A stretch of DNA of 64,000 bases from Thermohalobacter berrensis (GTDB lineage: Bacteria > Bacillota > Clostridia > Tissierellales > Thermohalobacteraceae): contig NZ_MCIB01000039.1 in the NCBI RefSeq assembly GCF_003609645.1, positions 1 to 64,000 of the forward strand, in the 5' to 3' direction. Positions 1-64,000 of this stretch are shown in pieces. The translations under genes were made by a program, and so were the position numbers. Each line of letters begins with the position of its first letter. Positions within the stretch are counted from its first letter, which is position 1. The notes beneath the pieces were generated by a model. The model had not been told where the DNA came from. It searched no databases and worked only from the letters and a program-made list of their open reading frames with translations.

Positions 1-239
1 AGGTCCCAAGGACTTCCTATACCAATATGGGAGTTTAGCTCAAGGGGTTGGTATTGAGTAAGGACTCCAACAGTATGAATGCCAGAATTAGCACAATTAC
101 TTAAGGCAAAATCAATAATTCTGTATTTACCTCCAAAGGGCACAGCAGGTTTGGCCACCTTTCTAGTTAAATCCTTTAATCTTGTTCCCTGGCCCCCAGC
201 CAGTAACATTGCAATAACTTCTTGTTTCGTATTCTTCAT
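1..239 (-). CDS. glgC: Glucose-1-phosphate adenylyltransferase, N-terminal part (runs off the left edge)
   Basis: About 79 N-terminal residues are visible on the minus strand. They begin [20 protein letters not shown], the nucleotide-binding signature of sugar-nucleotidyltransferases, followed by [20 protein letters not shown] and [10 protein letters not shown], which are typical of bacterial ADP-glucose pyrophosphorylase. The enzyme makes ADP-glucose from ATP and glucose-1-phosphate for glycogen synthesis. The ATG is at 237-239 with a GGAGGG ribosome site at 248-253. The gene is cut by the window start, so the regulatory and C-terminal beta-helix domains cannot be assessed. GlgC is favoured over related UTP- or dTTP-using enzymes because of the [14 protein letters not shown] block; a GlgD-type paralogue is less likely since the GGQGTRL loop is intact. 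Confidence 0.9.
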
Positions 240-370
240 TAAAATATCCCTCCAAAAACTATGATATTGATAAAATAAAAAAATTAAGCCTAATTATTTG
301 TTTTTATACCCTATATTTCAATAGATAAAATTTTCTTTATGATAGTTTTAAAAATTTAATCAAATTTTTT

Positions 371-401
371 AGAAAAAGGCAGCCGTTAATAACGGCTGCC
401 T
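371..401 (-). terminator. Rho-independent terminator of pyc
   Basis: A perfect 10-bp stem GGCAGCCGTT/AACGGCTGCC (378-387 with 391-400) has a 3-nt loop and is followed on the minus strand by TTTTT. It lies just after the pyc stop codon. Confidence 0.9.
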
Positions 402-406
402 TAGTT

Positions 407-3400
407 TTACTCTTTTAATTTAAATAATAGCTCACCTGATTTAACCTGTTCTCCTTCTTTTGCTAGTACTGATTCAACTACTCCTTTTGAAGAAGCCTTA
501 ACATCTGTTTCCATCTTCATTGCTTCAATAATTGCTAGAGTTTGATTTTCTTCTACTTCATCTCCCTCTTCAACTAATACTTTAACTATTTTACCTGGTA
601 TACTTGCACCAACTTCTAGTTTATTTGAAGGATCTGCCATTTGGGTAAAGCTTTCTTCACCTCTTAGGTTACTAGCTTTATCTTTTACTTTTATCTCTCT
701 TCTATTTCCATTTACTTCAAATATTATTGTTCTAAATCCTTCATTATCTAATTCACCAATTCTTAATAGTTTTATAACTAGTGTTTTACCCTCTGCAATT
801 TCTATTTCACATGTTTCTCCTTCATATAGACCATGGAAGAATATATCACTACCCATACGGCTTAAATCTCCATACTCTTCTCTGAATTTTAGATAATCTT
901 CAAATACTTTAGGATATAGTGCATAACTTAATAAATCTTTCTTAGTAGGTTTAATGTCAAAGTTTTCTTTTAAATATTTTTCTGTTTTATCAAAGTCCTC
1001 TGATTCTAATAATTCTCCTGGTCTACAAGTTATAGGCTCTTCTCCCTTTAGTACAAGCTTTTGTAGTTCTTCAGGGAAGCCTCCCATAGGCTGACCCATA
1101 AGGCCCTTAAAATATGCAACTACTGAATCAGGGAATGACATACCCTTTCCTTTTTCATATATATTTTCAGGTGTTAGGTCATTCTGTACCATAAATATTG
1201 CTAAGTCACCTACAACTTTAGATGAAGGAGTAACCTTTATTATATCTCCTAGCATTTCATTTACTTTCTTATACATTTCTTTTACTTCTTTAAATCTATG
1301 ACCTAATCCGAAGCTTTCAACCTGTGGTTTTAGGTTTGAATACTGTCCACCAGGAATTTCGTATTTATAAATCTCAGTTGTACCAGACTTAAGATCTGAT
1401 TCAAACTGACCATATACTGGTCTTACTGCACTCCAGTAATCTGATATTTTTTGTATATCTTCAAGATTTATTCTAGTATCTCTAGAAGTATTTTCTAATG
1501 CTGCAACAACTGAGTTTAATGCAGGCTGGCTTGTAAGGCCTGACATTGAGTTAAATGCTGTATCAACTATGTCTACTCCAGCCTCAGCTGCCATTAATAC
1601 TGTTGCCACACCATTACCACTTGTATCATGTGTGTGTAAGTGGATTGGTATTGATATTTCATTTTTAAGGGCTTTAATAAGCTTATATGCAGCATATGGC
1701 TTTAATAGTGCAGACATGTCTTTGATACCTAAAATATGTGCTCCTCTTTTCTCTATTTCCTTTGCCATTTTTACGTAATATTCTAGAGTATATTTATCTC
1801 TACTATTATCTAATATATCACCTGTGTAACATATACATGCCTCTGCAATTTTACCATTCTTTAAGACTTCATCTATTGCTACTTCCATTCCTTTTATCCA
1901 GTTTAGTGAATCAAATATCCTAAATACGTCTATTCCAGATGAAGATGCTTCCTTAATAAATTCTCTAATAACATTGTCTGGGTAGTTTTTATAACCTACA
2001 CCATTTGAACCTCTTATAAGCATTTGGAATAGTATATTTGGTATTCTCTTTCTTAATTCTTCTAATCTTACCCAAGGTGATTCTTTTAAGAATCTATAAG
2101 CAACATCAAATGTAGCTCCTCCCCACATTTCTAGTGAGAATAAATCCTTTGCTAGGGTAGATGTTGCTTTTGCAATTTTCAACATATCAACCGTTCTTAC
2201 TCTTGTAGCCATAAGAGATTGATGGGCATCTCTATAAGTGGTATCAGTTAAAAGTAGCTTATTAGCATTTTTAATCCAATCTACAAGGCCTTCTGGCCCT
2301 TTTTCATCTAATATTTGCTTTGTTCCTATTAAGTTATCTGGTACTTCTACATCAGGCACTATAGGAACATCAAACTCTTTCTTTTCTCCTTTTGTTTCAT
2401 TTACTACCTTTTCTCCTATATATTTTAGTATTTTCATTTCAGTATCTTCTTTTGGAGTTATATCAAATAAATCAGGATTATCGGCTATAAATCTTGTATC
2501 ACATTCACCTTTTTTAAATTGTTCATGATTTAATATATTAATTAAGAAGTCTGCGTTTGTTTTAACTCCCATTATTGTATGTTCTTTAATAGCACGTATA
2601 GCCTTTCTTATGGCATCATCAAATGTTCTAGACCAGGATATAGTTTTTACTAAAAGACTGTCATAATAAGGACTGATTATTGAGCCTGTAAATCCATTTC
2701 CTCCATCCAGTCTTATACCAAAACCTGAACCTGTTCTGTATATGTCTATTTTCCCTGTATCAGGGGCAAAATTTAGTGAAGGGTCTTCTGTAGTTATCCT
2801 ACATTGAATGGAATATCCTCTAGTCTCTATACTATCCTGTGATTTTATACCTATTTGTGGAGAATTTAAAGAATAGCCTTCTGCTACTAATATTTGGCTT
2901 TGAACAATGTCTATACCTGTAACCATCTCTGTTATTGTATGCTCAACCTGTATTCTAGGATTCATTTCTATAAAATAATGATTACCTTGAGCATCAACTA
3001 AAAACTCTACTGTACCTGCTCCTCTGTAATCTACAGCTTTAGCTATTTTTATTGCATCATTACATATAGCTTGTCTTTTTTCTTCTGTTAATGAAATAGC
3101 TGGAGTATATTCTATAATCTTTTGATGTCTTCTTTGGATTGAACAATCCCTTTCAAATAAGTGAACAATGTTTCCATACTTGTCCCCTAGAATTTGTACC
3201 TCAATATGCTTTGGCTTTTCTAAATATTTTTCAATAAAGATATCGTCAATACCGAAGGCTTTTTTGGCTTCACTTTTGGCACTACGGAATTCTTTAATTA
3301 AATCATTTTCACTTTTTACAATTCTCATACCTCTTCCGCCGCCACCAGCAGCTGCTTTTAGCATAACAGGATATCCGCAATGTCTAGCAAATTCTATTGC

Positions 3401-3850
3401 TTCCTCTTCTGATGTAATAGGTTTTTCTACTCCTGGTATTGTAGGTACTCCTACTTTTTTTGCAACTATTTTAGATTTTATTTTGTCTCCCAATTTTTCC
3501 ATCATTTCATGGGTAGGTCCTATAAACTCTATTCCTGCTTCTTCACATTTTCTTGCAAACTCTGGATTCTCTGATAAAAATCCATATCCCGGATGGATTG
3601 CATCTACACCTTTTTTAACTGCTAAGTCTATTATTTCGTCAATACTTAAGTATGCTTCTATTGGATCCTTATTTTTACCTATTAAATATGCTTCATCAGC
3701 TTTTGTTCTAAATAATGAACATTTATCTTCATTTGAGTAAATTGCAACAGTCCTTATACCTAATTCTTGACATGCTCTAAATACCCTTATGGCAATTTCT
3801 CCTCTATTGGCTACAAGAACTCTTTTAAATTTCTTAGGCAATCCTTCCAC
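407..3850 (-). CDS. pyc: Pyruvate carboxylase (biotin-dependent, single-chain)
   Basis: The 1147-residue protein has the full four-part layout of the single-chain enzyme, which carboxylates pyruvate to oxaloacetate for anaplerosis. An N-terminal biotin carboxylase has an ATP-grasp glycine loop KAAAGGGGRGMRIV near residue 170 and ERDCSIQRRHQK near 240. The carboxyltransferase domain starts about residue 540 with DTTYRDAHQSLMATR and contains HLHTHDTSGN near 745 for the metal site. A C-terminal biotinyl domain carries EAMKMETDV with the biotin lysine at about 1112. The length equals the usual 1140-1150. The listed GTG start has its AGAGG too close; a TTG nine bases downstream (3841) has better spacing from AGGGAG and would give MPKKFKRV, so the start is uncertain by three codons. 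It is monocistronic. Confidence 0.97.
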   Translation of the reverse strand: MEGLPKKFKRVLVANRGEIAIRVFRACQELGIRTVAIYSNEDKCSLFRTKADEAYLIGKNKDPIEAYLSIDEIIDLAVKKGVDAIHPGYGFLSENPEFARKCEEAGIEFIGPTHEMMEKLGDKIKSKIVAKKVGVPTIPGVEKPITSEEEAIEFARHCGYPVMLKAAAGGGGRGMRIVKSENDLIKEFRSAKSEAKKAFGIDDIFIEKYLEKPKHIEVQILGDKYGNIVHLFERDCSIQRRHQKIIEYTPAISLTEEKRQAICNDAIKIAKAVDYRGAGTVEFLVDAQGNHYFIEMNPRIQVEHTITEMVTGIDIVQSQILVAEGYSLNSPQIGIKSQDSIETRGYSIQCRITTEDPSLNFAPDTGKIDIYRTGSGFGIRLDGGNGFTGSIISPYYDSLLVKTISWSRTFDDAIRKAIRAIKEHTIMGVKTNADFLINILNHEQFKKGECDTRFIADNPDLFDITPKEDTEMKILKYIGEKVVNETKGEKKEFDVPIVPDVEVPDNLIGTKQILDEKGPEGLVDWIKNANKLLLTDTTYRDAHQSLMATRVRTVDMLKIAKATSTLAKDLFSLEMWGGATFDVAYRFLKESPWVRLEELRKRIPNILFQMLIRGSNGVGYKNYPDNVIREFIKEASSSGIDVFRIFDSLNWIKGMEVAIDEVLKNGKIAEACICYTGDILDNSRDKYTLEYYVKMAKEIEKRGAHILGIKDMSALLKPYAAYKLIKALKNEISIPIHLHTHDTSGNGVATVLMAAEAGVDIVDTAFNSMSGLTSQPALNSVVAALENTSRDTRINLEDIQKISDYWSAVRPVYGQFESDLKSGTTEIYKYEIPGGQYSNLKPQVESFGLGHRFKEVKEMYKKVNEMLGDIIKVTPSSKVVGDLAIFMVQNDLTPENIYEKGKGMSFPDSVVAYFKGLMGQPMGGFPEELQKLVLKGEEPITCRPGELLESEDFDKTEKYLKENFDIKPTKKDLLSYALYPKVFEDYLKFREEYGDLSRMGSDIFFHGLYEGETCEIEIAEGKTLVIKLLRIGELDNEGFRTIIFEVNGNRREIKVKDKASNLRGEESFTQMADPSNKLEVGASIPGKIVKVLVEEGDEVEENQTLAIIEAMKMETDVKASSKGVVESVLAKEGEQVKSGELLFKLKE

Positions 3851-3956
3851 TCCCTCTCTTTTAGATTTATTAAAAATTTTTAAATAATTTGCATAATTAT
3901 TTGAACAGTCTTATAATCATAATTTTAATATATTTTTTTATTTTTGGCAAATTCAT

Positions 3957-4004
3957 TTTTTTCCACTGTTTTTATTTGTTTATAATTTCCTATGTGTTGT
4001 AAGA
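3957..4004. repeat. Degenerate copy A of the two-hairpin intergenic repeat
   Basis: The right half, including TATAATTTCCTATGTGTT at 3981-3998, matches the copies at 16.6, 20.4 and 63.5 kb. The left arm and the first hairpin have decayed. It lies in the 365-base gap between pyc and the anti-sigma-type gene; apart from this and the terminator at 4121-4150 the gap holds only AT-rich sequence. Confidence 0.7.
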
Positions 4005-4120
4005 AAACATTTTTATTTCAATTAAATTAATAAATATACAAATATAGGAAAATAATATATATTCATATATTATTATTTTTTGTTTCCTTTGGTGTATGGT
4101 CGTTTTTGCTTTAAACATAA

Positions 4121-4150
4121 AAAGCTGATGGATTCTAAATCCACCAGCAT
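4121..4150 (-). terminator. Terminator of the anti-sigma-type gene
   Basis: The stem is GCTGATGGAT (4124-4133) against ATCCACCAGC (4139-4148), with one G-U pair on the minus strand. It is followed on the minus strand by TTTTTATG. A near twin of this hairpin ends the plus-strand gene at 52.0 kb. Confidence 0.75.
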
Positions 4151-4215
4151 CATTATACGTCGGGCGAAAACTATCTCTTAATAAATGTTTAATTTTAAGT
4201 TTAATTTCCCATTTA

Positions 4216-4626
4216 TTAGCTATTATAATTTATAGCTTTTTTTAAATATTTTACTGATACAACTTTATTGCCTTCAATATAAAACTCATCACTTAATCCA
4301 TCAACAATAATAAGTCCTCTACCATTTGGCTTTAATTCCATAGGGTTATAGTTTTTCTTGTTATATTTGAAACCTTTCCCCTCATCATTGACCTCTATTC
4401 GAATAAATCTGTCATTTGCCTTAACACTTACACTTACAGATTTGTCTTTATTTTGTTTATTACCATGTATCACACCATTTATTAATAATTCATTTAAAAT
4501 AAGTTTTATATCGAAAAGGACAGACTCATCTTTAATAATACTATTAAGCTTATCAAGAACTGAGGCCACAAGTCCTTTAATATTGTATAGGTCGCTGTTT
4601 GTTTCTTTATTTATTGTTATCCACAA
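4216..4626 (-). CDS. RsbW/SpoIIAB-type ATP-binding regulatory protein (HATPase_c_2)
   Basis: This 136-residue soluble protein is a single GHKL-type ATPase domain of the anti-sigma factor serine kinase group. The N box is ELLINGVIHGN (about 47-57), the G1 box is NDEGKGF (about 80-86), and NGRGLIIVDGLSDEF (about 101-115) forms the G2 box and lid. Family members bind and inhibit sigma factors or phosphorylate STAS-domain antagonists. No sigma factor or anti-anti-sigma gene lies beside it, so the partner is unknown and the specific label RsbW or SpoIIAB is not justified. It starts at TTG (4624-4626), seven bases after AGGTGGGTG. It is divergent from the rubredoxin gene. Confidence 0.8.
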   Translation of the reverse strand: MWITINKETNSDLYNIKGLVASVLDKLNSIIKDESVLFDIKLILNELLINGVIHGNKQNKDKSVSVSVKANDRFIRIEVNDEGKGFKYNKKNYNPMELKPNGRGLIIVDGLSDEFYIEGNKVVSVKYLKKAINYNS

Positions 4627-4841
4627 CTATACACACCCACCTAACTTTATTTATTTTAACTCCTGTCATTGATATTTTACCCATATATATTAATGTTAAT
4701 CTTTTAATTACTTCCCGATTATTATTATACACTAAATTAATGAAAAATCTAGTTTTAATGTTTAGGAAATACTTTTAAGGGGTACTTTTTAATATAGACA
4801 TTTCATATCTTGATAATAAAATATAAAAAGGGGGTTTTAAA

Positions 4842-5003
4842 GTGGCTAAATATGAATGTATAGCTTGTGGTTATGTGTATGATCCAGAAAAGGGGGATCC
4901 AGATTCAGGAATCAATCCTAGTACTCCATTTGAAGATTTACCAGATGATTGGGTATGCCCTATCTGTGGAGTAGGAAAAGACATGTTTGAAAAAGTAGAT
5001 TAG
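4842..5003 (+). CDS. Rubredoxin
   Basis: A 53-residue protein starts at GTG (4842-4844) after AGGGGG at 4829-4834. It has the two rubredoxin knuckles CIACGY (Cys6, Cys9) and CPICGV (Cys39, Cys42), which bind one iron with four cysteine ligands, and the invariant [12 protein letters not shown] and [11 protein letters not shown] segments. The size is standard for a one-domain rubredoxin. These proteins carry single electrons in the cytosol, in anaerobes often to superoxide- or peroxide-reducing enzymes. No redox partner is adjacent, and the EamA gene 42 bases downstream may share its transcript. Confidence 0.95.
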
Positions 5004-5045
5004 TAATGATAAAATGAAATAAATTATTTTTTTGGGGGAAGTTGT

Positions 5046-5951
5046 ATGTCAAAACAATTAAAAGCAGACTTATCCCTACTATCAGTTACAGTTGTATGGG
5101 GGGCTTCATTTGTAATAACAAAAAATGCATTACAAGATATTCAAACATATAACTTTTTAGCTGTAAGATTTTTAATAGCTTTTTTATCTTCAGCTATAAT
5201 CTTTTATAAAAACATGAAAAATATTAATAAAAAAACCTTACTATATGGAGCATTAATTGGAGTAGTATTATTTGGTGGATATGCATTTCAAACCGTTGGT
5301 CTTAATTATACAACTGCCTCTAAATCAGGTTTTATAACTGGATTTTCTGTTGTATTAGTCCCGATTATTTCAGCTTTATTACTAAAAAAGACTCCTGAAA
5401 CATCTACTATAATAGGAGTAATTTTAGCTATTACAGGTCTCGGTCTTATGACTCTAAATTCTGAGCTAAGTTTAAATATTGGTGACTTTTACACACTTCT
5501 TTGTGCCTTCGGTTTTGCATTCCATATTATCTTAGTTGGAAAGTATACAGTAGATGTTGATTCAATAGCCTTAGCAGTAATTCAGATAGGAGTTGTAGGT
5601 ATATTAAGCCTTATATTCTCACTATCATCAGAAAACTTTTTTATTCCTAAATCATTTGATTTATGGTTTGCAATATTAATAACAGGGACTTTAGCAACAT
5701 CTGGTGCTTATTTAATTCAAAATACGATGCAGAAATTTACTTCTCCAACTCATACAGCTTTAATATATACAGGTGAGCCTGTATTTTCTGCTGTATTTGC
5801 CTATATTTTACTTGGGGAACGAATGGCTACTAAAGCTATTGTGGGAAGCATACTTATACTTTTAGGAATGATTTTAGGTGAGTTAAAGTTAAATTTTAAA
5901 AATATTAAATTTAAAATTAAGGATGATAGTTTAAAAAGTAGCGGAGAATAA
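5046..5951 (+). CDS. EamA/DMT-family transporter
   Basis: The 301-residue integral membrane protein has ten predicted hydrophobic helices arranged as two EamA repeats. The first contains VVWGASFVITKNAL near residue 20, and the second ends with YTGEPVFSAVFAYILLGERM near 250, the typical end of the second EamA unit. Family members export amino acids or metabolites, or take up small molecules; the substrate cannot be read from sequence. The start ATG follows GGGGGA at an ideal distance. It is 42 bases after rubredoxin, so the two may be cotranscribed although the functions look unrelated. A strong bidirectional terminator follows. Confidence 0.88.
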   Translation: MSKQLKADLSLLSVTVVWGASFVITKNALQDIQTYNFLAVRFLIAFLSSAIIFYKNMKNINKKTLLYGALIGVVLFGGYAFQTVGLNYTTASKSGFITGFSVVLVPIISALLLKKTPETSTIIGVILAITGLGLMTLNSELSLNIGDFYTLLCAFGFAFHIILVGKYTVDVDSIALAVIQIGVVGILSLIFSLSSENFFIPKSFDLWFAILITGTLATSGAYLIQNTMQKFTSPTHTALIYTGEPVFSAVFAYILLGERMATKAIVGSILILLGMILGELKLNFKNIKFKIKDDSLKSSGE

Positions 5952-5970
5952 ATCTTCCGCTACTTTTTTA
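5932..5970. terminator. Bidirectional terminator between EamA gene and ysxC
   Basis: Stem AAAAAGTAGCGGA pairs with TCCGCTACTTTTT across a ten-base loop. A-rich and T-rich flanks give a terminator in both directions for these convergent genes. Confidence 0.85.
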
Positions 5971-5974
5971 TTGT

Positions 5975-6586
5975 CTACACTGTATTTACTTTAATTATTT
6001 CCTCTATTAAGTTTAACACTTTCTCTTTATTTAACCTCTTTGTTGCTGAAAAAGGTATTATTAGCTCCCTATTTTGCACACCTAATGCTTTAGCTATTAT
6101 AGATTTATGCTTCATCCACTTTCCTTTTGATATCTTATCAGCCTTTGTTGCAATAATTATACCATTATATCCAAAGGATTTTATCCAATTATACATCATC
6201 TTGTCATGTTCTCCCGGTGAATGTCTTATATCAAGTAAAAGTATTACCTCTGCTAAAGTTCTTCTACTTGTAAGAAAGTTTTCTATCATTTTACCCCATT
6301 TTTCCCTTTCTTTCATTGAAACCCTTGCGTATCCATATCCTGGCAAATCTACTAATCTAAATTCATCATTATTAATACTATAAAAATTTATAGTCTGAGT
6401 CTTTCCTGGCTGTGAACTAGTTCTAGCTAGTTTTTTTCTATTAACTAAGGTATTTATTAACGAGGATTTCCCCACATTTGACCTGCCTGCAAGGGCTATT
6501 TCAATAGGGCCTTCCTTGGGATATTGTTCCTTTTTTACTGCAACTTTTAACATCTCGGCATTTTTAATCTTCATCTTTCCCTTCAC
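5975..6586 (-). CDS. ysxC: Ribosome biogenesis GTPase YsxC/EngB
   Basis: This 203-residue TrmE-Era-EngA-like GTPase assists late assembly of the 50S subunit. The G1 loop is [10 protein letters not shown] (about 33-42), G2 is [13 protein letters not shown]3 is DLPGYGYA and G4 is TKAD. The length is normal. It overlaps the 3' end of lon by 23 bases, and the lon-ysxC pair is also adjacent in Bacillus, which supports cotranscription. A second methionine four codons in is a possible alternative start. A bidirectional hairpin lies directly downstream. Confidence 0.95.
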
Positions 6587-8918
6587 CCTTCTCTACAATT
6601 GCATGTTTTAATACTTCATCCATACTTTTTACAAATACGAATTCTAGCTTTTTCTTTACTTTATCAGGTATATTTTCCATATCCTTTTTATTTTCCCATG
6701 GAAGTAATACCTTCTTTATACCTGCCCTTTTAGCAGCTAGAACTTTTTCCTTTATACCTCCAACAGGTAATACTCTCCCCCTTAATGTAATTTCTCCTGT
6801 CATTGCCACATCACTTCTTACAGGCTTATTTGATAAAGCAGATATAACAGCAGTTGCTATAGTAATTCCTGCAGATGGTCCATCCTTTGGTATAGCACCT
6901 TCAGGTACATGAACATGTACATCTTTTTCTTTATGGAATTTACCATCAATACCTAAATCCTCTGCCTTAGATCTAATATAACTTATACCTGTCATGGCAG
7001 ATTCTTTCATAACATCCCCAAGTTGTCCTGTTAATTGAAGTTTTCCAGTACCACTCATAGGAGTTACTTCAATAGATAGAGTATCTCCTCCTACAGCTGT
7101 CCATGCAAGTCCAGTAGCTATTCCTATCTGGTCTTCTTCATTAGCCTTATCATATCTATATTTAGGAATTCCTAAATATTTATTTAAATTACTACTATTA
7201 ATTCTTACAGATTTTTTATTTTCTTCCACAATCCTTTTAGCTGCTTTTCTACAAATATTTGCTATATTTCTTTCAAGATTTCTTACCCCAGCTTCCCTTG
7301 TGTATTTACTTATAACATCTCTTATTGCATTTTCTGAAATTTGTAAGTTTTTCTTCTTAAGTCCATGTTCTTTTATTTGTTTAGGAAGTAAATATTTTTT
7401 TGCTATTTGTACCTTTTCGTCTTCTGTATATCCTGATAGCCTTATAACTTCCATCCTATCTAAAAGTGGTCTTGGGATTGTAGCTGTAGTATTTGCTGTA
7501 GTAATAAACATTACTTTTGAAAGATCAAATGGAACTTCAAGGAAATGGTCAGTAAAGGTATTATTTTGCTCTGGATCTAATACTTCTAGTAGTGCTGATG
7601 CAGGGTCTCCCCTAAAATCACTGCTTAGCTTATCAATTTCATCAAATAAGAATACAGGATTTTTAGAACTTGCCTTTTTCATTGATGATATAATTCTACC
7701 AGGTATAGCACCTACATATGTTCTTCTGTGTCCTCTAATTTCAGCTTCATCCCTTACTCCACCAAGTGACATCCTAACAAACTTTCTATTTAATGCTCTA
7801 GCTATAGATTTTGCAATAGAAGTTTTACCTACTCCTGGAGGTCCTACTAGACAAAGTATTGGTCCTTTCATGTTTTTAGCTAATTTTCTTATTGCTAAAT
7901 ATTCTAAAATTCTCTCTTTTACATCCTTTAGTCCATAATGGTCTTCATCTAGTATTTTCCTTGACTTTTTAATATCTACCCTATCTTTTGTCTGCTTATC
8001 CCATGGTAATTCAATAATCCATTCAACATAATTTCTTATAACACCAGTTTCTGCCGAAGCTGGAGACAATTTAAGTAGTCTATCAACTTCTTTTAAAGCC
8101 TTTTCTTTTACTTCTTCTGGCATATCTATTGCATTTATCTTTTCTTTGTATTCTTCTACTTCAGATTCTATTCCCTCATCTTGACCTAATTCTTTTTGTA
8201 TTGCCTTTAGTTGTTCCTTAAGATAGTACTCTTTTTGTACTTTATTAATCTGTTTTTTAACCCTTTGACTTATTTTTTGTTCTAATTGAAGAACCTCTAT
8301 TTCTTCTTTTAAGATAACTTGAAGGGTTTCAAGTCTTTCATATGGATTAAAGGCTTCTAATACTTTCTGCTTATCATCAGGTTTTAAAAAGATATATGAA
8401 GCTATTACATCTGCAAATCTGCCTGGTTCTTGTATTTCAGATACTGAAACAACAACATCAGGTGTAATCTTATCACTTATACTAGCATATTCTTTAAATG
8501 TGTCTAATACCATTCGCATCATAGCTTCAGTTTCTTTATCTTCTTCCTTTAATTCATATATATATTCTTCAATCTCTACTTCAAAATAAGGCTCTTCCTT
8601 TAAAACTTCTGTTATTTTCCCTCTATTAATTCCTTCAACTAAAACCCTAATTGTATCTCCAGGGAGCTTTAACATTTGCTTTATTTTACATACTGTTCCT
8701 ACATGATAAAAATCATCTGGTGTAGGCATATCAACTTTAGCCTCTTTTTGTGATGTTAAAAATATAAGTGAATCATTAACCATTGCCTGCTCTAAAGCGT
8801 TTATAGATTTATCCCTTCCAACATCAAAGTGCATAACCATATATGGAAAAATAGATAATCCCCTTAATGGTATAAGAGGTATGGTTCTTTTTTCCTTTTT
8901 AACTTCAAACCTTTCCAT
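6564..8918 (-). CDS. lon: ATP-dependent protease La (LonA)
   Basis: A 784-residue Lon protease that degrades misfolded and regulatory proteins. The N-terminal substrate domain starts [19 protein letters not shown]. The AAA+ module has Walker [10 protein letters not shown] (about 355) and Walker B LFDEID. The C-terminal protease domain has the catalytic serine in [13 protein letters not shown] (about residue 680) and a lysine in [13 protein letters not shown] (about 720). An in-frame start 36 bases upstream exists, but the ATG at 8916-8918 has AAGGAG at 8926-8931 and gives the conserved N terminus. It is followed by ysxC with overlap. A CPBP protease gene sits 68 bases upstream. Confidence 0.97.
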
Positions 8919-8986
8919 AAAATCAACTCCTTTGCTTTTACAATAATATCTCAACTAAAACTGCATTTTTTATGGCCACTACTTCC

Positions 8987-9808
8987 TTACGTTTTTACTC
9001 TTTCCGAATCCTTTCTATTAATAAACAGATAAAATCCTAATATTAATATAATAGATAAAGTAAATATTTTATTTATAGATAGTCCTATAACTCCCATAAA
9101 GGTATAAAAATTCATGCACATATGGAAAACTGCTGAACCTAAATAACCAAAAATATCATAAATAAAACCTAAGACAATTCCCGTTATAAAAGTAAATAAT
9201 AAAGTGTTAATATCAAAATGACTTAGTGAAAACAATAGTGCTGATGCAATTAAAGCTATTATCTTCTTATCATATTTTTTTCTAAACCAATTATCATATA
9301 TTAAAACTCTAAAAGTGAATTCCTCTACAATAGGGGCTATTATACATACTAAAACAAATAATACTAAATAGTCAACAAAATCTTTTTGTAAAAAGGTAAA
9401 ATTATATTCTGATATTTTTAACTCTATATTAAACTTATATAAAAAATTATTTATGCTTTCCCACATGTTATTTAATGTAAGGAATATAACAGGGGATATT
9501 AATATGACATAGGTTAACTTTTCTCTTTTTAAAAAAAATTTTTCCTTATTTATTGAATAGTATTTTTTGAAAGCTCTATCTTTATATATTTCATGCTTAT
9601 ATATTAAAAATAGAAAGGCTAATACTGATGGTAGAAGAAATAATCCATCAAAAAATAACAGTAATAAGATTTCAGAAATAGGAATAATGTATTTAAGAAA
9701 TTTATACCCTACTTTATCTAATAAAACCCATGATACTATGTATTGTTTTAATAATATTAAAATAATCCCCAAATATAGAAGTATTTTAAAAAAAAATAAA
9801 ACCCCCAT
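8987..9808 (-). CDS. CPBP-family intramembrane protease (Abi/CAAX type)
   Basis: This multi-pass membrane protein has the EExxxR motif in EEFTFRVLIYDNWF and the second histidine motif SHFDINTLLF, which form the metal-binding active site of the Rce1/CPBP family. The preferred start is the ATG at 9806-9808, seven bases after GGGAGG (9816-9821), giving 273 residues. A GTG at 9914-9916, right after the lonB stop, would add 36 hydrophobic residues but has no ribosome site. In bacteria such proteins act in prenyl-protein-like processing, bacteriocin self-protection or peptide maturation; no substrate can be named. It lies between lonB and lon, where Bacillus has no gene. Confidence 0.82.
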   Translation of the reverse strand: MGVLFFFKILLYLGIILILLKQYIVSWVLLDKVGYKFLKYIIPISEILLLLFFDGLFLLPSVLAFLFLIYKHEIYKDRAFKKYYSINKEKFFLKREKLTYVILISPVIFLTLNNMWESINNFLYKFNIELKISEYNFTFLQKDFVDYLVLFVLVCIIAPIVEEFTFRVLIYDNWFRKKYDKKIIALIASALLFSLSHFDINTLLFTFITGIVLGFIYDIFGYLGSAVFHMCMNFYTFMGVIGLSINKIFTLSIILILGFYLFINRKDSERVKT

Positions 9809-9916
9809 TATTTGACCTCCCAAGCTACTTTCACTACCTATTGTATTGGAAAGTCCATATTTTTTCAATAACATAAGCCAAACAGTTGCAATAAGTGGGA
9901 GGAAATTCCTCCACAC

Positions 9917-11611
9917 TTAATTATAATTTGGATCAATACCTTTAGCAACAAATACTTTTTCATTATCTGAAATGTTTGGAATAGTAGACTTTTTACTTTC
10001 CTCTTTTAATGTAGAATGTTCTATTACTTCTTCTATAACCTCTACAGGTATTATATCAATTCCCTTTATTTTCTTTAAAGTTTCCTGATAGTTATCCTTA
10101 GGTATTAAAACTTTTGTACATCCAGCCCTTTTTGCTGCTTCAATTTTTTCTATAATTCCTCCTACTGGTTTTACTTTTCCCCTTACCGATAATTCTCCAG
10201 TCATAGCTACATTATTATCAACAGGAGTTCTTGTAAGAGTTGAATAAACAGCTGTTGCTATAGCTATTCCTGCAGATGGACCATCTATAGGCATTCCACC
10301 TGGAAAATTAAGATGTATATCATAATTTGATGGATTAATGTTGAAAAATTTTTTTATAACAGTTAAAACATTATCTACAGAACCTTGTGCAGTACTTCTT
10401 CTTCTTAATTTTTTATTCTTTGTAGTCATTTCTTCCTCATTTACTATACCTGTAACTGTAATTCTGCCTTTGTTTTTGTTTATAACTGGTACAGAAGAGG
10501 CTTCTATTTCAATAACCGAACCCATATTTGCTCCAAAAACCGCAAGTCCGTTTACTAAACCTATTTCTGGCTTATCATTAATCTTTTTATCAAACCTTGG
10601 ATTATAATGACCACTATTTATTACCCACTCTATATCCTCTATAGTTATATGATGTCTTCCTTCTATAAGGCATAATCCTCCAGCAATTTGAATCATATTT
10701 ACTGCTTCTCTTCCATTACTGCAATATAGTTGTATTTTTTCTATAGCTTTATTATCTATAGTAAATCCACCTTTTTTTGCAGCCCTTTCAGCAATTAATT
10801 TTATTTCTTTAGGGTAAAGTGCTCTAAAATATACTTCTACACATCTAGACCTTAAGGCTGGTGGAAGTGTATCTGGACTTCTAGTAGTGGCCGCTACCAG
10901 CCTAAAATCAGCAGGAAGGCCATTTTGGAATATATCATGTATATGATCTGGAATATTCATATCTTCTGAATTATAATAGGCACTTTCTAAAAATACCTTC
11001 CTATCTTCTAATACTTTTAACAATTTATTCATTTGTATAGGATGTAACTCACCTATTTCATCTAAAAAAAGTATCCCTCCATGTGCCTTTGTTACAGCCC
11101 CTGGCTTAGGTTGAGGAATTCCAGCTTGACCCATTGCACCGGCACCTTGATATATAGGGTCATGGACTGAACCCATAAGTGGGTCTGCTATTCCTCTTTC
11201 ATCAAATCTCAAGGTTGTAGCATCCATCTCTATAAACTTTGCATCTCTTTCAAATGGAGAAAATTTATTCTTTTTAGCCTCTTCCAAAACTAGTCTTGCT
11301 GCAGCAGTCTTTCCAACTCCCGGTGGACCATATATTATTACATGGTGTGGATTAGGGCTACATAATGCTGCCCTTAAAGCCTTTAAGCCTTCTTCTTGAC
11401 CTACTATATCTTTAAAACTCTGTGGTCTAATTTTCTCGGATAGTGGTTCTGTTAGTTTAATATCCCTTAACTTATTAAGCTTTTCCATTTCTTTTTTAGA
11501 TTCTTTATTAACTGCACTTTTACTTTCCTGTTGACTTCTTAGAAGATTTAAAAAGTATAATCCAATAACTACAGCAAAGAAAAATTGAATTAAAAAAAGT
11601 AAGTTTTGCAA
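9917..11611 (-). CDS. lonB: Sporulation-type ATP-dependent protease LonB
   Basis: A 564-residue membrane-anchored Lon. One N-terminal transmembrane segment (about 3-24) is followed by an AAA+ domain with [13 protein letters not shown] (about 94-106) and FLDEIGELHPIQMNKLLK, then a C-terminal Lon protease domain with the catalytic serine in DGPSAGIAIATAV (about 455) and the lysine in IIEKIEAAKRAG. It lacks the long LonA substrate domain, as expected for LonB, which in Bacillus is expressed in the forespore. The start is TTG (11609-11611) with AAGGAGG at 11619-11625. It has no obvious partner besides the neighbouring proteostasis genes; the order tig, clpX, lonB, lon, ysxC matches Bacillus. Confidence 0.94.
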   Translation of the reverse strand: MQNLLFLIQFFFAVVIGLYFLNLLRSQQESKSAVNKESKKEMEKLNKLRDIKLTEPLSEKIRPQSFKDIVGQEEGLKALRAALCSPNPHHVIIYGPPGVGKTAAARLVLEEAKKNKFSPFERDAKFIEMDATTLRFDERGIADPLMGSVHDPIYQGAGAMGQAGIPQPKPGAVTKAHGGILFLDEIGELHPIQMNKLLKVLEDRKVFLESAYYNSEDMNIPDHIHDIFQNGLPADFRLVAATTRSPDTLPPALRSRCVEVYFRALYPKEIKLIAERAAKKGGFTIDNKAIEKIQLYCSNGREAVNMIQIAGGLCLIEGRHHITIEDIEWVINSGHYNPRFDKKINDKPEIGLVNGLAVFGANMGSVIEIEASSVPVINKNKGRITVTGIVNEEEMTTKNKKLRRRSTAQGSVDNVLTVIKKFFNINPSNYDIHLNFPGGMPIDGPSAGIAIATAVYSTLTRTPVDNNVAMTGELSVRGKVKPVGGIIEKIEAAKRAGCTKVLIPKDNYQETLKKIKGIDIIPVEVIEEVIEHSTLKEESKKSTIPNISDNEKVFVAKGIDPNYN

Positions 11612-11721
11612 CTATCTTCCTCCTTCAGAAAAAAACTTTCTGTACTATTGTTTAGCATTATTTTTCTTTTTATGCTACAATTTTATCCAGTTATAGAATA
11701 GATATTTTGGAATAAAAAAGA

Positions 11722-11754
11722 ATAAAAAATACCCGCATTAGCGGGTATTTTTTT
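11722..11754 (-). terminator. Terminator of the tig-clpP-clpX operon
   Basis: Stem AAATACCCGC (11727-11736) pairs with GCGGGTATTT (11741-11750) around ATTA; runs of T follow on the minus strand. It separates clpX from lonB, so lonB needs its own promoter or readthrough. Confidence 0.9.
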
Positions 11755-13018
11755 AAGAGGCTGTTTCCTCTTTTTTATTATTTTTCTTTCTCTTTTCTGA
11801 AAGAAGGAAGGTTGGGTTAGATTTATTCTTAATACATTCTTTAGTTATTACACATTTTTCAATATCTTCCCTTGATGGTATATCATACATTATATCAAGC
11901 ATTACATCTTCTAAAATACCTTTTAATCCTCTAGCTCCTGTATTTCTATCTATTGCTTTCTTAGCTACTAATTCAAGTGCTTCTTTGTCGAATTCTAATT
12001 CAACTTCATCCATTGCAAATAGTTCTTTATATTGCTTTACTAGAGCATTTTTCGGCTTAGTTAATATTTCTACTAAAGCATCTTGGTCTAATTGATCTAA
12101 TGTTACTATTACTGGCACCCTTCCAACAAACTCTGGTATTAAACCATACTTTAATAAATCATCTGGCTCGATATGCTTTAACAGGTCACCTACATTTCTT
12201 TCCTTTTTACTTTGAATTTCTGCTCCAAATCCCATTGAGTTTTTGCCTATTCTCTTTTGGATTATATCTCCAATACCATCAAAAGCTCCTCCAACTATAA
12301 ATAAAATATTTGTAGTATCTATTTGGATGAACTCCTGATGAGGATGTTTTCTTCCACCTTGAGGTGGCACACTAGCTACTGTACCTTCTAAAATCTTAAG
12401 CAATGCCTGTTGTACACCTTCTCCACTAACATCTCTAGTTATAGAAGGATTATCTGATTTTCTAGCTATTTTATCTATTTCATCTATATATATAATCCCT
12501 TTTTCTGCCTTCTCAATATCATAATCTGCTGCTTGTATTAGTTTTAATAGGATATTTTCAACATCTTCACCTACATAACCTGCTTCTGTTAGTGAAGTAG
12601 CATCTGCTATTGCAAAAGGTACATTTAAAATTTTAGCCAATGTTTGTGCAAGTAATGTTTTACCAGACCCTGTAGGTCCAAGCATAACTATATTACTCTT
12701 TTGAAGCTCTATATCTTCATTTTTTACCTTCTTATTTATTCGTTTATAATGATTATAAACAGCAACAGCTAATGCTCTTTTTGCCCTTTCTTGTTTTATA
12801 ACATATTGATCTAAAATGTCTTTTATTTCTCTAGGTTTTGGTAGCTCATTCATTTCAAAATCTACTGATTCTTCAAATTCTTCTTCTATTATCTCTTGAC
12901 ATAGCTCAATACATTCATCACATATATATACATTGGGGCCAGCAATTAACCTTCTAACTTGATCTCGTGATTTACCGCAAAAAGAACATTTCAGCTGTTT
13001 TTGGTCAAATCTTGCCAT
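11753..13018 (-). CDS. clpX: ClpX, ATPase subunit of the ClpXP protease
   Basis: A 421-residue AAA+ unfoldase. The N-terminal C4 zinc domain is [18 protein letters not shown] with the second pair in [10 protein letters not shown] (residues 11-40). Walker A is [14 protein letters not shown] (about 117), Walker B is [11 protein letters not shown], and the IGF-type ClpP contact appears as [12 protein letters not shown] near 270. It unfolds tagged substrates and feeds them to ClpP, whose gene is 20 bases upstream. The charged C-terminal tail [12 protein letters not shown] is a little longer than usual. Confidence 0.97.
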
Positions 13019-13038
13019 TAAGACACCTCTCTTAAATG

Positions 13039-13623
13039 TTATTTCCTAGAAGTTATTACTTCATCAATGATGCCATATTCTTTTGCATCTTCAGCAGACA
13101 TAAAGAAATCTCTATCTGTATCTCTAGCTATTTTATCATATGGTTGACCTGTTCTTTCACTTAATATCTTATTAATTTTTTCTCTCATCTTTATTATTCT
13201 TTCTGCATGTATTTTAATGTCTTCTGCTTGACCTCTAGTACCGCCTAATGGTTGATGGATCATAACCTCAGCATTTGGTAATGCAAATCTCTTCCCTTTA
13301 GCACCAGCAGCAAGTAAAAATGCTCCCATACTTGCAGCCATACCAATACATATAGTTGATACATCAGGTTTAATATATTGCATAGTATCATAGATTGCAA
13401 AACCTGCAGTAATTGATCCACCTGGACTGTTTATATATAATTGTATGTCCTTATCAGGATCTTCTGCTTCTAGGAACAATAATTGTGCAACTACTAAGCT
13501 AGCAGTTGTATCATTTACTTCTTCCCCTAAAAATATTATTCTTTCTTTTAATAGCCTAGAATAAATGTCATAGGATCTTTCACCACGATTGGTTTGTTCA
13601 ACAACTACTGGCACTAATGCCAT
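13039..13623 (-). CDS. clpP: ClpP, proteolytic subunit
   Basis: This 194-residue serine peptidase assembles into a tetradecameric chamber. The catalytic serine is in [11 protein letters not shown] (about residue 98), histidine in MIHQPLGG (about 123) and aspartate in [10 protein letters not shown] (about 172). The N-terminal [20 protein letters not shown] is the usual pore-loop region. It lies between tig and clpX with gaps of 16 and 20 bases, an operon arrangement common in many bacteria. Confidence 0.97.
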
Positions 13624-13639
13624 AAGTTATCCCTCCTGA

Positions 13640-14935
13640 TTATTTACTTTCAACAAATTTAGCATTTTCTACCAAATATTCAACTGTCTTTCTCTTAATT
13701 ATACCCAATTTAATATATTCTAAATCATCTGCCTTCATATTTTTCTTGAACTTCTCTGCATCTTGATTATACTGTTTAGCTATTTTTTCTAATTCTTTAT
13801 TTAATTCTTCTTCTGTCTCTTTTATTTCTTCTTTTTCTGCTATAGCCTCTAGTACTAATTCAGTTCTTACAGCTTTTTCAGCATTTGGTCTTAGTTGGTC
13901 TCTTAAATCCTCACGTTTAGTATTAGTCATTTCTAAGTATTTTTCTAAGTCTAATCCTTGGAATCTTAATCTATATTCAAACTCTCTTAATTCATTATCT
14001 ATTTGATTTTCTATCATTACTTCTGGAATATCTATCTCTGCTCCTTCTACTACTTTCTCAAGTACTTTATTTTCTTTTTCAGCTTTTTCTCTATTCTTGG
14101 CTTGTTCTTCTAGTTTTGTCTTAACATCAGACTTTAATTCATCTAAAGTATCAAATTCACTAACATCTTTTGCAAACTCATCATCTAATTCAGGTAATTC
14201 TTTTTCCTTTATTTCATGGATTTTTACTTTAAAAGTTGCATCCTTTCCTGCTAAATTCTCAGCATGGTATTCTTCTGGGAATGTTACATTTACTTCAACT
14301 TCTTCATCTTTATTTTTACCAACTAATTGTTCTTCGAAACCTGGTATAAATCTACCAGAACCAATCTCTAGGCTTTGATTTTGGGCTGTTCCACCTTCAA
14401 ATTGCTCACCATCAACATAACCTTCATAGTCTATTGTTAGAATATCTCCTTCTTTTACAGGTCTATCTTTAACCTCTACTAGTCTTGCATTTCTTTCTCT
14501 CATTCTTTCTATTTCTTTTTCTACATCTTCCTCAGTAACATTATACTCTACTTTTTCCACTTCTATACCTGTATAATCACCTAATTTAACTTCTGGCTTT
14601 ACTGTAACCTTAGCAGTAAATACTACTGGCTTACCTTCTTCTATTTGCTCGATATCAATTTCTGGTCTATCAACTGGCTCTAATTCATGCTCATCTACTG
14701 CTTTACTATATGCTTCAGGGAATACAAAGTTTATAGCATCTTCATAGAAAATTCCTTTCCCGTATCTTGCTTCAATGATTCTTTTAGGAGCTTTTCCTTT
14801 TCTGAATCCAGGAATATTAAATCTTTTTCTGTTTTTTAAATATGCCTTTTGAATCCCTTCTTCAAATTTTTCAGCTGGTACTTCAATTTTTAATGTTACT
14901 TCATTATTTTCTTTCTTTAGTACTGTTGAACTCAT
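13640..14935 (-). CDS. tig: Trigger factor (ribosome-bound chaperone and prolyl isomerase)
   Basis: The 431-residue protein has three domains. The N-terminal ribosome-binding domain carries the signature FNIPGFRKGKAPK (about 37-49). The FKBP-type isomerase domain (about 150-245) contains GDILTIDYEGYVDGEQFEGG and FIPGFEEQLVG. A long helical C-terminal chaperone arm follows. It binds nascent chains at the tunnel exit. It is the first gene of tig-clpP-clpX, with a sigma-A-like promoter upstream at 15052-15080. No CIRCE element or CtsR heptad pair was seen. Confidence 0.96.
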   Translation of the reverse strand: MSSTVLKKENNEVTLKIEVPAEKFEEGIQKAYLKNRKRFNIPGFRKGKAPKRIIEARYGKGIFYEDAINFVFPEAYSKAVDEHELEPVDRPEIDIEQIEEGKPVVFTAKVTVKPEVKLGDYTGIEVEKVEYNVTEEDVEKEIERMRERNARLVEVKDRPVKEGDILTIDYEGYVDGEQFEGGTAQNQSLEIGSGRFIPGFEEQLVGKNKDEEVEVNVTFPEEYHAENLAGKDATFKVKIHEIKEKELPELDDEFAKDVSEFDTLDELKSDVKTKLEEQAKNREKAEKENKVLEKVVEGAEIDIPEVMIENQIDNELREFEYRLRFQGLDLEKYLEMTNTKREDLRDQLRPNAEKAVRTELVLEAIAEKEEIKETEEELNKELEKIAKQYNQDAEKFKKNMKADDLEYIKLGIIKRKTVEYLVENAKFVESK

Positions 14936-15051
14936 CTTTTCCGATCCTCCTCATTTTTCTTTTTAAATCTTTGAAGTTTATGTATTAAAAAATTTTAATA
15001 TAAGCAATCCTTAAAAAATACAGATATTGTATGTCCCTTCTTAACCATTAT

Positions 15052-15080
15052 ATTATATCATAAATAATTTTGTATACCAA
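15052..15080 (-). promoter_or_regulatory. Sigma-A-type promoter for tig
   Basis: On the minus strand TTGGTA (15075-15080) and TATAAT (15052-15057) are separated by 17 bases, about 115 bases before the tig start. Confidence 0.65.
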
Positions 15081-15165
15081 CATTTTAGAATTGAGAAAGG
15101 TTACTATTTTTCATTTTTTCAATAATAAAATTTTTTAAACATACTAAAAAACTATTTTTTTATAC

Positions 15166-15202
15166 AACAAAAAAACCAATGGATTTTACCCATTGGTTTT
15201 TC
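15166..15202 (-). terminator. Terminator after tRNA-Leu
   Basis: AAAAACCAATGG pairs with CCATTGGTTTTT around a seven-base loop, just downstream of the tRNA 3' end; it can act in both directions. Confidence 0.85.
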
Positions 15203-15212
15203 AGTCAATCCT

Positions 15213-15297
15213 TGGTGCGGGAGAGAGGACTCGAACCCCCACGCCATAAGGCACTAGATCCTAAGTCTAGCGCGTCTGCCAATTCCGCCACTCCCGC
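15213..15297 (-). tRNA. tRNA-Leu (anticodon UAG)
   Basis: An 85-nt tRNA with a long variable arm, acceptor GCGGGAG/CTCCCGC, and encoded CCA. The anticodon loop is CTTAGGA within GCTAGA/TCTAGT, reading UAG. It is identical to the copy at 23715-23799. Confidence 0.97.
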
Positions 15298-15330
15298 ACA
15301 AATTTGAAGTTTAACTTATCGACAAAGTAT

Positions 15331-15359
15331 ATTATAGAGACTTTTTATTATATTGTCAA
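15331..15359 (-). promoter_or_regulatory. Consensus sigma-A promoter for tRNA-Leu
   Basis: On the minus strand TTGACA (15354-15359), a 17-base spacer and TATAAT (15331-15336) match the consensus exactly, 34 bases before the tRNA. Confidence 0.92.
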
Positions 15360-15388
15360 GGGATTTTTAAAAATTTTTTTATTCTATT

Positions 15389-15841
15389 TTATTCCAATTC
15401 CTCAATTCCCTTATTGGCAAGGCTATCTGCCAATTCATTCAATTCAATACCAGAATGACCTTTTACTTTAATAAACTTTATACTATCAAAGCTTTCTACA
15501 AGTTTGATTAATTCAATCCATAAATCCCTATTTTCAACTGGCTTCTTTTTGGAATTCTTCCATCCATTTTTTCGCCATTTTTCATACCATTTTTGATTCA
15601 TACAATTGCACAAATAGGCAGAATCTGTATATACTTCCACAGGAATATCATTCCTTTTAAGTAATTTCAAAGCTTCAATACATCCTTTAAGTTCCATTCT
15701 ATTGTTTGTAGTGTTTTTTTCACCACCATATATTTCTTTTTTATGTTCTTTATATATAAGTACTGCTCCGTATCCACCTTTATTGTTTTCATTTTGATTT
15801 CCTGAACAAGCACCATCTGTATATATTATTATTTTATCCAT
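15389..15841 (-). CDS. rnhA: Ribonuclease HI
   Basis: A 150-residue enzyme that cleaves RNA in RNA-DNA hybrids. The metal-binding acidic residues are visible: Asp in YTDGACSGN (about 9), Glu in NNRMELKGCIEAL (about 49), Asp in VYTDSAYLCNCM (about 71) and the last Asp in ELADSLANKG (about 137). The basic handle KWYEKWRKNGWKNSKKKP is also present. The length is typical of type HI. The ATG has AAGGAG upstream. The gene follows the SRAP gene by 12 bases, so both are probably in one transcript with a shared nucleic-acid repair theme. Confidence 0.95.
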   Translation of the reverse strand: MDKIIIYTDGACSGNQNENNKGGYGAVLIYKEHKKEIYGGEKNTTNNRMELKGCIEALKLLKRNDIPVEVYTDSAYLCNCMNQKWYEKWRKNGWKNSKKKPVENRDLWIELIKLVESFDSIKFIKVKGHSGIELNELADSLANKGIEELE

Positions 15842-15853
15842 TATAACAACTCC

Positions 15854-16504
15854 TTATGTTCTAGTTTTACTGTTAATAAAATCATCAAATGTTAGTTGTT
15901 TATCTTCAACTACTTTTTCTATAATTATTTCTCCTTCAAAGGAATTTAAAAGTTCTTTTATGGTTTTAATATCTTTAATATCATCACTTATCCATAATTC
16001 TTCTTTCTCCCTTGGAATAATTACTGGCATTCTATTATGTATATTTCCCATTTCTTTATTTGCAGAAGTAGTTAGAATGGTAAAGGCTTTAAAAACTCTA
16101 CCTTCCTTGTCTTGAAATATCGACCATATACCTGCCATAGAAAAAATATTTTCATCTTTAAGATATATTTTATATTTTTCATTTTTTCTACCTTTTTTAT
16201 CCCATTCATAAAAACTATTAGCTGGAATTAAACATCTTCTATTTATAAAAGAATTTTTAAAAGTAGGCTTAACATCAACTGTTTCACTTCTTGCATTTAT
16301 TATAAGACTATTTGAAAATTCCGAAGGGAATCCCCATTTAATAAAGTCTATTTTCTTTTTCTTATCCTTTAATATAGCAGGAACTTTATAAGATGGGAAT
16401 ATTTCATTTTTCCCATTATAGTTAATTTCAGTATCTAAACCTTTTATTCCATATCTATATAACAGTAAATCTAAATCAACCCTTAATTGATATCTACCAC
16501 ACAT
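15854..16504 (-). CDS. SRAP-domain protein (YedK/HMCES family abasic-site sensor)
   Basis: This 216-residue protein starts MCGRYQ, giving the invariant Cys2 that forms a thiazolidine crosslink to abasic sites in single-stranded DNA. Other family residues are seen in FIKWGFPS, INARSETVDVKPTF (Asn and Arg about 72-74), CLIPANSFYEWDK (Glu about 107) and the histidine in GNIHNRMPVII (about 160). The family shields abasic sites at forks and is often SOS-linked. No clear LexA box was seen upstream. It is 12 bases from rnhA and likely cotranscribed with it. Confidence 0.93.
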   Translation of the reverse strand: MCGRYQLRVDLDLLLYRYGIKGLDTEINYNGKNEIFPSYKVPAILKDKKKKIDFIKWGFPSEFSNSLIINARSETVDVKPTFKNSFINRRCLIPANSFYEWDKKGRKNEKYKIYLKDENIFSMAGIWSIFQDKEGRVFKAFTILTTSANKEMGNIHNRMPVIIPREKEELWISDDIKDIKTIKELLNSFEGEIIIEKVVEDKQLTFDDFINSKTRT

Positions 16505-16547
16505 ATTATCATCCCTTCAAGTTACAAAACTTCTTAAAATAAAAAAG

Positions 16548-16660
16548 TCTTCTATTAAAATAGAAGATTCTCACAGGTTGACTTTTTTGAAACACATAAC
16601 GGAAATTATATTTTATCTACTATTTTTATTTGATTATAATTTCCTATATGTTATAAAAAA
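16548..16660. repeat. Copy B of the two-hairpin intergenic repeat
   Basis: A small hairpin TCTTCTATT/AATAGAAGA (16548-16567) is followed by GGTTGACTTTTTTGA and a long inverted repeat, AACACATAACGGAAATTATA (16591-16610) against 16635-16652. The loop has TTATCTACT where copies C and D have TTATCCACA. It lies 44 bases upstream of the SRAP start. Confidence 0.85.
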
Positions 16661-16705
16661 ATACCCTTTTAAAGCTTTCTAATCTTTATTTAAAAAGATA
16701 TCAAT

Positions 16706-16736
16706 ATTAGATACAAGGAAAAACCTTGTATCTAAA
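16706..16736 (-). terminator. Hairpin after the small membrane gene
   Basis: A perfect 11-bp stem TAGATACAAGG/CCTTGTATCTA with an AAAAA loop lies 32 bases beyond the stop. A T-run appears only about ten bases further on the minus strand, so termination is likely but not certain. Confidence 0.55.
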
Positions 16737-16767
16737 AATAATAATTTCTACTCACATTATTCATATA

Positions 16768-16962
16768 TTAAAAATTTTGTAATTTTCCTGTTAATGGTAT
16801 GCCCCAAAATCTTTCATCTTCTATTAAGATCTTTTCTCCAATTCCTTTAGAATAATCGGAGCTTAATCTTTCAGGATATTTGAAACATTTTATTCCTAAC
16901 AGTAATCCTATAAAAACTGAAATAATTAGCAAATCTAAAAATATATTTCTTTTTTTTATCAT
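16768..16962 (-). CDS. Small single-pass membrane protein, unknown
   Basis: The 64-residue protein has a lysine-rich start, one hydrophobic helix (about 8-26) and a polar tail containing ERLSSDYSKGIGEKILIEDE and WGIPLTGK. It is not recognised. The ATG has GAGGTG upstream, and it starts 12 bases after the ArsB/NhaD-type permease gene, so both are probably on one transcript; it may be an accessory subunit or unrelated. Confidence 0.65.
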   Translation of the reverse strand: MIKKRNIFLDLLIISVFIGLLLGIKCFKYPERLSSDYSKGIGEKILIEDERFWGIPLTGKLQNF

Positions 16963-16974
16963 ACCTTCACCTCT

Positions 16975-18252
16975 TTATAAATAAAATAATATAAGGTAAA
17001 TTGTAGAAATTATTATTGAAACAATCATTATAGGGAATCCTATCTTAAAGAATTTTCTAAATGTTATTCTGTTCTCTGTCTTTTCCATCATTCCTGCAAC
17101 TATAACATTAGCAGACGCTCCAATAATAGTTCCATTTCCTCCAAGACATGAACCTAATGCTAATGACCACCATAAGGGTGTAATATCCATAGCAGACATA
17201 GCACCTATGCTTTTAATTAATGGTATCATGGTAGCCACAAAAGGTATATTATCAATAAATGAAGATGCTATAGCGGAAACCCACACAATAATTATTCCAG
17301 TTAAAAATAAATTCCCCTTTGTCATATTAACTACTTCTTTAGCAATACTCTCTATTATACCTACTTTTTCTAAACCACCAACTAATATAAACAATCCAGC
17401 AAAGAAGAATATAGTTGTCCATTCTATTTCTAAAAGTATATCTTCTGGATTTTCACCACTTATAGCAAGTAAAACTGCTGCACCAGCTAAAGCAACAGTG
17501 GCTGATTCAAGTTCAAGTGATTGGTGTAAAATAAAACCTACTATAGTAAGCCCAAGAACAATTAAACTTTTTTTAAGAAGCTCCTTATCTTGGATTGACT
17601 TATTTTCATCAAATTTCATGATTTTTTCCTTATGCTTTTCATCTACATTTAACTCATTCTTGTATATATACTTTAATATAAATAATGTAACAATAAAAAT
17701 AACTACAACTATAGGAGCTAAGTTTATAACAAAATCTAAAAAGCCTAATTTAGTTGCACTTCCTATCATAATATTTGGTGGATCTCCAATTAGAGTTGCA
17801 GTTCCTCCAATATTTGAGAAAAGTATTTCTGATATAAGAAATGGTATAGGATTAATTTTTAGTGTGTCAGTTATAACAAGTGTAACAGGTGCAATTAAAA
17901 GTACGGTAGTAACATTATCCAAAAGAGCTGAACAAACTGCAGTTATTATTGCGAAGAAAAAAATTATCTTCCAAGGGTCTCCACTTGCAGATTTAGCAGC
18001 TTTTATTGCCAAATACTGAAAAATTCCTGTCTTTTTAGTGATTGTAACGATTATCATCATTCCTATAAGTAGACCAATAGTATTAAAGTCTATAGCTTCG
18101 AAAGCAAACTCTTGGTCTATTATTTTTAAAACTACCATCATTGAAGCACCTAATAATGCTACAGTTGTTCTGTTAAGTTTTTCAGAAACGATTAAAATAT
18201 AAACTAAGATAAAAACTATTGAAGCAATAAGAACATGAGAATCACCAAACAT
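16975..18252 (-). CDS. ArsB/NhaD-type ion permease (SLC13/IT superfamily)
   Basis: A 425-residue protein with about eleven membrane helices. It resembles the COG1055 group of arsenite and Na+/H+ permeases: the first half contains SALLDNVTTVLLIAPVTL and ISEILFSNIGGTATLIGDPP, and the second half the matching SSFIDNIPFVATMIPLI and LALGSCLGGNGTIIGASAN, the two inverted hairpin substrate loops. No arsR, arsC or arsA gene is near, so an arsenic role is not supported; sodium/proton exchange or organic anion transport are equally possible. The ATG is preceded by AAGGAGATG. A 64-residue membrane protein gene follows. Confidence 0.85.
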   Translation of the reverse strand: MFGDSHVLIASIVFILVYILIVSEKLNRTTVALLGASMMVVLKIIDQEFAFEAIDFNTIGLLIGMMIIVTITKKTGIFQYLAIKAAKSASGDPWKIIFFFAIITAVCSALLDNVTTVLLIAPVTLVITDTLKINPIPFLISEILFSNIGGTATLIGDPPNIMIGSATKLGFLDFVINLAPIVVVIFIVTLFILKYIYKNELNVDEKHKEKIMKFDENKSIQDKELLKKSLIVLGLTIVGFILHQSLELESATVALAGAAVLLAISGENPEDILLEIEWTTIFFFAGLFILVGGLEKVGIIESIAKEVVNMTKGNLFLTGIIIVWVSAIASSFIDNIPFVATMIPLIKSIGAMSAMDITPLWWSLALGSCLGGNGTIIGASANVIVAGMMEKTENRITFRKFFKIGFPIMIVSIIISTIYLILFYL

Positions 18253-18476
18253 ACGCTACATCTCCTTTACTATGTCATATAAAAAACTCTAATATTTATA
18301 ATACACCTTTTTGTATATATAACAAAACATCATATTATTTTAATTTTTTCTAAATATAATCAAAGTATTCAATTCAATTAAAATATTAACTTGTACACCG
18401 GCTACAATTATTTAAACTAAATAAAGCTTAATTTTACTAAAGTTTTTATATGGTTGAGAATTATTTACATGAGATA

Positions 18477-18485
18477 TGGTATAAT
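18477..18485 (+). promoter_or_regulatory. Possible extended -10 promoter
   Basis: TGGTATAAT (TG-N-TATAAT) lies 64 bases before the plus-strand gene at 18549. A weak TTGAGA at 18454-18459 is too far upstream (20-base spacer), so the extended -10 would be the main element. Confidence 0.45.
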
Positions 18486-18548
18486 TATAATAACTTTATC
18501 ACTACTTAGCTACATATAATTGCTAGATTCTAAAAAAGGAGGGGCCCT

Positions 18549-19028
18549 ATGAGGAAGTATATGACTGCTGAAATAAATAGGCATGAAATGGTTCTTGTTC
18601 AAATGGGAGCAAAGGTTGATGTAATAAACTCCTTTATGTGTTATGTATCCTTTGACATAGCTGGTACAGAAGTAGCTTACGTATATAATGTTAACAAAAA
18701 AAATAAATATTATCTTGAAAGAGTTGCGCCATATCCACAGCCTGCTGGAACATTTGATACTGAAAAGGATGTAATAGATGTAATTAAAATAGATATAGAA
18801 CAATTTAAAAATGCAAAAAATAGTAGAGTTTTTGACTTATTCCTTAATGTGAATCAAGAGATAGCAAAGACTTCTAGAAATTTTGAAGATTTGTATCTTT
18901 ATTATAATGTACCACATGAATATACAAACAAAATAAAATCTAAGATAAAAGAAATTCAAGATCTTATTAAAGAAGCAAGGGATAAAAGTGAAAGGGTTTA
19001 TTTTAAAAAGAATCCAGATACATTATAG
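18549..19028 (+). CDS. Conserved-looking cytosolic protein, unknown function
   Basis: The protein has 159 residues, no signal peptide and no membrane helix. The first half is beta-rich (NSFMCYVSFDIAGTEVAYVY), and the second half is helical and charged, ending KIKSKIKEIQDLIKEARDKS. No family is recognised. A very strong AAAGGAGG precedes the ATG, and a strong terminator follows the stop, so it is a single-gene unit. It is divergent from the permease gene and precedes the holin-like gene in the same direction. Confidence 0.7.
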   Translation: MRKYMTAEINRHEMVLVQMGAKVDVINSFMCYVSFDIAGTEVAYVYNVNKKNKYYLERVAPYPQPAGTFDTEKDVIDVIKIDIEQFKNAKNSRVFDLFLNVNQEIAKTSRNFEDLYLYYNVPHEYTNKIKSKIKEIQDLIKEARDKSERVYFKKNPDTL

Positions 19029-19032
19029 GTTT

Positions 19033-19062
19033 GAAAACGTCTGCAATGCAGACGTTTTTTTG
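19033..19062 (+). terminator. Terminator of the 159-residue unknown gene
   Basis: AAAACGTCTGC pairs with GCAGACGTTTT around AAT and is followed by a T-run. Confidence 0.92.
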
Positions 19063-19177
19063 TTTATTGGTTTTAAATTATGATTATTAACAAATTTATT
19101 TAATCTCCATATTATGTAGTGAGATAATATAGAAAGTTAGCTTATAAAAAATAAATTTTTATTTAGGGGAAATTGGT

Positions 19178-20056
19178 ATGGATAAGGCTTCTATTATTAA
19201 AATTTCATTTTTATCTAGTCTTGTTGCAATAATTGAAAGTGTTTTCGGAAACATTGATGTTTCATATATAATTTTATTTTTCCTAATAATTTTAGATACT
19301 ATTACAGGAATAGCTGTTGCTGTAAAGTATGGAAGTTTTAACAGTAAGGGATTAAGTCGACTAGTAAAAAAAACTATCACCTATGGTGCAGCTATATTAA
19401 CAGTACGATTACTAGAGATAGGTATAATGACATTTCTTGAAACAGAAATAATATCTAAAATTTTAGTAGCTTTTCTTCAAGTAACAGAAACCATTAGTAT
19501 TCTAGAAAACCTAACATTATTAGGTGTTCCTTTACCATCAAATTTTATTACCTTTCTACTGAACCATATAAAAATTCCCGGACTAAACACTGCCATTAAA
19601 TTAGGTATAAAAAGCCAAAATAACGAGATTTCAGAAATTGATGATATTATAAGATATCAAATACCTGCATTTGAAGATAAAGAGATTAAAAAACTTTTAA
19701 GAATAAAATTTAAATATTGGAAGTTAGTTGCTATGCAGATTAGTAAAGTTTTTTCTACTAACGGCAAAAAAGATAAGGAACATTTGTATTATAAGATAAT
19801 GTCTCTAATAGAAAAGTCTACAAATGATATGAATAAAGAAATTAAAGAAGAAAATATACCAAAAGAATATATTAAAAGATTTGATTCAATCTATAAACCT
19901 TGTTTTGATAAATGGATTCAAGAGCTTAAACAAATATGTTACTCTCAACAATCAGTTAGTGAAAAGAAAGACCAAATATTAAATAACATTATTGTACTCT
20001 CCTATAAAATGATTTTAGCAGCCCACAAAGTTTATAATAATAATAACTATAACTAG
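19178..20056 (+). CDS. Holin-like membrane protein with a long cytosolic helical domain
   Basis: This is a 292-residue protein. Residues 1-130 carry three or four hydrophobic helices and look like the phage_holin_4 family: LDTITGIAVAVKYGSFNSKGLSRLVKKTITYG matches the D-x-ITG, K-x-G-x-x-S and K-x-x-x-Y pattern of that group. Residues 150-292 are soluble, charged and helical, and are not part of ordinary holins. No endolysin, tail or other phage gene is near, so this is a solitary copy. It has GGGGAAA before the ATG and its own strong terminator. The holin assignment rests on the N-terminal half; the C-terminal domain is not recognised. Confidence 0.65.
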   Translation: MDKASIIKISFLSSLVAIIESVFGNIDVSYIILFFLIILDTITGIAVAVKYGSFNSKGLSRLVKKTITYGAAILTVRLLEIGIMTFLETEIISKILVAFLQVTETISILENLTLLGVPLPSNFITFLLNHIKIPGLNTAIKLGIKSQNNEISEIDDIIRYQIPAFEDKEIKKLLRIKFKYWKLVAMQISKVFSTNGKKDKEHLYYKIMSLIEKSTNDMNKEIKEENIPKEYIKRFDSIYKPCFDKWIQELKQICYSQQSVSEKKDQILNNIIVLSYKMILAAHKVYNNNNYN

Positions 20057-20086
20057 AGTCGAAGTAGAACTTCGATTCTAGCTTTT
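20052..20086 (+). terminator. Terminator of the holin-like gene
   Basis: A 12-bp stem CTAGAGTCGAAG/CTTCGATTCTAG with one G-U pair and a five-base loop is followed by CTTTTC. Confidence 0.8.
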
Positions 20087-20126
20087 CTTGTGCATATATT
20101 TTTTAAATATATATTTACACAAAAAC

Positions 20127-20189
20127 GACCTAAGGAACAGTTTTTACTTTGCCAATTCACATCGACTAGTAATTACTGTTCCTTAGGTC
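20127..20189. other. Long perfect inverted repeat, candidate structured RNA
   Basis: Two 15-base arms, GACCTAAGGAACAGT (20127-20141) and its complement (20175-20189), enclose a 33-base loop. The minus strand then reads GTTTTTGTG. No gene reads into it from the minus side. The rest of the 534-base gap (20057-20590) holds repeat copy C and AT-rich sequence. Confidence 0.6.
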
Positions 20190-20366
20190 TTTACTACACT
20201 ATCCAAAAGCTTCACTCCTGTAAAGTTTTTTGATAATGCTTTTTTCAAAGGTTCTTGATTAATAAGTTTTTAATTTATTAACCTTTCCCTTTGATATTAT
20301 ATTAATACCCTGTCCATATATTATTAAACATGTTTTTTATAAAAAATTTTTTGTTAATATAAAAAA

Positions 20367-20477
20367 TTTTCTATTAAAATAGAATATTCTTAAGGTTGAC
20401 TTTTTTGAAACACATAAGGGAAATTATATTTTATCCACAATTTTTATTTGATTATAACTTCCTATGTGTTATAAAAA
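20367..20477. repeat. Copy C of the two-hairpin intergenic repeat
   Basis: It has a small hairpin, GGTTGACTTTTTTGA, then inverted arms AACACATAAGGGAAATTATA (20409-20428) and 20453-20470. The loop holds an exact DnaA-box sequence TTATCCACA at 20431-20439. Confidence 0.85.
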
Positions 20478-20608
20478 ACTCCTAGGATTAACTTTTAAAA
20501 ATATTCCCAAATCAATATTTAAATCTACATATTCTCATCATAATAAGAGGGATATAATATCATTGTAAAGAATAAAAATATAAGTGATACTTGTTGAAGG
20601 GAGAGAAA

Positions 20609-21379
20609 ATGATGACTGATATTATCGATTACAAAATTTACGGTAAAGAAATGCAAATAGTCGAGGTAGAATTAGACCCTCAGGAAGGAGTTAGAGCTGA
20701 AGCAGGAACAATGATATATATGGATAATGACATAGAAATGCAGACTTCAACAGATGGAGGTTTATTTAAAGGTTTTAAGAGAATGCTTACTGGTGAGAGC
20801 TTCTTTATAACAACTTTCTTGAACAGAGGTAGAGGTAAGCAGCACGTGGCTTTCAGTGCTCCCTATCCTGGTAACATAATTCCTATTCAGCTAGAAGATT
20901 TTAATGGTAGGTTTATATGTCAAAAAGATGCATTTTTATGTGCTGCTAATGGCATAGAAATTGAAGTGGAATTTACTAAACGAATAGGGGCTGGTTTTTT
21001 CGGTAGAGAAGGATTTATACTTCAACGTCTTGAAGGAAAGGGAATGGCTTTTGTTCATGCTGGCGGTACAATAGTTGAAAGAGAGCTTAAAGCAAATGAA
21101 GTCTTAAGGGTTGATACTGGCTGTCTTGTTGGGTTTTCACCTACTGTAGACTATGATATCCAATTTATTGGTGGATTTAAAAATGCTTTGTTTGGGAAGG
21201 AAGGACTTTTTCTTACTAAGTTAACTGGTCCTGGAAAAGTTTATCTACAAAGTTTACCACTATCTAGACTATCTGAAAGACTTTTTTCTGGAATAGCAAG
21301 TAATAAAGGAGAAAATAGAGGAAATATAGGTGGCATAGCCGGCGGAATCCTTGGAGGTTTTTTAGGAAATGATGATTAA
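20609..21379 (+). CDS. AIM24/TIGR00266-family protein
   Basis: A 256-residue beta-rich protein of the tryptophan-RNA-attenuation-fold AIM24 family. Visible features are the N-terminal VEVELDPQEGVRAEAGTMIY with the EMQTS segment, GESFFITTFLNRG, LQRLEGKGMAFVHAGG and TGCLVGFSPTVDYDIQFIGG, then a glycine-rich end GNIGGIAGGILGGFLG. Bacterial members are uncharacterised; mitochondrial AIM24 affects inner-membrane organisation. A TTG six codons upstream is rejected because AAGGGAGAG (20597-20605) is correctly placed for the ATG pair at 20609-20614. It stands alone. Confidence 0.88.
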   Translation: MMTDIIDYKIYGKEMQIVEVELDPQEGVRAEAGTMIYMDNDIEMQTSTDGGLFKGFKRMLTGESFFITTFLNRGRGKQHVAFSAPYPGNIIPIQLEDFNGRFICQKDAFLCAANGIEIEVEFTKRIGAGFFGREGFILQRLEGKGMAFVHAGGTIVERELKANEVLRVDTGCLVGFSPTVDYDIQFIGGFKNALFGKEGLFLTKLTGPGKVYLQSLPLSRLSERLFSGIASNKGENRGNIGGIAGGILGGFLGNDD

Positions 21380-21413
21380 TTAAAAGCCACGGTGTTGACC
21401 GTGGCTTTTAATT
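21378..21413. terminator. Bidirectional terminator between AIM24 and AbgT genes
   Basis: ATTAAAAGCCACGG pairs perfectly with CCGTGGCTTTTAAT around a six-base loop, serving both convergent genes. Confidence 0.9.
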
Positions 21414-21460
21414 ATATCCTTTTTTAATAGTTTAGTTAGCAATAAAACTATATTTTTATA

Positions 21461-23029
21461 TTATTGGATGTAATGTATAAAAGCTTCTGGACCAATTGGT
21501 AGGTTAAATACATACCATATTAATAGTAATATTGTCCAAGCTAAAATGAATGCCATTGAATAAGGCAACATCATGGAAATTAATGTTCCAATTCCAGTAT
21601 CTTCGTCATATTTTTGAGCAAAAGCCACAATTACTGCAAAGTAAGGCATTAAAGGAGTAATAATATTAGTCGTTGAATCTCCTATCCTATATGCAGCTTG
21701 TGTAAATTCTGGTGAATAGCCTAAAGCCATTAGCATAGGAACAAATACAGGTGCCATAATAGCCCATTTTGCTGAAGCTGACCCTATAAACAGGTTTATA
21801 AAACCTGAAACAATTATAAACCCTAATATTAATGGGAATCCAGTCATACCTGTTGCTTTTAAGAATTCAGCACCTTTAACTGCTAATATAGTTCCTAGGT
21901 TTGTATAAGAAAAGTATTTTACAAATTGTGCTGCAACAAAAGCTAATACTAGATAGCCTCCCATAGTTCCTAATGATTTACTCATTATTTTAGCTACATC
22001 TTTATCATTTTTAATAGTTTTTGCTCCAATACCGTAAGCAATTCCTGGAATTAAGAAGAATAACATTATTATTGGTACTAAACCTGCCATAAAAGGTGAG
22101 TGTCCTATTATTTTTCCAGTTTCAACATTTCTTAATATTCCATTTGAAGGCACAACTAATAATGCCATAATTATAACGAAAAGTATCATTGAAATAAGTG
22201 CTAACCTTAATCCTTTTTTCTCTTCAGTAGTTAAATCATCAACTTTTTCATTTTGTTTTCCCTTATATTCTCCTAATCTTGGTTCTATTATTTTTTCTGT
22301 TACCCATGTTCCAATAGCAGTGATTATTACTGTAGAAACAACCATGAAATACCAATTGGCTGTTGGGTCTACCATGTATTGTGGGTTCCAAATCTTAGCT
22401 GCTTCTGTAGATATACCTCCTAATAGAGGGTCTACTGTTCCTATTAATAAATTGGCACTAAATCCTCCTGAAACTCCCGCAAAGGCAGCAGCAAGTCCTG
22501 CTAATGGATGTCTTCCAAAACTTAAAAATACTATTGCCCCTAATGGCACTAAAACAACATATCCTGCATCAGAAGCTATATTTGACATAATACCTGCAAA
22601 TACTACTACTGCTGTAATAAGCCTTTTTGGTGTACTTATTACTAATTTTCTTAATAAAGCAGAAATAAGTCCTGTTCCTTCTGCTACACCAACCCCTATC
22701 ATAGCTACTAAAACAGTTCCTAAAGGAGCAAAACTGGTGAAATTATTAACTGCTGTAGAAAACATAAATCTAATACCTTCTGCATTCATTAAACTAACAG
22801 CTTTAATTGTAGTCATTTTACTCTCAAGGGTTGCCCTATCAATCATTTGAAACTCAACTGATAATCCTGCCCTATGAGCTATCTCTGAAATAACTATTAT
22901 TGCTAAACTAAATATAACAAAAAGTGTTATTGGATGTGGGAGTTTGTTACCTACTTTTTCAATTCCATCCAAAAATCCATTTAAAATACCAGCTTTTCTT
23001 TTAGAATTTTTACTAGTTACTGATTTCAT
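21461..23029 (-). CDS. AbgT-family transporter (p-aminobenzoyl-glutamate or related)
   Basis: A 522-residue membrane protein with about twelve helices. The N-terminal RKAGILNGFLDGIEKVGNKLPHP, the SNIASDAGYVVLVPLGA segment and SASAKWAIMAPVFVPM followed by AYRIGDSTTNIITPLMPYF are typical of the AbgT family, whose members import p-aminobenzoyl-glutamate or export antifolates. No abgA/abgB-type hydrolase is adjacent, so the cargo is uncertain. The start is the ATG at 23027-23029 with AAGGAGG upstream; an in-frame extension further upstream has no ribosome site. A promoter lies at 23085-23113. Confidence 0.9.
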   Translation of the reverse strand: MKSVTSKNSKRKAGILNGFLDGIEKVGNKLPHPITLFVIFSLAIIVISEIAHRAGLSVEFQMIDRATLESKMTTIKAVSLMNAEGIRFMFSTAVNNFTSFAPLGTVLVAMIGVGVAEGTGLISALLRKLVISTPKRLITAVVVFAGIMSNIASDAGYVVLVPLGAIVFLSFGRHPLAGLAAAFAGVSGGFSANLLIGTVDPLLGGISTEAAKIWNPQYMVDPTANWYFMVVSTVIITAIGTWVTEKIIEPRLGEYKGKQNEKVDDLTTEEKKGLRLALISMILFVIIMALLVVPSNGILRNVETGKIIGHSPFMAGLVPIIMLFFLIPGIAYGIGAKTIKNDKDVAKIMSKSLGTMGGYLVLAFVAAQFVKYFSYTNLGTILAVKGAEFLKATGMTGFPLILGFIIVSGFINLFIGSASAKWAIMAPVFVPMLMALGYSPEFTQAAYRIGDSTTNIITPLMPYFAVIVAFAQKYDEDTGIGTLISMMLPYSMAFILAWTILLLIWYVFNLPIGPEAFIHYIQ

Positions 23030-23084
23030 ATTAAACCTCCTTTCAAATTTAAGGGAAAACGTTTGTAGGTTTATTAACAAAAAA

Positions 23085-23113
23085 ATTGTAACATCTTTTA
23101 ACCTTTACTTCAA
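23085..23113 (-). promoter_or_regulatory. Sigma-A-type promoter for the AbgT gene
   Basis: On the minus strand TTGAAG (23108-23113), a 17-base spacer and TACAAT (23085-23090). A catabolite-response-like AAAACGTTT centre lies just downstream at 23054-23067. Confidence 0.6.
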
Positions 23114-23144
23114 GTATTTTTCATTTTTGTAATAATTTTAAACA

Positions 23145-23180
23145 CAAAAAAATAACCTTGTGTTTACAAGGTTATTTTCT
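23145..23180 (-). terminator. Terminator of the Arg tRNA pair
   Basis: AATAACCTTGT pairs with ACAAGGTTATT around GTTT right after tRNA-Arg(UCG), with a T-run on the minus strand. Confidence 0.9.
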
Positions 23181-23181
23181 A

Positions 23182-23258
23182 TGGTGCGCCCTGAGGGACT
23201 CGAACCCCCAACCAACTGATTCGAAGTCAGCGACTCTATCCAGTTGAGCTAAGGGCGC
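23182..23258 (-). tRNA. tRNA-Arg (anticodon UCG)
   Basis: 77 nt with encoded CCA, acceptor GCGCCCT/AGGGCGC and anticodon loop CTTCGAA. Confidence 0.96.
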
Positions 23259-23304
23259 ATAGGGGAGATGAAAGTATGTGTTGAACTTTGTCGTATGATG
23301 CAAA

Positions 23305-23333
23305 AACTCAAAAAAGTTGGCTTTAAGCCAACC
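23305..23333 (-). terminator. Hairpin after tRNA-Arg(UCU), first copy
   Basis: GTTGGC/GCCAAC stem followed on the minus strand by TTTTTTGAG. It would partly separate the two Arg tRNAs. Confidence 0.65.
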
Positions 23334-23369
23334 ACTTCTAGGTTGAATTATATTGGTTTATAGTTAAGT

Positions 23370-23446
23370 TGGTGCACCTGGGAGGATTCGAACCCCCGAC
23401 ACACGGATTAGAAGTCCGTTGCTCTATCCAACTGAGCTACAGGTGC
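23370..23446 (-). tRNA. tRNA-Arg (anticodon UCU), copy 1
   Basis: 77 nt with encoded CCA, acceptor GCACCTG, anticodon loop CTTCTAA. It is identical to the copy at 23983-24059. The 185 bases upstream (23447-23631) hold no gene and no clear promoter. Confidence 0.96.
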
Positions 23447-23631
23447 AAAACTAAATCCGTTAGAATTTAAAATGTTAAATTTAAAATTGAAAATCAACTT
23501 ATAAAAACCTTATATTTATATTTCTTTTATATATTATTTACATATACTGAAATTTTATTCTAAACAAAAAAAGAAACTATATTTTACATTTTTCATTATT
23601 AATTTTAAATTCCTTACTTTAGTAAGGTAAT

Positions 23632-23706
23632 TGGAGCGGGAGACGGGATTCGAACCCGCGCCCCCCACCTTGGCAAGGTGGTGCTCTACCCCTGAGCTAC
23701 TCCCGC
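23632..23706 (-). tRNA. tRNA-Gly (anticodon GCC)
   Basis: 75 nt with encoded CCA, acceptor GCGGGAG and anticodon loop TTGCCAA. It is the last member of the closely spaced six-tRNA group. Confidence 0.96.
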
Positions 23707-23714
23707 AGGGGAAT

Positions 23715-23799
23715 TGGTGCGGGAGAGAGGACTCGAACCCCCACGCCATAAGGCACTAGATCCTAAGTCTAGCGCGTCTGCCAATTCCGCCACTCCCGC
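23715..23799 (-). tRNA. tRNA-Leu (anticodon UAG), second copy
   Basis: 85 nt with long variable arm and encoded CCA; base-for-base the same as 15213-15297. Confidence 0.97.
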
Positions 23800-23804
23800 A
23801 CAAG

Positions 23805-23880
23805 TGGTGACCCATCTGCGACTCGAACGCAGGACACCCGGATTAAAAGTCCGGTGCTCTACCAACTGAGCTAATGGGTC
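23805..23880 (-). tRNA. tRNA-Lys (anticodon UUU)
   Basis: 76 nt with encoded CCA, acceptor GACCCAT and anticodon loop CTTTTAA. Confidence 0.96.
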
Positions 23881-23894
23881 ATATTATAATATAT

Positions 23895-23972
<78 letters not shown>

Positions 23973-23982
23973 TCGTTTTTAA

Positions 23983-24059
23983 TGGTGCACCTGGGAGGAT
24001 TCGAACCCCCGACACACGGATTAGAAGTCCGTTGCTCTATCCAACTGAGCTACAGGTGC
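23983..24059 (-). tRNA. tRNA-Arg (anticodon UCU), copy 2
   Basis: 77 nt with encoded CCA, identical to the copy at 23370-23446. Confidence 0.96.
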
Positions 24060-24064
24060 ATAAA

Positions 24065-24138
24065 TGGAGCGGGTGAAGGGAATCGAACCCTCGCAACTGG
24101 CTTGGAAGGCCAGGGCTCTACCACTGAGCTACACCCGC
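24065..24138 (-). tRNA. tRNA-Gly (anticodon UCC)
   Basis: 74 nt with encoded CCA, acceptor GCGGGTG, anticodon loop CTTCCAA. It is the first tRNA after the promoter at 24162-24190. Confidence 0.96.
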
Positions 24139-24161
24139 GTTTTTCAATCTGACAATATCAG

Positions 24162-24190
24162 ATTATACAACATAAAACATATACTGTCAA
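24162..24190 (-). promoter_or_regulatory. Consensus sigma-A promoter for the tRNA cluster
   Basis: On the minus strand TTGACA (24185-24190), 17 bases, TATAAT (24162-24167): an exact consensus match 24 bases before tRNA-Gly(UCC). Confidence 0.92.
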
Positions 24191-24227
24191 GACTTTTTTA
24201 TAAGTTTTTTTATTGCCTTTTTTTGGG

Positions 24228-24710
24228 TCAATCCTTTACTTTTATTATATTTGGCTTTATATTATCTTCTATCGTAATTAACCCATATGTTTTGTCAAGG
24301 TTTCTACCTCTTGGCCTTGAAATGCTTCCAGGGTTAAAAAATAATATGTTATCGAAATTCCTTAATGTAGGAATATGGGTATGTCCAAAAAAGACTGCAT
24401 CAAGTTCTAATTCTTTGCTTCTATAATATAAATTCTGAAGACCCCTTTTAACACCATATCTGTGTCCATGGGTCAATAATATTCTCTTTCCATTTACTTT
24501 TATTATTTCTTCCTCAGGAGTATTATAATCTAGATAATCACAGTTCCCTCTAACATTTAATATAGTTATATTAAATTTTTCCTTTATTTGATTAACATCC
24601 TTAGTATAGTCTCCTAAATGAATAAACAAATCAACACTCTTTTCCTTTTCTAGTATTTCTGTGCATTTATGTATATCACCATGGGTGTCACTTACTACTA
24701 GTATTTTCAT
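24228..24710 (-). CDS. YfcE-type metallophosphoesterase
   Basis: A 160-residue calcineurin-like phosphoesterase of the YfcE/MJ0936 group. The metal-binding motifs are visible: VVSDTHGD (Asp and His about 8-10), HLGDYTKD (about 36), RGNCD (about 60), THGHRYG (about 86) and GHTHIPTL (about 108). Such enzymes hydrolyse small phosphodiesters; the natural substrate is unknown. The second ATG (24708-24710) is chosen because GAGG lies nine bases before it. It overlaps rdgB, as in the Bacillus gerM-rph-ysnA-ysnB group. Confidence 0.9.
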   Translation of the reverse strand: MKILVVSDTHGDIHKCTEILEKEKSVDLFIHLGDYTKDVNQIKEKFNITILNVRGNCDYLDYNTPEEEIIKVNGKRILLTHGHRYGVKRGLQNLYYRSKELELDAVFFGHTHIPTLRNFDNILFFNPGSISRPRGRNLDKTYGLITIEDNIKPNIIKVKD

Positions 24711-25326
24711 TCCTATCATCCTCTATTATATTCTTTAGTGCTTCCCTTAGTTTTTTCAAAGCATCTGCCCTATGGCTAATCTTATTTTTTATATCATCAC
24801 CTAATTCTGCAAAAGTTTTATTATATCCATCTACTATAAACAATGGATCATATCCAAATCCATCCTCTCCCTCAGGAGTAAAGCCTATCTTTCCACTACA
24901 TTCACCTGTTATAGTTATATGATTTTTATCCTCTAAAACAACAGCTATTACAGTTTTAAATTTGGCCGTTCTCTCTTCTAAAGGAACATCTTTAAGCTCT
25001 TTTAAGAGTTTTTCGTTATTGTTTTTATATGTTGCATTTTCTCCCGCATACCTTGATGAGTAAACCCCAGGCCTTCCATCTAACTTGTCTACAAATAATC
25101 CAGTATCATCAGCAATAACTATACCTTCAACTTTTTTTGATACCTCTAAAGCTTTTTTAAGGGCATTTTCCTTTAAAGTTTCACCATCTTCCACTACTTC
25201 TAAATCTTTAAGGCCTACTTCATCCTTTGAAAGGATATTAAATGGTAAGTCCTTTAATATACTTTTTATTTCCTCTATTTTATGGGGATTACCACTAGAA
25301 ACTATTAAATTTTTCTTATTCTTCAT
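24688..25326 (-). CDS. rdgB: XTP/dITP diphosphatase (RdgB/HAM1)
   Basis: A 212-residue house-cleaning pyrophosphatase that hydrolyses ITP, dITP and XTP to monophosphates so that they do not enter nucleic acids. The family motifs are [12 protein letters not shown] (about 10-21), [13 protein letters not shown] (about 71-83), [24 protein letters not shown] (about 152-164) and the C-terminal ISHRADAL. Length is usual. It overlaps rph by 11 bases and yfcE by 23, indicating translational coupling. Confidence 0.96.
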
Positions 25327-26107
25327 TTTCCTCTTCTCCTTTATCAGGTTCTTCCTTATTAGGTTTTTCCATACCCACTAAATCAGCAATCTCTCCTAAT
25401 ACATCTCTCTGAGTTTTTGTAAGTTCTCTGTTTCCCTTTTCGGCTAATCTTATAAGCTCTACTAAATCTTCCCTTGAGAAAGGTGCTTCTTCTCCAGTCC
25501 CTTGTAATTCTACAAACTCTTCCTTATCAGTCATTATTACATTCATATCTACCTTAGCTTTAGAATCTTCTGCATAACAAAGATCTAATAACCTATTCTC
25601 ATCTACTACACCTACACTAATAGCTGAAAGAAAGCTTTTTACAGGCATATAATCTATTTCACCTTCACTATATAACTTATAAAGAGCATCAACTAAAGCT
25701 ACGAACCCACCAGTTATTGCTGCAGTTCTTGTACCTCCATCTGCCTGAATAACATCACAATCAACCCAAATAGTTCTTTCTCCTAGGTCTTCTAAATTAA
25801 CAACAGACCTTAAAGACCTTCCTATAAGCCTTTGTATTTCTTGACTTCTTCCATCTATCCTACCTTTAGCAGCTGCTCTTATTTTTCTATTTTCAGTTGA
25901 GCCTGGTAACATAGAATACTCAGCAGTTACCCAACCTGTTCCTGTTCCTTTTAAAAAAGGTGGAACCCTATCTTCTACCATTGCAGTACATATTACTTTA
26001 GTATCTCCCATTTCTATAAGTACAGAACCTTGAGGGTGTTTTAAATAATTTCTAGTTATAGTGACTTTTCTAAGCTCATCAAACTTTCTGCCATCTACTC
26101 TAGTCAT
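25316..26107 (-). CDS. rph: Ribonuclease PH
   Basis: A 263-residue phosphorolytic 3' exoribonuclease that trims tRNA precursors. Diagnostic segments are [13 protein letters not shown] at the N terminus, [53 protein letters not shown] and [20 protein letters not shown]. The C-terminal tail [16 protein letters not shown] is acidic and longer than usual. The start is the ATG at 26105-26107 with AGGAGAG upstream; a GTG 45 bases upstream is rejected. A 615-base gap with a repeat array separates it from gerM, its usual neighbour. Confidence 0.96.
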
Positions 26108-26197
26108 TATATCTCTCCTATCTACTGGTTTTGGTATATTATTTTGCCACACTTATTCTTATAATATCAAAACTTTTTATTTTTTTCTACCAAGAAA

Positions 26198-26403
26198 GAC
26201 TAAGAAGTAAATGCTTGGAAGATCGTTACTTAACCTGAGAAAATAGCCTCTGTTGTCCGTTACTTTCCCTAGGAAGTAAGCCTAAGACGTCCGTTACTTT
26301 AATCTAAGGAGTAATGCTTCGCTGTCCGTTACTTAAGCCATGAAGTCTAGCCTACGAGGACCGTTACTTGACCTGAGAAATAAGGCTTCGAGGTCCGTTA
26401 CTA
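26198..26403. repeat. Tandem array of six 34/35-bp units
   Basis: Units end at 26231, 26265, 26299, 26334, 26369 and 26403. Each ends in CGTTACTT (last one CGTTACTA), mostly preceded by GTC or GAC; a semi-conserved CCTNAGNAAGTAA and GCTT segment forms the middle. Three units of the same family occur at 61.04-61.14 kb on the opposite strand. The remaining gap to gerM (26404-26666) carries the conserved tail of this element and degenerate CTAACTACCACC-like strings, but no gene. Confidence 0.85.
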
Positions 26404-26666
26404 TAAATGCAGTTTTTGGTGGTTAGTGTATAGTGGTTGGGTTTTAGTAATGCTATGAAGATTATTGATTAAAAACAATTGTACTAAGTTCTTGCTATTA
26501 AAAGCAGTTCCTAGCTCTTTGATTTCAGCTCTTAGCAAAACTAAAATTTTTTGTCTAGGAACTAGGAACCAAGCGCTAACAACTGTACTTTACTAACTAC
26601 CACCCACTAATAACTATTATTTTTTCTAATTGTCAATTGCTTTTATTACTCTGTTACTTCCAACAA

Positions 26667-26694
26667 AATAAAAAGGCACATTAAATGTGCCTTA
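26667..26694 (-). terminator. Terminator of gerM
   Basis: AAGGCACAT pairs with ATGTGCCTT around TAA, 30 bases after the stop, with TTTTATTTTG following on the minus strand. It implies that rph is not simply read through from gerM. Confidence 0.85.
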
Positions 26695-26722
26695 TAGTTT
26701 AAATTAACAATTATCTATTATT

Positions 26723-27748
26723 CTAATATTCATTTGCAAATACAGGGATACCTTCAGGTTCTCCAAATTCTATTCCAGCTTCTGCAGCAGTTTTACCATC
26801 AATTAATATTTCAATATCTTCAATTTCTTCAAATTGTCTTAGTGTTAATCCTATATTGCTAACCATACTATTAAACACAGGTTCACTTGCTATTGAATCA
26901 ATAGAAGAAACTGATAAATCTATGTAAGCTATTCCATCACTAACCTCTACTCCTTGAAGTTGTACAGTGTCAGGTATATCAGTATATAGACCCGATGAAG
27001 CTGGAGCACCTTTAAATAATTCTTTAAGTGCAGTTAAAACATTTGCTTGTGGTGCTGATGTTGGTATAGTAACTGGAACGTAGTATTCATATTCACCATT
27101 TGAAGTTCCTTTATAGTAAACAACTACCTTTGAATTATAATCTCCTTGTGCACTCATAAGGTTTATATCTTCTCTATTTAAAGGTTTACTTACATCAGTA
27201 CCATACTTTAACTTATCAACTATTTTTCCCTCTATCATAAATTGTACCTTACTTACTGCTGGAAACTCAGTTAAAGTATATACAATACCTCTAACTAGAT
27301 TTTCTTCATCTTTTTGAGATTCATAGTTTAATATATCTTCTGTAAAATCTACCTTACATAAACCTGTATCTTCATGAATAGCCATACCTCTGATTTGAGT
27401 ACCAGCTGGTATAATTGGAGAAAGCCCAATTGCACCTAAATCCTCTCTTAAGATAGGACTGTCAATCATATTTCTCAATGCAGCTTTAGCTATTCCTGTT
27501 TCCCATGGTATTTGTCTTTTAACAGGAATAAGATATCCATTTTCATTTTGGAAATATAATACAGTATCCCTTACTTTAACCTCATTCGATATTTCTATAT
27601 CTTCCTCCACATCACTCCTAATTATTTCTACTTCTGGTTCTTCTTCATTTGATACTAAGTCTTTCATGACATCTACTGCTTTACAGCCATACATCGTAAT
27701 TCCTAAAATTATGACAAGCATTAATACTAAAATTCTTTTTATATACAT
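26723..27748 (-). CDS. gerM: GerM-like spore germination/sporulation lipoprotein with two GerMN domains
   Basis: The 341-residue precursor has a signal peptide with lipobox TMYGC, so it is anchored by lipid outside the membrane. Two GerMN repeats follow, each with the pattern seen in GTQIRGMAIHEDTGLCKVDF and DTVQLQGVEVSDGIAYIDLS, and the closing SKVQFMIEGKIVDKLKYG and IEDIEILIDGKTA. In Bacillus GerM is needed for assembly of the mother cell-forespore secretion complex and germination, and lies next to rph-rdgB-yfcE, the same order as here. The start ATG has GGGGAGG upstream. Confidence 0.9.
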   Translation of the reverse strand: MYIKRILVLMLVIILGITMYGCKAVDVMKDLVSNEEEPEVEIIRSDVEEDIEISNEVKVRDTVLYFQNENGYLIPVKRQIPWETGIAKAALRNMIDSPILREDLGAIGLSPIIPAGTQIRGMAIHEDTGLCKVDFTEDILNYESQKDEENLVRGIVYTLTEFPAVSKVQFMIEGKIVDKLKYGTDVSKPLNREDINLMSAQGDYNSKVVVYYKGTSNGEYEYYVPVTIPTSAPQANVLTALKELFKGAPASSGLYTDIPDTVQLQGVEVSDGIAYIDLSVSSIDSIASEPVFNSMVSNIGLTLRQFEEIEDIEILIDGKTAAEAGIEFGEPEGIPVFANEY

Positions 27749-27816
27749 AAACTACCCTCCCCATATTTTCTGTTACTAAATTATATTAAATACAGGGAGG
27801 GTCTATGCTAATTTTT

Positions 27817-29883
27817 CTATTTTTCTTTGCTTTCAAGGTATTTTATTATACCATTTACGATAGCTTGTGCTGCTCTATCTTGATAACTGTCTGTTACAGC
27901 TAGCATTTCCTCTTCTTCATTGGTTAAAAAGCCTAACTCAACTAATACAGCTGGCATTTTAGTTTCCCTTACTACTACAAACTCTGGTTTCCTTATTATA
28001 TCCCTATCCTCTCTTTTTAGTTCTTCTAGTAGTGCAAGGTGTATAGCCTCTGCAAATGGGAAGTTATCTTCTGTCTTTAATTCACTTTCATATGCTGGAC
28101 AATAGAATGTTTGAATTCCAGAAACATCCCTTTTAGGATGTGCATTAAAGTGAATACTCACAAACAAATCTCCATCTGCGGCATTTGCAATATCTGCCCT
28201 TTCATAAAGATCTACAAACTTATCACTTTCTCTTGTAAGTACTGTTTTAAATCCTAATTCTTTTAATTTTTCGTTTAATTTTAGTGCAACTTTTAAATTT
28301 AGATATTTCTCTTTAACCTTTGTTACATAACCATGGGTACCTGGGTCTTTTCCACCATGTCCAGGGTCAATAACTATTACTTTATCACTATACTTACTAT
28401 CTTCTTCTTTTTCTTCAATCTTCTCTTTAACAAAACTAAATTCTACTTCATCATCTCTATCTCTAGACTCAATCTCATATTTTACATTTTTTTGAAGCTT
28501 TATTTTTATAACTTTATCATCATCAATTTCCTCTACTTTAATATTATTTATGAAGTCATCATTTATTACTAATAATCCATCTTCAATCCTCGTTCTTCTA
28601 TCAGGTAGTTTTACTGTTATTATTCTTTTATCTTCATTATATTCTACATCATAGCTTGTCCTGCGTGTAGCATCAATCTCTAGATTAGCTTCTAAGTCTT
28701 CAACATCATAATCCATTTCATCTAAAACTTTATCATCAACAAAAAGGATTATTTTATCTTTATCAAACTCTGCAATTAAATTTGGTTTTTCTTCTTTTTC
28801 TTTTATATCTAACACTATTCGTACTATTTTTTCCTTATTACTGTATAAACCATCAGGCATAAACTGTGATGTTCTTATTCCTTTTAAATATTCAGTTTCT
28901 ACATCATATTTATTTTTTTCTGTGGCCAGTATTGAATCCATTAAATCTAACACTATTCTATCAGGATTGGAAAGTCTTAATACATTATAATCTGGAACCT
29001 TAGATGTATTAATTACAATAGCATCTTTTCTATCTACCTTCTCAAGTTCTATATCTTCAACTTTATTTAAAAATGATATTTCAAGTTTTTTATCGTTAAT
29101 ATACTTTATTTTATGTTCTACTAGCTTGTCTAGTTCTACTACGACTCTTGTTGTATTTGGGTCTGTTGAAAATTGTGAAGTCCTAACTTCTTTAATAGGG
29201 TATTCATCTATATCTATCTCAACAACGCCATTAGACTCAATTATATTTTCGTTTTCTATATTAAGTTTAGTCTTAGGTATATCAACAACAAGTCTATATG
29301 GATCCTCAAGATAAATAGAATTATAATTTACCATACCTGTAGTTTCTACAATAATTTTAGGCATGGACCCCTTTAAATCAACTAAAATGTTGGTAATCTC
29401 TTGTTCATTATAATCAATAGTTCCTGTCCAAGTTTCTGGAATCCATCCTACCTTAAAACCTAGTGCCTCTGATACAAACCTTAAAGGTACCATAGTTCTA
29501 TCACTTATAAGTTTAGCTGGTACTCCATATGGAAGTTCCTTTTCTTCCCCGTTTATTTTTACAGTAGAACTATCTATTTTTAATATTATTTCTTTATCTG
29601 AAGTTTTTATTGTTGCCTCTCTATTTTCTTGATTCCAACTAATATCTGCCATCAAGTGATTAGCAACAAATCTTATTGGAACTAAAGTTCTATTATCATA
29701 TAAAACAGGGGGTACATCCGAGTCTATAGGTTCTCCATTAATTAATACATTTATTTTCTTTAATTTTACTGTATCTCCATCAACCCTTACATCTACCAAC
29801 TCAGGTTCATATTCAGCATATGAAATATGTACTACTCCTAGTATCATTACTAAAATAATACTTAATGCAACTAATCTCTTCAT
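27817..29883 (-). CDS. Secreted N-acetylmuramoyl-L-alanine amidase with stalk and AMIN domains
   Basis: A 688-residue secreted peptidoglycan amidase. An N-terminal signal peptide (about 1-23) is followed by a copper-amine-oxidase-like stalk pair (INGEPIDSDVPPVLYDNRTL and PYGVPAKLISDRTMVPLRF), three AMIN-type beta domains (about 155-480) and a C-terminal amidase_3 domain. The zinc site is visible as VIDPGHGGKDPGTHG (about 507), the glutamate after YLNLKVAL, and SIHFNAHPKRDVSG (about 578), with the catalytic glutamate in AVLVELGFLTNEEE. AMIN domains usually target such enzymes to the septum. An acidic linker KEKIEEKEEDSKYS precedes the catalytic part. It lies 68 bases upstream of gerM and could be cotranscribed with it. 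Confidence 0.92.
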   Translation of the reverse strand: MKRLVALSIILVMILGVVHISYAEYEPELVDVRVDGDTVKLKKINVLINGEPIDSDVPPVLYDNRTLVPIRFVANHLMADISWNQENREATIKTSDKEIILKIDSSTVKINGEEKELPYGVPAKLISDRTMVPLRFVSEALGFKVGWIPETWTGTIDYNEQEITNILVDLKGSMPKIIVETTGMVNYNSIYLEDPYRLVVDIPKTKLNIENENIIESNGVVEIDIDEYPIKEVRTSQFSTDPNTTRVVVELDKLVEHKIKYINDKKLEISFLNKVEDIELEKVDRKDAIVINTSKVPDYNVLRLSNPDRIVLDLMDSILATEKNKYDVETEYLKGIRTSQFMPDGLYSNKEKIVRIVLDIKEKEEKPNLIAEFDKDKIILFVDDKVLDEMDYDVEDLEANLEIDATRRTSYDVEYNEDKRIITVKLPDRRTRIEDGLLVINDDFINNIKVEEIDDDKVIKIKLQKNVKYEIESRDRDDEVEFSFVKEKIEEKEEDSKYSDKVIVIDPGHGGKDPGTHGYVTKVKEKYLNLKVALKLNEKLKELGFKTVLTRESDKFVDLYERADIANAADGDLFVSIHFNAHPKRDVSGIQTFYCPAYESELKTEDNFPFAEAIHLALLEELKREDRDIIRKPEFVVVRETKMPAVLVELGFLTNEEEEMLAVTDSYQDRAAQAIVNGIIKYLESKEK

Positions 29884-30040
29884 TTATTAAGCCCCCTTAT
29901 AAACCATCTCTGACAATTGGTGAAAAAATATGACATAATTTGATATTCACATTTTTATTTATACCATTATTAAAAAGCTAATGTCAATTAATATTAGAAT
30001 TTGTAATGATAATTTAATTTTAGTAATATTTCTTTAATGT

Positions 30041-30066
30041 AAAAAGTGGCCAAAATGGCCACCTTT
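30041..30066 (-). terminator. Terminator of the AIR-synthase-like gene
   Basis: GTGGCCA/TGGCCAC hairpin (30046-30062) followed on the minus strand by TTTTTACAT. Confidence 0.85.
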
Positions 30067-30107
30067 AGCTATTAATGCCAATTTATTCATCTGTGAACAA
30101 AAAATTT

Positions 30108-31091
30108 TTAAACAACTTTATATAACTCATCACTTTCTGGTTGTCCTATTTCAACTATTTGTCCATCATTTTCCATTATGATACCCTCTTCTATTACTTC
30201 TCCAATAACTGAAATATTAATTCCTTCTTTATTTAGTCTTTCTTCTATAATATTAACCTTTTCATCAGGAGCTATTATAAGCATACTTCCGCTTGATATA
30301 AGTTTTAATGGGTCTATATTAAAGAACTTACATATTTCTTTTGTTGAATCTAAAATAGGAATACTATTCTTTTTTATCCTTATTCCCTTACCTATTGCCT
30401 TTGCCGCCTCCCATACTGCTCCTAATACTCCTCCCTCTGTAATATCATGCATATATGGTACTCCAATATTTCCACAAATTATTCCTTCTTTAACAACACT
30501 AATACTATTTAAAAGTTTTTTCCCATTTTCTATTAATTTTTTAGAAATTTTTCCTTGAAGTTTATATTCCAATTCATTTGCAATTATACCTGTTCCTTCT
30601 AGGGCTGCTACTTTGGTAATTAGTACTTTATCCTTTGGCTTTATATTATCTAATGGAATAACTTTTTCTTTAGCCTTCTTACCTATAACCGTAGTTGTTA
30701 CAACAATCTTATTTACTGCATCTGTTATTTCAGTATGACCTCCTATAATTTCAACATTCAGCTTAGAGGCTGTTTCTCCTGCTTCATCCATTATAATTTC
30801 AATATCTTTTTCAGTTGTATCTTTAGGTGCTAGTATTGTCATAAGAAGTCCTATAGGCTCTGCACCATTTGAGGCAACATCATTACATGATATATGTACT
30901 GCTATACTACCTATATTTTTACTTGCACCAGTTATAGGGTCAGTTGAAGTTACGCAGACATCCTTTCCAAAGTCTAATACTGCACAGTCTCTACCTATAC
31001 CTGCCCTTTCCAATACTTCTTCCCTTTTATTTTTTATATTTGAGAAAACTAGTTTTTCTAGTAAATCATTTGGTAATTTTCCTATTTCCAT
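30108..31091 (-). CDS. AIR-synthase-related protein (HypE/PurM fold)
   Basis: A 327-residue member of the PurM/HypE/SelD ATP-binding fold. The N-terminal half has RAGIGRDCAVLDFGKD and TSTDPITGASKNIGSIAVHI with CNDVASNGAEPIGLLMTIL, and the central GGHTEITDAVNK; the C-terminal half has MHDITEGGVLGAVWEAA. HypE proteins make the cyanide ligand of NiFe-hydrogenase, but this protein lacks a C-terminal cysteine (ends DELYKVV) and no hyp genes are near, so it is not a true HypE. The substrate is unknown. The internal ATG at 31089-31091 has GGGAG correctly placed. The gene upstream encodes the DarT-like protein. Confidence 0.85.
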   Translation of the reverse strand: MEIGKLPNDLLEKLVFSNIKNKREEVLERAGIGRDCAVLDFGKDVCVTSTDPITGASKNIGSIAVHISCNDVASNGAEPIGLLMTILAPKDTTEKDIEIIMDEAGETASKLNVEIIGGHTEITDAVNKIVVTTTVIGKKAKEKVIPLDNIKPKDKVLITKVAALEGTGIIANELEYKLQGKISKKLIENGKKLLNSISVVKEGIICGNIGVPYMHDITEGGVLGAVWEAAKAIGKGIRIKKNSIPILDSTKEICKFFNIDPLKLISSGSMLIIAPDEKVNIIEERLNKEGINISVIGEVIEEGIIMENDGQIVEIGQPESDELYKVV

Positions 31092-31158
31092 CCTACCAAC
31101 TCCCAACATAGAAAAATAATTATCAAAAACAATTACACATTTAATATTCTATCAAAAA

Positions 31159-31752
31159 CTATAGTTTTTTCGTAGTGAAAAACCTTTTCCATTCTTCAAC
31201 TGACATTATTTTATGGTCTGAAACTATTGACAATAACTTGATATCTTTAGGTAATATATCGTGAAAAATTAAAACCTCTGCATCATATCCTTTGTTTTTG
31301 TCCTTTCTTTTTTCTAAATTATCTGTAAAGCTTAGGGATGTTTCCCAATATCTTTGAATAATTTTTTCACCATTTTTTTTAATATATTCCTCTGCTTCTT
31401 TAAACTCTTCAATGTTCTTTAGTATATATGGTTCATATAAGCAATTTGCTAAGTTTTCATTTGCAATCCAACACTTTTTAGGGTTAATTTTCACAGCAAG
31501 TAAAGCACTGTGGGAGTGAAAGTAATGGTTGCTTGAGAAGTTCATGCTACCAAATATAGCCTTTTCTCTAATAACCCAATCTGGTATATAAATAGGCTTA
31601 TATTTATCTATAAACCTATGGAACTGTAAATACTTAGTTACATAGGTGTTTTTATCATCATATTTAATCCCTCTATTAAGGGTCTTATTAAGGTCTGTAA
31701 TTGGCACTATATGATATATGTATCCTGTTTGTGTGTAGTCTGAAAATAACAT
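31159..31752 (-). CDS. Uncharacterised protein, possibly DarT-like ADP-ribosyltransferase
   Basis: A 197-residue cytosolic protein. The N-terminal YIYHIVPITDLNKTLNRGI (about 11-29) resembles the YHIT-x-x-NL-x-x-IL-x-x-GL opening of DUF4433 (DarT) proteins, which ADP-ribosylate thymidine in single-stranded DNA. Near the C terminus YDAEVLIFHDILPKDIKLLS places a glutamate at about 159, much like the catalytic glutamate context of DarT. The middle (KPIYIPDWVIREKAIF) does not match clearly. No DarG macrodomain antitoxin gene is adjacent, which argues against a toxin unit. The ATG at 31750-31752 has GGAG upstream; an earlier ATG at 31767 lacks one. Functional assignment is tentative. Confidence 0.5.
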   Translation of the reverse strand: MLFSDYTQTGYIYHIVPITDLNKTLNRGIKYDDKNTYVTKYLQFHRFIDKYKPIYIPDWVIREKAIFGSMNFSSNHYFHSHSALLAVKINPKKCWIANENLANCLYEPYILKNIEEFKEAEEYIKKNGEKIIQRYWETSLSFTDNLEKRKDKNKGYDAEVLIFHDILPKDIKLLSIVSDHKIMSVEEWKRFFTTKKL

Positions 31753-31910
31753 AATTACCATCTCCATTTAAGAAGTCATCTTTATTATTAACTGTTTTGA
31801 AGGGAATTTATTCTAAAAAAATATTTAAAATAATACAATTTAAAAATGGACAAAATATTTATAAAGAATTGTTTTTTGTAGCATATTTTTTATCGTACTT
31901 AATTCAGGAG

Positions 31911-32078
31911 GTGAACACAATAATAAATATTAATTGCTCCGAGGATTGCCTCTATCAGATTGATGGTTTATGTACATTAACTTATGCTGCAAATTCATCG
32001 GGCTTAACCCATAATAATTGTCCCTATTATAAATATAAGAACAAAGCTAATGGAAACAAATTAAAAAACAAAAAATAA
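31911..32078 (+). CDS. Small four-cysteine protein with unusual start codon
   Basis: The reading frame encodes INCSEDCLYQIDGLCTLTYA and then TCP-type HNNCPYY before a lysine/asparagine tail, so four cysteines in a C-x3-C-x6-C and later C arrangement, about 52-55 residues. Small clostridial proteins of this shape are often labelled hydroxymyristoyl-ACP dehydratase by mistake; their function is unknown. A strong AGGAGGTG (31906-31913) directly overlaps GTG (31911), while the optimally spaced codon is ATA (31920-31922). The real start is therefore either the GTG with poor spacing or a rare ATA. A longer frame from 31797 is unlikely because its N terminus is low complexity. Confidence 0.6.
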   Translation: MNTIININCSEDCLYQIDGLCTLTYAANSSGLTHNNCPYYKYKNKANGNKLKNKK

Positions 32079-32113
32079 TTAAAACCCCAGTCAATTTGAC
32101 TGGGGTTTTAATC
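32078..32113. terminator. Bidirectional terminator between the four-cysteine gene and oppA copy 1
   Basis: AAAACCCCAGTCA pairs with TGACTGGGGTTTT; the same hairpin ends the second oppA at 34.05 kb. Confidence 0.92.
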
Positions 32114-33829
32114 TTAATGTTCTAAGATGTATGCATATTTCTTACCATTTTCAACTTGTAATGGAAGTCTTATCATGCCTTTTACGTATGGTCTTTGTAG
32201 TATAAGTGAAACATCATACATATATGGTGCTATAGGCATTTCTTCTAATAATATCTTCTCAGCATCTAACATTGCTTGCATACGCTCTTTTGGATCCATT
32301 GTTGTTTGAGCCTTTTCTATTAACTTATCATATTCTTCATTTGACCAGAAGGCATCATTTACAGAACCATCTGTAATCCACATATCCATAAATGTCATTG
32401 CATCGTTGTAGTCTCCAATCCATCCTGAGAATGCGAAAGCATAATCACCTTTATTTTCTCTATCTATCTTAATCTTAAATGTTGACTGTTCAATTTCAAC
32501 ATCTACACCAAGTACCTCTTTCCAATGTTGCTGCCAGATTTGTGCATTTTGAAGGTTATTATCTCCATTAAATGTTAGGAACTTAACTCCATTTAAGTCT
32601 TCTCTAGTTTTTCCTATTTCAGCTAATCCTTCATCTAGTAATTGATTAGCCTTTTCCTTCATGTCTTCTCCAGCACCTAAGTCTTGGAATAGATCTCCAT
32701 TCATTTCTCTGAATGTCTTTCCATCTACTCCTGGTATTCCTGGAGGTACAAATCCAAATGCTGGTGGTGTTGTTCCTTTAGTTCTTAAATCAAGTATTTT
32801 CTTTCTATCTACAGCCATTGCAAATGCTTTTCTTATTTTAGCATTTTTGAAGAACTCATTTTTAACATTAAACTTGAAGTAGAAAGTTGCTGCCTTTGGT
32901 ACTTGAACTATTTCATCTTTATACTTGTCAATAAATTGTGTTGGTACTTCAATGTAATCTAATTGTCCTGTTTCGTATAAGTTAATTCTTGTGTTTGAAT
33001 CCTTTATCATTGAAGCTTCTATTCTTTCAAGCTTAACTGAGTCTGCATCCCAATAGTTTTCATTCTTTTCCATTACTAGCTTTTGTTCATGTATCCATTC
33101 AGTTATCTTGAATGGTCCACTTGCTACAAAGTATTCTGCTTCAGAACCATATTTATCGCCCCATTTTTCTACTAAATCTTTTCTTACTGGTAAGAATGTA
33201 CTATGTTGTAATTTGCTTATAAATGCTGGGTTTGGAGCCTTTAATGTAACTTGTAATGTCTTATCATCTAATGCCTTAACTCCTACCTTATCAGGATCTT
33301 CTATTTCTCCTATGTTATACGCTTCTGCATTCTTAATGTCATATGCTATAAACGCATATGGTGAAGCAGTTTCTGGAGCTAATGCTCTCTTCCATGCAAA
33401 TTCAAAGTCATGGGCTGTAACTGGCTGTCCATCTTCCCATTTAGCATCTCTTAAATGGAATGTATATACTGTACCATCTTCGCTGATTTCCCAATCTTTA
33501 GCCATTCCTGAACCTTTTTTAATTTGGCCATCATTGTCCATTCTTATAATTCCTTCTAATGTATCTAGTAGTACCTCACTTGAAACTGCATCTTGGCTTA
33601 ATTGTGGGTCTAAACATGGTGGTTCTTCAGCTAAGTTAACTCTAAGTACTTGCTCTTCTGCTAACTTTTCAGTTGCATCATTGTTTTGTTCTTGATTTTG
33701 TTCTTGGTTTTCTCCAGTATTTTCACCTGGTTGTGGTTCTTGAGTATCTTGACCACCACATCCAGTTAGTGCTATGGATGCTACCATAACAAATACAAGA
33801 GTCAAAATAATCCACTTATTACGTCTCAT
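32114..33829 (-). CDS. oppA: Oligopeptide ABC transporter substrate-binding lipoprotein, copy 1
   Basis: A 571-residue precursor. The signal peptide ends in lipobox ALTGC, followed by a linker rich in Gln, Glu and Asn (about 24-55). The mature part is a family-5 solute-binding protein: VLRVNLAEEPPCLDPQLSQD at the start, WEDGQPVTAHDFEFAWKRAL near 135, RKAFAMAVDRKKILDLRTKG near 335 and FAFSGWIGDYNDAMTFMDMW near 460. It captures peptides for OppBCDF. It is a close paralogue of the gene at 34080-35822, differing mainly in the linker. It has its own upstream gap of 250 bases and own terminator. Confidence 0.93.
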   Translation of the reverse strand: MRRNKWIILTLVFVMVASIALTGCGGQDTQEPQPGENTGENQEQNQEQNNDATEKLAEEQVLRVNLAEEPPCLDPQLSQDAVSSEVLLDTLEGIIRMDNDGQIKKGSGMAKDWEISEDGTVYTFHLRDAKWEDGQPVTAHDFEFAWKRALAPETASPYAFIAYDIKNAEAYNIGEIEDPDKVGVKALDDKTLQVTLKAPNPAFISKLQHSTFLPVRKDLVEKWGDKYGSEAEYFVASGPFKITEWIHEQKLVMEKNENYWDADSVKLERIEASMIKDSNTRINLYETGQLDYIEVPTQFIDKYKDEIVQVPKAATFYFKFNVKNEFFKNAKIRKAFAMAVDRKKILDLRTKGTTPPAFGFVPPGIPGVDGKTFREMNGDLFQDLGAGEDMKEKANQLLDEGLAEIGKTREDLNGVKFLTFNGDNNLQNAQIWQQHWKEVLGVDVEIEQSTFKIKIDRENKGDYAFAFSGWIGDYNDAMTFMDMWITDGSVNDAFWSNEEYDKLIEKAQTTMDPKERMQAMLDAEKILLEEMPIAPYMYDVSLILQRPYVKGMIRLPLQVENGKKYAYILEH

Positions 33830-34042
33830 TTAATTTCCCCCTTCTGCAAATTTTGAAATTTTCTAAAAACTAATATCGATTATATTTTTTTATTAAAATC
33901 TTGTCAAGAATTTATTTTTAATTGGTAACAATAGGTAAGTTGAATATTTTTCCATCGGCGTCAAACCTGTATTTTTACAGCTTTATAGCCATTTTAATTT
34001 TGTTACATTTTTTTAGGATTTTTATTAAAAGAATTTAATACA

Positions 34043-34080
34043 TAAAAAAACCCCAGTCAAATTGACTGGGGTTTTAATTT
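34043..34080 (-). terminator. Terminator of oppA copy 2
   Basis: AAAACCCCAGTCAA (34047-34060) pairs with TTGACTGGGGTTTT (34062-34075); near identical to the hairpin after copy 1. Confidence 0.92.
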
Positions 34081-35822
34081 TAATGTTCTAAGATGTACGC
34101 ATATTTCTTACCATTTTCAACTTGTAATGGAAGTCTTATCATGCCTTTTACGTATGGTCTTTGTACTATACGATCAACTGCAAACATGTAAGGTGAAATA
34201 GGCATTTCTTCCATTAATATCTTCTCAGCATCTAACATTGCTTGCATACGCTCTTTTGGATCCATTGTTGTTTGAGCCTTTTCTATTAGCTTATCATATT
34301 CTTCATTTGACCAACCTGGGTCATTAAATTCTCCATTTGTAATCCACATATCCATGTAAGTCATTGGATCATTGTAGTCTCCAATCCATCCTGAGAATGA
34401 GAATTGGTAATTACCTTTATCTTCTTTGTCTAGCTTAATCTTGAATGTTGACTGTTCAATTTCAACATTTACTCCAAGGTTTTCTCTCCAATATTGTTGC
34501 CAGATTTGTGCAACTTGAAGGTTGTTATCTCCATTATATGTTAAGAACTTAAGTCCTTTTAAGTCTTCTCTAGTTTTGCCAACTTCAGCTAATCCTTCAT
34601 CTAGTAATTGATTAACCTTTTCTTTCATGTCTTCTCCAGCACCTAAGTCTTGGAATAAATCTCCATTCATTTCTCTGAATGTCTTTCCATCTACTCCTGG
34701 TATTCCTGGAGGTACAAATCCAAATGCTGGTGGTGTCATACCTTTAGTTCTAAGCTCTAATATCTTAGCTCTATCTATAGCTAATGCAAATGCCTTTCTT
34801 ACCTTAGCACTCTTGAAAATATCGTTTTGAGCATTAAAGTTAAAGTAGTAAACTGCTGCTCTAGGTACTTGCATAATCTCATCTTTATACTTGTCAATAA
34901 ATTGTGATGGAACTACTGTATAGTCTAATTGTCCAGTTTCATATAGGTTAATCATTGTGTTAGAATCATCTATCATTAAAGCTTCTATTCTTTCAAGCTT
35001 AACTGCGTCTGCATCCCAATAGTTTTCATTCTTTTCCATTACTAGCTTTTGTTCATGTATCCATTCAGTTATCTTAAATGGTCCACATGCTACAAAATAT
35101 TCTGCTTCAGAACCGTATTTGTCGCCCCATTTTTCTATTAGGTCTTCTCTTACTGGTAAGAATGTACTATGTTGCAATTTGCTTATAAATGCTGGGTTTG
35201 GAGCCTTTAATGTAACTTGTAATGTCTTATCATCTAATGCCTTAACTCCTACCTTATCAGGATCTTTTATTTTTCCTGTGTTATACTCTTCTGCATTCTT
35301 AATGTCATATGCTATAAATGCATAACTTGAAGCAGTTTCTGGAGCTAATGCTCTCTTCCATGCAAATTCAAAGTCATGGGCTGTAACTGGCTGTCCATCT
35401 TCCCACTCAGCATCTCTTAGATGGAATGTATATACTGTACCTTCTTCATTGATTTCCCAATCTTCAGCCATTCCTGAACCTTTTTTAATTTGACCACTAT
35501 TATCCATTCTTATGATTCCTTCTAATGTATCTAGTAGTACCTCACTTGAAACTGCATCAGTACTAATTTGTGGATCTAAGCATGGTGGTTCTTCACCTAA
35601 GTTAACTCTAAGTACTTGCTCTTCTGCTAACTTTTCACCTTTTGGCTCTTCTTTAGCTTCATCTGTACCCTGTTCTTGTTTATCTGTATCTTCACCAGCA
35701 CCTTGCTCTTGCTGATCTTGTGGCTGAGTATCTTCTCCTTGACCTCCACCACAACCTGTTAATGCTAATGAAGCTACCATTACAAAAACTAGTAGTAATA
35801 CTAGCCATTTACCTTTTCTCAT
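34080..35822 (-). CDS. oppA: Oligopeptide ABC transporter substrate-binding lipoprotein, copy 2
   Basis: A 580-residue precursor with lipobox ALTGC and an acidic Gln/Glu/Asp linker longer than in copy 1. The mature domain is of the same family-5 type: VLRVNLGEEPPCLDPQISTD, HDFEFAWKRALAPETAS and FSFSGWIGDYNDPMTYMDMW. Most residues match copy 1, with differences in the ligand-binding half (DYTVVPSQ versus DYIEVPTQ). Tandem duplication with shared terminators is the simplest explanation. The 480-base upstream gap carries an 11-bp inverted repeat at 35847-35880 and is otherwise AT-rich with the oppF terminator. Confidence 0.93.
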   Translation of the reverse strand: MRKGKWLVLLLVFVMVASLALTGCGGGQGEDTQPQDQQEQGAGEDTDKQEQGTDEAKEEPKGEKLAEEQVLRVNLGEEPPCLDPQISTDAVSSEVLLDTLEGIIRMDNSGQIKKGSGMAEDWEINEEGTVYTFHLRDAEWEDGQPVTAHDFEFAWKRALAPETASSYAFIAYDIKNAEEYNTGKIKDPDKVGVKALDDKTLQVTLKAPNPAFISKLQHSTFLPVREDLIEKWGDKYGSEAEYFVACGPFKITEWIHEQKLVMEKNENYWDADAVKLERIEALMIDDSNTMINLYETGQLDYTVVPSQFIDKYKDEIMQVPRAAVYYFNFNAQNDIFKSAKVRKAFALAIDRAKILELRTKGMTPPAFGFVPPGIPGVDGKTFREMNGDLFQDLGAGEDMKEKVNQLLDEGLAEVGKTREDLKGLKFLTYNGDNNLQVAQIWQQYWRENLGVNVEIEQSTFKIKLDKEDKGNYQFSFSGWIGDYNDPMTYMDMWITNGEFNDPGWSNEEYDKLIEKAQTTMDPKERMQAMLDAEKILMEEMPISPYMFAVDRIVQRPYVKGMIRLPLQVENGKKYAYILEH

Positions 35823-35846
35823 CTAATAATCCCCCTTCGTTGATTT

Positions 35847-35880
35847 TTTAGAATATTGCTAATAATGTAAATATTCTAAA
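35847..35880. promoter_or_regulatory. Inverted repeat upstream of oppA copy 2
   Basis: TTTAGAATATT (35847-35857) and AATATTCTAAA (35870-35880) are exact complements separated by 12 bases, 25-58 bases before the start codon. It may be an operator or a leader hairpin; its arms partly resemble a CodY half-site. Confidence 0.5.
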
Positions 35881-36228
35881 TTCTTATTTTGCACCCCCTT
35901 TACAATAGAAAGTAAAAAGTCAAAAAAATTTTATTTTAGATTTAGAACAATCTAAAATATTACAAGATAATATAAAAGTTATTAATAACTTTTAAAACGT
36001 ATTAATTTTTCTAAGTCTTTATTAATTGTGTGTAATTTATTTGTTACGAGGATTTAATAAAAGTATAAATTATTATTAATAGGATGTCAAGTTAAAAAAT
36101 GGCTTTTAGTTTTTGTTACCTTTTTATATACCTTACTATATTTATTTATTACTAAGATACGCTATATTTTTTTAATTTATTACTATTTTCAAGAATAAAT
36201 AAAAACAAGGATTAAATTATTAACTAAA

Positions 36229-36267
36229 CAAAAAAAGCTAACGGATTATAATCCATTAGCTTTTTAA
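36229..36267 (-). terminator. Terminator of oppF
   Basis: AAAAAGCTAACGGATT pairs with AATCCATTAGCTTTTT with one wobble on the minus strand. It ends oppBCDF before oppA. Confidence 0.88.
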
Positions 36268-36302
36268 CATAATTGTTTCAAAAACTTAATATTTTATATT
36301 AA

Positions 36303-37280
36303 TTATTTTACTTTATGACATGCTACAAAATGTCCAGGCTTAACTTCTTTTAATTTAGGTGTTTCCTTTCTACATATATCATCACACATATTACACCTAG
36401 ACTGGAACTTACAGCCTGGAGGTGGGTCTATAGGACTTGGTACATCCCCTTCTAGTATAATTCTCTTTCTGTTTCTTTCTACCTCAGGATCTGGAATTGG
36501 TATAGCTGATAATAATGCCTTAGTGTAAGGATGAAGTGGATTTTCATATAGTTCATGACTTTCTGTTAATTCCATAATTGATCCAAGGTACATAACAGCA
36601 ATTCTATCTGATATATGCTTAACCATACTTAAGTCATGGGCAATGAATAAATAAGTTAATCCAAACTCTTTTTGTAGGTCTATAAGAAGGTTAACTACCT
36701 GAGCCTGAATAGACACATCAAGGGCAGAAATCGGCTCATCACACACGATAAATTTAGGCTCTATGGCTAATGCCCTTGCTATACCTATACGCTGTCTCTG
36801 ACCACCACTAAACTCGTGTGGGAATCTATTAGCATGTTCTCTATTTAACCCTACTATTTCAAGTAGTTCATAAATTCTTTTTTGTCTCTCTTTTCCTTTA
36901 TAAAGACCATGAATGTCAATTCCTTCTCCAATTATATCAGCAACAGTCATACGAGGATTAAGGGAGGCATATGGGTCTTGGAAAATCATTTGTGCTTCCC
37001 TTGTATATTTCTTCATTTCCTTTTTATTCAACTTATGAACATTCATACCATCAAATATAACTTCGCCGCCTGTTGCCTCATATAGCCTTATTATTGTTCT
37101 ACCTGTAGTAGACTTACCACAACCAGACTCACCAACTAATCCTAAAGTCTCTCCCTCTTTAATTGAAAATGATATATCATCAACTGCCTTTAAGACAGAA
37201 CCTCTCCCAACATTAAAATACTTCTTTAGGTTTTTAACTTGAATAAGATCTTTTGCATTTGATAAATCTTTTGTTGCCAC
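36303..37280 (-). CDS. oppF: Oligopeptide ABC transporter ATP-binding protein OppF
   Basis: A 325-residue ABC ATPase with Walker A GESGCGKSTTGRT (about 54), signature HEFSGGQRQRIGIARAL (about 155), Walker B KFIVCDEPISALD and the switch histidine in LFIAHDLSMV. The C-terminal oligopeptide_HPY extension has CKFQSRCNMCDDIC, whose cysteines match the Fe-S or zinc cluster of Opp/Dpp ATPases. The GTG start overlaps the oppD stop by one base (TAGTG). It partners with OppD as the motor for peptide import. Confidence 0.95.
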   Translation of the reverse strand: MATKDLSNAKDLIQVKNLKKYFNVGRGSVLKAVDDISFSIKEGETLGLVGESGCGKSTTGRTIIRLYEATGGEVIFDGMNVHKLNKKEMKKYTREAQMIFQDPYASLNPRMTVADIIGEGIDIHGLYKGKERQKRIYELLEIVGLNREHANRFPHEFSGGQRQRIGIARALAIEPKFIVCDEPISALDVSIQAQVVNLLIDLQKEFGLTYLFIAHDLSMVKHISDRIAVMYLGSIMELTESHELYENPLHPYTKALLSAIPIPDPEVERNRKRIILEGDVPSPIDPPPGCKFQSRCNMCDDICRKETPKLKEVKPGHFVACHKVK

Positions 37281-38308
37281 TAGCCTTCCCTCCTCTCTGC
37301 TACTGGGTTCTCTACTTTTGGAGCCATTTCATGCTGTAACCAACAGTGTACATAATGGTTATCGCTAACTTGTGTTTTTTCTGGGAATTCTTCTTTACAT
37401 ATTCTCATAGCATGTTCACATCTAGCGGCAAATGGACATCCTTTTGGTGGTGAAAATAAATCTGGTGGTGTACCTTCAATTGGTACTAATCTTTCTTTAT
37501 TTTTAGTATCTAGTCTTGGAACTGATTGTAATAATCCCCATGTATATGGATGTTGTGGATTATAGAATATTTCATCAAGGGTTCCAGTTTCTACAATAAC
37601 TCCAGCATACATTACTGCTACTCTATTAGCAATATCTGCAACAACTCCAAGGTCATGGGTAATTAGTATAATTGCAGTATCAAGTTTCTCTTGTAGATCT
37701 CTCATTAAATCAAGAATCTGAGCCTGAATAGTAACATCAAGTGCAGTAGTTGGCTCATCGGCTATTAATAGCTTTGGATTACATGCCAAAGCTATAGCTA
37801 TCATAGCCCTTTGTCTCATACCACCACTAAATTCATGAGGATATTGGTCTACCCTCTTTTCTGGAGTTGGTATTCCAACAAGCTTAAGCATTTCTATAGC
37901 CTTTTCTTTAGCCTCTTTTTTGTTCAATTTTTGGTGTTTAATAAGGCCTTCCATTATCTGCTTACCAACTTTCATAGTTGGGTTTAATGATGTCATTGGG
38001 TCCTGAAAAATCATACCTATTTCACTACCACGTACTGATTCCATCTGTTTATCTGTAAGCTTAGTTAATTCTCTTCCATCAAATTTTATAGAACCTTCTT
38101 TAATTCTTCCCGGTGGCATTGGTATTAGCTTCATAATTGACTGAGATGTTACTGACTTACCACATCCAGATTCTCCAACTATAGCTAATGTTTCTCCTTT
38201 ATTTACATGGAAAGTAACTCCTCTAACTGCTTGTACTTCACCTGCGTAAGTGTCAAAAGACACCTTTAAATTATTAACTTCTAATAGAACTCTATTTTTA
38301 TCAACCAT
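37280..38308 (-). CDS. oppD: Oligopeptide ABC transporter ATP-binding protein OppD
   Basis: A 342-residue ABC ATPase with Walker A GESGCGKSVTSQS (about 45), signature HEFSGGMRQRAMIAIAL (about 160), Walker B KLLIADEPTTALD and switch ITHDLGVV. The C-terminal extension has GCPFAARCEHAMRIC. It forms the heterodimeric motor with OppF and is 15 bases after oppC. Confidence 0.95.
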   Translation of the reverse strand: MVDKNRVLLEVNNLKVSFDTYAGEVQAVRGVTFHVNKGETLAIVGESGCGKSVTSQSIMKLIPMPPGRIKEGSIKFDGRELTKLTDKQMESVRGSEIGMIFQDPMTSLNPTMKVGKQIMEGLIKHQKLNKKEAKEKAIEMLKLVGIPTPEKRVDQYPHEFSGGMRQRAMIAIALACNPKLLIADEPTTALDVTIQAQILDLMRDLQEKLDTAIILITHDLGVVADIANRVAVMYAGVIVETGTLDEIFYNPQHPYTWGLLQSVPRLDTKNKERLVPIEGTPPDLFSPPKGCPFAARCEHAMRICKEEFPEKTQVSDNHYVHCWLQHEMAPKVENPVAERREG

Positions 38309-38322
38309 TATTATTACCCTCC

Positions 38323-39240
38323 TTACTGTCTTAGTCTTGGATCTAGAGCATCTCTTAAACCATCACCAAATAAGTTGAATGCTAGCATCAGAATACTTAT
38401 TATCAGTGATGGGAAGAATAACTGGTATGGATGTACTAGAAGCATACGTATACCATCCCTAGATAATGATCCAAGACTTGCATAAGGCACTGGAATTCCT
38501 AGACCTATAAAGCTTAGGAAAGCCTCAGTAAATATAGCAGTCGGGATAGCAAAAGTTAAGTTAACAATAATTACTCCCATTGTATTTGGAATAAGGTGTC
38601 TTAATATAATTCTTTTTGCGTCAGCACCTAAAGTTTTAGCTGCCATAACAAATTCCATTTCTTTTAATTGGAGTACCTGACCACGTACTAGACGTGCTGT
38701 ACCTCCCCAGCCGGCTATTGCCATAGCTATAATTATAGTTCCTAATCCTCTTTCCATAACAACCATAAGCATAATTACCCATAGTAAGAATGGAATTGAG
38801 AATAATATATCAACAATACGCATCATTATATTGTCTACATTTCCACCAAGATAACCTGCAATACCTCCATAAATAACTCCTATTGTAAAGTTTAATAATG
38901 CAACAACTACTCCGATAAATATGGAAATTCTTGCTCCTACCCAACATCTAACAAATAAACTTCTTCCTAATTCATCTGTACCAAACCAGTACTCACTGCT
39001 AGGTGTTTGGTTCATAAGTAACAGATCACCTTCATCAAATTTATATGGTCTCATATAAGGACCAGCCAAAGACATAAAAATCATAATACCTAATATTATA
39101 AGAGAAGCAATTGCTAATTTGTTTGCTTTCAGCCTTCTCCAAGCATCTTGCCAATATGTCATACTAGGCCTAACAACAGCTTGTGATTCTTTTATACTTT
39201 TCCCTACAATCTCAAACTTTTCTCTGCTTAATTCTGCCAT
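38323..39240 (-). CDS. oppC: Oligopeptide ABC transporter permease OppC
   Basis: A 305-residue permease. After a soluble N-terminal tail with YWQDAWRRLKANKLAIASL come about six helices. The EAA coupling loop is EFVMAAKTLGADAKRIILRHLIPNT (about 195-220 overall), and the N-terminal WFGTDELGRSLFVRCWVGAR marks the DppC/OppC type. It pairs with OppB. Both neighbours are 14 bases apart. Confidence 0.94.
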   Translation of the reverse strand: MAELSREKFEIVGKSIKESQAVVRPSMTYWQDAWRRLKANKLAIASLIILGIMIFMSLAGPYMRPYKFDEGDLLLMNQTPSSEYWFGTDELGRSLFVRCWVGARISIFIGVVVALLNFTIGVIYGGIAGYLGGNVDNIMMRIVDILFSIPFLLWVIMLMVVMERGLGTIIIAMAIAGWGGTARLVRGQVLQLKEMEFVMAAKTLGADAKRIILRHLIPNTMGVIIVNLTFAIPTAIFTEAFLSFIGLGIPVPYASLGSLSRDGIRMLLVHPYQLFFPSLIISILMLAFNLFGDGLRDALDPRLRQ

Positions 39241-39254
39241 CTAATCTTCCCTCC

Positions 39255-40175
39255 TTACTCATCTATTCTTATTCTTGGATCTACTATTCCGTAAAGTATA
39301 TCAACTACAAATACCATCATAATTAGTAATGTTGCATAGAATAATGTTGTACCAAGTATTAATGTATAGTCACGTTGATTAATCGCATCAACGAAATATT
39401 TACCCATTCCTGGAATACCAAATATACTTTCTATTACGAATGAACCAGTCATAATTGCTGCTGTTAAAGGACCAAGAACTGTTATTACAGGTAGGATTGC
39501 ATTTCTGATAACGTGTTTTACTACTATAGCAGGCTTAGATAATCCTTTAGCCTTTGCAGTTTTAATGTAGTCTTGACCCATAATTTCAATCATGTTTGTT
39601 CTCATTAATCTAGCCTGGAATGCTATAAGTCTAAAACCAAGAGCAAAGACGGGTAATATCATAAATTTAAGTTTTCCCCAACCTGCAACAGGTAAAATTT
39701 CAAGTTGAACACCAAACCAATACTGGAACATTCCGGCAAGAACGAAACTAGGTACAGATACACCTATAACTGCTACTAATATTGCAAAATAGTCAAAGAA
39801 GCCTTTATTGTTTAAGGCGGCTATTATTCCCAGAGTTAATCCCAGAGTAACACCAACTCCTACTGCTGCCAATCCTAATTTTGCCGAATTAGGAAAAGCT
39901 GAAAATAATATTCCGTTTACTGTCCTGTTTTTATACCTTAATGATATTCCTAAATCTCCCTTAGCTAAATTTTTAAGATATAGGAAGTATTGAACAATAA
40001 GTGGTTTGTCCAAATTATATTTACGCTTTAAGTTTTCCATAATTTCTGGGGGAAGTTTTTTAGAATCTGTAAAAGGGTCTCCAGGTATAGCATGCATTAA
40101 AAAGAATGTAACTGTGGCAATAAGCCATATACTTATAACCATATAAATAAGCCTTTTAGTTATATATTTTCCCAT
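39255..40175 (-). CDS. oppB: Oligopeptide ABC transporter permease OppB
   Basis: A 306-residue permease with six helices. The N terminus MGKYITKRLIYMVISIWLI, the TFFLMHAIPGDPF motif and the EAA loop QDYIKTAKAKGLSKPAIVVK (about 200-220) are typical of OppB/DppB. It is the first gene of oppBCDF. The 615-base upstream gap (40176-40790) contains a promoter candidate and a CodY-like site, otherwise AT-rich sequence without genes. Confidence 0.94.
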   Translation of the reverse strand: MGKYITKRLIYMVISIWLIATVTFFLMHAIPGDPFTDSKKLPPEIMENLKRKYNLDKPLIVQYFLYLKNLAKGDLGISLRYKNRTVNGILFSAFPNSAKLGLAAVGVGVTLGLTLGIIAALNNKGFFDYFAILVAVIGVSVPSFVLAGMFQYWFGVQLEILPVAGWGKLKFMILPVFALGFRLIAFQARLMRTNMIEIMGQDYIKTAKAKGLSKPAIVVKHVIRNAILPVITVLGPLTAAIMTGSFVIESIFGIPGMGKYFVDAINQRDYTLILGTTLFYATLLIMMVFVVDILYGIVDPRIRIDE

Positions 40176-40307
40176 TCTTTCACACCTCCGATTGTAATAT
40201 TTTAGAATTTTCGGTCAAATTAAAGTAGATAATTAATTTTTTACCAGTTTTCCACCTCCCGATAATTTCTTTCCCAATCCTATTGCAAAAGTTAATCAAT
40301 TAAAATC

Positions 40308-40322
40308 AATTTACAGAAAATT
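40308..40322. promoter_or_regulatory. CodY-like operator upstream of oppB
   Basis: AATTTACAGAAAATT differs at one of fifteen positions from the CodY consensus AATTTTCWGAAAATT. It lies in the presumed oppB leader. CodY is not encoded in this window, so this is inference. Confidence 0.55.
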
Positions 40323-40391
40323 ATGTTATTTCATATGACAAGGTGTGGATAAATATACTAAAAAAATAAATGTTTAAAATACTTCTATTAT

Positions 40392-40420
40392 AATATATAG
40401 GACTTTATTACTTTTTTCAA
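40392..40420 (-). promoter_or_regulatory. Candidate sigma-A promoter for oppBCDF
   Basis: On the minus strand TTGAAA (40415-40420), 17 bases, TATATT (40392-40397). It would give a leader of about 210 bases containing the CodY-like site. Confidence 0.45.
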
Positions 40421-40765
40421 GATTTTAGATTATTTAGATTGTCTAACAATCAATAGGTTGATGTAAATAGCTAAAATAAGGGCTTTATTAACTTTTTTTA
40501 ATATTTTTTTACACATGATTTACATAATCAATTTTTTTAGTTATATGGACCTTTTTTGTAATTTTAAGCTATTTTATAATTCATTATATTTAGATTTAAT
40601 TTACTTCTTTTTTACTTGATTATAGTTTTTTGTTTATATTTATTAATCTATTTTTATGTTTATAATTTAAAAATTTATTCCAAGTAATTATTAAAGTTTT
40701 GAAAAAATTATAGTTACTATGTTAAAAATTGTATTTAAATTGCAAAAAGGTTAAATAAAAATTGC

Positions 40766-40800
40766 AAAAGAATAGGTGAGATATACCCACCTATTCTTTA
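40766..40800 (-). terminator. Terminator overlapping the gatB stop
   Basis: AAAGAATAGGTG pairs with CACCTATTCTTT; the right arm includes the gatB stop codon. Minus-strand CTTTTGCAATTTTT follows. Confidence 0.85.
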
Positions 40801-42218
40801 ATCATCTCTAATATTAATTTATTTACCATTTGTGGATTTGCTTTACCCCTTGTGGCCTTCATTACCTGTCCAACTAAGTATCCTAAAGCCCTATCCTTTC
40901 CATTTCTATAATCAATTACAGACTGTTCATTTTCAGCTATTACATTTTCTACTATTTCTCTTAATTTATTTTCGTCTGTTATCTGTATTAATCCTTTTTC
41001 CTTAACTATAGTATTTGGATCCTTTCCTTCTTCAAACATTGTCCTTAATACTTTTTTACCTATTTTATTATTAATTTTTCCTTCATTTATTAGCTTTAGT
41101 AAGTCTGCTAAATCTTTAGGAGTAAATTTAATATCCTCTATTTCCATTTCTTCTTCATTAAGTCTTCTTAACACATCTCCCATTATCCAGTTACTTATTT
41201 GTTTTGGATCTTTAGCATAATTATTAGTCTCTTCATAAAAGTTTGCTAAAGCCCTAGAAGATGTAATGACTTCTGCATCATATTCAGGTAATCCATACTC
41301 TTTTATAAACCTCTCTTTTTTTACATGAGGTAATTCTGGTAAGTTTTCTCTAATATTTTCAACCCATTCTCTATCTATTTCTAATTCCACAATATCAGGC
41401 TCTGGAAAATATCTATAATCCTCAACATTTTCCTTTACCCTCATTACTATTGTTTCATTTTTAGACTCATCCCATCTTCTTGTCTCTCTTCTAGTATCTT
41501 TACCCTCTTCTAATAGTTTTTTATGTCTTTTTTCTTCATATTCCATAGCCTTTACAGCAGCTTTAAAGGAGTTTAAATTCTTTAATTCAGTTATTGTAGT
41601 TTTTGAACCCTTTTCTTCATCTACAACATTTATATTTATATCAACCCTTAATGAACCTTCTTCCATTTTACAGTCAGATACTTCAATATATTGTAATATT
41701 GATTTTAGTTTGTCTAAAAACATTTTAGCCTCTTCTGGAGAGTTCATATCAGGTTCTGTAACTATCTCTATTAACGGAACTCCACTTCTGTTATAGTCAA
41801 GTAGTGAGCCTCCATCTATTGAGTGGATCGATTTACCAGTATCCTCCTCAATATGTACTCTTCTTATTCTTATTTTTTTCTTTCCCTTTTCTGTCTCTAT
41901 TTCAACATAACCTTCTTTACATAAAGGCATATCATATTGAGATATCTGATATCCCTTTACTAAGTCTGGATAGAAATAATTTTTTCTATCCATTTTTGTT
42001 TTCTCAGATATATTACAATTTAAAGCCAAACCTGCCTTCATTCCATACTCAACAACCTTTTTATTTAAAACAGGAAGTGTCCCAGGAAGGCCTAAGCATA
42101 TAGGACAGCAATGTGTATTTACTTCTCCACCAAATTCTGTTGAACAATCACAGAATATCTTCGATTTTGTCATAAGCTCAGCATGTATCTCAAGTCCAAT
42201 TATTGTATTATAGGACAT
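40791..42218 (-). CDS. gatB: Asp/Glu-tRNA amidotransferase subunit B
   Basis: A 475-residue protein that binds misacylated Glu-tRNA(Gln) or Asp-tRNA(Asn) and activates it for amidation. The N-terminal catalytic cradle contains IGLEIHAELMTKSKIFCDC, CPICLGLPGTLPVLN, MDRKNYFYPDLVKGYQISQYD and EEDTGKSIH; the C-terminal YqeY-like tail domain ends MKATRGKANPQMVNKLI. It is the last gene of gatC-gatA-gatB. ATG with AGGAGG upstream. Confidence 0.97.
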   Translation of the reverse strand: MSYNTIIGLEIHAELMTKSKIFCDCSTEFGGEVNTHCCPICLGLPGTLPVLNKKVVEYGMKAGLALNCNISEKTKMDRKNYFYPDLVKGYQISQYDMPLCKEGYVEIETEKGKKKIRIRRVHIEEDTGKSIHSIDGGSLLDYNRSGVPLIEIVTEPDMNSPEEAKMFLDKLKSILQYIEVSDCKMEEGSLRVDININVVDEEKGSKTTITELKNLNSFKAAVKAMEYEEKRHKKLLEEGKDTRRETRRWDESKNETIVMRVKENVEDYRYFPEPDIVELEIDREWVENIRENLPELPHVKKERFIKEYGLPEYDAEVITSSRALANFYEETNNYAKDPKQISNWIMGDVLRRLNEEEMEIEDIKFTPKDLADLLKLINEGKINNKIGKKVLRTMFEEGKDPNTIVKEKGLIQITDENKLREIVENVIAENEQSVIDYRNGKDRALGYLVGQVMKATRGKANPQMVNKLILEMIKE

Positions 42219-42289
42219 ATTTACTTTTACCTCCTTTTTTCATTAGCAATTTTCAATTACTTTTAAATATTAAATCCATATATTATCAA

Positions 42290-43750
42290 CTACTTTATTT
42301 CTGGCGTTTTCTTTTCATAATTGCTATTTTGCTCATATGCATATGCTGTTTTTAATATAGTACTTTCGTCAAAAGCCTTACCGATAATTTGCATACCTAC
42401 TGGTAACCCATCAATATATCCACATGGCATTGAAAGTGCAGGTACTCCAGCAAGGTTTATAGATACTGTTAATATATCAGATAGATACATTGATATTGGA
42501 TCTTCTTTCTTTTCTCCAATCTTGAAAGGTAATGTTGGTGTTGTTGGAGAAATTATTACATCATATTTTTTAAATACATCTTCAAAGTCTTTCTTAATTA
42601 ACGTTCTAACCTTTTGAGCCCTCTTATAATATGCATCATAGTATCCTGAACTTAAGCAGTATGTTCCTACCATAATTCTCCTTTTAACTTCTTCACCAAA
42701 TCCTTCACTTCTAGTCTTAATAAATAATTCATCAATAGAATTATAATTTTCTGTTCTATACCCGTATCTTACACCATCAAATCTAGCTAAGTTAGAGCTT
42801 GCCTCTGCTGGGGCAATTATATAATATGTACTAAGGGCATATTCTGAATGAGGAAGTGAAACTTCACTAACTTCTGCACCTAATCCCTCTAAAACTTTAA
42901 CAGCATCGTAAATCTTATCTTTTACTCTTGAATCTATCCTATCATCAAAATACTCCTTTGGAAGTGCTATCTTTAATCCTTTTACTCCTTCTTTTAAAGC
43001 CTTAGTATAATCTACTTTCTCTCTATTTACTGAAGTAGAATCCATTTTATCATATCCTGCTATATTATTTAACACTATAGCACAGTCTTCTACATCCTTT
43101 GTCATTGGACCAATTTGGTCTAATGATGATGCAAATGCAACTAATCCATATCTAGATACTAACCCATATGTTGGCTTTAGTCCAACTATTCCACAAAAAG
43201 CTGCAGGTTGTCTTATAGAACCTCCTGTTGATGAGCCAAGGGCATATACTGCTTCATCTGAAACTACTGCAGCAGCAGAACCACCACTTGAACCCCCCGG
43301 AACTCTACTTAAATCCCATGGGTTTTTAGTAGTTTTAAAGGCTGAATTCTCAGTTGAAGAACCCATTGCAAATTCATCTAGATTTGTTTTTCCTAATATT
43401 ATAGCATCTTCATCCTTTAATTTTTTTGTAACCGTTGCATCATATGGTGGAACAAAATTTTCTAACATTTTAGAACCACAAGTTGTCTTTACGCCTTCAG
43501 TAACTATATTATCCTTTACAGCAACAGGTATCCCTGCTAAGTCTCCAAGCTCTTCGCCTTTTGCTAGTTTTTCATCAACCTCTTTAGCCTTTTTTAATGC
43601 CTCCTCCTTAGTTAAAGTTATGTAACTTTCAACCTTTCCTTCAACTTTTTCTATTCTTTTAAAGTACCTATTTACTAATTCCTCTGAAGAAATTTCTTTT
43701 TTTCTTAATTTGTCCCTTAGTTCATGTATAGTAAAGTTATTTAAATCCAT
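42290..43750 (-). CDS. gatA: Asp/Glu-tRNA amidotransferase subunit A
   Basis: A 486-residue amidase-signature protein that releases ammonia from glutamine for GatB. The catalytic triad is visible: lysine in VAVKDNI (about 78), and the two serines in [33 protein letters not shown] (about 152-176). The ATG at 43748-43750 has AAGGGG at suitable distance; a GTG nine bases earlier is less likely. It lies 45 bases after gatC. Confidence 0.97.
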
Positions 43751-43795
43751 CTTTTTCACCCCTTCTAAAAATGTAAAAATTATTTTTATGTTATC

Positions 43796-44083
43796 TTAGT
43801 CTAATACATTTGGTATCTTAAAAAAGCCCGTTTCTTTATCTGGTGCATTAGATAAAACTTTATCCCTATCCATTGATTTTCCTACTTTGTCCTCTCTCAT
43901 TACATTTTTTATTGGATGTACATGATATGTAGGCTCTATCCCTTCAACATCAACCTCTTTAAGCTTTTCCACATACTCTATAACTGAAGCAAATTTTTGA
44001 GTAAAATCTTCTATTTCCTCTTGACTAAACTCCAATCTAGCTAGTTTTGCAACATGTTTTACATCTTCCTTAGAAATATCCAT
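43796..44083 (-). CDS. gatC: Asp/Glu-tRNA amidotransferase subunit C
   Basis: A 95-residue linker subunit that stabilises GatA and GatB. It starts with the family pattern ISKEDVKHVAKLARLEFSQEE and contains the typical EGIEPTYHVHP and ending DKETGFFKIPNVLD. It is the first gene of the operon, with AGGAGG before the ATG. The 332-base gap upstream (44084-44415) holds the ligA terminator and no other feature I can support. Confidence 0.95.
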   Translation of the reverse strand: MDISKEDVKHVAKLARLEFSQEEIEDFTQKFASVIEYVEKLKEVDVEGIEPTYHVHPIKNVMREDKVGKSMDRDKVLSNAPDKETGFFKIPNVLD

Positions 44084-44331
44084 TCTTTAATCCTCCTTTT
44101 TAGTTTCTTTAGTATGCTAAAGTATACCTAGATCATTTTTGCAAATAAAAAAACTTGCTTAAATATATCCATCTACTGCTTTTATTATTGTTACCTAAAA
44201 TTAATTGGATAAACATTCAATTTATCCCTTACAGAATATGATACAACAATACAATCTCTCTGTAAACTAAATCAGTAACCCTTTGTCCAAAACCACATAT
44301 TATATAAATGTAAAAGTAAACCGTCTTTTTA

Positions 44332-44381
44332 TTAAATAAAGATAAAAGAAAGGAGATAGCCTCCTTTCTTTATCTTTATAC
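44332..44381 (-). terminator. Terminator of ligA
   Basis: A long stem, AAAGATAAAAGAAAGGAG against CTCCTTTCTTTATCTTT with one bulge, lies 35 bases after the ligA stop. It is purine/pyrimidine rich and can act on both strands. Confidence 0.85.
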
Positions 44382-44415
44382 TTTTAATTTTCAATTAATT
44401 GTCAATTGTAAATTG

Positions 44416-46431
<2,016 letters not shown>

Positions 46432-46545
46432 TTACCATCCATATTTTCCCAAAATCGAAAGGGGAACCCGGTTCACGTTTCATTAAATTTTTCTACTAAC
46501 TACAAGCTACTAACTACTAACTGATTTTGATTCTCAATTGCTAAA

Positions 46546-48732
46546 TCATATTATCTCAATTGGTGCATATGATAACATAAGCTTTTTAATACCTATTGTA
46601 TCGAAGGCTACTGTAATCTCTGTTTTGTCACCTTTTCCTTTTACTTGTACTATTGTTCCTACACCCCATGTTTTATGTTTAACCTTCATTCCCACTGTTA
46701 CATTAGTATCCTTATCTTTAGGCTTTACTGCTATTTTAGAACTTCCTCTAAAATACTTGTTACTTTCTTTAGATATAGCAGTTTCTTTACAACTAGTATC
46801 CTCTTCATTACAATTTTCTATTAAAGTATTTGGTATCTCTTTTAAAAATCTTGAAGGAATATTACTACTTGTACGACCATATAATGTCCTAACAGATGCA
46901 TGTGTCATATAAAGGTCATTTTCTGCCCTTGTTATTCCCACATAACACAATCTTCTTTCCTCTTCTAATTCTATATCATTCTCTAATGCTCTTGAAATCG
47001 GGAATATACCTTCCTCCATTCCTGCTAAGAACACAACTGGAAACTCTAGCCCCTTAGCACTGTGTAAAGTCATTAGAGTTACTGAATCACTATCTTCTTC
47101 CATATTATCTACATCTGAAAGTAACGAAATACTAGCAAGGAATTCTTCTAGAGTATTTTCTTCACTAGTTTCTTCAAAATCCATTGCAACAGAAATAAAT
47201 TCTTGTATATTCTCTATTCTAGTTTCAGTTTCAACAGTATTTTGCTTTTTAAGTGATTCTAAATATCCTGAAGATTCAATAACATTTTCAATTAATTGCT
47301 TTACTCCTAATACCTCTTTCATTGCTATAAACTTATTTATTAAAGAAGTAAACTTCTTTATATTATTAATAGCCCTTTTAGATAATCCTGGTATTTCTTC
47401 TACATCTAATATGGAAGAATACATACTTTCTCCCTTTTGTTGGCTATAGTTTTCTATCTTTTCTATGGTCTTTTTACCTATTCCCCTTTTTGGTACATTA
47501 ATTATTCTTTTTAAACTTACATTATCAAGGGGATTTTGTATAAGCCTTAAATATGCTATTATATCCTTTATTTCTTTTCTATCATAGAACTTTGTTCCAC
47601 CAACAATCTTATAAGGTATATTTGCTTTTATAAGTGCTTCCTCAAGTACACGTGATTGGGCATTTGTTCTATAGAGAATTGCAAAATCTAAATAGCTTAA
47701 TCCGTCACTTTCTTTAGTATCTATTATCTGTTTAGAAATAAAAGCAGCTTCATCATGCTCATTATAGCCTTTATATATTTTTATCGGCTTTCCAGTATGG
47801 TTTGCAGTCCATAACTTTTTATTTTTTCTACCATAGTTATTTTTAATTACATGATTTGCAGCGTCTAAAATTGTTTTAGTAGAACGATAATTTTGTTCTA
47901 GCTTTACTACCTTTGTATCTGGAAAATCTTTTTCAAAATCTAGAATATTTCTTATATCTGCTCCCCTGAACTTATAAATTGACTGGTCATCATCACCAAC
48001 AACACATATATTCATATGGATTTTAGATAGTAATCTTACTAGTTCATATTGTGCCCTATTAGTATCTTGGTACTCGTCTACTAATATATATCTAAATCTC
48101 TTTTGATAAAATTCTAATATGTCAGGGTTTGTCCTAAACAGTTCTATAGTTTTATTTATTAAATCATCAAAGTCTAATGCATTATTCTCCTTTAGCTTTT
48201 TCTGATAAAGACTATATATTTCTCCTTTTTGTCTTTCCCTAAAATCTCCATAATTTTCTTTTATATATGTATCTGGATTAATAAGCTTATCTTTTTGTGA
48301 ACTAATGAAGTTTAACATAGATTTAGGTTCATAGTAATCTTTGTTTAAATCAAGTTCTTTAATTATATCTTTTATTAATGTCTTTTGGTCAGCTGTATCA
48401 AATATAACAAAGCTTCTATCATAGCCTAGTTTATCTATATGCCTTCTTAAAATCCTTACACATATTGAGTGGAAAGTTCCTACCCACATATCATCTAATT
48501 TACTCTTTATTAATTTCCCTATTCTTTCCTTCATTTCATTTGCTGCTTTATTGGTAAAGGTTATGGCAAGTACATTCTCTGGAAGTACTCCTTTTTCATC
48601 AACAAGATATGCAATTCTATGTGTTAAAACCCTCGTTTTTCCGGAACCTGCTCCTGCAAGTACAAGTAAAGGACCTTCTGTTGTTAATACTGCTTCTCTT
48701 TGCTTGTCGTTAAGTCCCTGTAAGTAATCCAT
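46546..48732 (-). CDS. pcrA: DNA helicase PcrA (UvrD/Rep family)
   Basis: A 728-residue superfamily-1 3'-5' helicase for repair and replication-fork maintenance. Motif I is LAGAGSGKTRVLTHRI (about 25), Ia ITFTNKAANEMKERI, II VDEYQDTN (about 222), III VGDDDQSIYKFRGAD, IV EQNYRST, V VTLMTLHSAKGLEFPVVFL (about 565) and VI RRLCYVGITRA. The C-terminal Tudor-like tail VGMKVKHKTWGVGTIVQVKG, which contacts RNA polymerase in Bacillus, is present. The ATG has AAGGAG upstream. The 135-base gap to ligA contains only degenerate CTAACTAC strings. Confidence 0.97.
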   Translation of the reverse strand: MDYLQGLNDKQREAVLTTEGPLLVLAGAGSGKTRVLTHRIAYLVDEKGVLPENVLAITFTNKAANEMKERIGKLIKSKLDDMWVGTFHSICVRILRRHIDKLGYDRSFVIFDTADQKTLIKDIIKELDLNKDYYEPKSMLNFISSQKDKLINPDTYIKENYGDFRERQKGEIYSLYQKKLKENNALDFDDLINKTIELFRTNPDILEFYQKRFRYILVDEYQDTNRAQYELVRLLSKIHMNICVVGDDDQSIYKFRGADIRNILDFEKDFPDTKVVKLEQNYRSTKTILDAANHVIKNNYGRKNKKLWTANHTGKPIKIYKGYNEHDEAAFISKQIIDTKESDGLSYLDFAILYRTNAQSRVLEEALIKANIPYKIVGGTKFYDRKEIKDIIAYLRLIQNPLDNVSLKRIINVPKRGIGKKTIEKIENYSQQKGESMYSSILDVEEIPGLSKRAINNIKKFTSLINKFIAMKEVLGVKQLIENVIESSGYLESLKKQNTVETETRIENIQEFISVAMDFEETSEENTLEEFLASISLLSDVDNMEEDSDSVTLMTLHSAKGLEFPVVFLAGMEEGIFPISRALENDIELEEERRLCYVGITRAENDLYMTHASVRTLYGRTSSNIPSRFLKEIPNTLIENCNEEDTSCKETAISKESNKYFRGSSKIAVKPKDKDTNVTVGMKVKHKTWGVGTIVQVKGKGDKTEITVAFDTIGIKKLMLSYAPIEII

Positions 48733-48813
48733 TTATATACTCCTTTCTTTTATATTCAAATCTATTATATAAAAAAAAGGAGTATAGTTAAAGGTATAGT
48801 TAAGGGTACAGTG

Positions 48814-48938
48814 CACAAAGGGACGGTTCTGTTGTGTCATAAGTGCACAAAGGGACGGTTCTGTTGTGTCATGTTTTTCTTTAATAGTTAATCACAAAGG
48901 GACGGTTCTGTTGTGTCATGTTTTTCTTTAATAGTTAA
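48814..48938. repeat. GGGACGGTTCTGTTGTGTCA repeat, three copies
   Basis: Copies at about 48814-48840, 48843-48872 and 48892-48919, each reading CACAAAGGGACGGTTCTGTT then GTGTCAT. The last two also share a TGTTTTTCTTTAATAGTTAA tail, making a 48-bp tandem unit. Diverged single copies lie at 49544-49568 and 49885-49907 (opposite strand) and at 52051-52069. Confidence 0.85.
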
Positions 48939-48992
48939 GAGTCAGGCTTGAATAATTGAATTAAAAAAATAGTTAAAGAATTAAGTTTTTAT

Positions 48993-49543
48993 CTACTCCG
49001 CAATTAACACAGCCCATTCAAGCTCTGTTTCTTCTACAGGTAAGCCATCTATCTTAGCTTCCTTTATTATTTTTCCTATTGGTGTTGGTTTTGCTAAACC
49101 TATACATTTATTTACTAGTTCTACTTTCCAATTAGCTTCACTAAAACTATTTATTGCAATATTTTTAAATGCAAATGTTTCAACACCTCACTTGTAAATA
49201 ATATTAGTATTTTCATTATCCACCTCAGGATAAAAATGAATCACTGACATTAATCTTCCGCTTACTATACGTCTTAATTCTTTTAATAAATTTTTAGGCT
49301 TTTCAATATTAGATAACCCTAGATTTGAGGTTAGTATATTAACTGCTCCATCTTTAAAAGGCGTAATTCTAGCATCAAAGGAAATTAGGCTAATTTTATC
49401 GTATAAACCTAATTGTTTTAAATCCAGTCTACTGTGCCTTAATACACGGGGACTAAAATCAGTAGCCACAATAAAATTGTCCGTTTTTTTAGCCAATTCT
49501 TCAACAAGATAACAACGTCCAGAAACCAAATCTACTACAAGAC
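48993..49543 (-). pseudogene. Broken class I SAM-dependent methyltransferase
   Basis: One frame runs through the region on the minus strand. It begins without a proper start as CLVVDLVSGRCYLVEELA, a methyltransferase motif I (normally D-x-GSGRG), then VATDFSPRVLRHSRLDLK and ITSNLGL-type motif IV as VNILTSNLGLSNIEKP. A TGA stop at 49188-49190 interrupts it, and the same frame then continues FAFKNIAINSFSEANWKV to ELEWAVLIAE and a second stop at 48993. The 5' end is replaced by a repeat of the GGGAC family. The loss of the N terminus and the in-frame stop indicate decay. Confidence 0.75.
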
Positions 49544-49604
49544 AGAAGGGGACTGTCTCTTTGTGTGAATCTATAAGATATTATTAATGTATTAGACAAA
49601 ACTT

Positions 49605-49790
49605 TTATTTTTTTGTTATTCTACGATGTAAAAAGAACAAAAACCGACTAAAAAAAGCTGCCATGGTCGCAATGAGGGGCGTATAGTTTTTAAATGACTT
49701 AGTAAAATGAGCATAAATAGGTATTCCTAAGATTATCACAAAAAATATTATGATTTCTTGTATTGAATAGATTGTTTTCTTTTTTTTCAA
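49605..49790 (-). CDS. Small membrane protein, unknown
   Basis: A 61-residue protein with a lysine-rich start, a hydrophobic helix around SIQEIIIFFVIILGIPIYAHF, a second hydrophobic stretch TPLIATMAAFFSRFLFFL and a basic end HRRITKK. The TTG at 49788-49790 has GAGGTG seven bases upstream; an ATG five codons earlier overlaps that site. It lies in the decaying, repeat-rich zone and may itself be a remnant. No family is recognised. Confidence 0.5.
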   Translation of the reverse strand: MKKKKTIYSIQEIIIFFVIILGIPIYAHFTKSFKNYTPLIATMAAFFSRFLFFLHRRITKK

Positions 49791-49921
49791 ACTAAAACAC
49801 CTCATAATTATTCCAGTTTTATTATATTCCTAACATATAATAATATACTAAAAATTGTAAGTGATAACACAAAGGTAACTCAAAGTGACACACAAGAACC
49901 GTCCCTTCTATTCCTTCCTTC

Positions 49922-49960
49922 TTTAAAAAGGAGAGGTAGTAGGCTACCTCCCCTTTAAAA
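49922..49960 (-). terminator. Terminator of the SLH-protein gene
   Basis: AAGGAGAGGTAG pairs with CTACCTCCCCTT with one mismatch and a TAGG loop, followed by TTTTTAAAG on the minus strand. Confidence 0.8.
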
Positions 49961-49964
49961 GTTC

Positions 49965-51251
49965 TTATAATGTTTTTATTGTTGCTTTGTTGTAATACAC
50001 TTTACTCTCATTAGTGTGGGTATTTGTTATTGTAGTTTTAAGTTTTATCTCCATTCCATTTTTCAATTTTATTTTATCACGCTCTTCGAATGTTCCATAA
50101 TATCTTGAATCTAACCTCCACAATAATCCAGACTTTTTTACTTCATTCCAAGGCACCTTTCTATCTGTTCTGAAAATCCTCCTATCCCCTTGTCTATTTA
50201 TAACACCTTCAAAGTAATTCAAACAATCTAAATCTTTGTTTATAACTTCTGTTTTAAAAGTGAATTTTTCATTATATTCTCTAGCGTTTTCTAAAAATAA
50301 AAAAAATACAGTATTACTTACTTTGTCATAATCATGATAAATTCTAAACTTTGGCTCTGGAAAGGCTGTATCATCATCAGTAGGTGAATATTTTGCTAGT
50401 AGTTGTGCCCTTGAATCTTTTGCTTTTCTCCATAAAGCAAGTTGTTCCGATTTATCTAATTCACCATCTTCCATATATTCATTAACTGTATCTGTTATTT
50501 CTTTATCTTCCTTTAGCTCTTTATAAACATCATTATCTTCATCAATTTCTATTCCCTTATCTAAAGCATCAAACATATTTACTATCATTTGACTTGCCTC
50601 TGCTCTTGTAGCTTCACCATTTGGCTTAAATGTATTATCTGGATAGCCATTTATAATTCCATTTTCACTAGCAATAATTATGTACCCTTTATCTTCTGAT
50701 TTGATAGTATTATCATCATTGAATTTTGTCTTTTGTCCTACTAATTCTTTAGCCTTTTCATCAAGTCCTACTGCTCTAACTATCATTTTCGCCATTTCTA
50801 CTCTAGTAATATTTTTATCTGGCTCATAGTTTTGTCCATATTCACTTGGAACAATAATATTTTCTTGTACCAATGTATATATTTCATCTTTAGCCCAGTG
50901 ATTTTTAGTATCATTAAAATTGTTTCCTTCTTTCAAATCTAACTTTAATGATGTTCTTACTACCTTTGCAAATTCAGCTCTAGTAATTGTGTTATCTGGT
51001 CTAAATGTTCCATCACCATAACCGTCTAATATACCTAACTCTACTAACTTACCTACTGTGGCATCAGCCCAGTGATTTCCCATATCTGAAAATCTCTTTA
51101 CGAGTTCTTTAAAATGTTCAGTAGTTCTTGTTACTAGTTTTTTTAGGGTTTCTGAAAGATTTAGTCCATTTCCATCAGTAGCATATGAGTAAATAGGCAT
51201 TGCAGTTATTAATAGTATTAAAATCATTGATATTGAAATAAATTTTTTCAT
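49965..51251 (-). CDS. S-layer-homology-domain surface protein
   Basis: A 428-residue exported protein. A signal peptide (about 1-25) is followed by three SLH repeats, visible as NHWADATVGKLVELGILDGY with RAEFAKVV, KNHWAKDEIYTLVQENIIVP with RVEMAKMIV, and a third ending GYPDNTFKPNGEATRAEASQ. SLH domains hold proteins on secondary cell-wall polymers. After an acidic linker (DEDNDVYKELKEDKE) a C-terminal region of about 150 residues with KFRIYHDYDKVSNTVFFLF is not recognised. It stands alone between the decayed zone and a divergent membrane gene. Confidence 0.9.
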   Translation of the reverse strand: MKKFISISMILILLITAMPIYSYATDGNGLNLSETLKKLVTRTTEHFKELVKRFSDMGNHWADATVGKLVELGILDGYGDGTFRPDNTITRAEFAKVVRTSLKLDLKEGNNFNDTKNHWAKDEIYTLVQENIIVPSEYGQNYEPDKNITRVEMAKMIVRAVGLDEKAKELVGQKTKFNDDNTIKSEDKGYIIIASENGIINGYPDNTFKPNGEATRAEASQMIVNMFDALDKGIEIDEDNDVYKELKEDKEITDTVNEYMEDGELDKSEQLALWRKAKDSRAQLLAKYSPTDDDTAFPEPKFRIYHDYDKVSNTVFFLFLENAREYNEKFTFKTEVINKDLDCLNYFEGVINRQGDRRIFRTDRKVPWNEVKKSGLLWRLDSRYYGTFEERDKIKLKNGMEIKLKTTITNTHTNESKVYYNKATIKTL

Positions 51252-51459
51252 TTATATACATCTCCTTCCATTAAATTCATTGTATTTATTATACTGTATT
51301 TTTATTTTTCTTTCTAACACAAAAGTTAAACCAGTTATTGAATTATTATAACTATCATCGCTAATAATTTAATTATTCAGTCCTAACCCCATCTTGAATA
51401 TTTATAGACTTAATAGTAAAAAATATTGAACTAGATAATAAACCCTAAAAGGAGTTACT

Positions 51460-52014
51460 ATGAAAAGAGACAAATTTTCTATCTATCTAATAATTCTACT
51501 GACTATAATTCAGGCTATAAATATTGTTAGCTTTATTGTTAAAAAAGAATATACATATTTATTTGATGTTTTAGTTACTTACTTTGGATATTTAACTTTT
51601 ACTTTTTTAGATAAAAAATACAGTTTAAAAACAAAAGATTATATAAAATTATTATTAGTTTTAACTTTTATAATACATAGTTTATTAGGTCATAATTTAG
51701 GTTTATATGATAAAACTCATTGGTTTGATAATGCATTACATACCTTTGGTAGTTTTTCTTTTGCTCTTTTGTTCTATTCTATAGTCGTAAATACTACCCA
51801 ATTTACTGTTAAATCTAAGTCTTTTATATTCATTTTAATATTGGCCTTAGGAACTGCTTCTGGGTCTATATTTGAAATAATAGAATTTATTTTAGATACA
51901 CTTCTAAATACTAATAAACAAAAAGGATTAATCGATACTAATCTGGATATGATTTTTAATATTATCGGATCATCTTTAGCAGGTTTTGTTACTATATTAA
52001 ATCAAAAATGCTGA
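51460..52014 (+). CDS. DUF2238-like multi-pass membrane protein
   Basis: A 184-residue protein with about five hydrophobic helices. The motifs THWFDNALHTFGSFSFALLF (about 88-107), GSIFEIIEFILDTL (about 134-147) and IDTNLDMIFNIIGSSLAG (about 157-174) follow the D-x-x-LH, G-x-x-xE-x-xE and DT-x-xDM pattern of the DUF2238 membrane family, which suggests a polar membrane-embedded site. Function unknown. A GGAG site precedes the ATG, and the stop codon lies inside the terminator hairpin. Confidence 0.7.
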   Translation: MKRDKFSIYLIILLTIIQAINIVSFIVKKEYTYLFDVLVTYFGYLTFTFLDKKYSLKTKDYIKLLLVLTFIIHSLLGHNLGLYDKTHWFDNALHTFGSFSFALLFYSIVVNTTQFTVKSKSFIFILILALGTASGSIFEIIEFILDTLLNTNKQKGLIDTNLDMIFNIIGSSLAGFVTILNQKC

Positions 52015-52040
52015 TGGATTAAAAATCCATCAGCATTAAA
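52006..52040 (+). terminator. Terminator of the DUF2238-like gene
   Basis: AATGCTGATGGATT pairs exactly with AATCCATCAGCATT around AAA. It is nearly the same sequence as the hairpin at 4121-4150. Confidence 0.85.
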
Positions 52041-52242
52041 ATTGAAAAATAGGGACGGTTCTGTTTTGCATAACTTAAAAACTTTGTCGAATACAAGGTT
52101 AATAACAACTGTTCTTAAAACCCATATATTCATTCCCTACATTGCTAACAACTAACCACTACCTTCTAACAAGTATTTCATTTTACATTTTAAAATTGCT
52201 TTTCTAATTGTTCATTAAAAATTGTCAGCTGTAAATTAGTTA

Positions 52243-52452
52243 CTAGCTTTGCTGTCTATACTCTGGTTCCTCCTGCTGTACATAATTAACTCTATTTTGA
52301 AGTGTTTGAGCTATATTTTCAGCAGATGTTGATAACTGATTAAACATCTGTTTTGCTTGCTGATCATTTGTATCCATTGAAAATGTTTTTAAGTCTGCTG
52401 CTAACCCTTTAGCACTTGCTAAAGCTTGATCTAATTTTTTCTTTGTACCCAA
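52243..52452 (-). CDS. DUF1657 protein, copy 1
   Basis: A 69-residue helical protein: GTKKKLDQALASAKGLAADL, FSMDTNDQQAKQMFNQLS and ending EEPEYRQQS. It matches the DUF1657 pattern, small proteins found with SpoVA and DUF421 genes in spore formers. The TTG at 52450-52452 has GGAGAG six bases upstream and gives the family's normal N terminus; upstream ATGs lack a ribosome site. It follows the DUF421 gene and repeats the partnership seen at 55.4-56.4 kb. Confidence 0.85.
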   Translation of the reverse strand: MGTKKKLDQALASAKGLAADLKTFSMDTNDQQAKQMFNQLSTSAENIAQTLQNRVNYVQQEEPEYRQQS

Positions 52453-52581
52453 GCTAATCTCTCCTTCCATGGTCAAAAGCATTTTATGGTTTATTGGGTA
52501 TTACATTTATATTTTTTGCCTTTTACCTATTATTATCCCTATTAATATTTTTAAATAATTTCATTTTTTAGTAATGATTTT

Positions 52582-53310
52582 TTAAACATTTTTATTATTT
52601 TCACTAATATCAATTTGATTTTTTATATTATCCTTATATTTATCAACATACATATTCCCATTTTGGTCTATTGTTGCATACATCACTTCATCAACCTTTT
52701 TTACTCCAAATGCTTTAAGCTTCTCTATTAAATCTTTACCATTTAAGTTTCTCTCCCTTAAATTTTCGTATATTATTTGTCCACCAATTATAAGCTCTGT
52801 TGGTATATCTTCAGGCTTAGATACTAGGCTTAAATCACCTACTGTTACATTCCTTTTATCATTTCTTTTTATTACACTTAAATCTCCATTTGCCTCTAAT
52901 AATGCATAATCAACCTCTAATGGTGAAAAACAATCCTTTTGCCTTAATAGCTCATTTAATTCATCTATACTATATCTTGTTCTTTTAAGATTATTTTCAA
53001 GGATTTTACCATTTTCAATAACTAAAACAGGTTCACCCTGAACTAACTTTCTAAATCCTCTATTTTTTAAAGAAATATAAGAAATGCTTGCTGTAAGCAC
53101 TCCAAATAATACAAGGCCAATAAAGTGTTGGTATGTATGGGCTTCAGTATCTGTTGCTAATGTGGCAGCTATTGACCCAAATGTAATACCATTTACATAC
53201 TCATAAAGTGTTAACTGAGAAATTTGCTGTCTTCCCAAAAGTCTTGTAATAAAAAGTATTGTAAAAAAGGCTAAGAATGTCTGAATTATAATTTCTATTA
53301 AAATTTTCAC
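52582..53310 (-). CDS. DUF421 (YetF-family) membrane protein
   Basis: A 242-residue protein with three N-terminal helices (about 1-75) containing FITRLLGRQQISQLTLYEYV and GITFGSIAATLA, followed by a cytosolic YetF-type domain with KNRGFRKLVQGEPVLVIENG, LRQKDCFSPLEVDYALLEANGDLSV and VDEVMYATIDQNGNMYVDKY. It lacks the C-terminal DUF1657 extension of the 55.4-kb paralogue. YetF-like proteins of Bacillus spores affect inner-membrane properties and wet-heat resistance; a like role here is inferred from position next to spoVA. Confidence 0.88.
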   Translation of the reverse strand: MKILIEIIIQTFLAFFTILFITRLLGRQQISQLTLYEYVNGITFGSIAATLATDTEAHTYQHFIGLVLFGVLTASISYISLKNRGFRKLVQGEPVLVIENGKILENNLKRTRYSIDELNELLRQKDCFSPLEVDYALLEANGDLSVIKRNDKRNVTVGDLSLVSKPEDIPTELIIGGQIIYENLRERNLNGKDLIEKLKAFGVKKVDEVMYATIDQNGNMYVDKYKDNIKNQIDISENNKNV

Positions 53311-53389
53311 TTAGTATCACCCTTGTTTTATATTATTCTTTTATCAACAAATACTATACTTAGATAACTAAATATGTGAGGTGATAGAT

Positions 53390-53482
53390 ATGAATTTACT
53401 TTATGAAGGAATATTTACTTTTGTGTTTATAATAGTTGGTTTTATTGTGTTATATATTCTCCATAAAAAAGAACTAATATAA
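53390..53482 (+). CDS. 30-residue single-pass membrane peptide
   Basis: Reads MNLLYEGIFTFVFIIVGFIV followed by a short tail with HKKELI. GAGGTG lies eight bases before the ATG and a terminator hairpin follows the stop at once. It is the only plus-strand gene inside the minus-strand spoVA cluster. The good ribosome site and hairpin support it, but such short frames can occur by chance. Confidence 0.5.
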   Translation: MNLLYEGIFTFVFIIVGFIVLYILHKKELI

Positions 53483-53506
53483 AAAAGCAGTCTTTAACTG
53501 CTTTCT
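53482..53506. terminator. Bidirectional terminator after spoVAE
   Basis: AAAGCAGT pairs with ACTGCTTT around CTTTA, between the 30-residue peptide gene (+) and spoVAE (-). Confidence 0.75.
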
Positions 53507-53858
53507 AACCCTTTGGCCTAAATATTAATGCTGCTAAAAAACCAAATATTATAGCTGCGGAAACTCCTGCACTTGTTACTTCAAAAATTCCTGTAAGTAC
53601 TCCAACTATTCCACTTTTTTTAGCCTCCATTAATGCACCTTTTACCAATGAATTGCCAAAGCTACTTATAGGAACAGATGCTCCTGCACCTGCAAATTTA
53701 ATTAAAGGTTCATATAATCCTAATCCTCCTAAAATTGCACCAACAACCACTAATGTACTTGTTGTATGGGCAGGAGTAAGTTTAAACACATCCATCATAA
53801 TCTGCCCAATTACACATATAGCTCCTCCAACAATAAAAGCCCAAATAAATTTTTCCAT
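53505..53858 (-). CDS. spoVAE: Stage V sporulation protein AE
   Basis: A 117-residue membrane protein with four helices, starting EKFIWAFIVGGAICVIGQIM and containing GLYEPLIKFAGAGASVPISS and EVTSAGVSAAIIFGFLAALI. It is of the SpoVAE(b) type, part of the spore inner-membrane channel that moves Ca-dipicolinate. The start ATG (53856-53858) has GAGGTG upstream; the much longer frame upstream overlaps spoVAD and is rejected. It lies 17 bases after spoVAD. Confidence 0.93.
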   Translation of the reverse strand: MEKFIWAFIVGGAICVIGQIMMDVFKLTPAHTTSTLVVVGAILGGLGLYEPLIKFAGAGASVPISSFGNSLVKGALMEAKKSGIVGVLTGIFEVTSAGVSAAIIFGFLAALIFRPKG

Positions 53859-53875
53859 ATAAAAAAACACCTCTC

Positions 53876-54877
53876 TTACATTTCTATAGATACCGCATGG
53901 GCAATACATGGAATACTTTCTTTTTGTTGATATGATAATGGTGAAAGTAAAGCCCCTGTTGCAACAATTAATATCCTTTTTATTTCGCCTTTTTTCATTC
54001 TGTTTATAAAATGTCCATATGTTACAGTAGCAGAACATGCACATCCACTTGCCCCTGCCATAACAGGCTGATCTTTACCATATATTAAAATTCCACAATC
54101 AGTAAATATTTCTGGAGGAATTTTTAATCCATGATCAGTTAATAAATCAGTAGCAATTCTATGACCTACCCTCCCTAAATCACCTGTTGCAATAATATCA
54201 TAATATGATGGATCAATCCCTAAATCTCTAAAATGCGCCTCGATAGTATCTACTGCAGCAGGAGCCATAGCTCCTCCCATATTGAATGGGTCAGAAAGTC
54301 CCATATCTACTACCCTACCTATAGTTGCAGATGTAATCCTAGGCCCTTCACCCTCTTGACCTAACAATGCTGCACCTGCACCTGTTACAGTCCATTGGGC
54401 AGTAGGAGGCTTTTGACCTCCATATTCTGTAGGATATCTATATTGTTTTTCTGCAGCTGCATTATGGCTTGATGTACCGGCCAATGCATATTTAGCTGAT
54501 TTACTATTAACTATTAATGCAGCTAAGGCTAAGCCTTCCATAGAGCTTGAACATGCACCATAAATACCAAGAAAAGCTGAACCTAATGTACGGGCAGTAA
54601 AGCTACTTGAGATAATTTGGTTCATTAAATCTCCACTCAAGAAAAACTGAATATCTTCTTTTTTTAAGCCAGCTTTTTCAATTGCTATTTCACAGGCTTG
54701 TTCTAATAATTTTTTCTCTGCCTTTTCAAAACTATCCTGTCCTAGCCATGTATCTTTATGGAGTATGTCAAAGTCATCAGCTAATGGCCCTTGGGCTTCA
54801 AAGGGGCCACCTATTGCTGAAGAAGCTAGTAACACTGGTTTAGATTCAAAAACCCAAGTTCTGTGACCCTTAAGCAT
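53876..54877 (-). CDS. spoVAD: Stage V sporulation protein AD
   Basis: A 333-residue soluble thiolase-fold protein that binds dipicolinate on the spore inner membrane. Typical features are RTWVFESKPVLLASSAIGGP, the LSGDLMNQI segment, GIYGACSSSMEGLALAA around the former thiolase cysteine (about 109), GTSSHNAAAEKQYRYP and the C-terminal GASGCACSATVTYGHF. It starts at the base after the spoVAC stop, so the two are coupled. Confidence 0.96.
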   Translation of the reverse strand: MLKGHRTWVFESKPVLLASSAIGGPFEAQGPLADDFDILHKDTWLGQDSFEKAEKKLLEQACEIAIEKAGLKKEDIQFFLSGDLMNQIISSSFTARTLGSAFLGIYGACSSSMEGLALAALIVNSKSAKYALAGTSSHNAAAEKQYRYPTEYGGQKPPTAQWTVTGAGAALLGQEGEGPRITSATIGRVVDMGLSDPFNMGGAMAPAAVDTIEAHFRDLGIDPSYYDIIATGDLGRVGHRIATDLLTDHGLKIPPEIFTDCGILIYGKDQPVMAGASGCACSATVTYGHFINRMKKGEIKRILIVATGALLSPLSYQQKESIPCIAHAVSIEM

Positions 54878-55357
54878 CTACATCCCACCTAACCATTGAA
54901 TAGCAATTTTTACAATAGCAACAATAAAAGCAGAAAAAACTCCATAGGCAATTACCGAACCTGATAGCTTAAACATATTCCCACCTACTCCTAATACATA
55001 TCCTTCACTTCTATGTTCTATTGCAGCGGAGGCTACAGTATTTGCAAATCCTGTAACTGGTATTGCTGTTCCAGCACCAGCCCATTGTCCAATATGGTCA
55101 TAAACTCCTAAACCTGTAAGTAATACTGATATCATAATAAGTACTGCTACAGTAGGGTCTCCAGCTGTATCCTCTGTAAAATTAAAATATTTTATAAATA
55201 TCATCTGTAAACCTTGGCCTATTGTACATATAGTTCCTCCAACTACAAATGCCCTAATACAGTTTGATAAAACCGGTCGTTTTGGATCTCTCTTTTTTGC
55301 ATATTCTTGATATTTTTGTTGAGTAGGAGTTAGTTTTTTCTTTTTTTTACTTGACAT
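54878..55357 (-). CDS. spoVAC: Stage V sporulation protein AC
   Basis: A 159-residue membrane protein that acts as the mechanosensitive part of the SpoVA dipicolinate channel in Bacillus. It has a basic start SSKKKKKLTPTQQKYQEYAK and four helices, with FVVGGTICTIGQGLQMIF and GQWAGAGTAIPVTGFANTVA. The ATG has AGGAGGAG upstream. The stop of the 2Duf-like gene is only 11 bases away. Confidence 0.95.
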   Translation of the reverse strand: MSSKKKKKLTPTQQKYQEYAKKRDPKRPVLSNCIRAFVVGGTICTIGQGLQMIFIKYFNFTEDTAGDPTVAVLIMISVLLTGLGVYDHIGQWAGAGTAIPVTGFANTVASAAIEHRSEGYVLGVGGNMFKLSGSVIAYGVFSAFIVAIVKIAIQWLGGM

Positions 55358-55368
55358 ATTCTCTCCTC

Positions 55369-56229
55369 CTAGCGTAATAAATATGGTTCTATTTTTTTCA
55401 TTACTTTTTTAAGCTTATTAGCATTTTTAGAATACATTTCTTTAGCCTTTTCATCCTTAGTATCAATTGCAAAGCTTTCTAAATCAGCTTGGCATTTTTC
55501 TATATTTGCATAAAGTAATTCCTTTACTTTAGGCTGTGGAAGTTGTATTGAATCATCAAAAAGATCTACATATAAATCTCCTGATGAATCTACCTGCCCA
55601 ATAAATACATTATCTAAGGATACTCCCATACTCTCTAGCTTTGTTTTTAGCCAATTTTGATTAAGGCCCATATTAGACAATGGTTCGTTTAGTATATTTC
55701 CATCAAGTATGACAGTCTGTGGTTCAGATTGAGGAGAAACCTGTTTCCCTAAATCATGTGCTGTTACAGGTTTTTTGTCTGATTTTAAGAGTACATTAAT
55801 ATCACCTGTTGGTTCTAAAATTGCAAATTCAACATCAGCTATATTAAATATGTTTTTAGATCTTAACTCCCTTAATAGGTCTTCTCCTGTTAATCTTGCT
55901 TGACCTAGATTTTCTTCCATTACCTTTCCATTCTTAATTAATATTGTTTCTTTTCCATTAACCCATTCATGAATCCATTTACTCTTCATAGATAAATAAT
56001 CTATTGCTATAGGTAGTAAACTCCAAACAGCTAAAGCAATAAATCCAAATACTAAATTAGTAATAATATTTACAGCCATTAATGAGACCAAAATTCCAAT
56101 TACTACATAGTTAATAAATTTAAATGGTGTAATTTTAGCTGGATTTCTTTTCCCAATAATTCTTACAAAAATTAAAGTTACAAAGAATAATCCTAAAGAT
56201 CTTAATAATATATTCGCCCAAGCTGGCAT
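55369..56229 (-). CDS. 2Duf-like protein: DUF421 with C-terminal DUF1657-like domain
   Basis: A 286-residue protein with three N-terminal helices (about 1-75) and FVRIIGKRNPAKITPFKFIN, then YetF-type cytosolic domains with GKETILIKNGKVMEENLG, ADVEFAILEPTGDINVLLKS and DNVFIGQVDSSGDLYVDLFD. The last 60 residues, KELLYANIEKCQADLESFAI and on to KKIEPYLLR, repeat the helical pattern of the DUF1657 proteins. This combination equals 2Duf of the Bacillus spoVA2mob operon, which raises spore wet-heat resistance. It lies between a separate DUF1657 gene and spoVAC, all closely spaced. Confidence 0.88.
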   Translation of the reverse strand: MPAWANILLRSLGLFFVTLIFVRIIGKRNPAKITPFKFINYVVIGILVSLMAVNIITNLVFGFIALAVWSLLPIAIDYLSMKSKWIHEWVNGKETILIKNGKVMEENLGQARLTGEDLLRELRSKNIFNIADVEFAILEPTGDINVLLKSDKKPVTAHDLGKQVSPQSEPQTVILDGNILNEPLSNMGLNQNWLKTKLESMGVSLDNVFIGQVDSSGDLYVDLFDDSIQLPQPKVKELLYANIEKCQADLESFAIDTKDEKAKEMYSKNANKLKKVMKKIEPYLLR

Positions 56230-56241
56230 TTCTTTACCTCC

Positions 56242-56448
56242 TTAATAACCCTTATATTGTGGTTCTTCAAACTCTAGAGTTTTCATTCTATTTTCTAAAT
56301 CTATAATAGTCTCTTCTACTGCCTCTAATGCTTCATCATATACAGGTTTAGCTTCTTCATCCTGTGTTTGTGCTGAATAAATTCTTAAAGTACTTTTTAT
56401 ACCTTTTAAATTACTTAAAGTCTGTTTTATTTTAGAATCTACAGTCAA
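56242..56448 (-). CDS. DUF1657 protein, copy 2
   Basis: A 68-residue helical protein, TVDSKIKQTLSNLKGIKSTL to EFEEPQYKGY. It starts at TTG (56446-56448) with GGAGG seven bases upstream. It is the first gene of the operon leading to spoVACDE. No sigma-G promoter could be recognised with confidence in the 155 bases upstream. Confidence 0.88.
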   Translation of the reverse strand: MTVDSKIKQTLSNLKGIKSTLRIYSAQTQDEEAKPVYDEALEAVEETIIDLENRMKTLEFEEPQYKGY

Positions 56449-56612
56449 TCTAAAACCTCCCTAATTTAATATTCCTATATTTTAGTTTTACAATTATTAG
56501 ATTATTTATTCGTTTTTATTGAATAGTAACTGTTTTATTTATTTTTTTGAATTTTAACTCCTTATAAGGTAAATAAATAATAGTGGAACACTTTTAATAA
56601 GGGATGATTGGT

Positions 56613-57521
56613 ATGTATAAACCTAGTTATTTAAACTTATTAAATAGTGGAGAATTAGAAGAAAGAGTTAATAAACTAAAAGAAATGTTAAAAAATTGCG
56701 TTTTATGTCCACATCAATGTGAAGTTAATAGGTTAAATGGTGAGAGGGGATATTGTAAAACCTTAGACAATGTTATTGTATCTGGAGCCGAACCCCATTT
56801 TGGTGAAGAAGAAGAGCTTGTAGGTAACTATGGTTCAGGGACTATATTTTTTTCCCATTGTAATCTTAGATGTGTTTTTTGCCAAAACTACCAAATAAGC
56901 TATTGTGGGGAAGGGACTGAGATTGACAGCTATAGATTAGCTAATATGATGCTTCATTTACAGGATAAGAAATGTCACAATATAAACCTTGTTTCTCCTG
57001 GACATATAGTTCCCCAAATAGTTGAAGCTATTTTTATAGCTGCAAAAAATGGACTTAACATTCCTATAGTTTACAATACTAATGGATACGATTTGACTGA
57101 TACACTTAAACTTCTAGATGGAATTATTGATATATATATGCCTGACATAAAGTTTTCTAATGATAAACTTGCTCAAAAATACCTTGGAGTAAAAAACTAT
57201 TATAAAATAGCCAAAAATGCTCTAAAGGAAATGTATAGGCAAGTTGGTAATCTTAAAACAAAAAGTGGTATTGCATATAGAGGTTTAATTATTAGACATT
57301 TAGTTTTACCTGAAAATTTAGCTGGAACTTATAACATAATCAAATTTATTAAAGAAGAATTGTCCCCAGATGTCTATATAAATATAATGTCACAATATTA
57401 TCCTACACATAAAGCATACAAATTCAATAAATTGAATAGAAGAATCACAATGGATGAATATAGGGAAGCTGTTAAAGCCGCTAAATTAGCAGGGTTAAAT
57501 AACCTAAAAACTACATTCTAA
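56613..57521 (+). CDS. PflX-type radical SAM protein
   Basis: A 302-residue radical SAM protein of the PflX (COG1313) group. The 4Fe-4S motif is CNLRCVFCQNYQISYCGEG (CxxxCxxC about 81-88). An N-terminal cluster NCVLCPHQCEVNRLNGERGYC (about 29-48) offers four more cysteines, typical of the family. IVYNTNGYDL and DGIIDIYMPDIKFSND are the partial TIM-barrel strands. The substrate is unknown; adjacency to a glycyl radical enzyme is not seen. The ATG at 56613 is preferred over one nine bases earlier because of spacing from AGGG. Confidence 0.88.
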   Translation: MYKPSYLNLLNSGELEERVNKLKEMLKNCVLCPHQCEVNRLNGERGYCKTLDNVIVSGAEPHFGEEEELVGNYGSGTIFFSHCNLRCVFCQNYQISYCGEGTEIDSYRLANMMLHLQDKKCHNINLVSPGHIVPQIVEAIFIAAKNGLNIPIVYNTNGYDLTDTLKLLDGIIDIYMPDIKFSNDKLAQKYLGVKNYYKIAKNALKEMYRQVGNLKTKSGIAYRGLIIRHLVLPENLAGTYNIIKFIKEELSPDVYINIMSQYYPTHKAYKFNKLNRRITMDEYREAVKAAKLAGLNNLKTTF

Positions 57522-57591
57522 ACTACATAAATTTCGACCTTTTAGGTCCATTTTTGCATTTTCCTGCAAAGTAGTGTATAATATTTAACGG

Positions 57592-57636
57592 AAGACTTCC
57601 TATTCTTCTATTTACTCTAGGAAGTCTTTTTTTATT
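57592..57636 (+). terminator. Terminator of the PflX-type gene
   Basis: AAGACTTCCTA (57592-57602) pairs with TAGGAAGTCTT (57618-57628), 15-base loop, then a T-run. Confidence 0.85.
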
Positions 57637-57694
57637 TTTTGAAAAGTAGAAAGTCAATTAATATATTTTTTTATTGTTTTTGGTTAACATAAAT

Positions 57695-57723
57695 TTGACA
57701 TAGAAACAAATGTTTGTTATTAT
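57695..57723 (+). promoter_or_regulatory. Sigma-A promoter of the betaine transporter operon
   Basis: TTGACA (57695-57700), 17 bases, TATTAT (57718-57723). The spacer contains AACAAATGTTTGTT, an inverted repeat with six-base arms that could be an operator. The whole 304-base gap otherwise holds only the upstream terminator. Confidence 0.85.
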
Positions 57724-57825
57724 TAATTAATGTGTGTATTTGGAATTTTTGTAATTTTCTGTATTGAAAATAAATCTTTTTAAATAGATTTTATCTTTTA
57801 TAGCACTATATAAAGGAGGTAAAAA

Positions 57826-59007
57826 ATGACTAAAATTGAAGTGAAAAATGTCTTTAAAATCTTTGGAAGTAATCCAAAAAAAGTCTTTCCACTTTTAGAA
57901 AAGAACTTAAGCAAAGAAGAAATACTTGAAAAGACAGGAAATACTGTAGGAGTAAACGATGCAAGCTTTAAAGTAAAAAAAGGTGAATTCTTCGTTGTAA
58001 TGGGCCTTTCAGGAAGTGGAAAATCAACATTAATCAGATGTATAAACAGACTTATAAAGCCTACAAAGGGTCAAATATTAATAGATGGTGAAGACGTAGT
58101 TACAGCAAGCAAAGAAAAACTAAGAGAAATAAGAAGAAAAAAAATATCAATGGTTTTCCAGAATTTCGGACTATTTCCCCATCGAACTGTTGCTAAAAAT
58201 GTTGAGTATGGACTAGAAGTTCAAGGGATAGATGAAAATGAACGTAGAAGGAAGGCTTATGAAGCATTAAAACTAGTTGGATTAAAAGGATATGAAGAGA
58301 GTATGCCAGACCAGTTAAGTGGTGGTATGCAGCAAAGAGTCGGTTTAGCAAGGGCACTAGCTAATGATCCAGATATACTTTTAATGGACGAAGCATTTAG
58401 TGCGTTAGACCCGTTAATTAGAAAAGAAATGCAAGATGAACTTTTAGAACTTCAATCAAAAATGCATAAAACTATTGTTTTTATTACTCACGACCTTGAT
58501 GAAGCATTAAAGCTTGGAGATAGAATTGCAGTAATGAAAGATGGAGAAATTGTACAAATTGGCACACCTGAAGAAATATTAACTAATCCAGCCAATGATT
58601 ATGTAAGGGAATTCGTTCAAGATGTGGACAGGTCTAAAGTTATAACAGCCGAATCTATTATGCAAAAGCCTATCGAACTTGCTTCTCCTAAAAATGGTCC
58701 AAGGGTAGTTATTAGAAAAATGAAAAAAGCAGGTATAAACAGCATACTTGTAACTGATGCTGAAAAAAAATTAAAAGGAATAGTAACAATAGATGATGCA
58801 GTTGAATTAGCAAAGAAAGATAATGAAAACATAGAAGAAATAATAAAAGAAATTCCAACTGTATCACCTGATACTCCAATTGTAGACATAATGCCAATGT
58901 CTGCTGAAGCAGATTATCCTATAGCTGTTATTAATGAAGATAATAGATTATTAGGAATAATAGTTAGAGTATCACTAATCAGCGGAATTGTAGGGGAGGG
59001 AAACTAG
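57826..59007 (+). CDS. opuAA: Glycine betaine ABC transporter ATP-binding protein
   Basis: A 393-residue ABC ATPase of the ProV/OpuAA type. Walker A is GLSGSGKSTLIRCINRL (about 63), the signature LSGGMQQRVGLARAL (about 164), Walker B ILLMDEAFSALDP and switch FITHDLDEALK. Two C-terminal CBS domains follow (about 275-390), which in OpuA sense ionic strength. With the permease and binding-protein genes it forms an osmoprotectant uptake system. ATG with AAAGGAGG upstream. Confidence 0.94.
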   Translation: MTKIEVKNVFKIFGSNPKKVFPLLEKNLSKEEILEKTGNTVGVNDASFKVKKGEFFVVMGLSGSGKSTLIRCINRLIKPTKGQILIDGEDVVTASKEKLREIRRKKISMVFQNFGLFPHRTVAKNVEYGLEVQGIDENERRRKAYEALKLVGLKGYEESMPDQLSGGMQQRVGLARALANDPDILLMDEAFSALDPLIRKEMQDELLELQSKMHKTIVFITHDLDEALKLGDRIAVMKDGEIVQIGTPEEILTNPANDYVREFVQDVDRSKVITAESIMQKPIELASPKNGPRVVIRKMKKAGINSILVTDAEKKLKGIVTIDDAVELAKKDNENIEEIIKEIPTVSPDTPIVDIMPMSAEADYPIAVINEDNRLLGIIVRVSLISGIVGEGN

Positions 59008-59008
59008 A

Positions 59009-59830
59009 GTGCTTACCTTAAATATAGGACAATGGTTTGAAGTTTTCATAAAATGGCTTAAAGACAACTTTGAAGGATTCTTTGATATAGTAAAAAATGT
59101 TCTTGAATCAGGAATTGTTGGTACAGAGGATTTACTTCTATTATTACCAAGTATAGTATTAATTATAGCAATAACTCTTATTGCATGGAAATCTGCTGGC
59201 AGAGGTGTAGCAGCATTTACTTTTGTAGGACTGCTATTAATTGACAGTATGGAACTATGGGATGATACAATGAAAACTTTAGCATTAGTATTAATTTCAG
59301 CCTTAGTAGCATTAATATTTGGTATTCCTTTAGGTATACTAGCAGCAAAGAGTAAACTTGTTGATAAAATATTAAGGCCTATACTAGATTTCATGCAGAC
59401 AATGCCAGCTTTTGTATACTTAATACCAGCAGTTTTATTCTTTGGACTAGGTAAGGTACCAGGTTCTGTTGCAACAATTATTTTCTCAATGCCACCAGTT
59501 GTTAGATTAACTAACTTAGCAATTAGACAGGTTCCAACGGAAGTAGTTGAAGCTGCTAAATCTTTCGGTTCAACATCTAACCAATTACTCTTTAAGGTTC
59601 AATTACCTTTAGCATTACCAACAATATTAGCTGGTATAAACCAAACTATAATGTTAGCACTATCAATGGTTGTTATATCAGCAATGATCGGTGCTGGAGG
59701 TCTTGGAAACCAAGTTCTTAAAGGTATCCAACAGTATAGAATTGGATTAGGTTTTGAAAGTGGTGTTTCAGTTGTTATATTAGCAATGGTTTTAGATAGA
59801 ATTACCCAAGCTTTTGGGAATTCTAAATAA
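59009..59830 (+). CDS. opuAB: Glycine betaine ABC transporter permease
   Basis: A 273-residue permease of the ProW/OpuAB type with about six helices. The EAA loop is VEAAKSFGSTSNQLLFKVQLPLALPT (about 188 onward in parts), and MQTMPAFVYLIPAVLFFGLG is the conserved segment before it; GAGGLGNQVLKGIQQYRIG closes the domain. It starts at GTG (59009-59011), one base after the opuAA stop region, with GGGAGGG upstream. Confidence 0.94.
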   Translation: MLTLNIGQWFEVFIKWLKDNFEGFFDIVKNVLESGIVGTEDLLLLLPSIVLIIAITLIAWKSAGRGVAAFTFVGLLLIDSMELWDDTMKTLALVLISALVALIFGIPLGILAAKSKLVDKILRPILDFMQTMPAFVYLIPAVLFFGLGKVPGSVATIIFSMPPVVRLTNLAIRQVPTEVVEAAKSFGSTSNQLLFKVQLPLALPTILAGINQTIMLALSMVVISAMIGAGGLGNQVLKGIQQYRIGLGFESGVSVVILAMVLDRITQAFGNSK

Positions 59831-59865
59831 ATAAATAAATTAAAATTATCAGGAGGTTTGATAAG

Positions 59866-60762
59866 GTGAAAAGATTTGTATCGTTATTTCTTGTATTTGC
59901 TTTAATTGCAACATTTGCTCTTGTTGGTTGTACTCAAACAAATGAAAAAGGGGATGGGCAACAAGGTGCTGATGAAGCAAAAGGAACTGTAAAATTAGGA
60001 GTTGTTAACTGGGCAGAAGGTATTGCTATGACAAATTTAGCACAGGCAATACTAGAAGATAAAATGGGATATGATGTTGAAGTAACTATGGCTGAACCAG
60101 GACTTATCTTCACGTCATTAGCTGAAGGTGACTATGACGCTTTCTTAGATGGTTGGTTACCTGTAACACATCAAAGCTATATGGAGCAATTTGGTGATGA
60201 TTTAGCTGACTTAGGATATAACTTTGAAGGTGCTCGTATAGGTCTAGTTGTACCTGAATACGTTGATATAAACAGTATTGAAGAAATGAATTCAGTAAAA
60301 GATAAATTTGATGGAAAAATTGTAGGAATCGGATCTGGTGCTGGAATAATGCAAGCATCTGAAAAAGCTATCGAAGAATATGGCTTAGACTTTGAATTAG
60401 TTGAAGGTAGTGGACCTGTTATGACAGCTGCTTTAGCTGATGCTGTAGATAACAATGAATGGATTGTTGTAACAGGTTGGAAGCCACACTGGAAATTTGC
60501 TCGTTGGGACTTAAAATTCTTAGAAGATCCAAAGAAAACTTATGGTGAAGCAGAAAACATCCATACAATAGCAAGAAAAGACTTAGAAGAAGATATGCCA
60601 GAGGTTGCTCAATTCTTTAAGAACTTTAAGATGAATGATCAACAACTTGGTAGCCTAATGGGTATGATAGCAGATAATCAAGATAAAGAGCCTGTTGATG
60701 TTGCAAGAGAATGGATGAAACAAAACGAAGACTTAGTAAATAGCTGGATTCCAGCTGAATAA
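59866..60762 (+). CDS. opuAC: Glycine betaine-binding lipoprotein
   Basis: A 298-residue precursor with lipobox LVGC and a short charged linker, so it is lipid-anchored outside. The OpuAC/ProX-type fold is seen in KLGVVNWAEGIAMTNLAQAI, EGDYDAFLDGWLPVTHQSYM, GIGSGAGIMQASEKAI and VVTGWKPHWKFARWDLKFLE; the tryptophans in these segments form the aromatic cage for quaternary ammonium ligands. GTG start with GGAGG upstream. It is the last gene, closed by a strong terminator. Confidence 0.94.
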   Translation: MKRFVSLFLVFALIATFALVGCTQTNEKGDGQQGADEAKGTVKLGVVNWAEGIAMTNLAQAILEDKMGYDVEVTMAEPGLIFTSLAEGDYDAFLDGWLPVTHQSYMEQFGDDLADLGYNFEGARIGLVVPEYVDINSIEEMNSVKDKFDGKIVGIGSGAGIMQASEKAIEEYGLDFELVEGSGPVMTAALADAVDNNEWIVVTGWKPHWKFARWDLKFLEDPKKTYGEAENIHTIARKDLEEDMPEVAQFFKNFKMNDQQLGSLMGMIADNQDKEPVDVAREWMKQNEDLVNSWIPAE

Positions 60763-60797
60763 TAAAAAAACCCCTGTTTAAAACAGGGGTTTTTTTA
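60763..60797 (+). terminator. Terminator of the betaine transporter operon
   Basis: AAAAAACCCCTGTTT pairs with AAACAGGGGTTTTTT directly after the stop, followed by more T. Confidence 0.95.
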
Positions 60798-60884
60798 TGT
60801 TAAATTTTAAATTGTCAATGTTAAATTAAGAAATTTAAAATTGAAGAAAGTTAGTAGGTAGTATTTAGTGGTAAAATAATAGTA

Positions 60885-61140
60885 GTTATTAGTGGATGGT
60901 GGTTAGTGGTTAGGGTAATACAAAAAATATAAAATTATTAAATACAAAGGATTTAATACAATTATTTTCCAATTAATTATCTTTATAGCATTACTAAAAA
61001 CCAATCACTATCCCCTAACCACCAAAAACTGTTTTTACAAGTAACGGACATCTGCAACTTGCTTCTTAGGTATAGTAACGGTCCTCATAAGCTAGACCTC
61101 ATTGATTAAGTAACAGACGTCCAAGCATTACCCTAAATCT
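60885..61140. repeat. Inverted second copy of the 34-bp array element, three units plus tail
   Basis: Three units read on the minus strand: 61039-61073, 61074-61108 and about 61109-61140, each starting on the plus strand with AGTAAC. On the minus strand they are followed by a tail with CAGTTTTTGGTGGTTAG and TTTTAGTAATGCTAT that matches 26411-26455. It fills the 376-base gap between the betaine operon terminator and the histidine kinase gene; no gene is present. Confidence 0.82.
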
Positions 61141-61173
61141 AACAACTGAGAACCAAAAACTGAGAACTGTTTT

Positions 61174-62682
61174 TCATGCAATTGGTAAATATATAGTTAC
61201 TTTAGTTCCAACTTTAACTTTACTCTTTACATCTACTACTCCTCTATGCTTATCTATTATTAATTTAGCAATAGATAGTCCTAATCCATTTCCACCACTT
61301 TTCTTAGTTCTAGATTTATCTGACCTATAAAATCTATCAAAAATATAAGGTAAATCTTCTTTAGGTATTCCAATACCTGTATCCCTTATTGTAATTTCTA
61401 TATTTTTCTTCTTCCTTGAACAGGATATCTCTATTTCCCCATTTTCAGGGGTATATTTAACACTATTATCTACAAATATCCTTAATGCCTGTTTAATTAA
61501 TTTCCTATCTCCACTAATGGAAGTCTTTTCATTTATATTACTTATTATTTCATGTTTAGTATCAATTAGTTTGGTTTCCTTTACAATTTCATCTATTAAT
61601 TCATTAATCCAAAATTTCTCTTTTTCAAGCTTTAGTAAATTATTATCATTTCTAGCTAAAAATAAAAGTTTTTCTACTAGGTCTTTCATATTTTCCGACT
61701 CACCTTTAATTGCCTGTATTGATTCCTCTAATACTTCTTTATCATCTTTACCCCATCTATCTAATAAATTAGCATATCCCTGTATAACTGATATTGGTGT
61801 TCTAAGCTCATGGGATGCATCGGAAACAAACTGTTTTTGTTTTTCATAGGAACTCTGTATTCTATCAATCATTTCATTAAATGTTTGTGCTAATTCCTTT
61901 AATTCGTCCTTAGACCCCTTTACATCAAGGCGAGTATCTAAGTTTTGTACTGTAATATCCTTTACAGTTTTTGTCATAACCTCAACTGGTCTAAGCATCC
62001 TTTTACTAACCTTTGAACCTGTTAAAAGGGTTACAATAACAGCAATGCTGTTTGTGATTAATAATGCTATAAATAGTACTGATATATATAAATTCTCCCT
62101 AGATAAGTCCTTTATTATCTCAACATGTAAAGTCTTATTATTTAAAATAATTTCTTCTCTTAAGGACAAATTTTCTTTATTAAGTATATCATTAGACAGG
62201 GAATTATTATTAAACTGTAAAAGATTATCCTCAAAACCTTTATTAGAGTAAATCAACTCATTATCATCATCTAAAATATTAATTACTATATTCCTACGTT
62301 TGGCTATATTCTCTATTTCATTCTTAGGAATACTTGAATTATCAATTATATTATTACTTACAACTTCAATATCTTCATTAAGGTCAAATTCAGCTTGTTT
62401 TATTAGAAAAAATTTAAATCCAATTAAAATACCCATACTAGAGACTAATAATAAAAGTGTAAATATAAAAGCATACACTACTGTTATTTTAAATGAAATA
62501 GAAAATCGAAATAATCTTTTTATTCTTTCGATTATATTCCCTAGGATACTTTTTACAAAGCCAAATATATTGTTTATGTTTTTAATAAAAAGCCATATAA
62601 CTTTCCATAATAGTTTTGTAATAAATATCACTAATCCCCCTAGTTTTCTTATAATCATAAAAAAAGATCCTAATTTATTCAT
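61174..62682 (-). CDS. Sensor histidine kinase
   Basis: A 502-residue membrane kinase. A hydrophobic N-terminal region (about 1-55) precedes the first clear transmembrane helix VVYAFIFTLLLLVSSMGILI (about 69-88). An extracytoplasmic sensor (about 90-200), a second helix (about 200-220), HAMP, then HisKA with DASHELRTPISVIQGYANLL (His about 290) and an HATPase with N box, RDTGIGIPKEDLPYIFDRFY and GGNGLGLSIAK. The signal is unknown. It overlaps the response regulator gene by eight bases. Confidence 0.92.
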   Translation of the reverse strand: MNKLGSFFMIIRKLGGLVIFITKLLWKVIWLFIKNINNIFGFVKSILGNIIERIKRLFRFSISFKITVVYAFIFTLLLLVSSMGILIGFKFFLIKQAEFDLNEDIEVVSNNIIDNSSIPKNEIENIAKRRNIVINILDDDNELIYSNKGFEDNLLQFNNNSLSNDILNKENLSLREEIILNNKTLHVEIIKDLSRENLYISVLFIALLITNSIAVIVTLLTGSKVSKRMLRPVEVMTKTVKDITVQNLDTRLDVKGSKDELKELAQTFNEMIDRIQSSYEKQKQFVSDASHELRTPISVIQGYANLLDRWGKDDKEVLEESIQAIKGESENMKDLVEKLLFLARNDNNLLKLEKEKFWINELIDEIVKETKLIDTKHEIISNINEKTSISGDRKLIKQALRIFVDNSVKYTPENGEIEISCSRKKKNIEITIRDTGIGIPKEDLPYIFDRFYRSDKSRTKKSGGNGLGLSIAKLIIDKHRGVVDVKSKVKVGTKVTIYLPIA

Positions 62683-63358
62683 CTTTTATTTGGTAACCCA
62701 CCCCTCGAACAGTATGTATAAACTTTTTATTATATTTTTGGTCAATCTTACTCCTTAAATAGCGTATGTATACATCTACTAAATTGGTGTCACCGGCATA
62801 CTCATATCCCCATACTTCCTCTAAGATTTTATCCCTTGATAACACAATATTTTTATTTTTTAAGAGATATTTTAATAAGTCAAATTCCCTTTTAGTCAAA
62901 TTTATTGGTTCATCCTTATAGGTTACAAGGTGTTTTTCTAAATCTAATTTTAAATCTTCTATTGATAAAACCTTGGAATTTTCATTAATTTTACCTCTTT
63001 TCCTTTTTAGTGCTACCCTTATACGTGCTAATAATTCTTCGATTGCAAATGGTTTAGTAACATAATCATCTGCCCCTATATCTAAACCCATTACCTTATC
63101 CATAGTTGAATCTTTGGCAGTAAGCATTATTATAGGAACTTCCGAGGATTGGCGAATCCGTCTACAAACCTCCATACCATTTAATCCTGGTAACATTACA
63201 TCTAATATAATCAAATCTATATTATCTTCTAAGGCTTTTTTTAAGCCCTCTCTACCATCATGGGCCTTTTCAACTAAATATCCTTCATATTGAAGCTCTA
63301 ATTCTAAAAATCTAGCTATTTTCTCCTCATCTTCAACTAAAAGTATTTTTGGTGGCAT
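62675..63358 (-). CDS. OmpR/PhoB-family response regulator
   Basis: A 227-residue regulator. The receiver has acidic LVEDEEKI (about 8-15), phospho-acceptor Asp in LIILDVMLPGLNG (about 53), Thr in IIMLTAKD and Lys in YVTKPF. The C-terminal winged helix (about 130-227) has LTKREFDLLKYLLKN and VDVYIRYLRSKID with TVRGVGYQI. The ATG at 63356-63358 has GGGGGA upstream; a TTG just before it is less likely. It is the first gene of the pair; its targets are unknown. Confidence 0.94.
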   Translation of the reverse strand: MPPKILLVEDEEKIARFLELELQYEGYLVEKAHDGREGLKKALEDNIDLIILDVMLPGLNGMEVCRRIRQSSEVPIIMLTAKDSTMDKVMGLDIGADDYVTKPFAIEELLARIRVALKRKRGKINENSKVLSIEDLKLDLEKHLVTYKDEPINLTKREFDLLKYLLKNKNIVLSRDKILEEVWGYEYAGDTNLVDVYIRYLRSKIDQKYNKKFIHTVRGVGYQIKDE

Positions 63359-63420
63359 CAAATAATCCCCCTTTTAAGGCACTCTTTATTAAATTATAAC
63401 TTATAATTAAGTGAATAAAA

Positions 63421-63535
63421 AAGTCTTCAATTTTAATAAAAGATTCTAAAGGTTGACTTTTTTGAAACACATAACGCAAATTATATTTTATCCACAATTT
63501 TTATTTGTTTATAATTTCCTATGTGTTATAAAAAA
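63421..63535. repeat. Copy D of the two-hairpin intergenic repeat
   Basis: It has a degenerate first hairpin, GGTTGACTTTTTTGA, then inverted arms 63466-63485 and 63510-63527. The loop has the exact DnaA-box sequence TTATCCACA at 63488-63496. It lies in the gap upstream of the response regulator gene. Confidence 0.85.
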
Positions 63536-63540
63536 CATAT

Positions 63541-63578
63541 TAAATAAAACCTACATATTAATATGTAGGTTTTATTTA
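63541..63578 (-). terminator. Terminator of the DUF4342 gene
   Basis: A perfect palindrome with arms AATAAAACCTACATATT and its complement lies just after the stop of the minus-strand gene. Confidence 0.85.
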
Positions 63579-63586
63579 TACTATCA

Positions 63587-64000
63587 TTATTCTGTTTTAT
63601 TTTGTTCATCATTTGTAGAAGATGACATATTATCAAATATTTTATTTACTTCTATTACTTTACCGCTTTCCTTTTCAAAACTTATACTATGTTTTGTTAA
63701 TAGAGCGATTATAAGACCTGCGATTACAAATGGTGTTGCAAAAATTGTAATTAAAATGGCTATAGTAAGTGGTAGCTTTATTATATTTTTTCCTTCTTTC
63801 TTAATTGTAAATTTCATTTTGTTACCTTTATCTATAACTTTTTTGACCTTGTTAAAAAATTTCTTTCTATCTTCCTTCTTATCCTTAATCTTGTTTTTGT
63901 TTTCTAGATAAACAAGTGCCTCTACCACATCATTATTACATTTTTCTAATGCCTCTTTGGCCTCATTATAGCTAACCTTTGCCCTTTCTCTTATTAAATC
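63587..64000 (-). CDS. DUF4342 protein with UBA-like N-terminal domain, 3' part
   Basis: 138 residues are visible; the gene runs off the right edge. The start of the visible part, DLIRERAKVSYNEAKEALEK and NNDVVEALVYLE, is a UBA-like helical motif similar to the N terminus of elongation factor Ts. It is followed by a charged segment KNKIKDKKEDRKKFFNKVKK, then the DUF4342 beta and membrane part with NIIKLPLTIAILITIFATPF (one helix, about 75-100 of the visible part) and an acidic end. Function is not known. Confidence 0.82.
   Translation of the reverse strand, partial: DLIRERAKVSYNEAKEALEKCNNDVVEALVYLENKNKIKDKKEDRKKFFNKVKKVIDKGNKMKFTIKKEGKNIIKLPLTIAILITIFATPFVIAGLIIALLTKHSISFEKESGKVIEVNKIFDNMSSSTNDEQNKTE

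Follow-up and report, generated by a model that had tools for sequence, protein, structure and literature searches.

A two-hairpin repeat of clostridial genomes is probably a gene-less mobile DNA that inserts beside terminator-like hairpins

Introduction

Several kinds of small repeats invite comparison with the element analysed here. In the portions of the sources available to us, bcr1 (BCR group A) is reported to be restricted to the B. cereus group (PMC6542083, PMC3446304). REPs, according to the available part of the account, measure 20-40 bp and are tagged at one end by GTAG or CGTC (PMC3733652), and stem-loop families are listed for C. perfringens and C. tetani in the accessible sections of a further source (PMC2267715). 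A literature search, with subscription papers mostly outside its reach, returned no report of the element family described below.

The window is a stretch of 64,000 nucleotides of Thermohalobacter berrensis (assembly GCF_003609645.1, contig NZ_MCIB01000039.1, positions 1 to 64,000 of the forward strand). A preliminary description, made from its sequence alone, had pointed out an interspersed repeat of two hairpins with a DnaA box in the loop, and had suggested either a small non-autonomous mobile element or a conserved structured RNA.

Copies and folding of the element

The window contains three full elements, all on the forward strand: copy A at 20361..20472 (starting with hairpin 1 and ending in TTAT; seen in the sequence and matched by BLAST and a covariance model), copy B at 16541..16654 and copy C at 63417..63529. 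In copy A, hairpin 1 (20361..20406, forward strand) has a weak outer stem (AAAAAATTT versus GACTTTTTT), and hairpin 2 (20409..20470, forward strand) carries the DnaA-box-like TTATCCACA in its loop at 20431..20439 (forward strand). The same box lies at 63488-63496 in copy C, and the loop of copy B has TTATCTACT at 16613-16621, so that the loop boxes are as first described; the layout of a small hairpin, GGTTGACTTTTTTGA and a long hairpin was likewise confirmed in these copies, which are the only places where GGTTGACTTTTTTGA is matched without a mismatch. The fourth, decayed copy, D (about 3947..4000, forward strand), is indeed a relic, but it is 5'-truncated and retains nothing except the right half of hairpin 2, and the small hairpin and left arm that it had been said to share are both missing. 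When single copies were folded as RNA and compared with shuffled sequences, copies A (z -2.7) and B (z -4.6) folded better, copy C weakly so (z -1.7), and copy D no better (z 0.2). Immediately to the right of copy C lies a palindromic sequence, AACCTACATATT...AATATGTAGGTT.

The neighbours of the window copies are ordinary genes: copy B is flanked by those for an SRAP peptidase and a CitMHS transporter, copy A by those for a holin-family protein and an AIM24 protein, and copy C by those for a response regulator and a DUF4342 protein. Elsewhere in the window, eight tRNA genes form a cluster at 23185-24138, and one further tRNA gene lies at 15216-15297, all on the reverse strand. These tRNAs were the only features to reach the gathering score in an Rfam scan of the window; in a lax search with copy A the best hit was MIR398, scoring 16.6 bits where the cut-off is 55, and thus no Rfam family fits.

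The element is about 110 bp long, non-coding, and consists of two hairpins linked by GAAA; it carries no gene. In the alignment of copies from the T. berrensis genome (30 copies, mean column identity 86%), the left part reads (W)AT / AAAAAAGTC-TTCTATT-AAAA-ATAGAAGATTCTCAAGGTT-GACTTTTTT, followed by GAAA, and the right part continues with NNCAT..ACGGAAATTATA, the loop, TATAATTTCCTATGNN and TTAT / AAAA, the slashes marking the ends of the element; the left arm of hairpin 2 retains an AC bulge. The outer stem of hairpin 1, which had been overlooked, is formed by the A-tract strand at the left end and the T-tract formerly regarded as merely constant, and the small hairpin noticed earlier sits within this stem or competes with it. 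Terminal inverted repeats are absent (left end AAAAAAGTCTTC, reversed right end ATAACACATAGG): in the alignment, one of the supposed inverted ends belongs to hairpin 1 and the other to hairpin 2, and neither is an inverted repeat of the other.

Base pairing was examined across genera. The foot of the hairpin 2 stem, with two wildcard bases per side, is fully complementary in 111 of the 121 unique copies that contain the strict hairpin 2 pattern, compared with 28.7 on average and never more than 45 in 1000 shuffles. In the outer stem of hairpin 1, all nine bases pair in 71/121 copies and at least eight do so in 101/121, whereas its 3' strand found a perfect partner in the upstream sequences of other genera in only 4.1%; it should be noted that this 9-base window and a wider start range were chosen after a 12-base window had failed to separate own from swapped strands (8.76 versus 8.06). 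Within the T. berrensis genome, seven two-sided pair changes were counted, compared with 2.4 in shuffles and at most four in slid controls, using a structure derived from those same sequences. In that genome hairpin 1 shows little variation in its outer stem, and therefore the covariation of this stem could be assessed across genera only. Compensatory changes in the arms, which had been named as a check on RNA function, are thus found in both hairpins across genera. Conserved, covarying pairing fits a structured RNA, but a mobile element that is recognised as folded DNA would look alike.

Copy number and taxonomic spread

A BLAST search of the T. berrensis genome with copy A yielded at least 40 matches with E values from 4e-58 to 5e-17, these being all 40 candidates that were scored, from 107 first-look candidates. 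With the covariance model, 46 matches reached E ≤0.01; two of these are antisense echoes, which leaves 44 places, the last few of them weak; the genome-wide search proposed in the preliminary description has thus revealed further copies beyond the window. When the hairpins were modelled separately, adjacent pairs were found at 41 places in this genome; hairpin 1 occurs alone at C24 and in two weak partial matches, and hairpin 2 alone at C36:117799 and in window copy D.

A pattern scan of genome contigs detected the element in 82 stretches from MAGs and eleven named genera: Intestinibacter, Asaccharospora, Paraclostridium, Thermotalea, Maledivibacter, Caloranaerobacter, Tissierella, Lutispora, Alkalithermobacter, Acetoanaerobium and Anaerosolibacter. 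The five of these genera that were looked up belong to five families in three orders and two classes. Within the order to which the window belongs, the strict pattern occurs in 10/249 genomes, and a reversed-pattern control in 0/249. Two copies in G013, a genome of another family, share 92% and 90% identity with copy A, which fits horizontal spread. The element was matched neither in viral contigs, searched with the strict pattern, nor in plasmids or phages, and no copy lies within the initial 400 kb of the I. bartlettii genome. In the MAG G259, hairpin 1 types and hairpin 2 types are mixed between copies. At four loci of G001 (L271, L272, L277 and L281) the element forms part of a longer repeat (about 230-365 bases), next to which stands a sequence similar to the TwoAYGGAY RNA (34.1 bits at L281 and 26.9 at L277, cut-off 43).

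The loop box is distributed unevenly over the family. Exact TTATCCACA is present in the loops of 16/26 copies from T. berrensis, 9/26 from G001, 8/13 from Intestinibacter, 2/8 from G002, 2/6 from G003, 1/2 from G013, 2/5 from Thermotalea and 8/11 of type I from G259. The remaining seven loop groups have no exact TTATCCACA, and six of them have no box within one mismatch either, i.e. G017 (6 loops), G259 type II (12), Tissierella/Lutispora (11), Maledivibacter (3), Paraclostridium/Asaccharospora (2) and G019 (1). The sequence is not rare by itself: the window contains four exact occurrences, and 31 when one mismatch is allowed, compared with 22.2 (sd 4.9) in shuffles. Conservation is slightly higher in the box than elsewhere in the loop (0.948 versus 0.924 in T. 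berrensis, and 0.854 versus 0.808 in Caloranaerobacter, a set partly selected by intact arms), mainly owing to the A/T positions of the box; its cytosines, compared with all C/G positions, score 0.889 versus 0.887 in T. berrensis and 0.738 versus 0.875 in Caloranaerobacter.

Empty sites and mobility

The flanks of about eight copies of I. bartlettii DSM 16795 were searched in five genomes, and six sites could be aligned. The element is absent from all alignable orthologous gaps in three related Intestinibacter genomes (G042, G048 and G049); the sequences of G050 were too diverged for reading. Three sites have readable junctions. The first, L131, reads GCATA, element, AAAAAAAGCTG when filled and GCATT/AAAAAAGCTG when empty in two relatives, and the empty sites at L136 and L088 read AATAAAAAAATC and AATAAAAGG, respectively. 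These empty sites in related species argue that the element is mobile. Presence/absence polymorphism at orthologous gaps, the check on mobility that had been proposed, was therefore found, and together with the many copies and the spread across families it bears out the initial suggestion of a small non-autonomous mobile element.

Further observations were made on the arrangement of copies. Identical copies are present at the separate sites L127 and L136, and head-to-tail arrays occur in G259, G017 and G041. Among 42 Caloranaerobacter loci from three species, flanks are shared in only two cross-species pairs, although these loci are part of the copies and orthologues may have been missed. In the L131 orthologue of G048 (L201), a different or decayed hairpin (GGAAATTATA...TATAATTTCC) immediately precedes the same terminator. 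At L144 in G259, the right arm of hairpin 2 is interrupted at about 130-230 by a different insert of about 95 bases, which consists of two palindromes and has TATAATT on both sides.

A bias with respect to the replication strand was considered and not retained. In I. bartlettii DSM 16795 the elements are oriented against the replication fork 23 to 7 (30 of 33 matches, leaving out three matches to hairpin 2 alone), a figure that gene orientation could produce, and in G017 the bias is weak, at only 13 or 14 to 10 with arrays counted once and several searches pooled; in both genomes, origin and terminus were taken from sampled GC skew.

The insertion target

The copies lie beside hairpins, and on one side of them. 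A hairpin of ≤-8 kcal/mol is found within 60 bases of the right side in 17/27 T. berrensis copies, compared with 0/27 on the left side, 0/27 at a distance of 130 bases and 1/27 in shuffled sequences; four of the 31 loci were not used, three of them owing to short flanks. In other genomes the corresponding numbers are 48/97 on the right, 11/97 on the left, 12/97 at 130 bases and 4/97 after shuffling. Copies directly before another element (3/100 in the other genomes) were excluded from this test. Many of the right-hand hairpins read as intrinsic terminators. The presence of TTTT at a distance of 15-60 bases (62/95 on the right, 47 on the left, 40 far away) separates the sides less well than the hairpin measure.

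The base 5' of the left end (-1) is T in 76/101 copies, and the base at -2 is A in 77/101. Thus AT precedes the left end in most copies, but in Caloranaerobacter G often stands in place of T, so that WAT does not hold as a target rule for every copy. The motif ATAAA, or TTTAT in reverse complement, is present at both junctions in 23/30 T. berrensis copies and is not general in Caloranaerobacter. Because of the A-runs, the junctions fit the absence of a target duplication and a short ATAAA (TTTAT) repeat alike.

We consider it likely that the element is a non-autonomous, gene-less, two-hairpin mobile DNA that inserts at (W)AT/AAAA beside an intrinsic-terminator-like hairpin. On the strand of the terminator, the target would consist of the hairpin, its T-tract and then ATW; the element would follow the T-tract, and its own far end, composed of hairpin 1 and a T-tract, would recreate the target. 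Hairpin 1 and its T-tract may therefore be a mimic of the target, and such copying of the target by the end of the element would explain the head-to-tail arrays as well as the tolerated insertion beside terminators. The enzyme would be supplied in trans and would recognise folded, probably single-stranded hairpins.

Candidate mobilising enzymes and alternative explanations

An autonomous parent was sought and not found: there was none in 464 kb of the T. berrensis genome, models of the half elements did not reveal one with its ends apart, and the loci examined contained no candidate, one pair of ends being an element interrupted by another insert. When 1173 ORFs beside elements were clustered, the 16 top clusters listed contained no transposase or recombinase recognisable by inspection of the sequences.

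Matches to three enzyme families were counted. Y1 (PF01797) is matched in 26 of the 31 genomes examined, four times in G000, and is without a match in G001, G041, G046, G049 and G261, and G259, in spite of its dozens of copies, has only two Y1 fragments (22.3 and 20.9 bits). The IS110-type domain PF02371 is matched in 7 of 12 genomes (absent from G002, G041, G043, G046 and G259), and RVT_1 in 7 of 16, a set that does not include G259 (absent from G000, G001, G002, G013, G019, G038, G041, G042 and G046). G041 and G046 match none of the three, yet they contain 33 and 11 matches to the element model; G041 is a complete genome, whereas the other hosts are drafts or MAGs, in which a gap may hide the gene, and a mobiliser may also have been lost. 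It is conceivable, and we propose it tentatively, that the mobilising enzyme lies outside the Y1, IS110 and reverse-transcriptase families and represents an unrecognised transposition system. Such an enzyme would join both folded hairpins to the T-tract end of intrinsic terminators, and the terminator-like hairpin of the element would serve as the target mimic.

Alternatively, the element could depend on a Y1 transposase, of either the IS200/IS605 or the RAYT type, that moves it as single-stranded DNA; it would then be an ends-only derivative like PATEs, or a REP-like partner of that enzyme. Hairpins at both ends without inverted repeats would be expected from such an origin, as would the single orientation relative to the target hairpin and the fixed short motif in the left flank (T at -1, A at -2), which resembles the right end, and Y1 matches are present in most of the genomes. 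However, the five genomes without Y1 and the mere fragments in G259 speak against it, the element is present in only one of 20 Y1 stretches examined, and its stems extend to the very ends. In IS200/IS605 elements, the hairpins are subterminal. We thus regard this origin as unlikely.

The repeat might also be a structured element useful to its host, a bidirectional terminator or an RNA, that is kept and has spread for its function. The covariation of both hairpins would agree with this, and hairpin 1 with its flanking A- and T-tracts resembles a bidirectional terminator. Of two orthologous pairs from the genomes G001-G003, L289/L298 has one difference in 122 positions of the element and 24 in 200 positions of the adjacent flanks, a conservation far above the flanks that could mean a host function; the pair L291/L297 behaves in the opposite way, with 12/120 differences in the element and 10/200 in the flanks. 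The patchy occurrence, the empty sites, the tandem arrays and the lack of a fitting Rfam family are further arguments against it, making maintenance by a host function quite improbable.

A SINE-like retroelement would use its A-rich 3' end as a primer at the T-tract of a terminator, and a reverse transcriptase acting in trans would make the copy. This would account for a T-tract as the target and for copies with a truncated 5' part and an intact right end (window copy D, L075, L079, L091, L106, L123 and L151). Nevertheless, this set was selected for intact right halves, half elements of either side are few in the whole T. berrensis genome, and RVT_1 is lacking in more than half of the genomes examined, among them G000, G001, G002 and G041, and therefore this route seems very improbable. 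A dispersed DnaA-binding (titration) site, in line with the DnaA binding suggested at the outset, is still harder to credit in spite of the exact boxes in many loops, because entire subfamilies lack the box and its cytosines are conserved no better than other C/G positions; we read it as part of the ancestral loop, in which it may have a minor role.

Comparison with known systems

If the element is a mobile DNA of the kind proposed, a single small repeat connects many clostridial genera, settles at the ends of genes and brings along its own terminator-like hairpin, and it would point to a mobilising function for which the usual candidate enzymes offer no explanation. Element, target and empty sites are now defined well enough for a hunt for this enzyme, and a reading of the repeat in terms of DnaA becomes unlikely.

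Like the MITEs of DDE transposases, the element is small, non-coding, intergenic and present in many copies, but unlike them it has no terminal inverted repeats. It shares with REPs the nature of an extragenic palindrome, and REPs are thought, in the available part of the source, to be moved by a Y1-type enzyme (PMC3733652); however, it is about 110 bp long, its ends are AAAAAAGTC.. and ..TTAT without a GTAG or CGTC tag, and in 19 of 20 stretches it is not near Y1 genes, unlike in REP/RAYT systems. A closer resemblance exists to PATEs and other ends-only elements of IS200/IS605, which, as far as the accessible part of their description goes, likewise lack terminal inverted repeats and have a hairpin at each end; they leave no clear target duplication and are moved in trans (PMC7290912), as may also hold for the element. 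Insertion of PATEs downstream of a fixed four- or five-base sequence can be compared with the AT before most left ends, to which the G of many Caloranaerobacter copies is an exception. In contrast to PATEs, Y1 is missing from 5/31 genomes examined, the stems reach the ends, and no parent with matching ends was found. In behaviour, the nearest analogue would be the bcr1-type repeats, with which the element is compared by description only. Unlike bcr1, it occurs in clostridial genera, the 82 stretches of the pattern scan including no Bacillus; nevertheless, TTTAT at both junctions, which the accessible portions of the sources give as characteristic of bcr1-type repeats (PMC6542083, PMC3446304), was found in 23 of the 30 T. 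berrensis copies.
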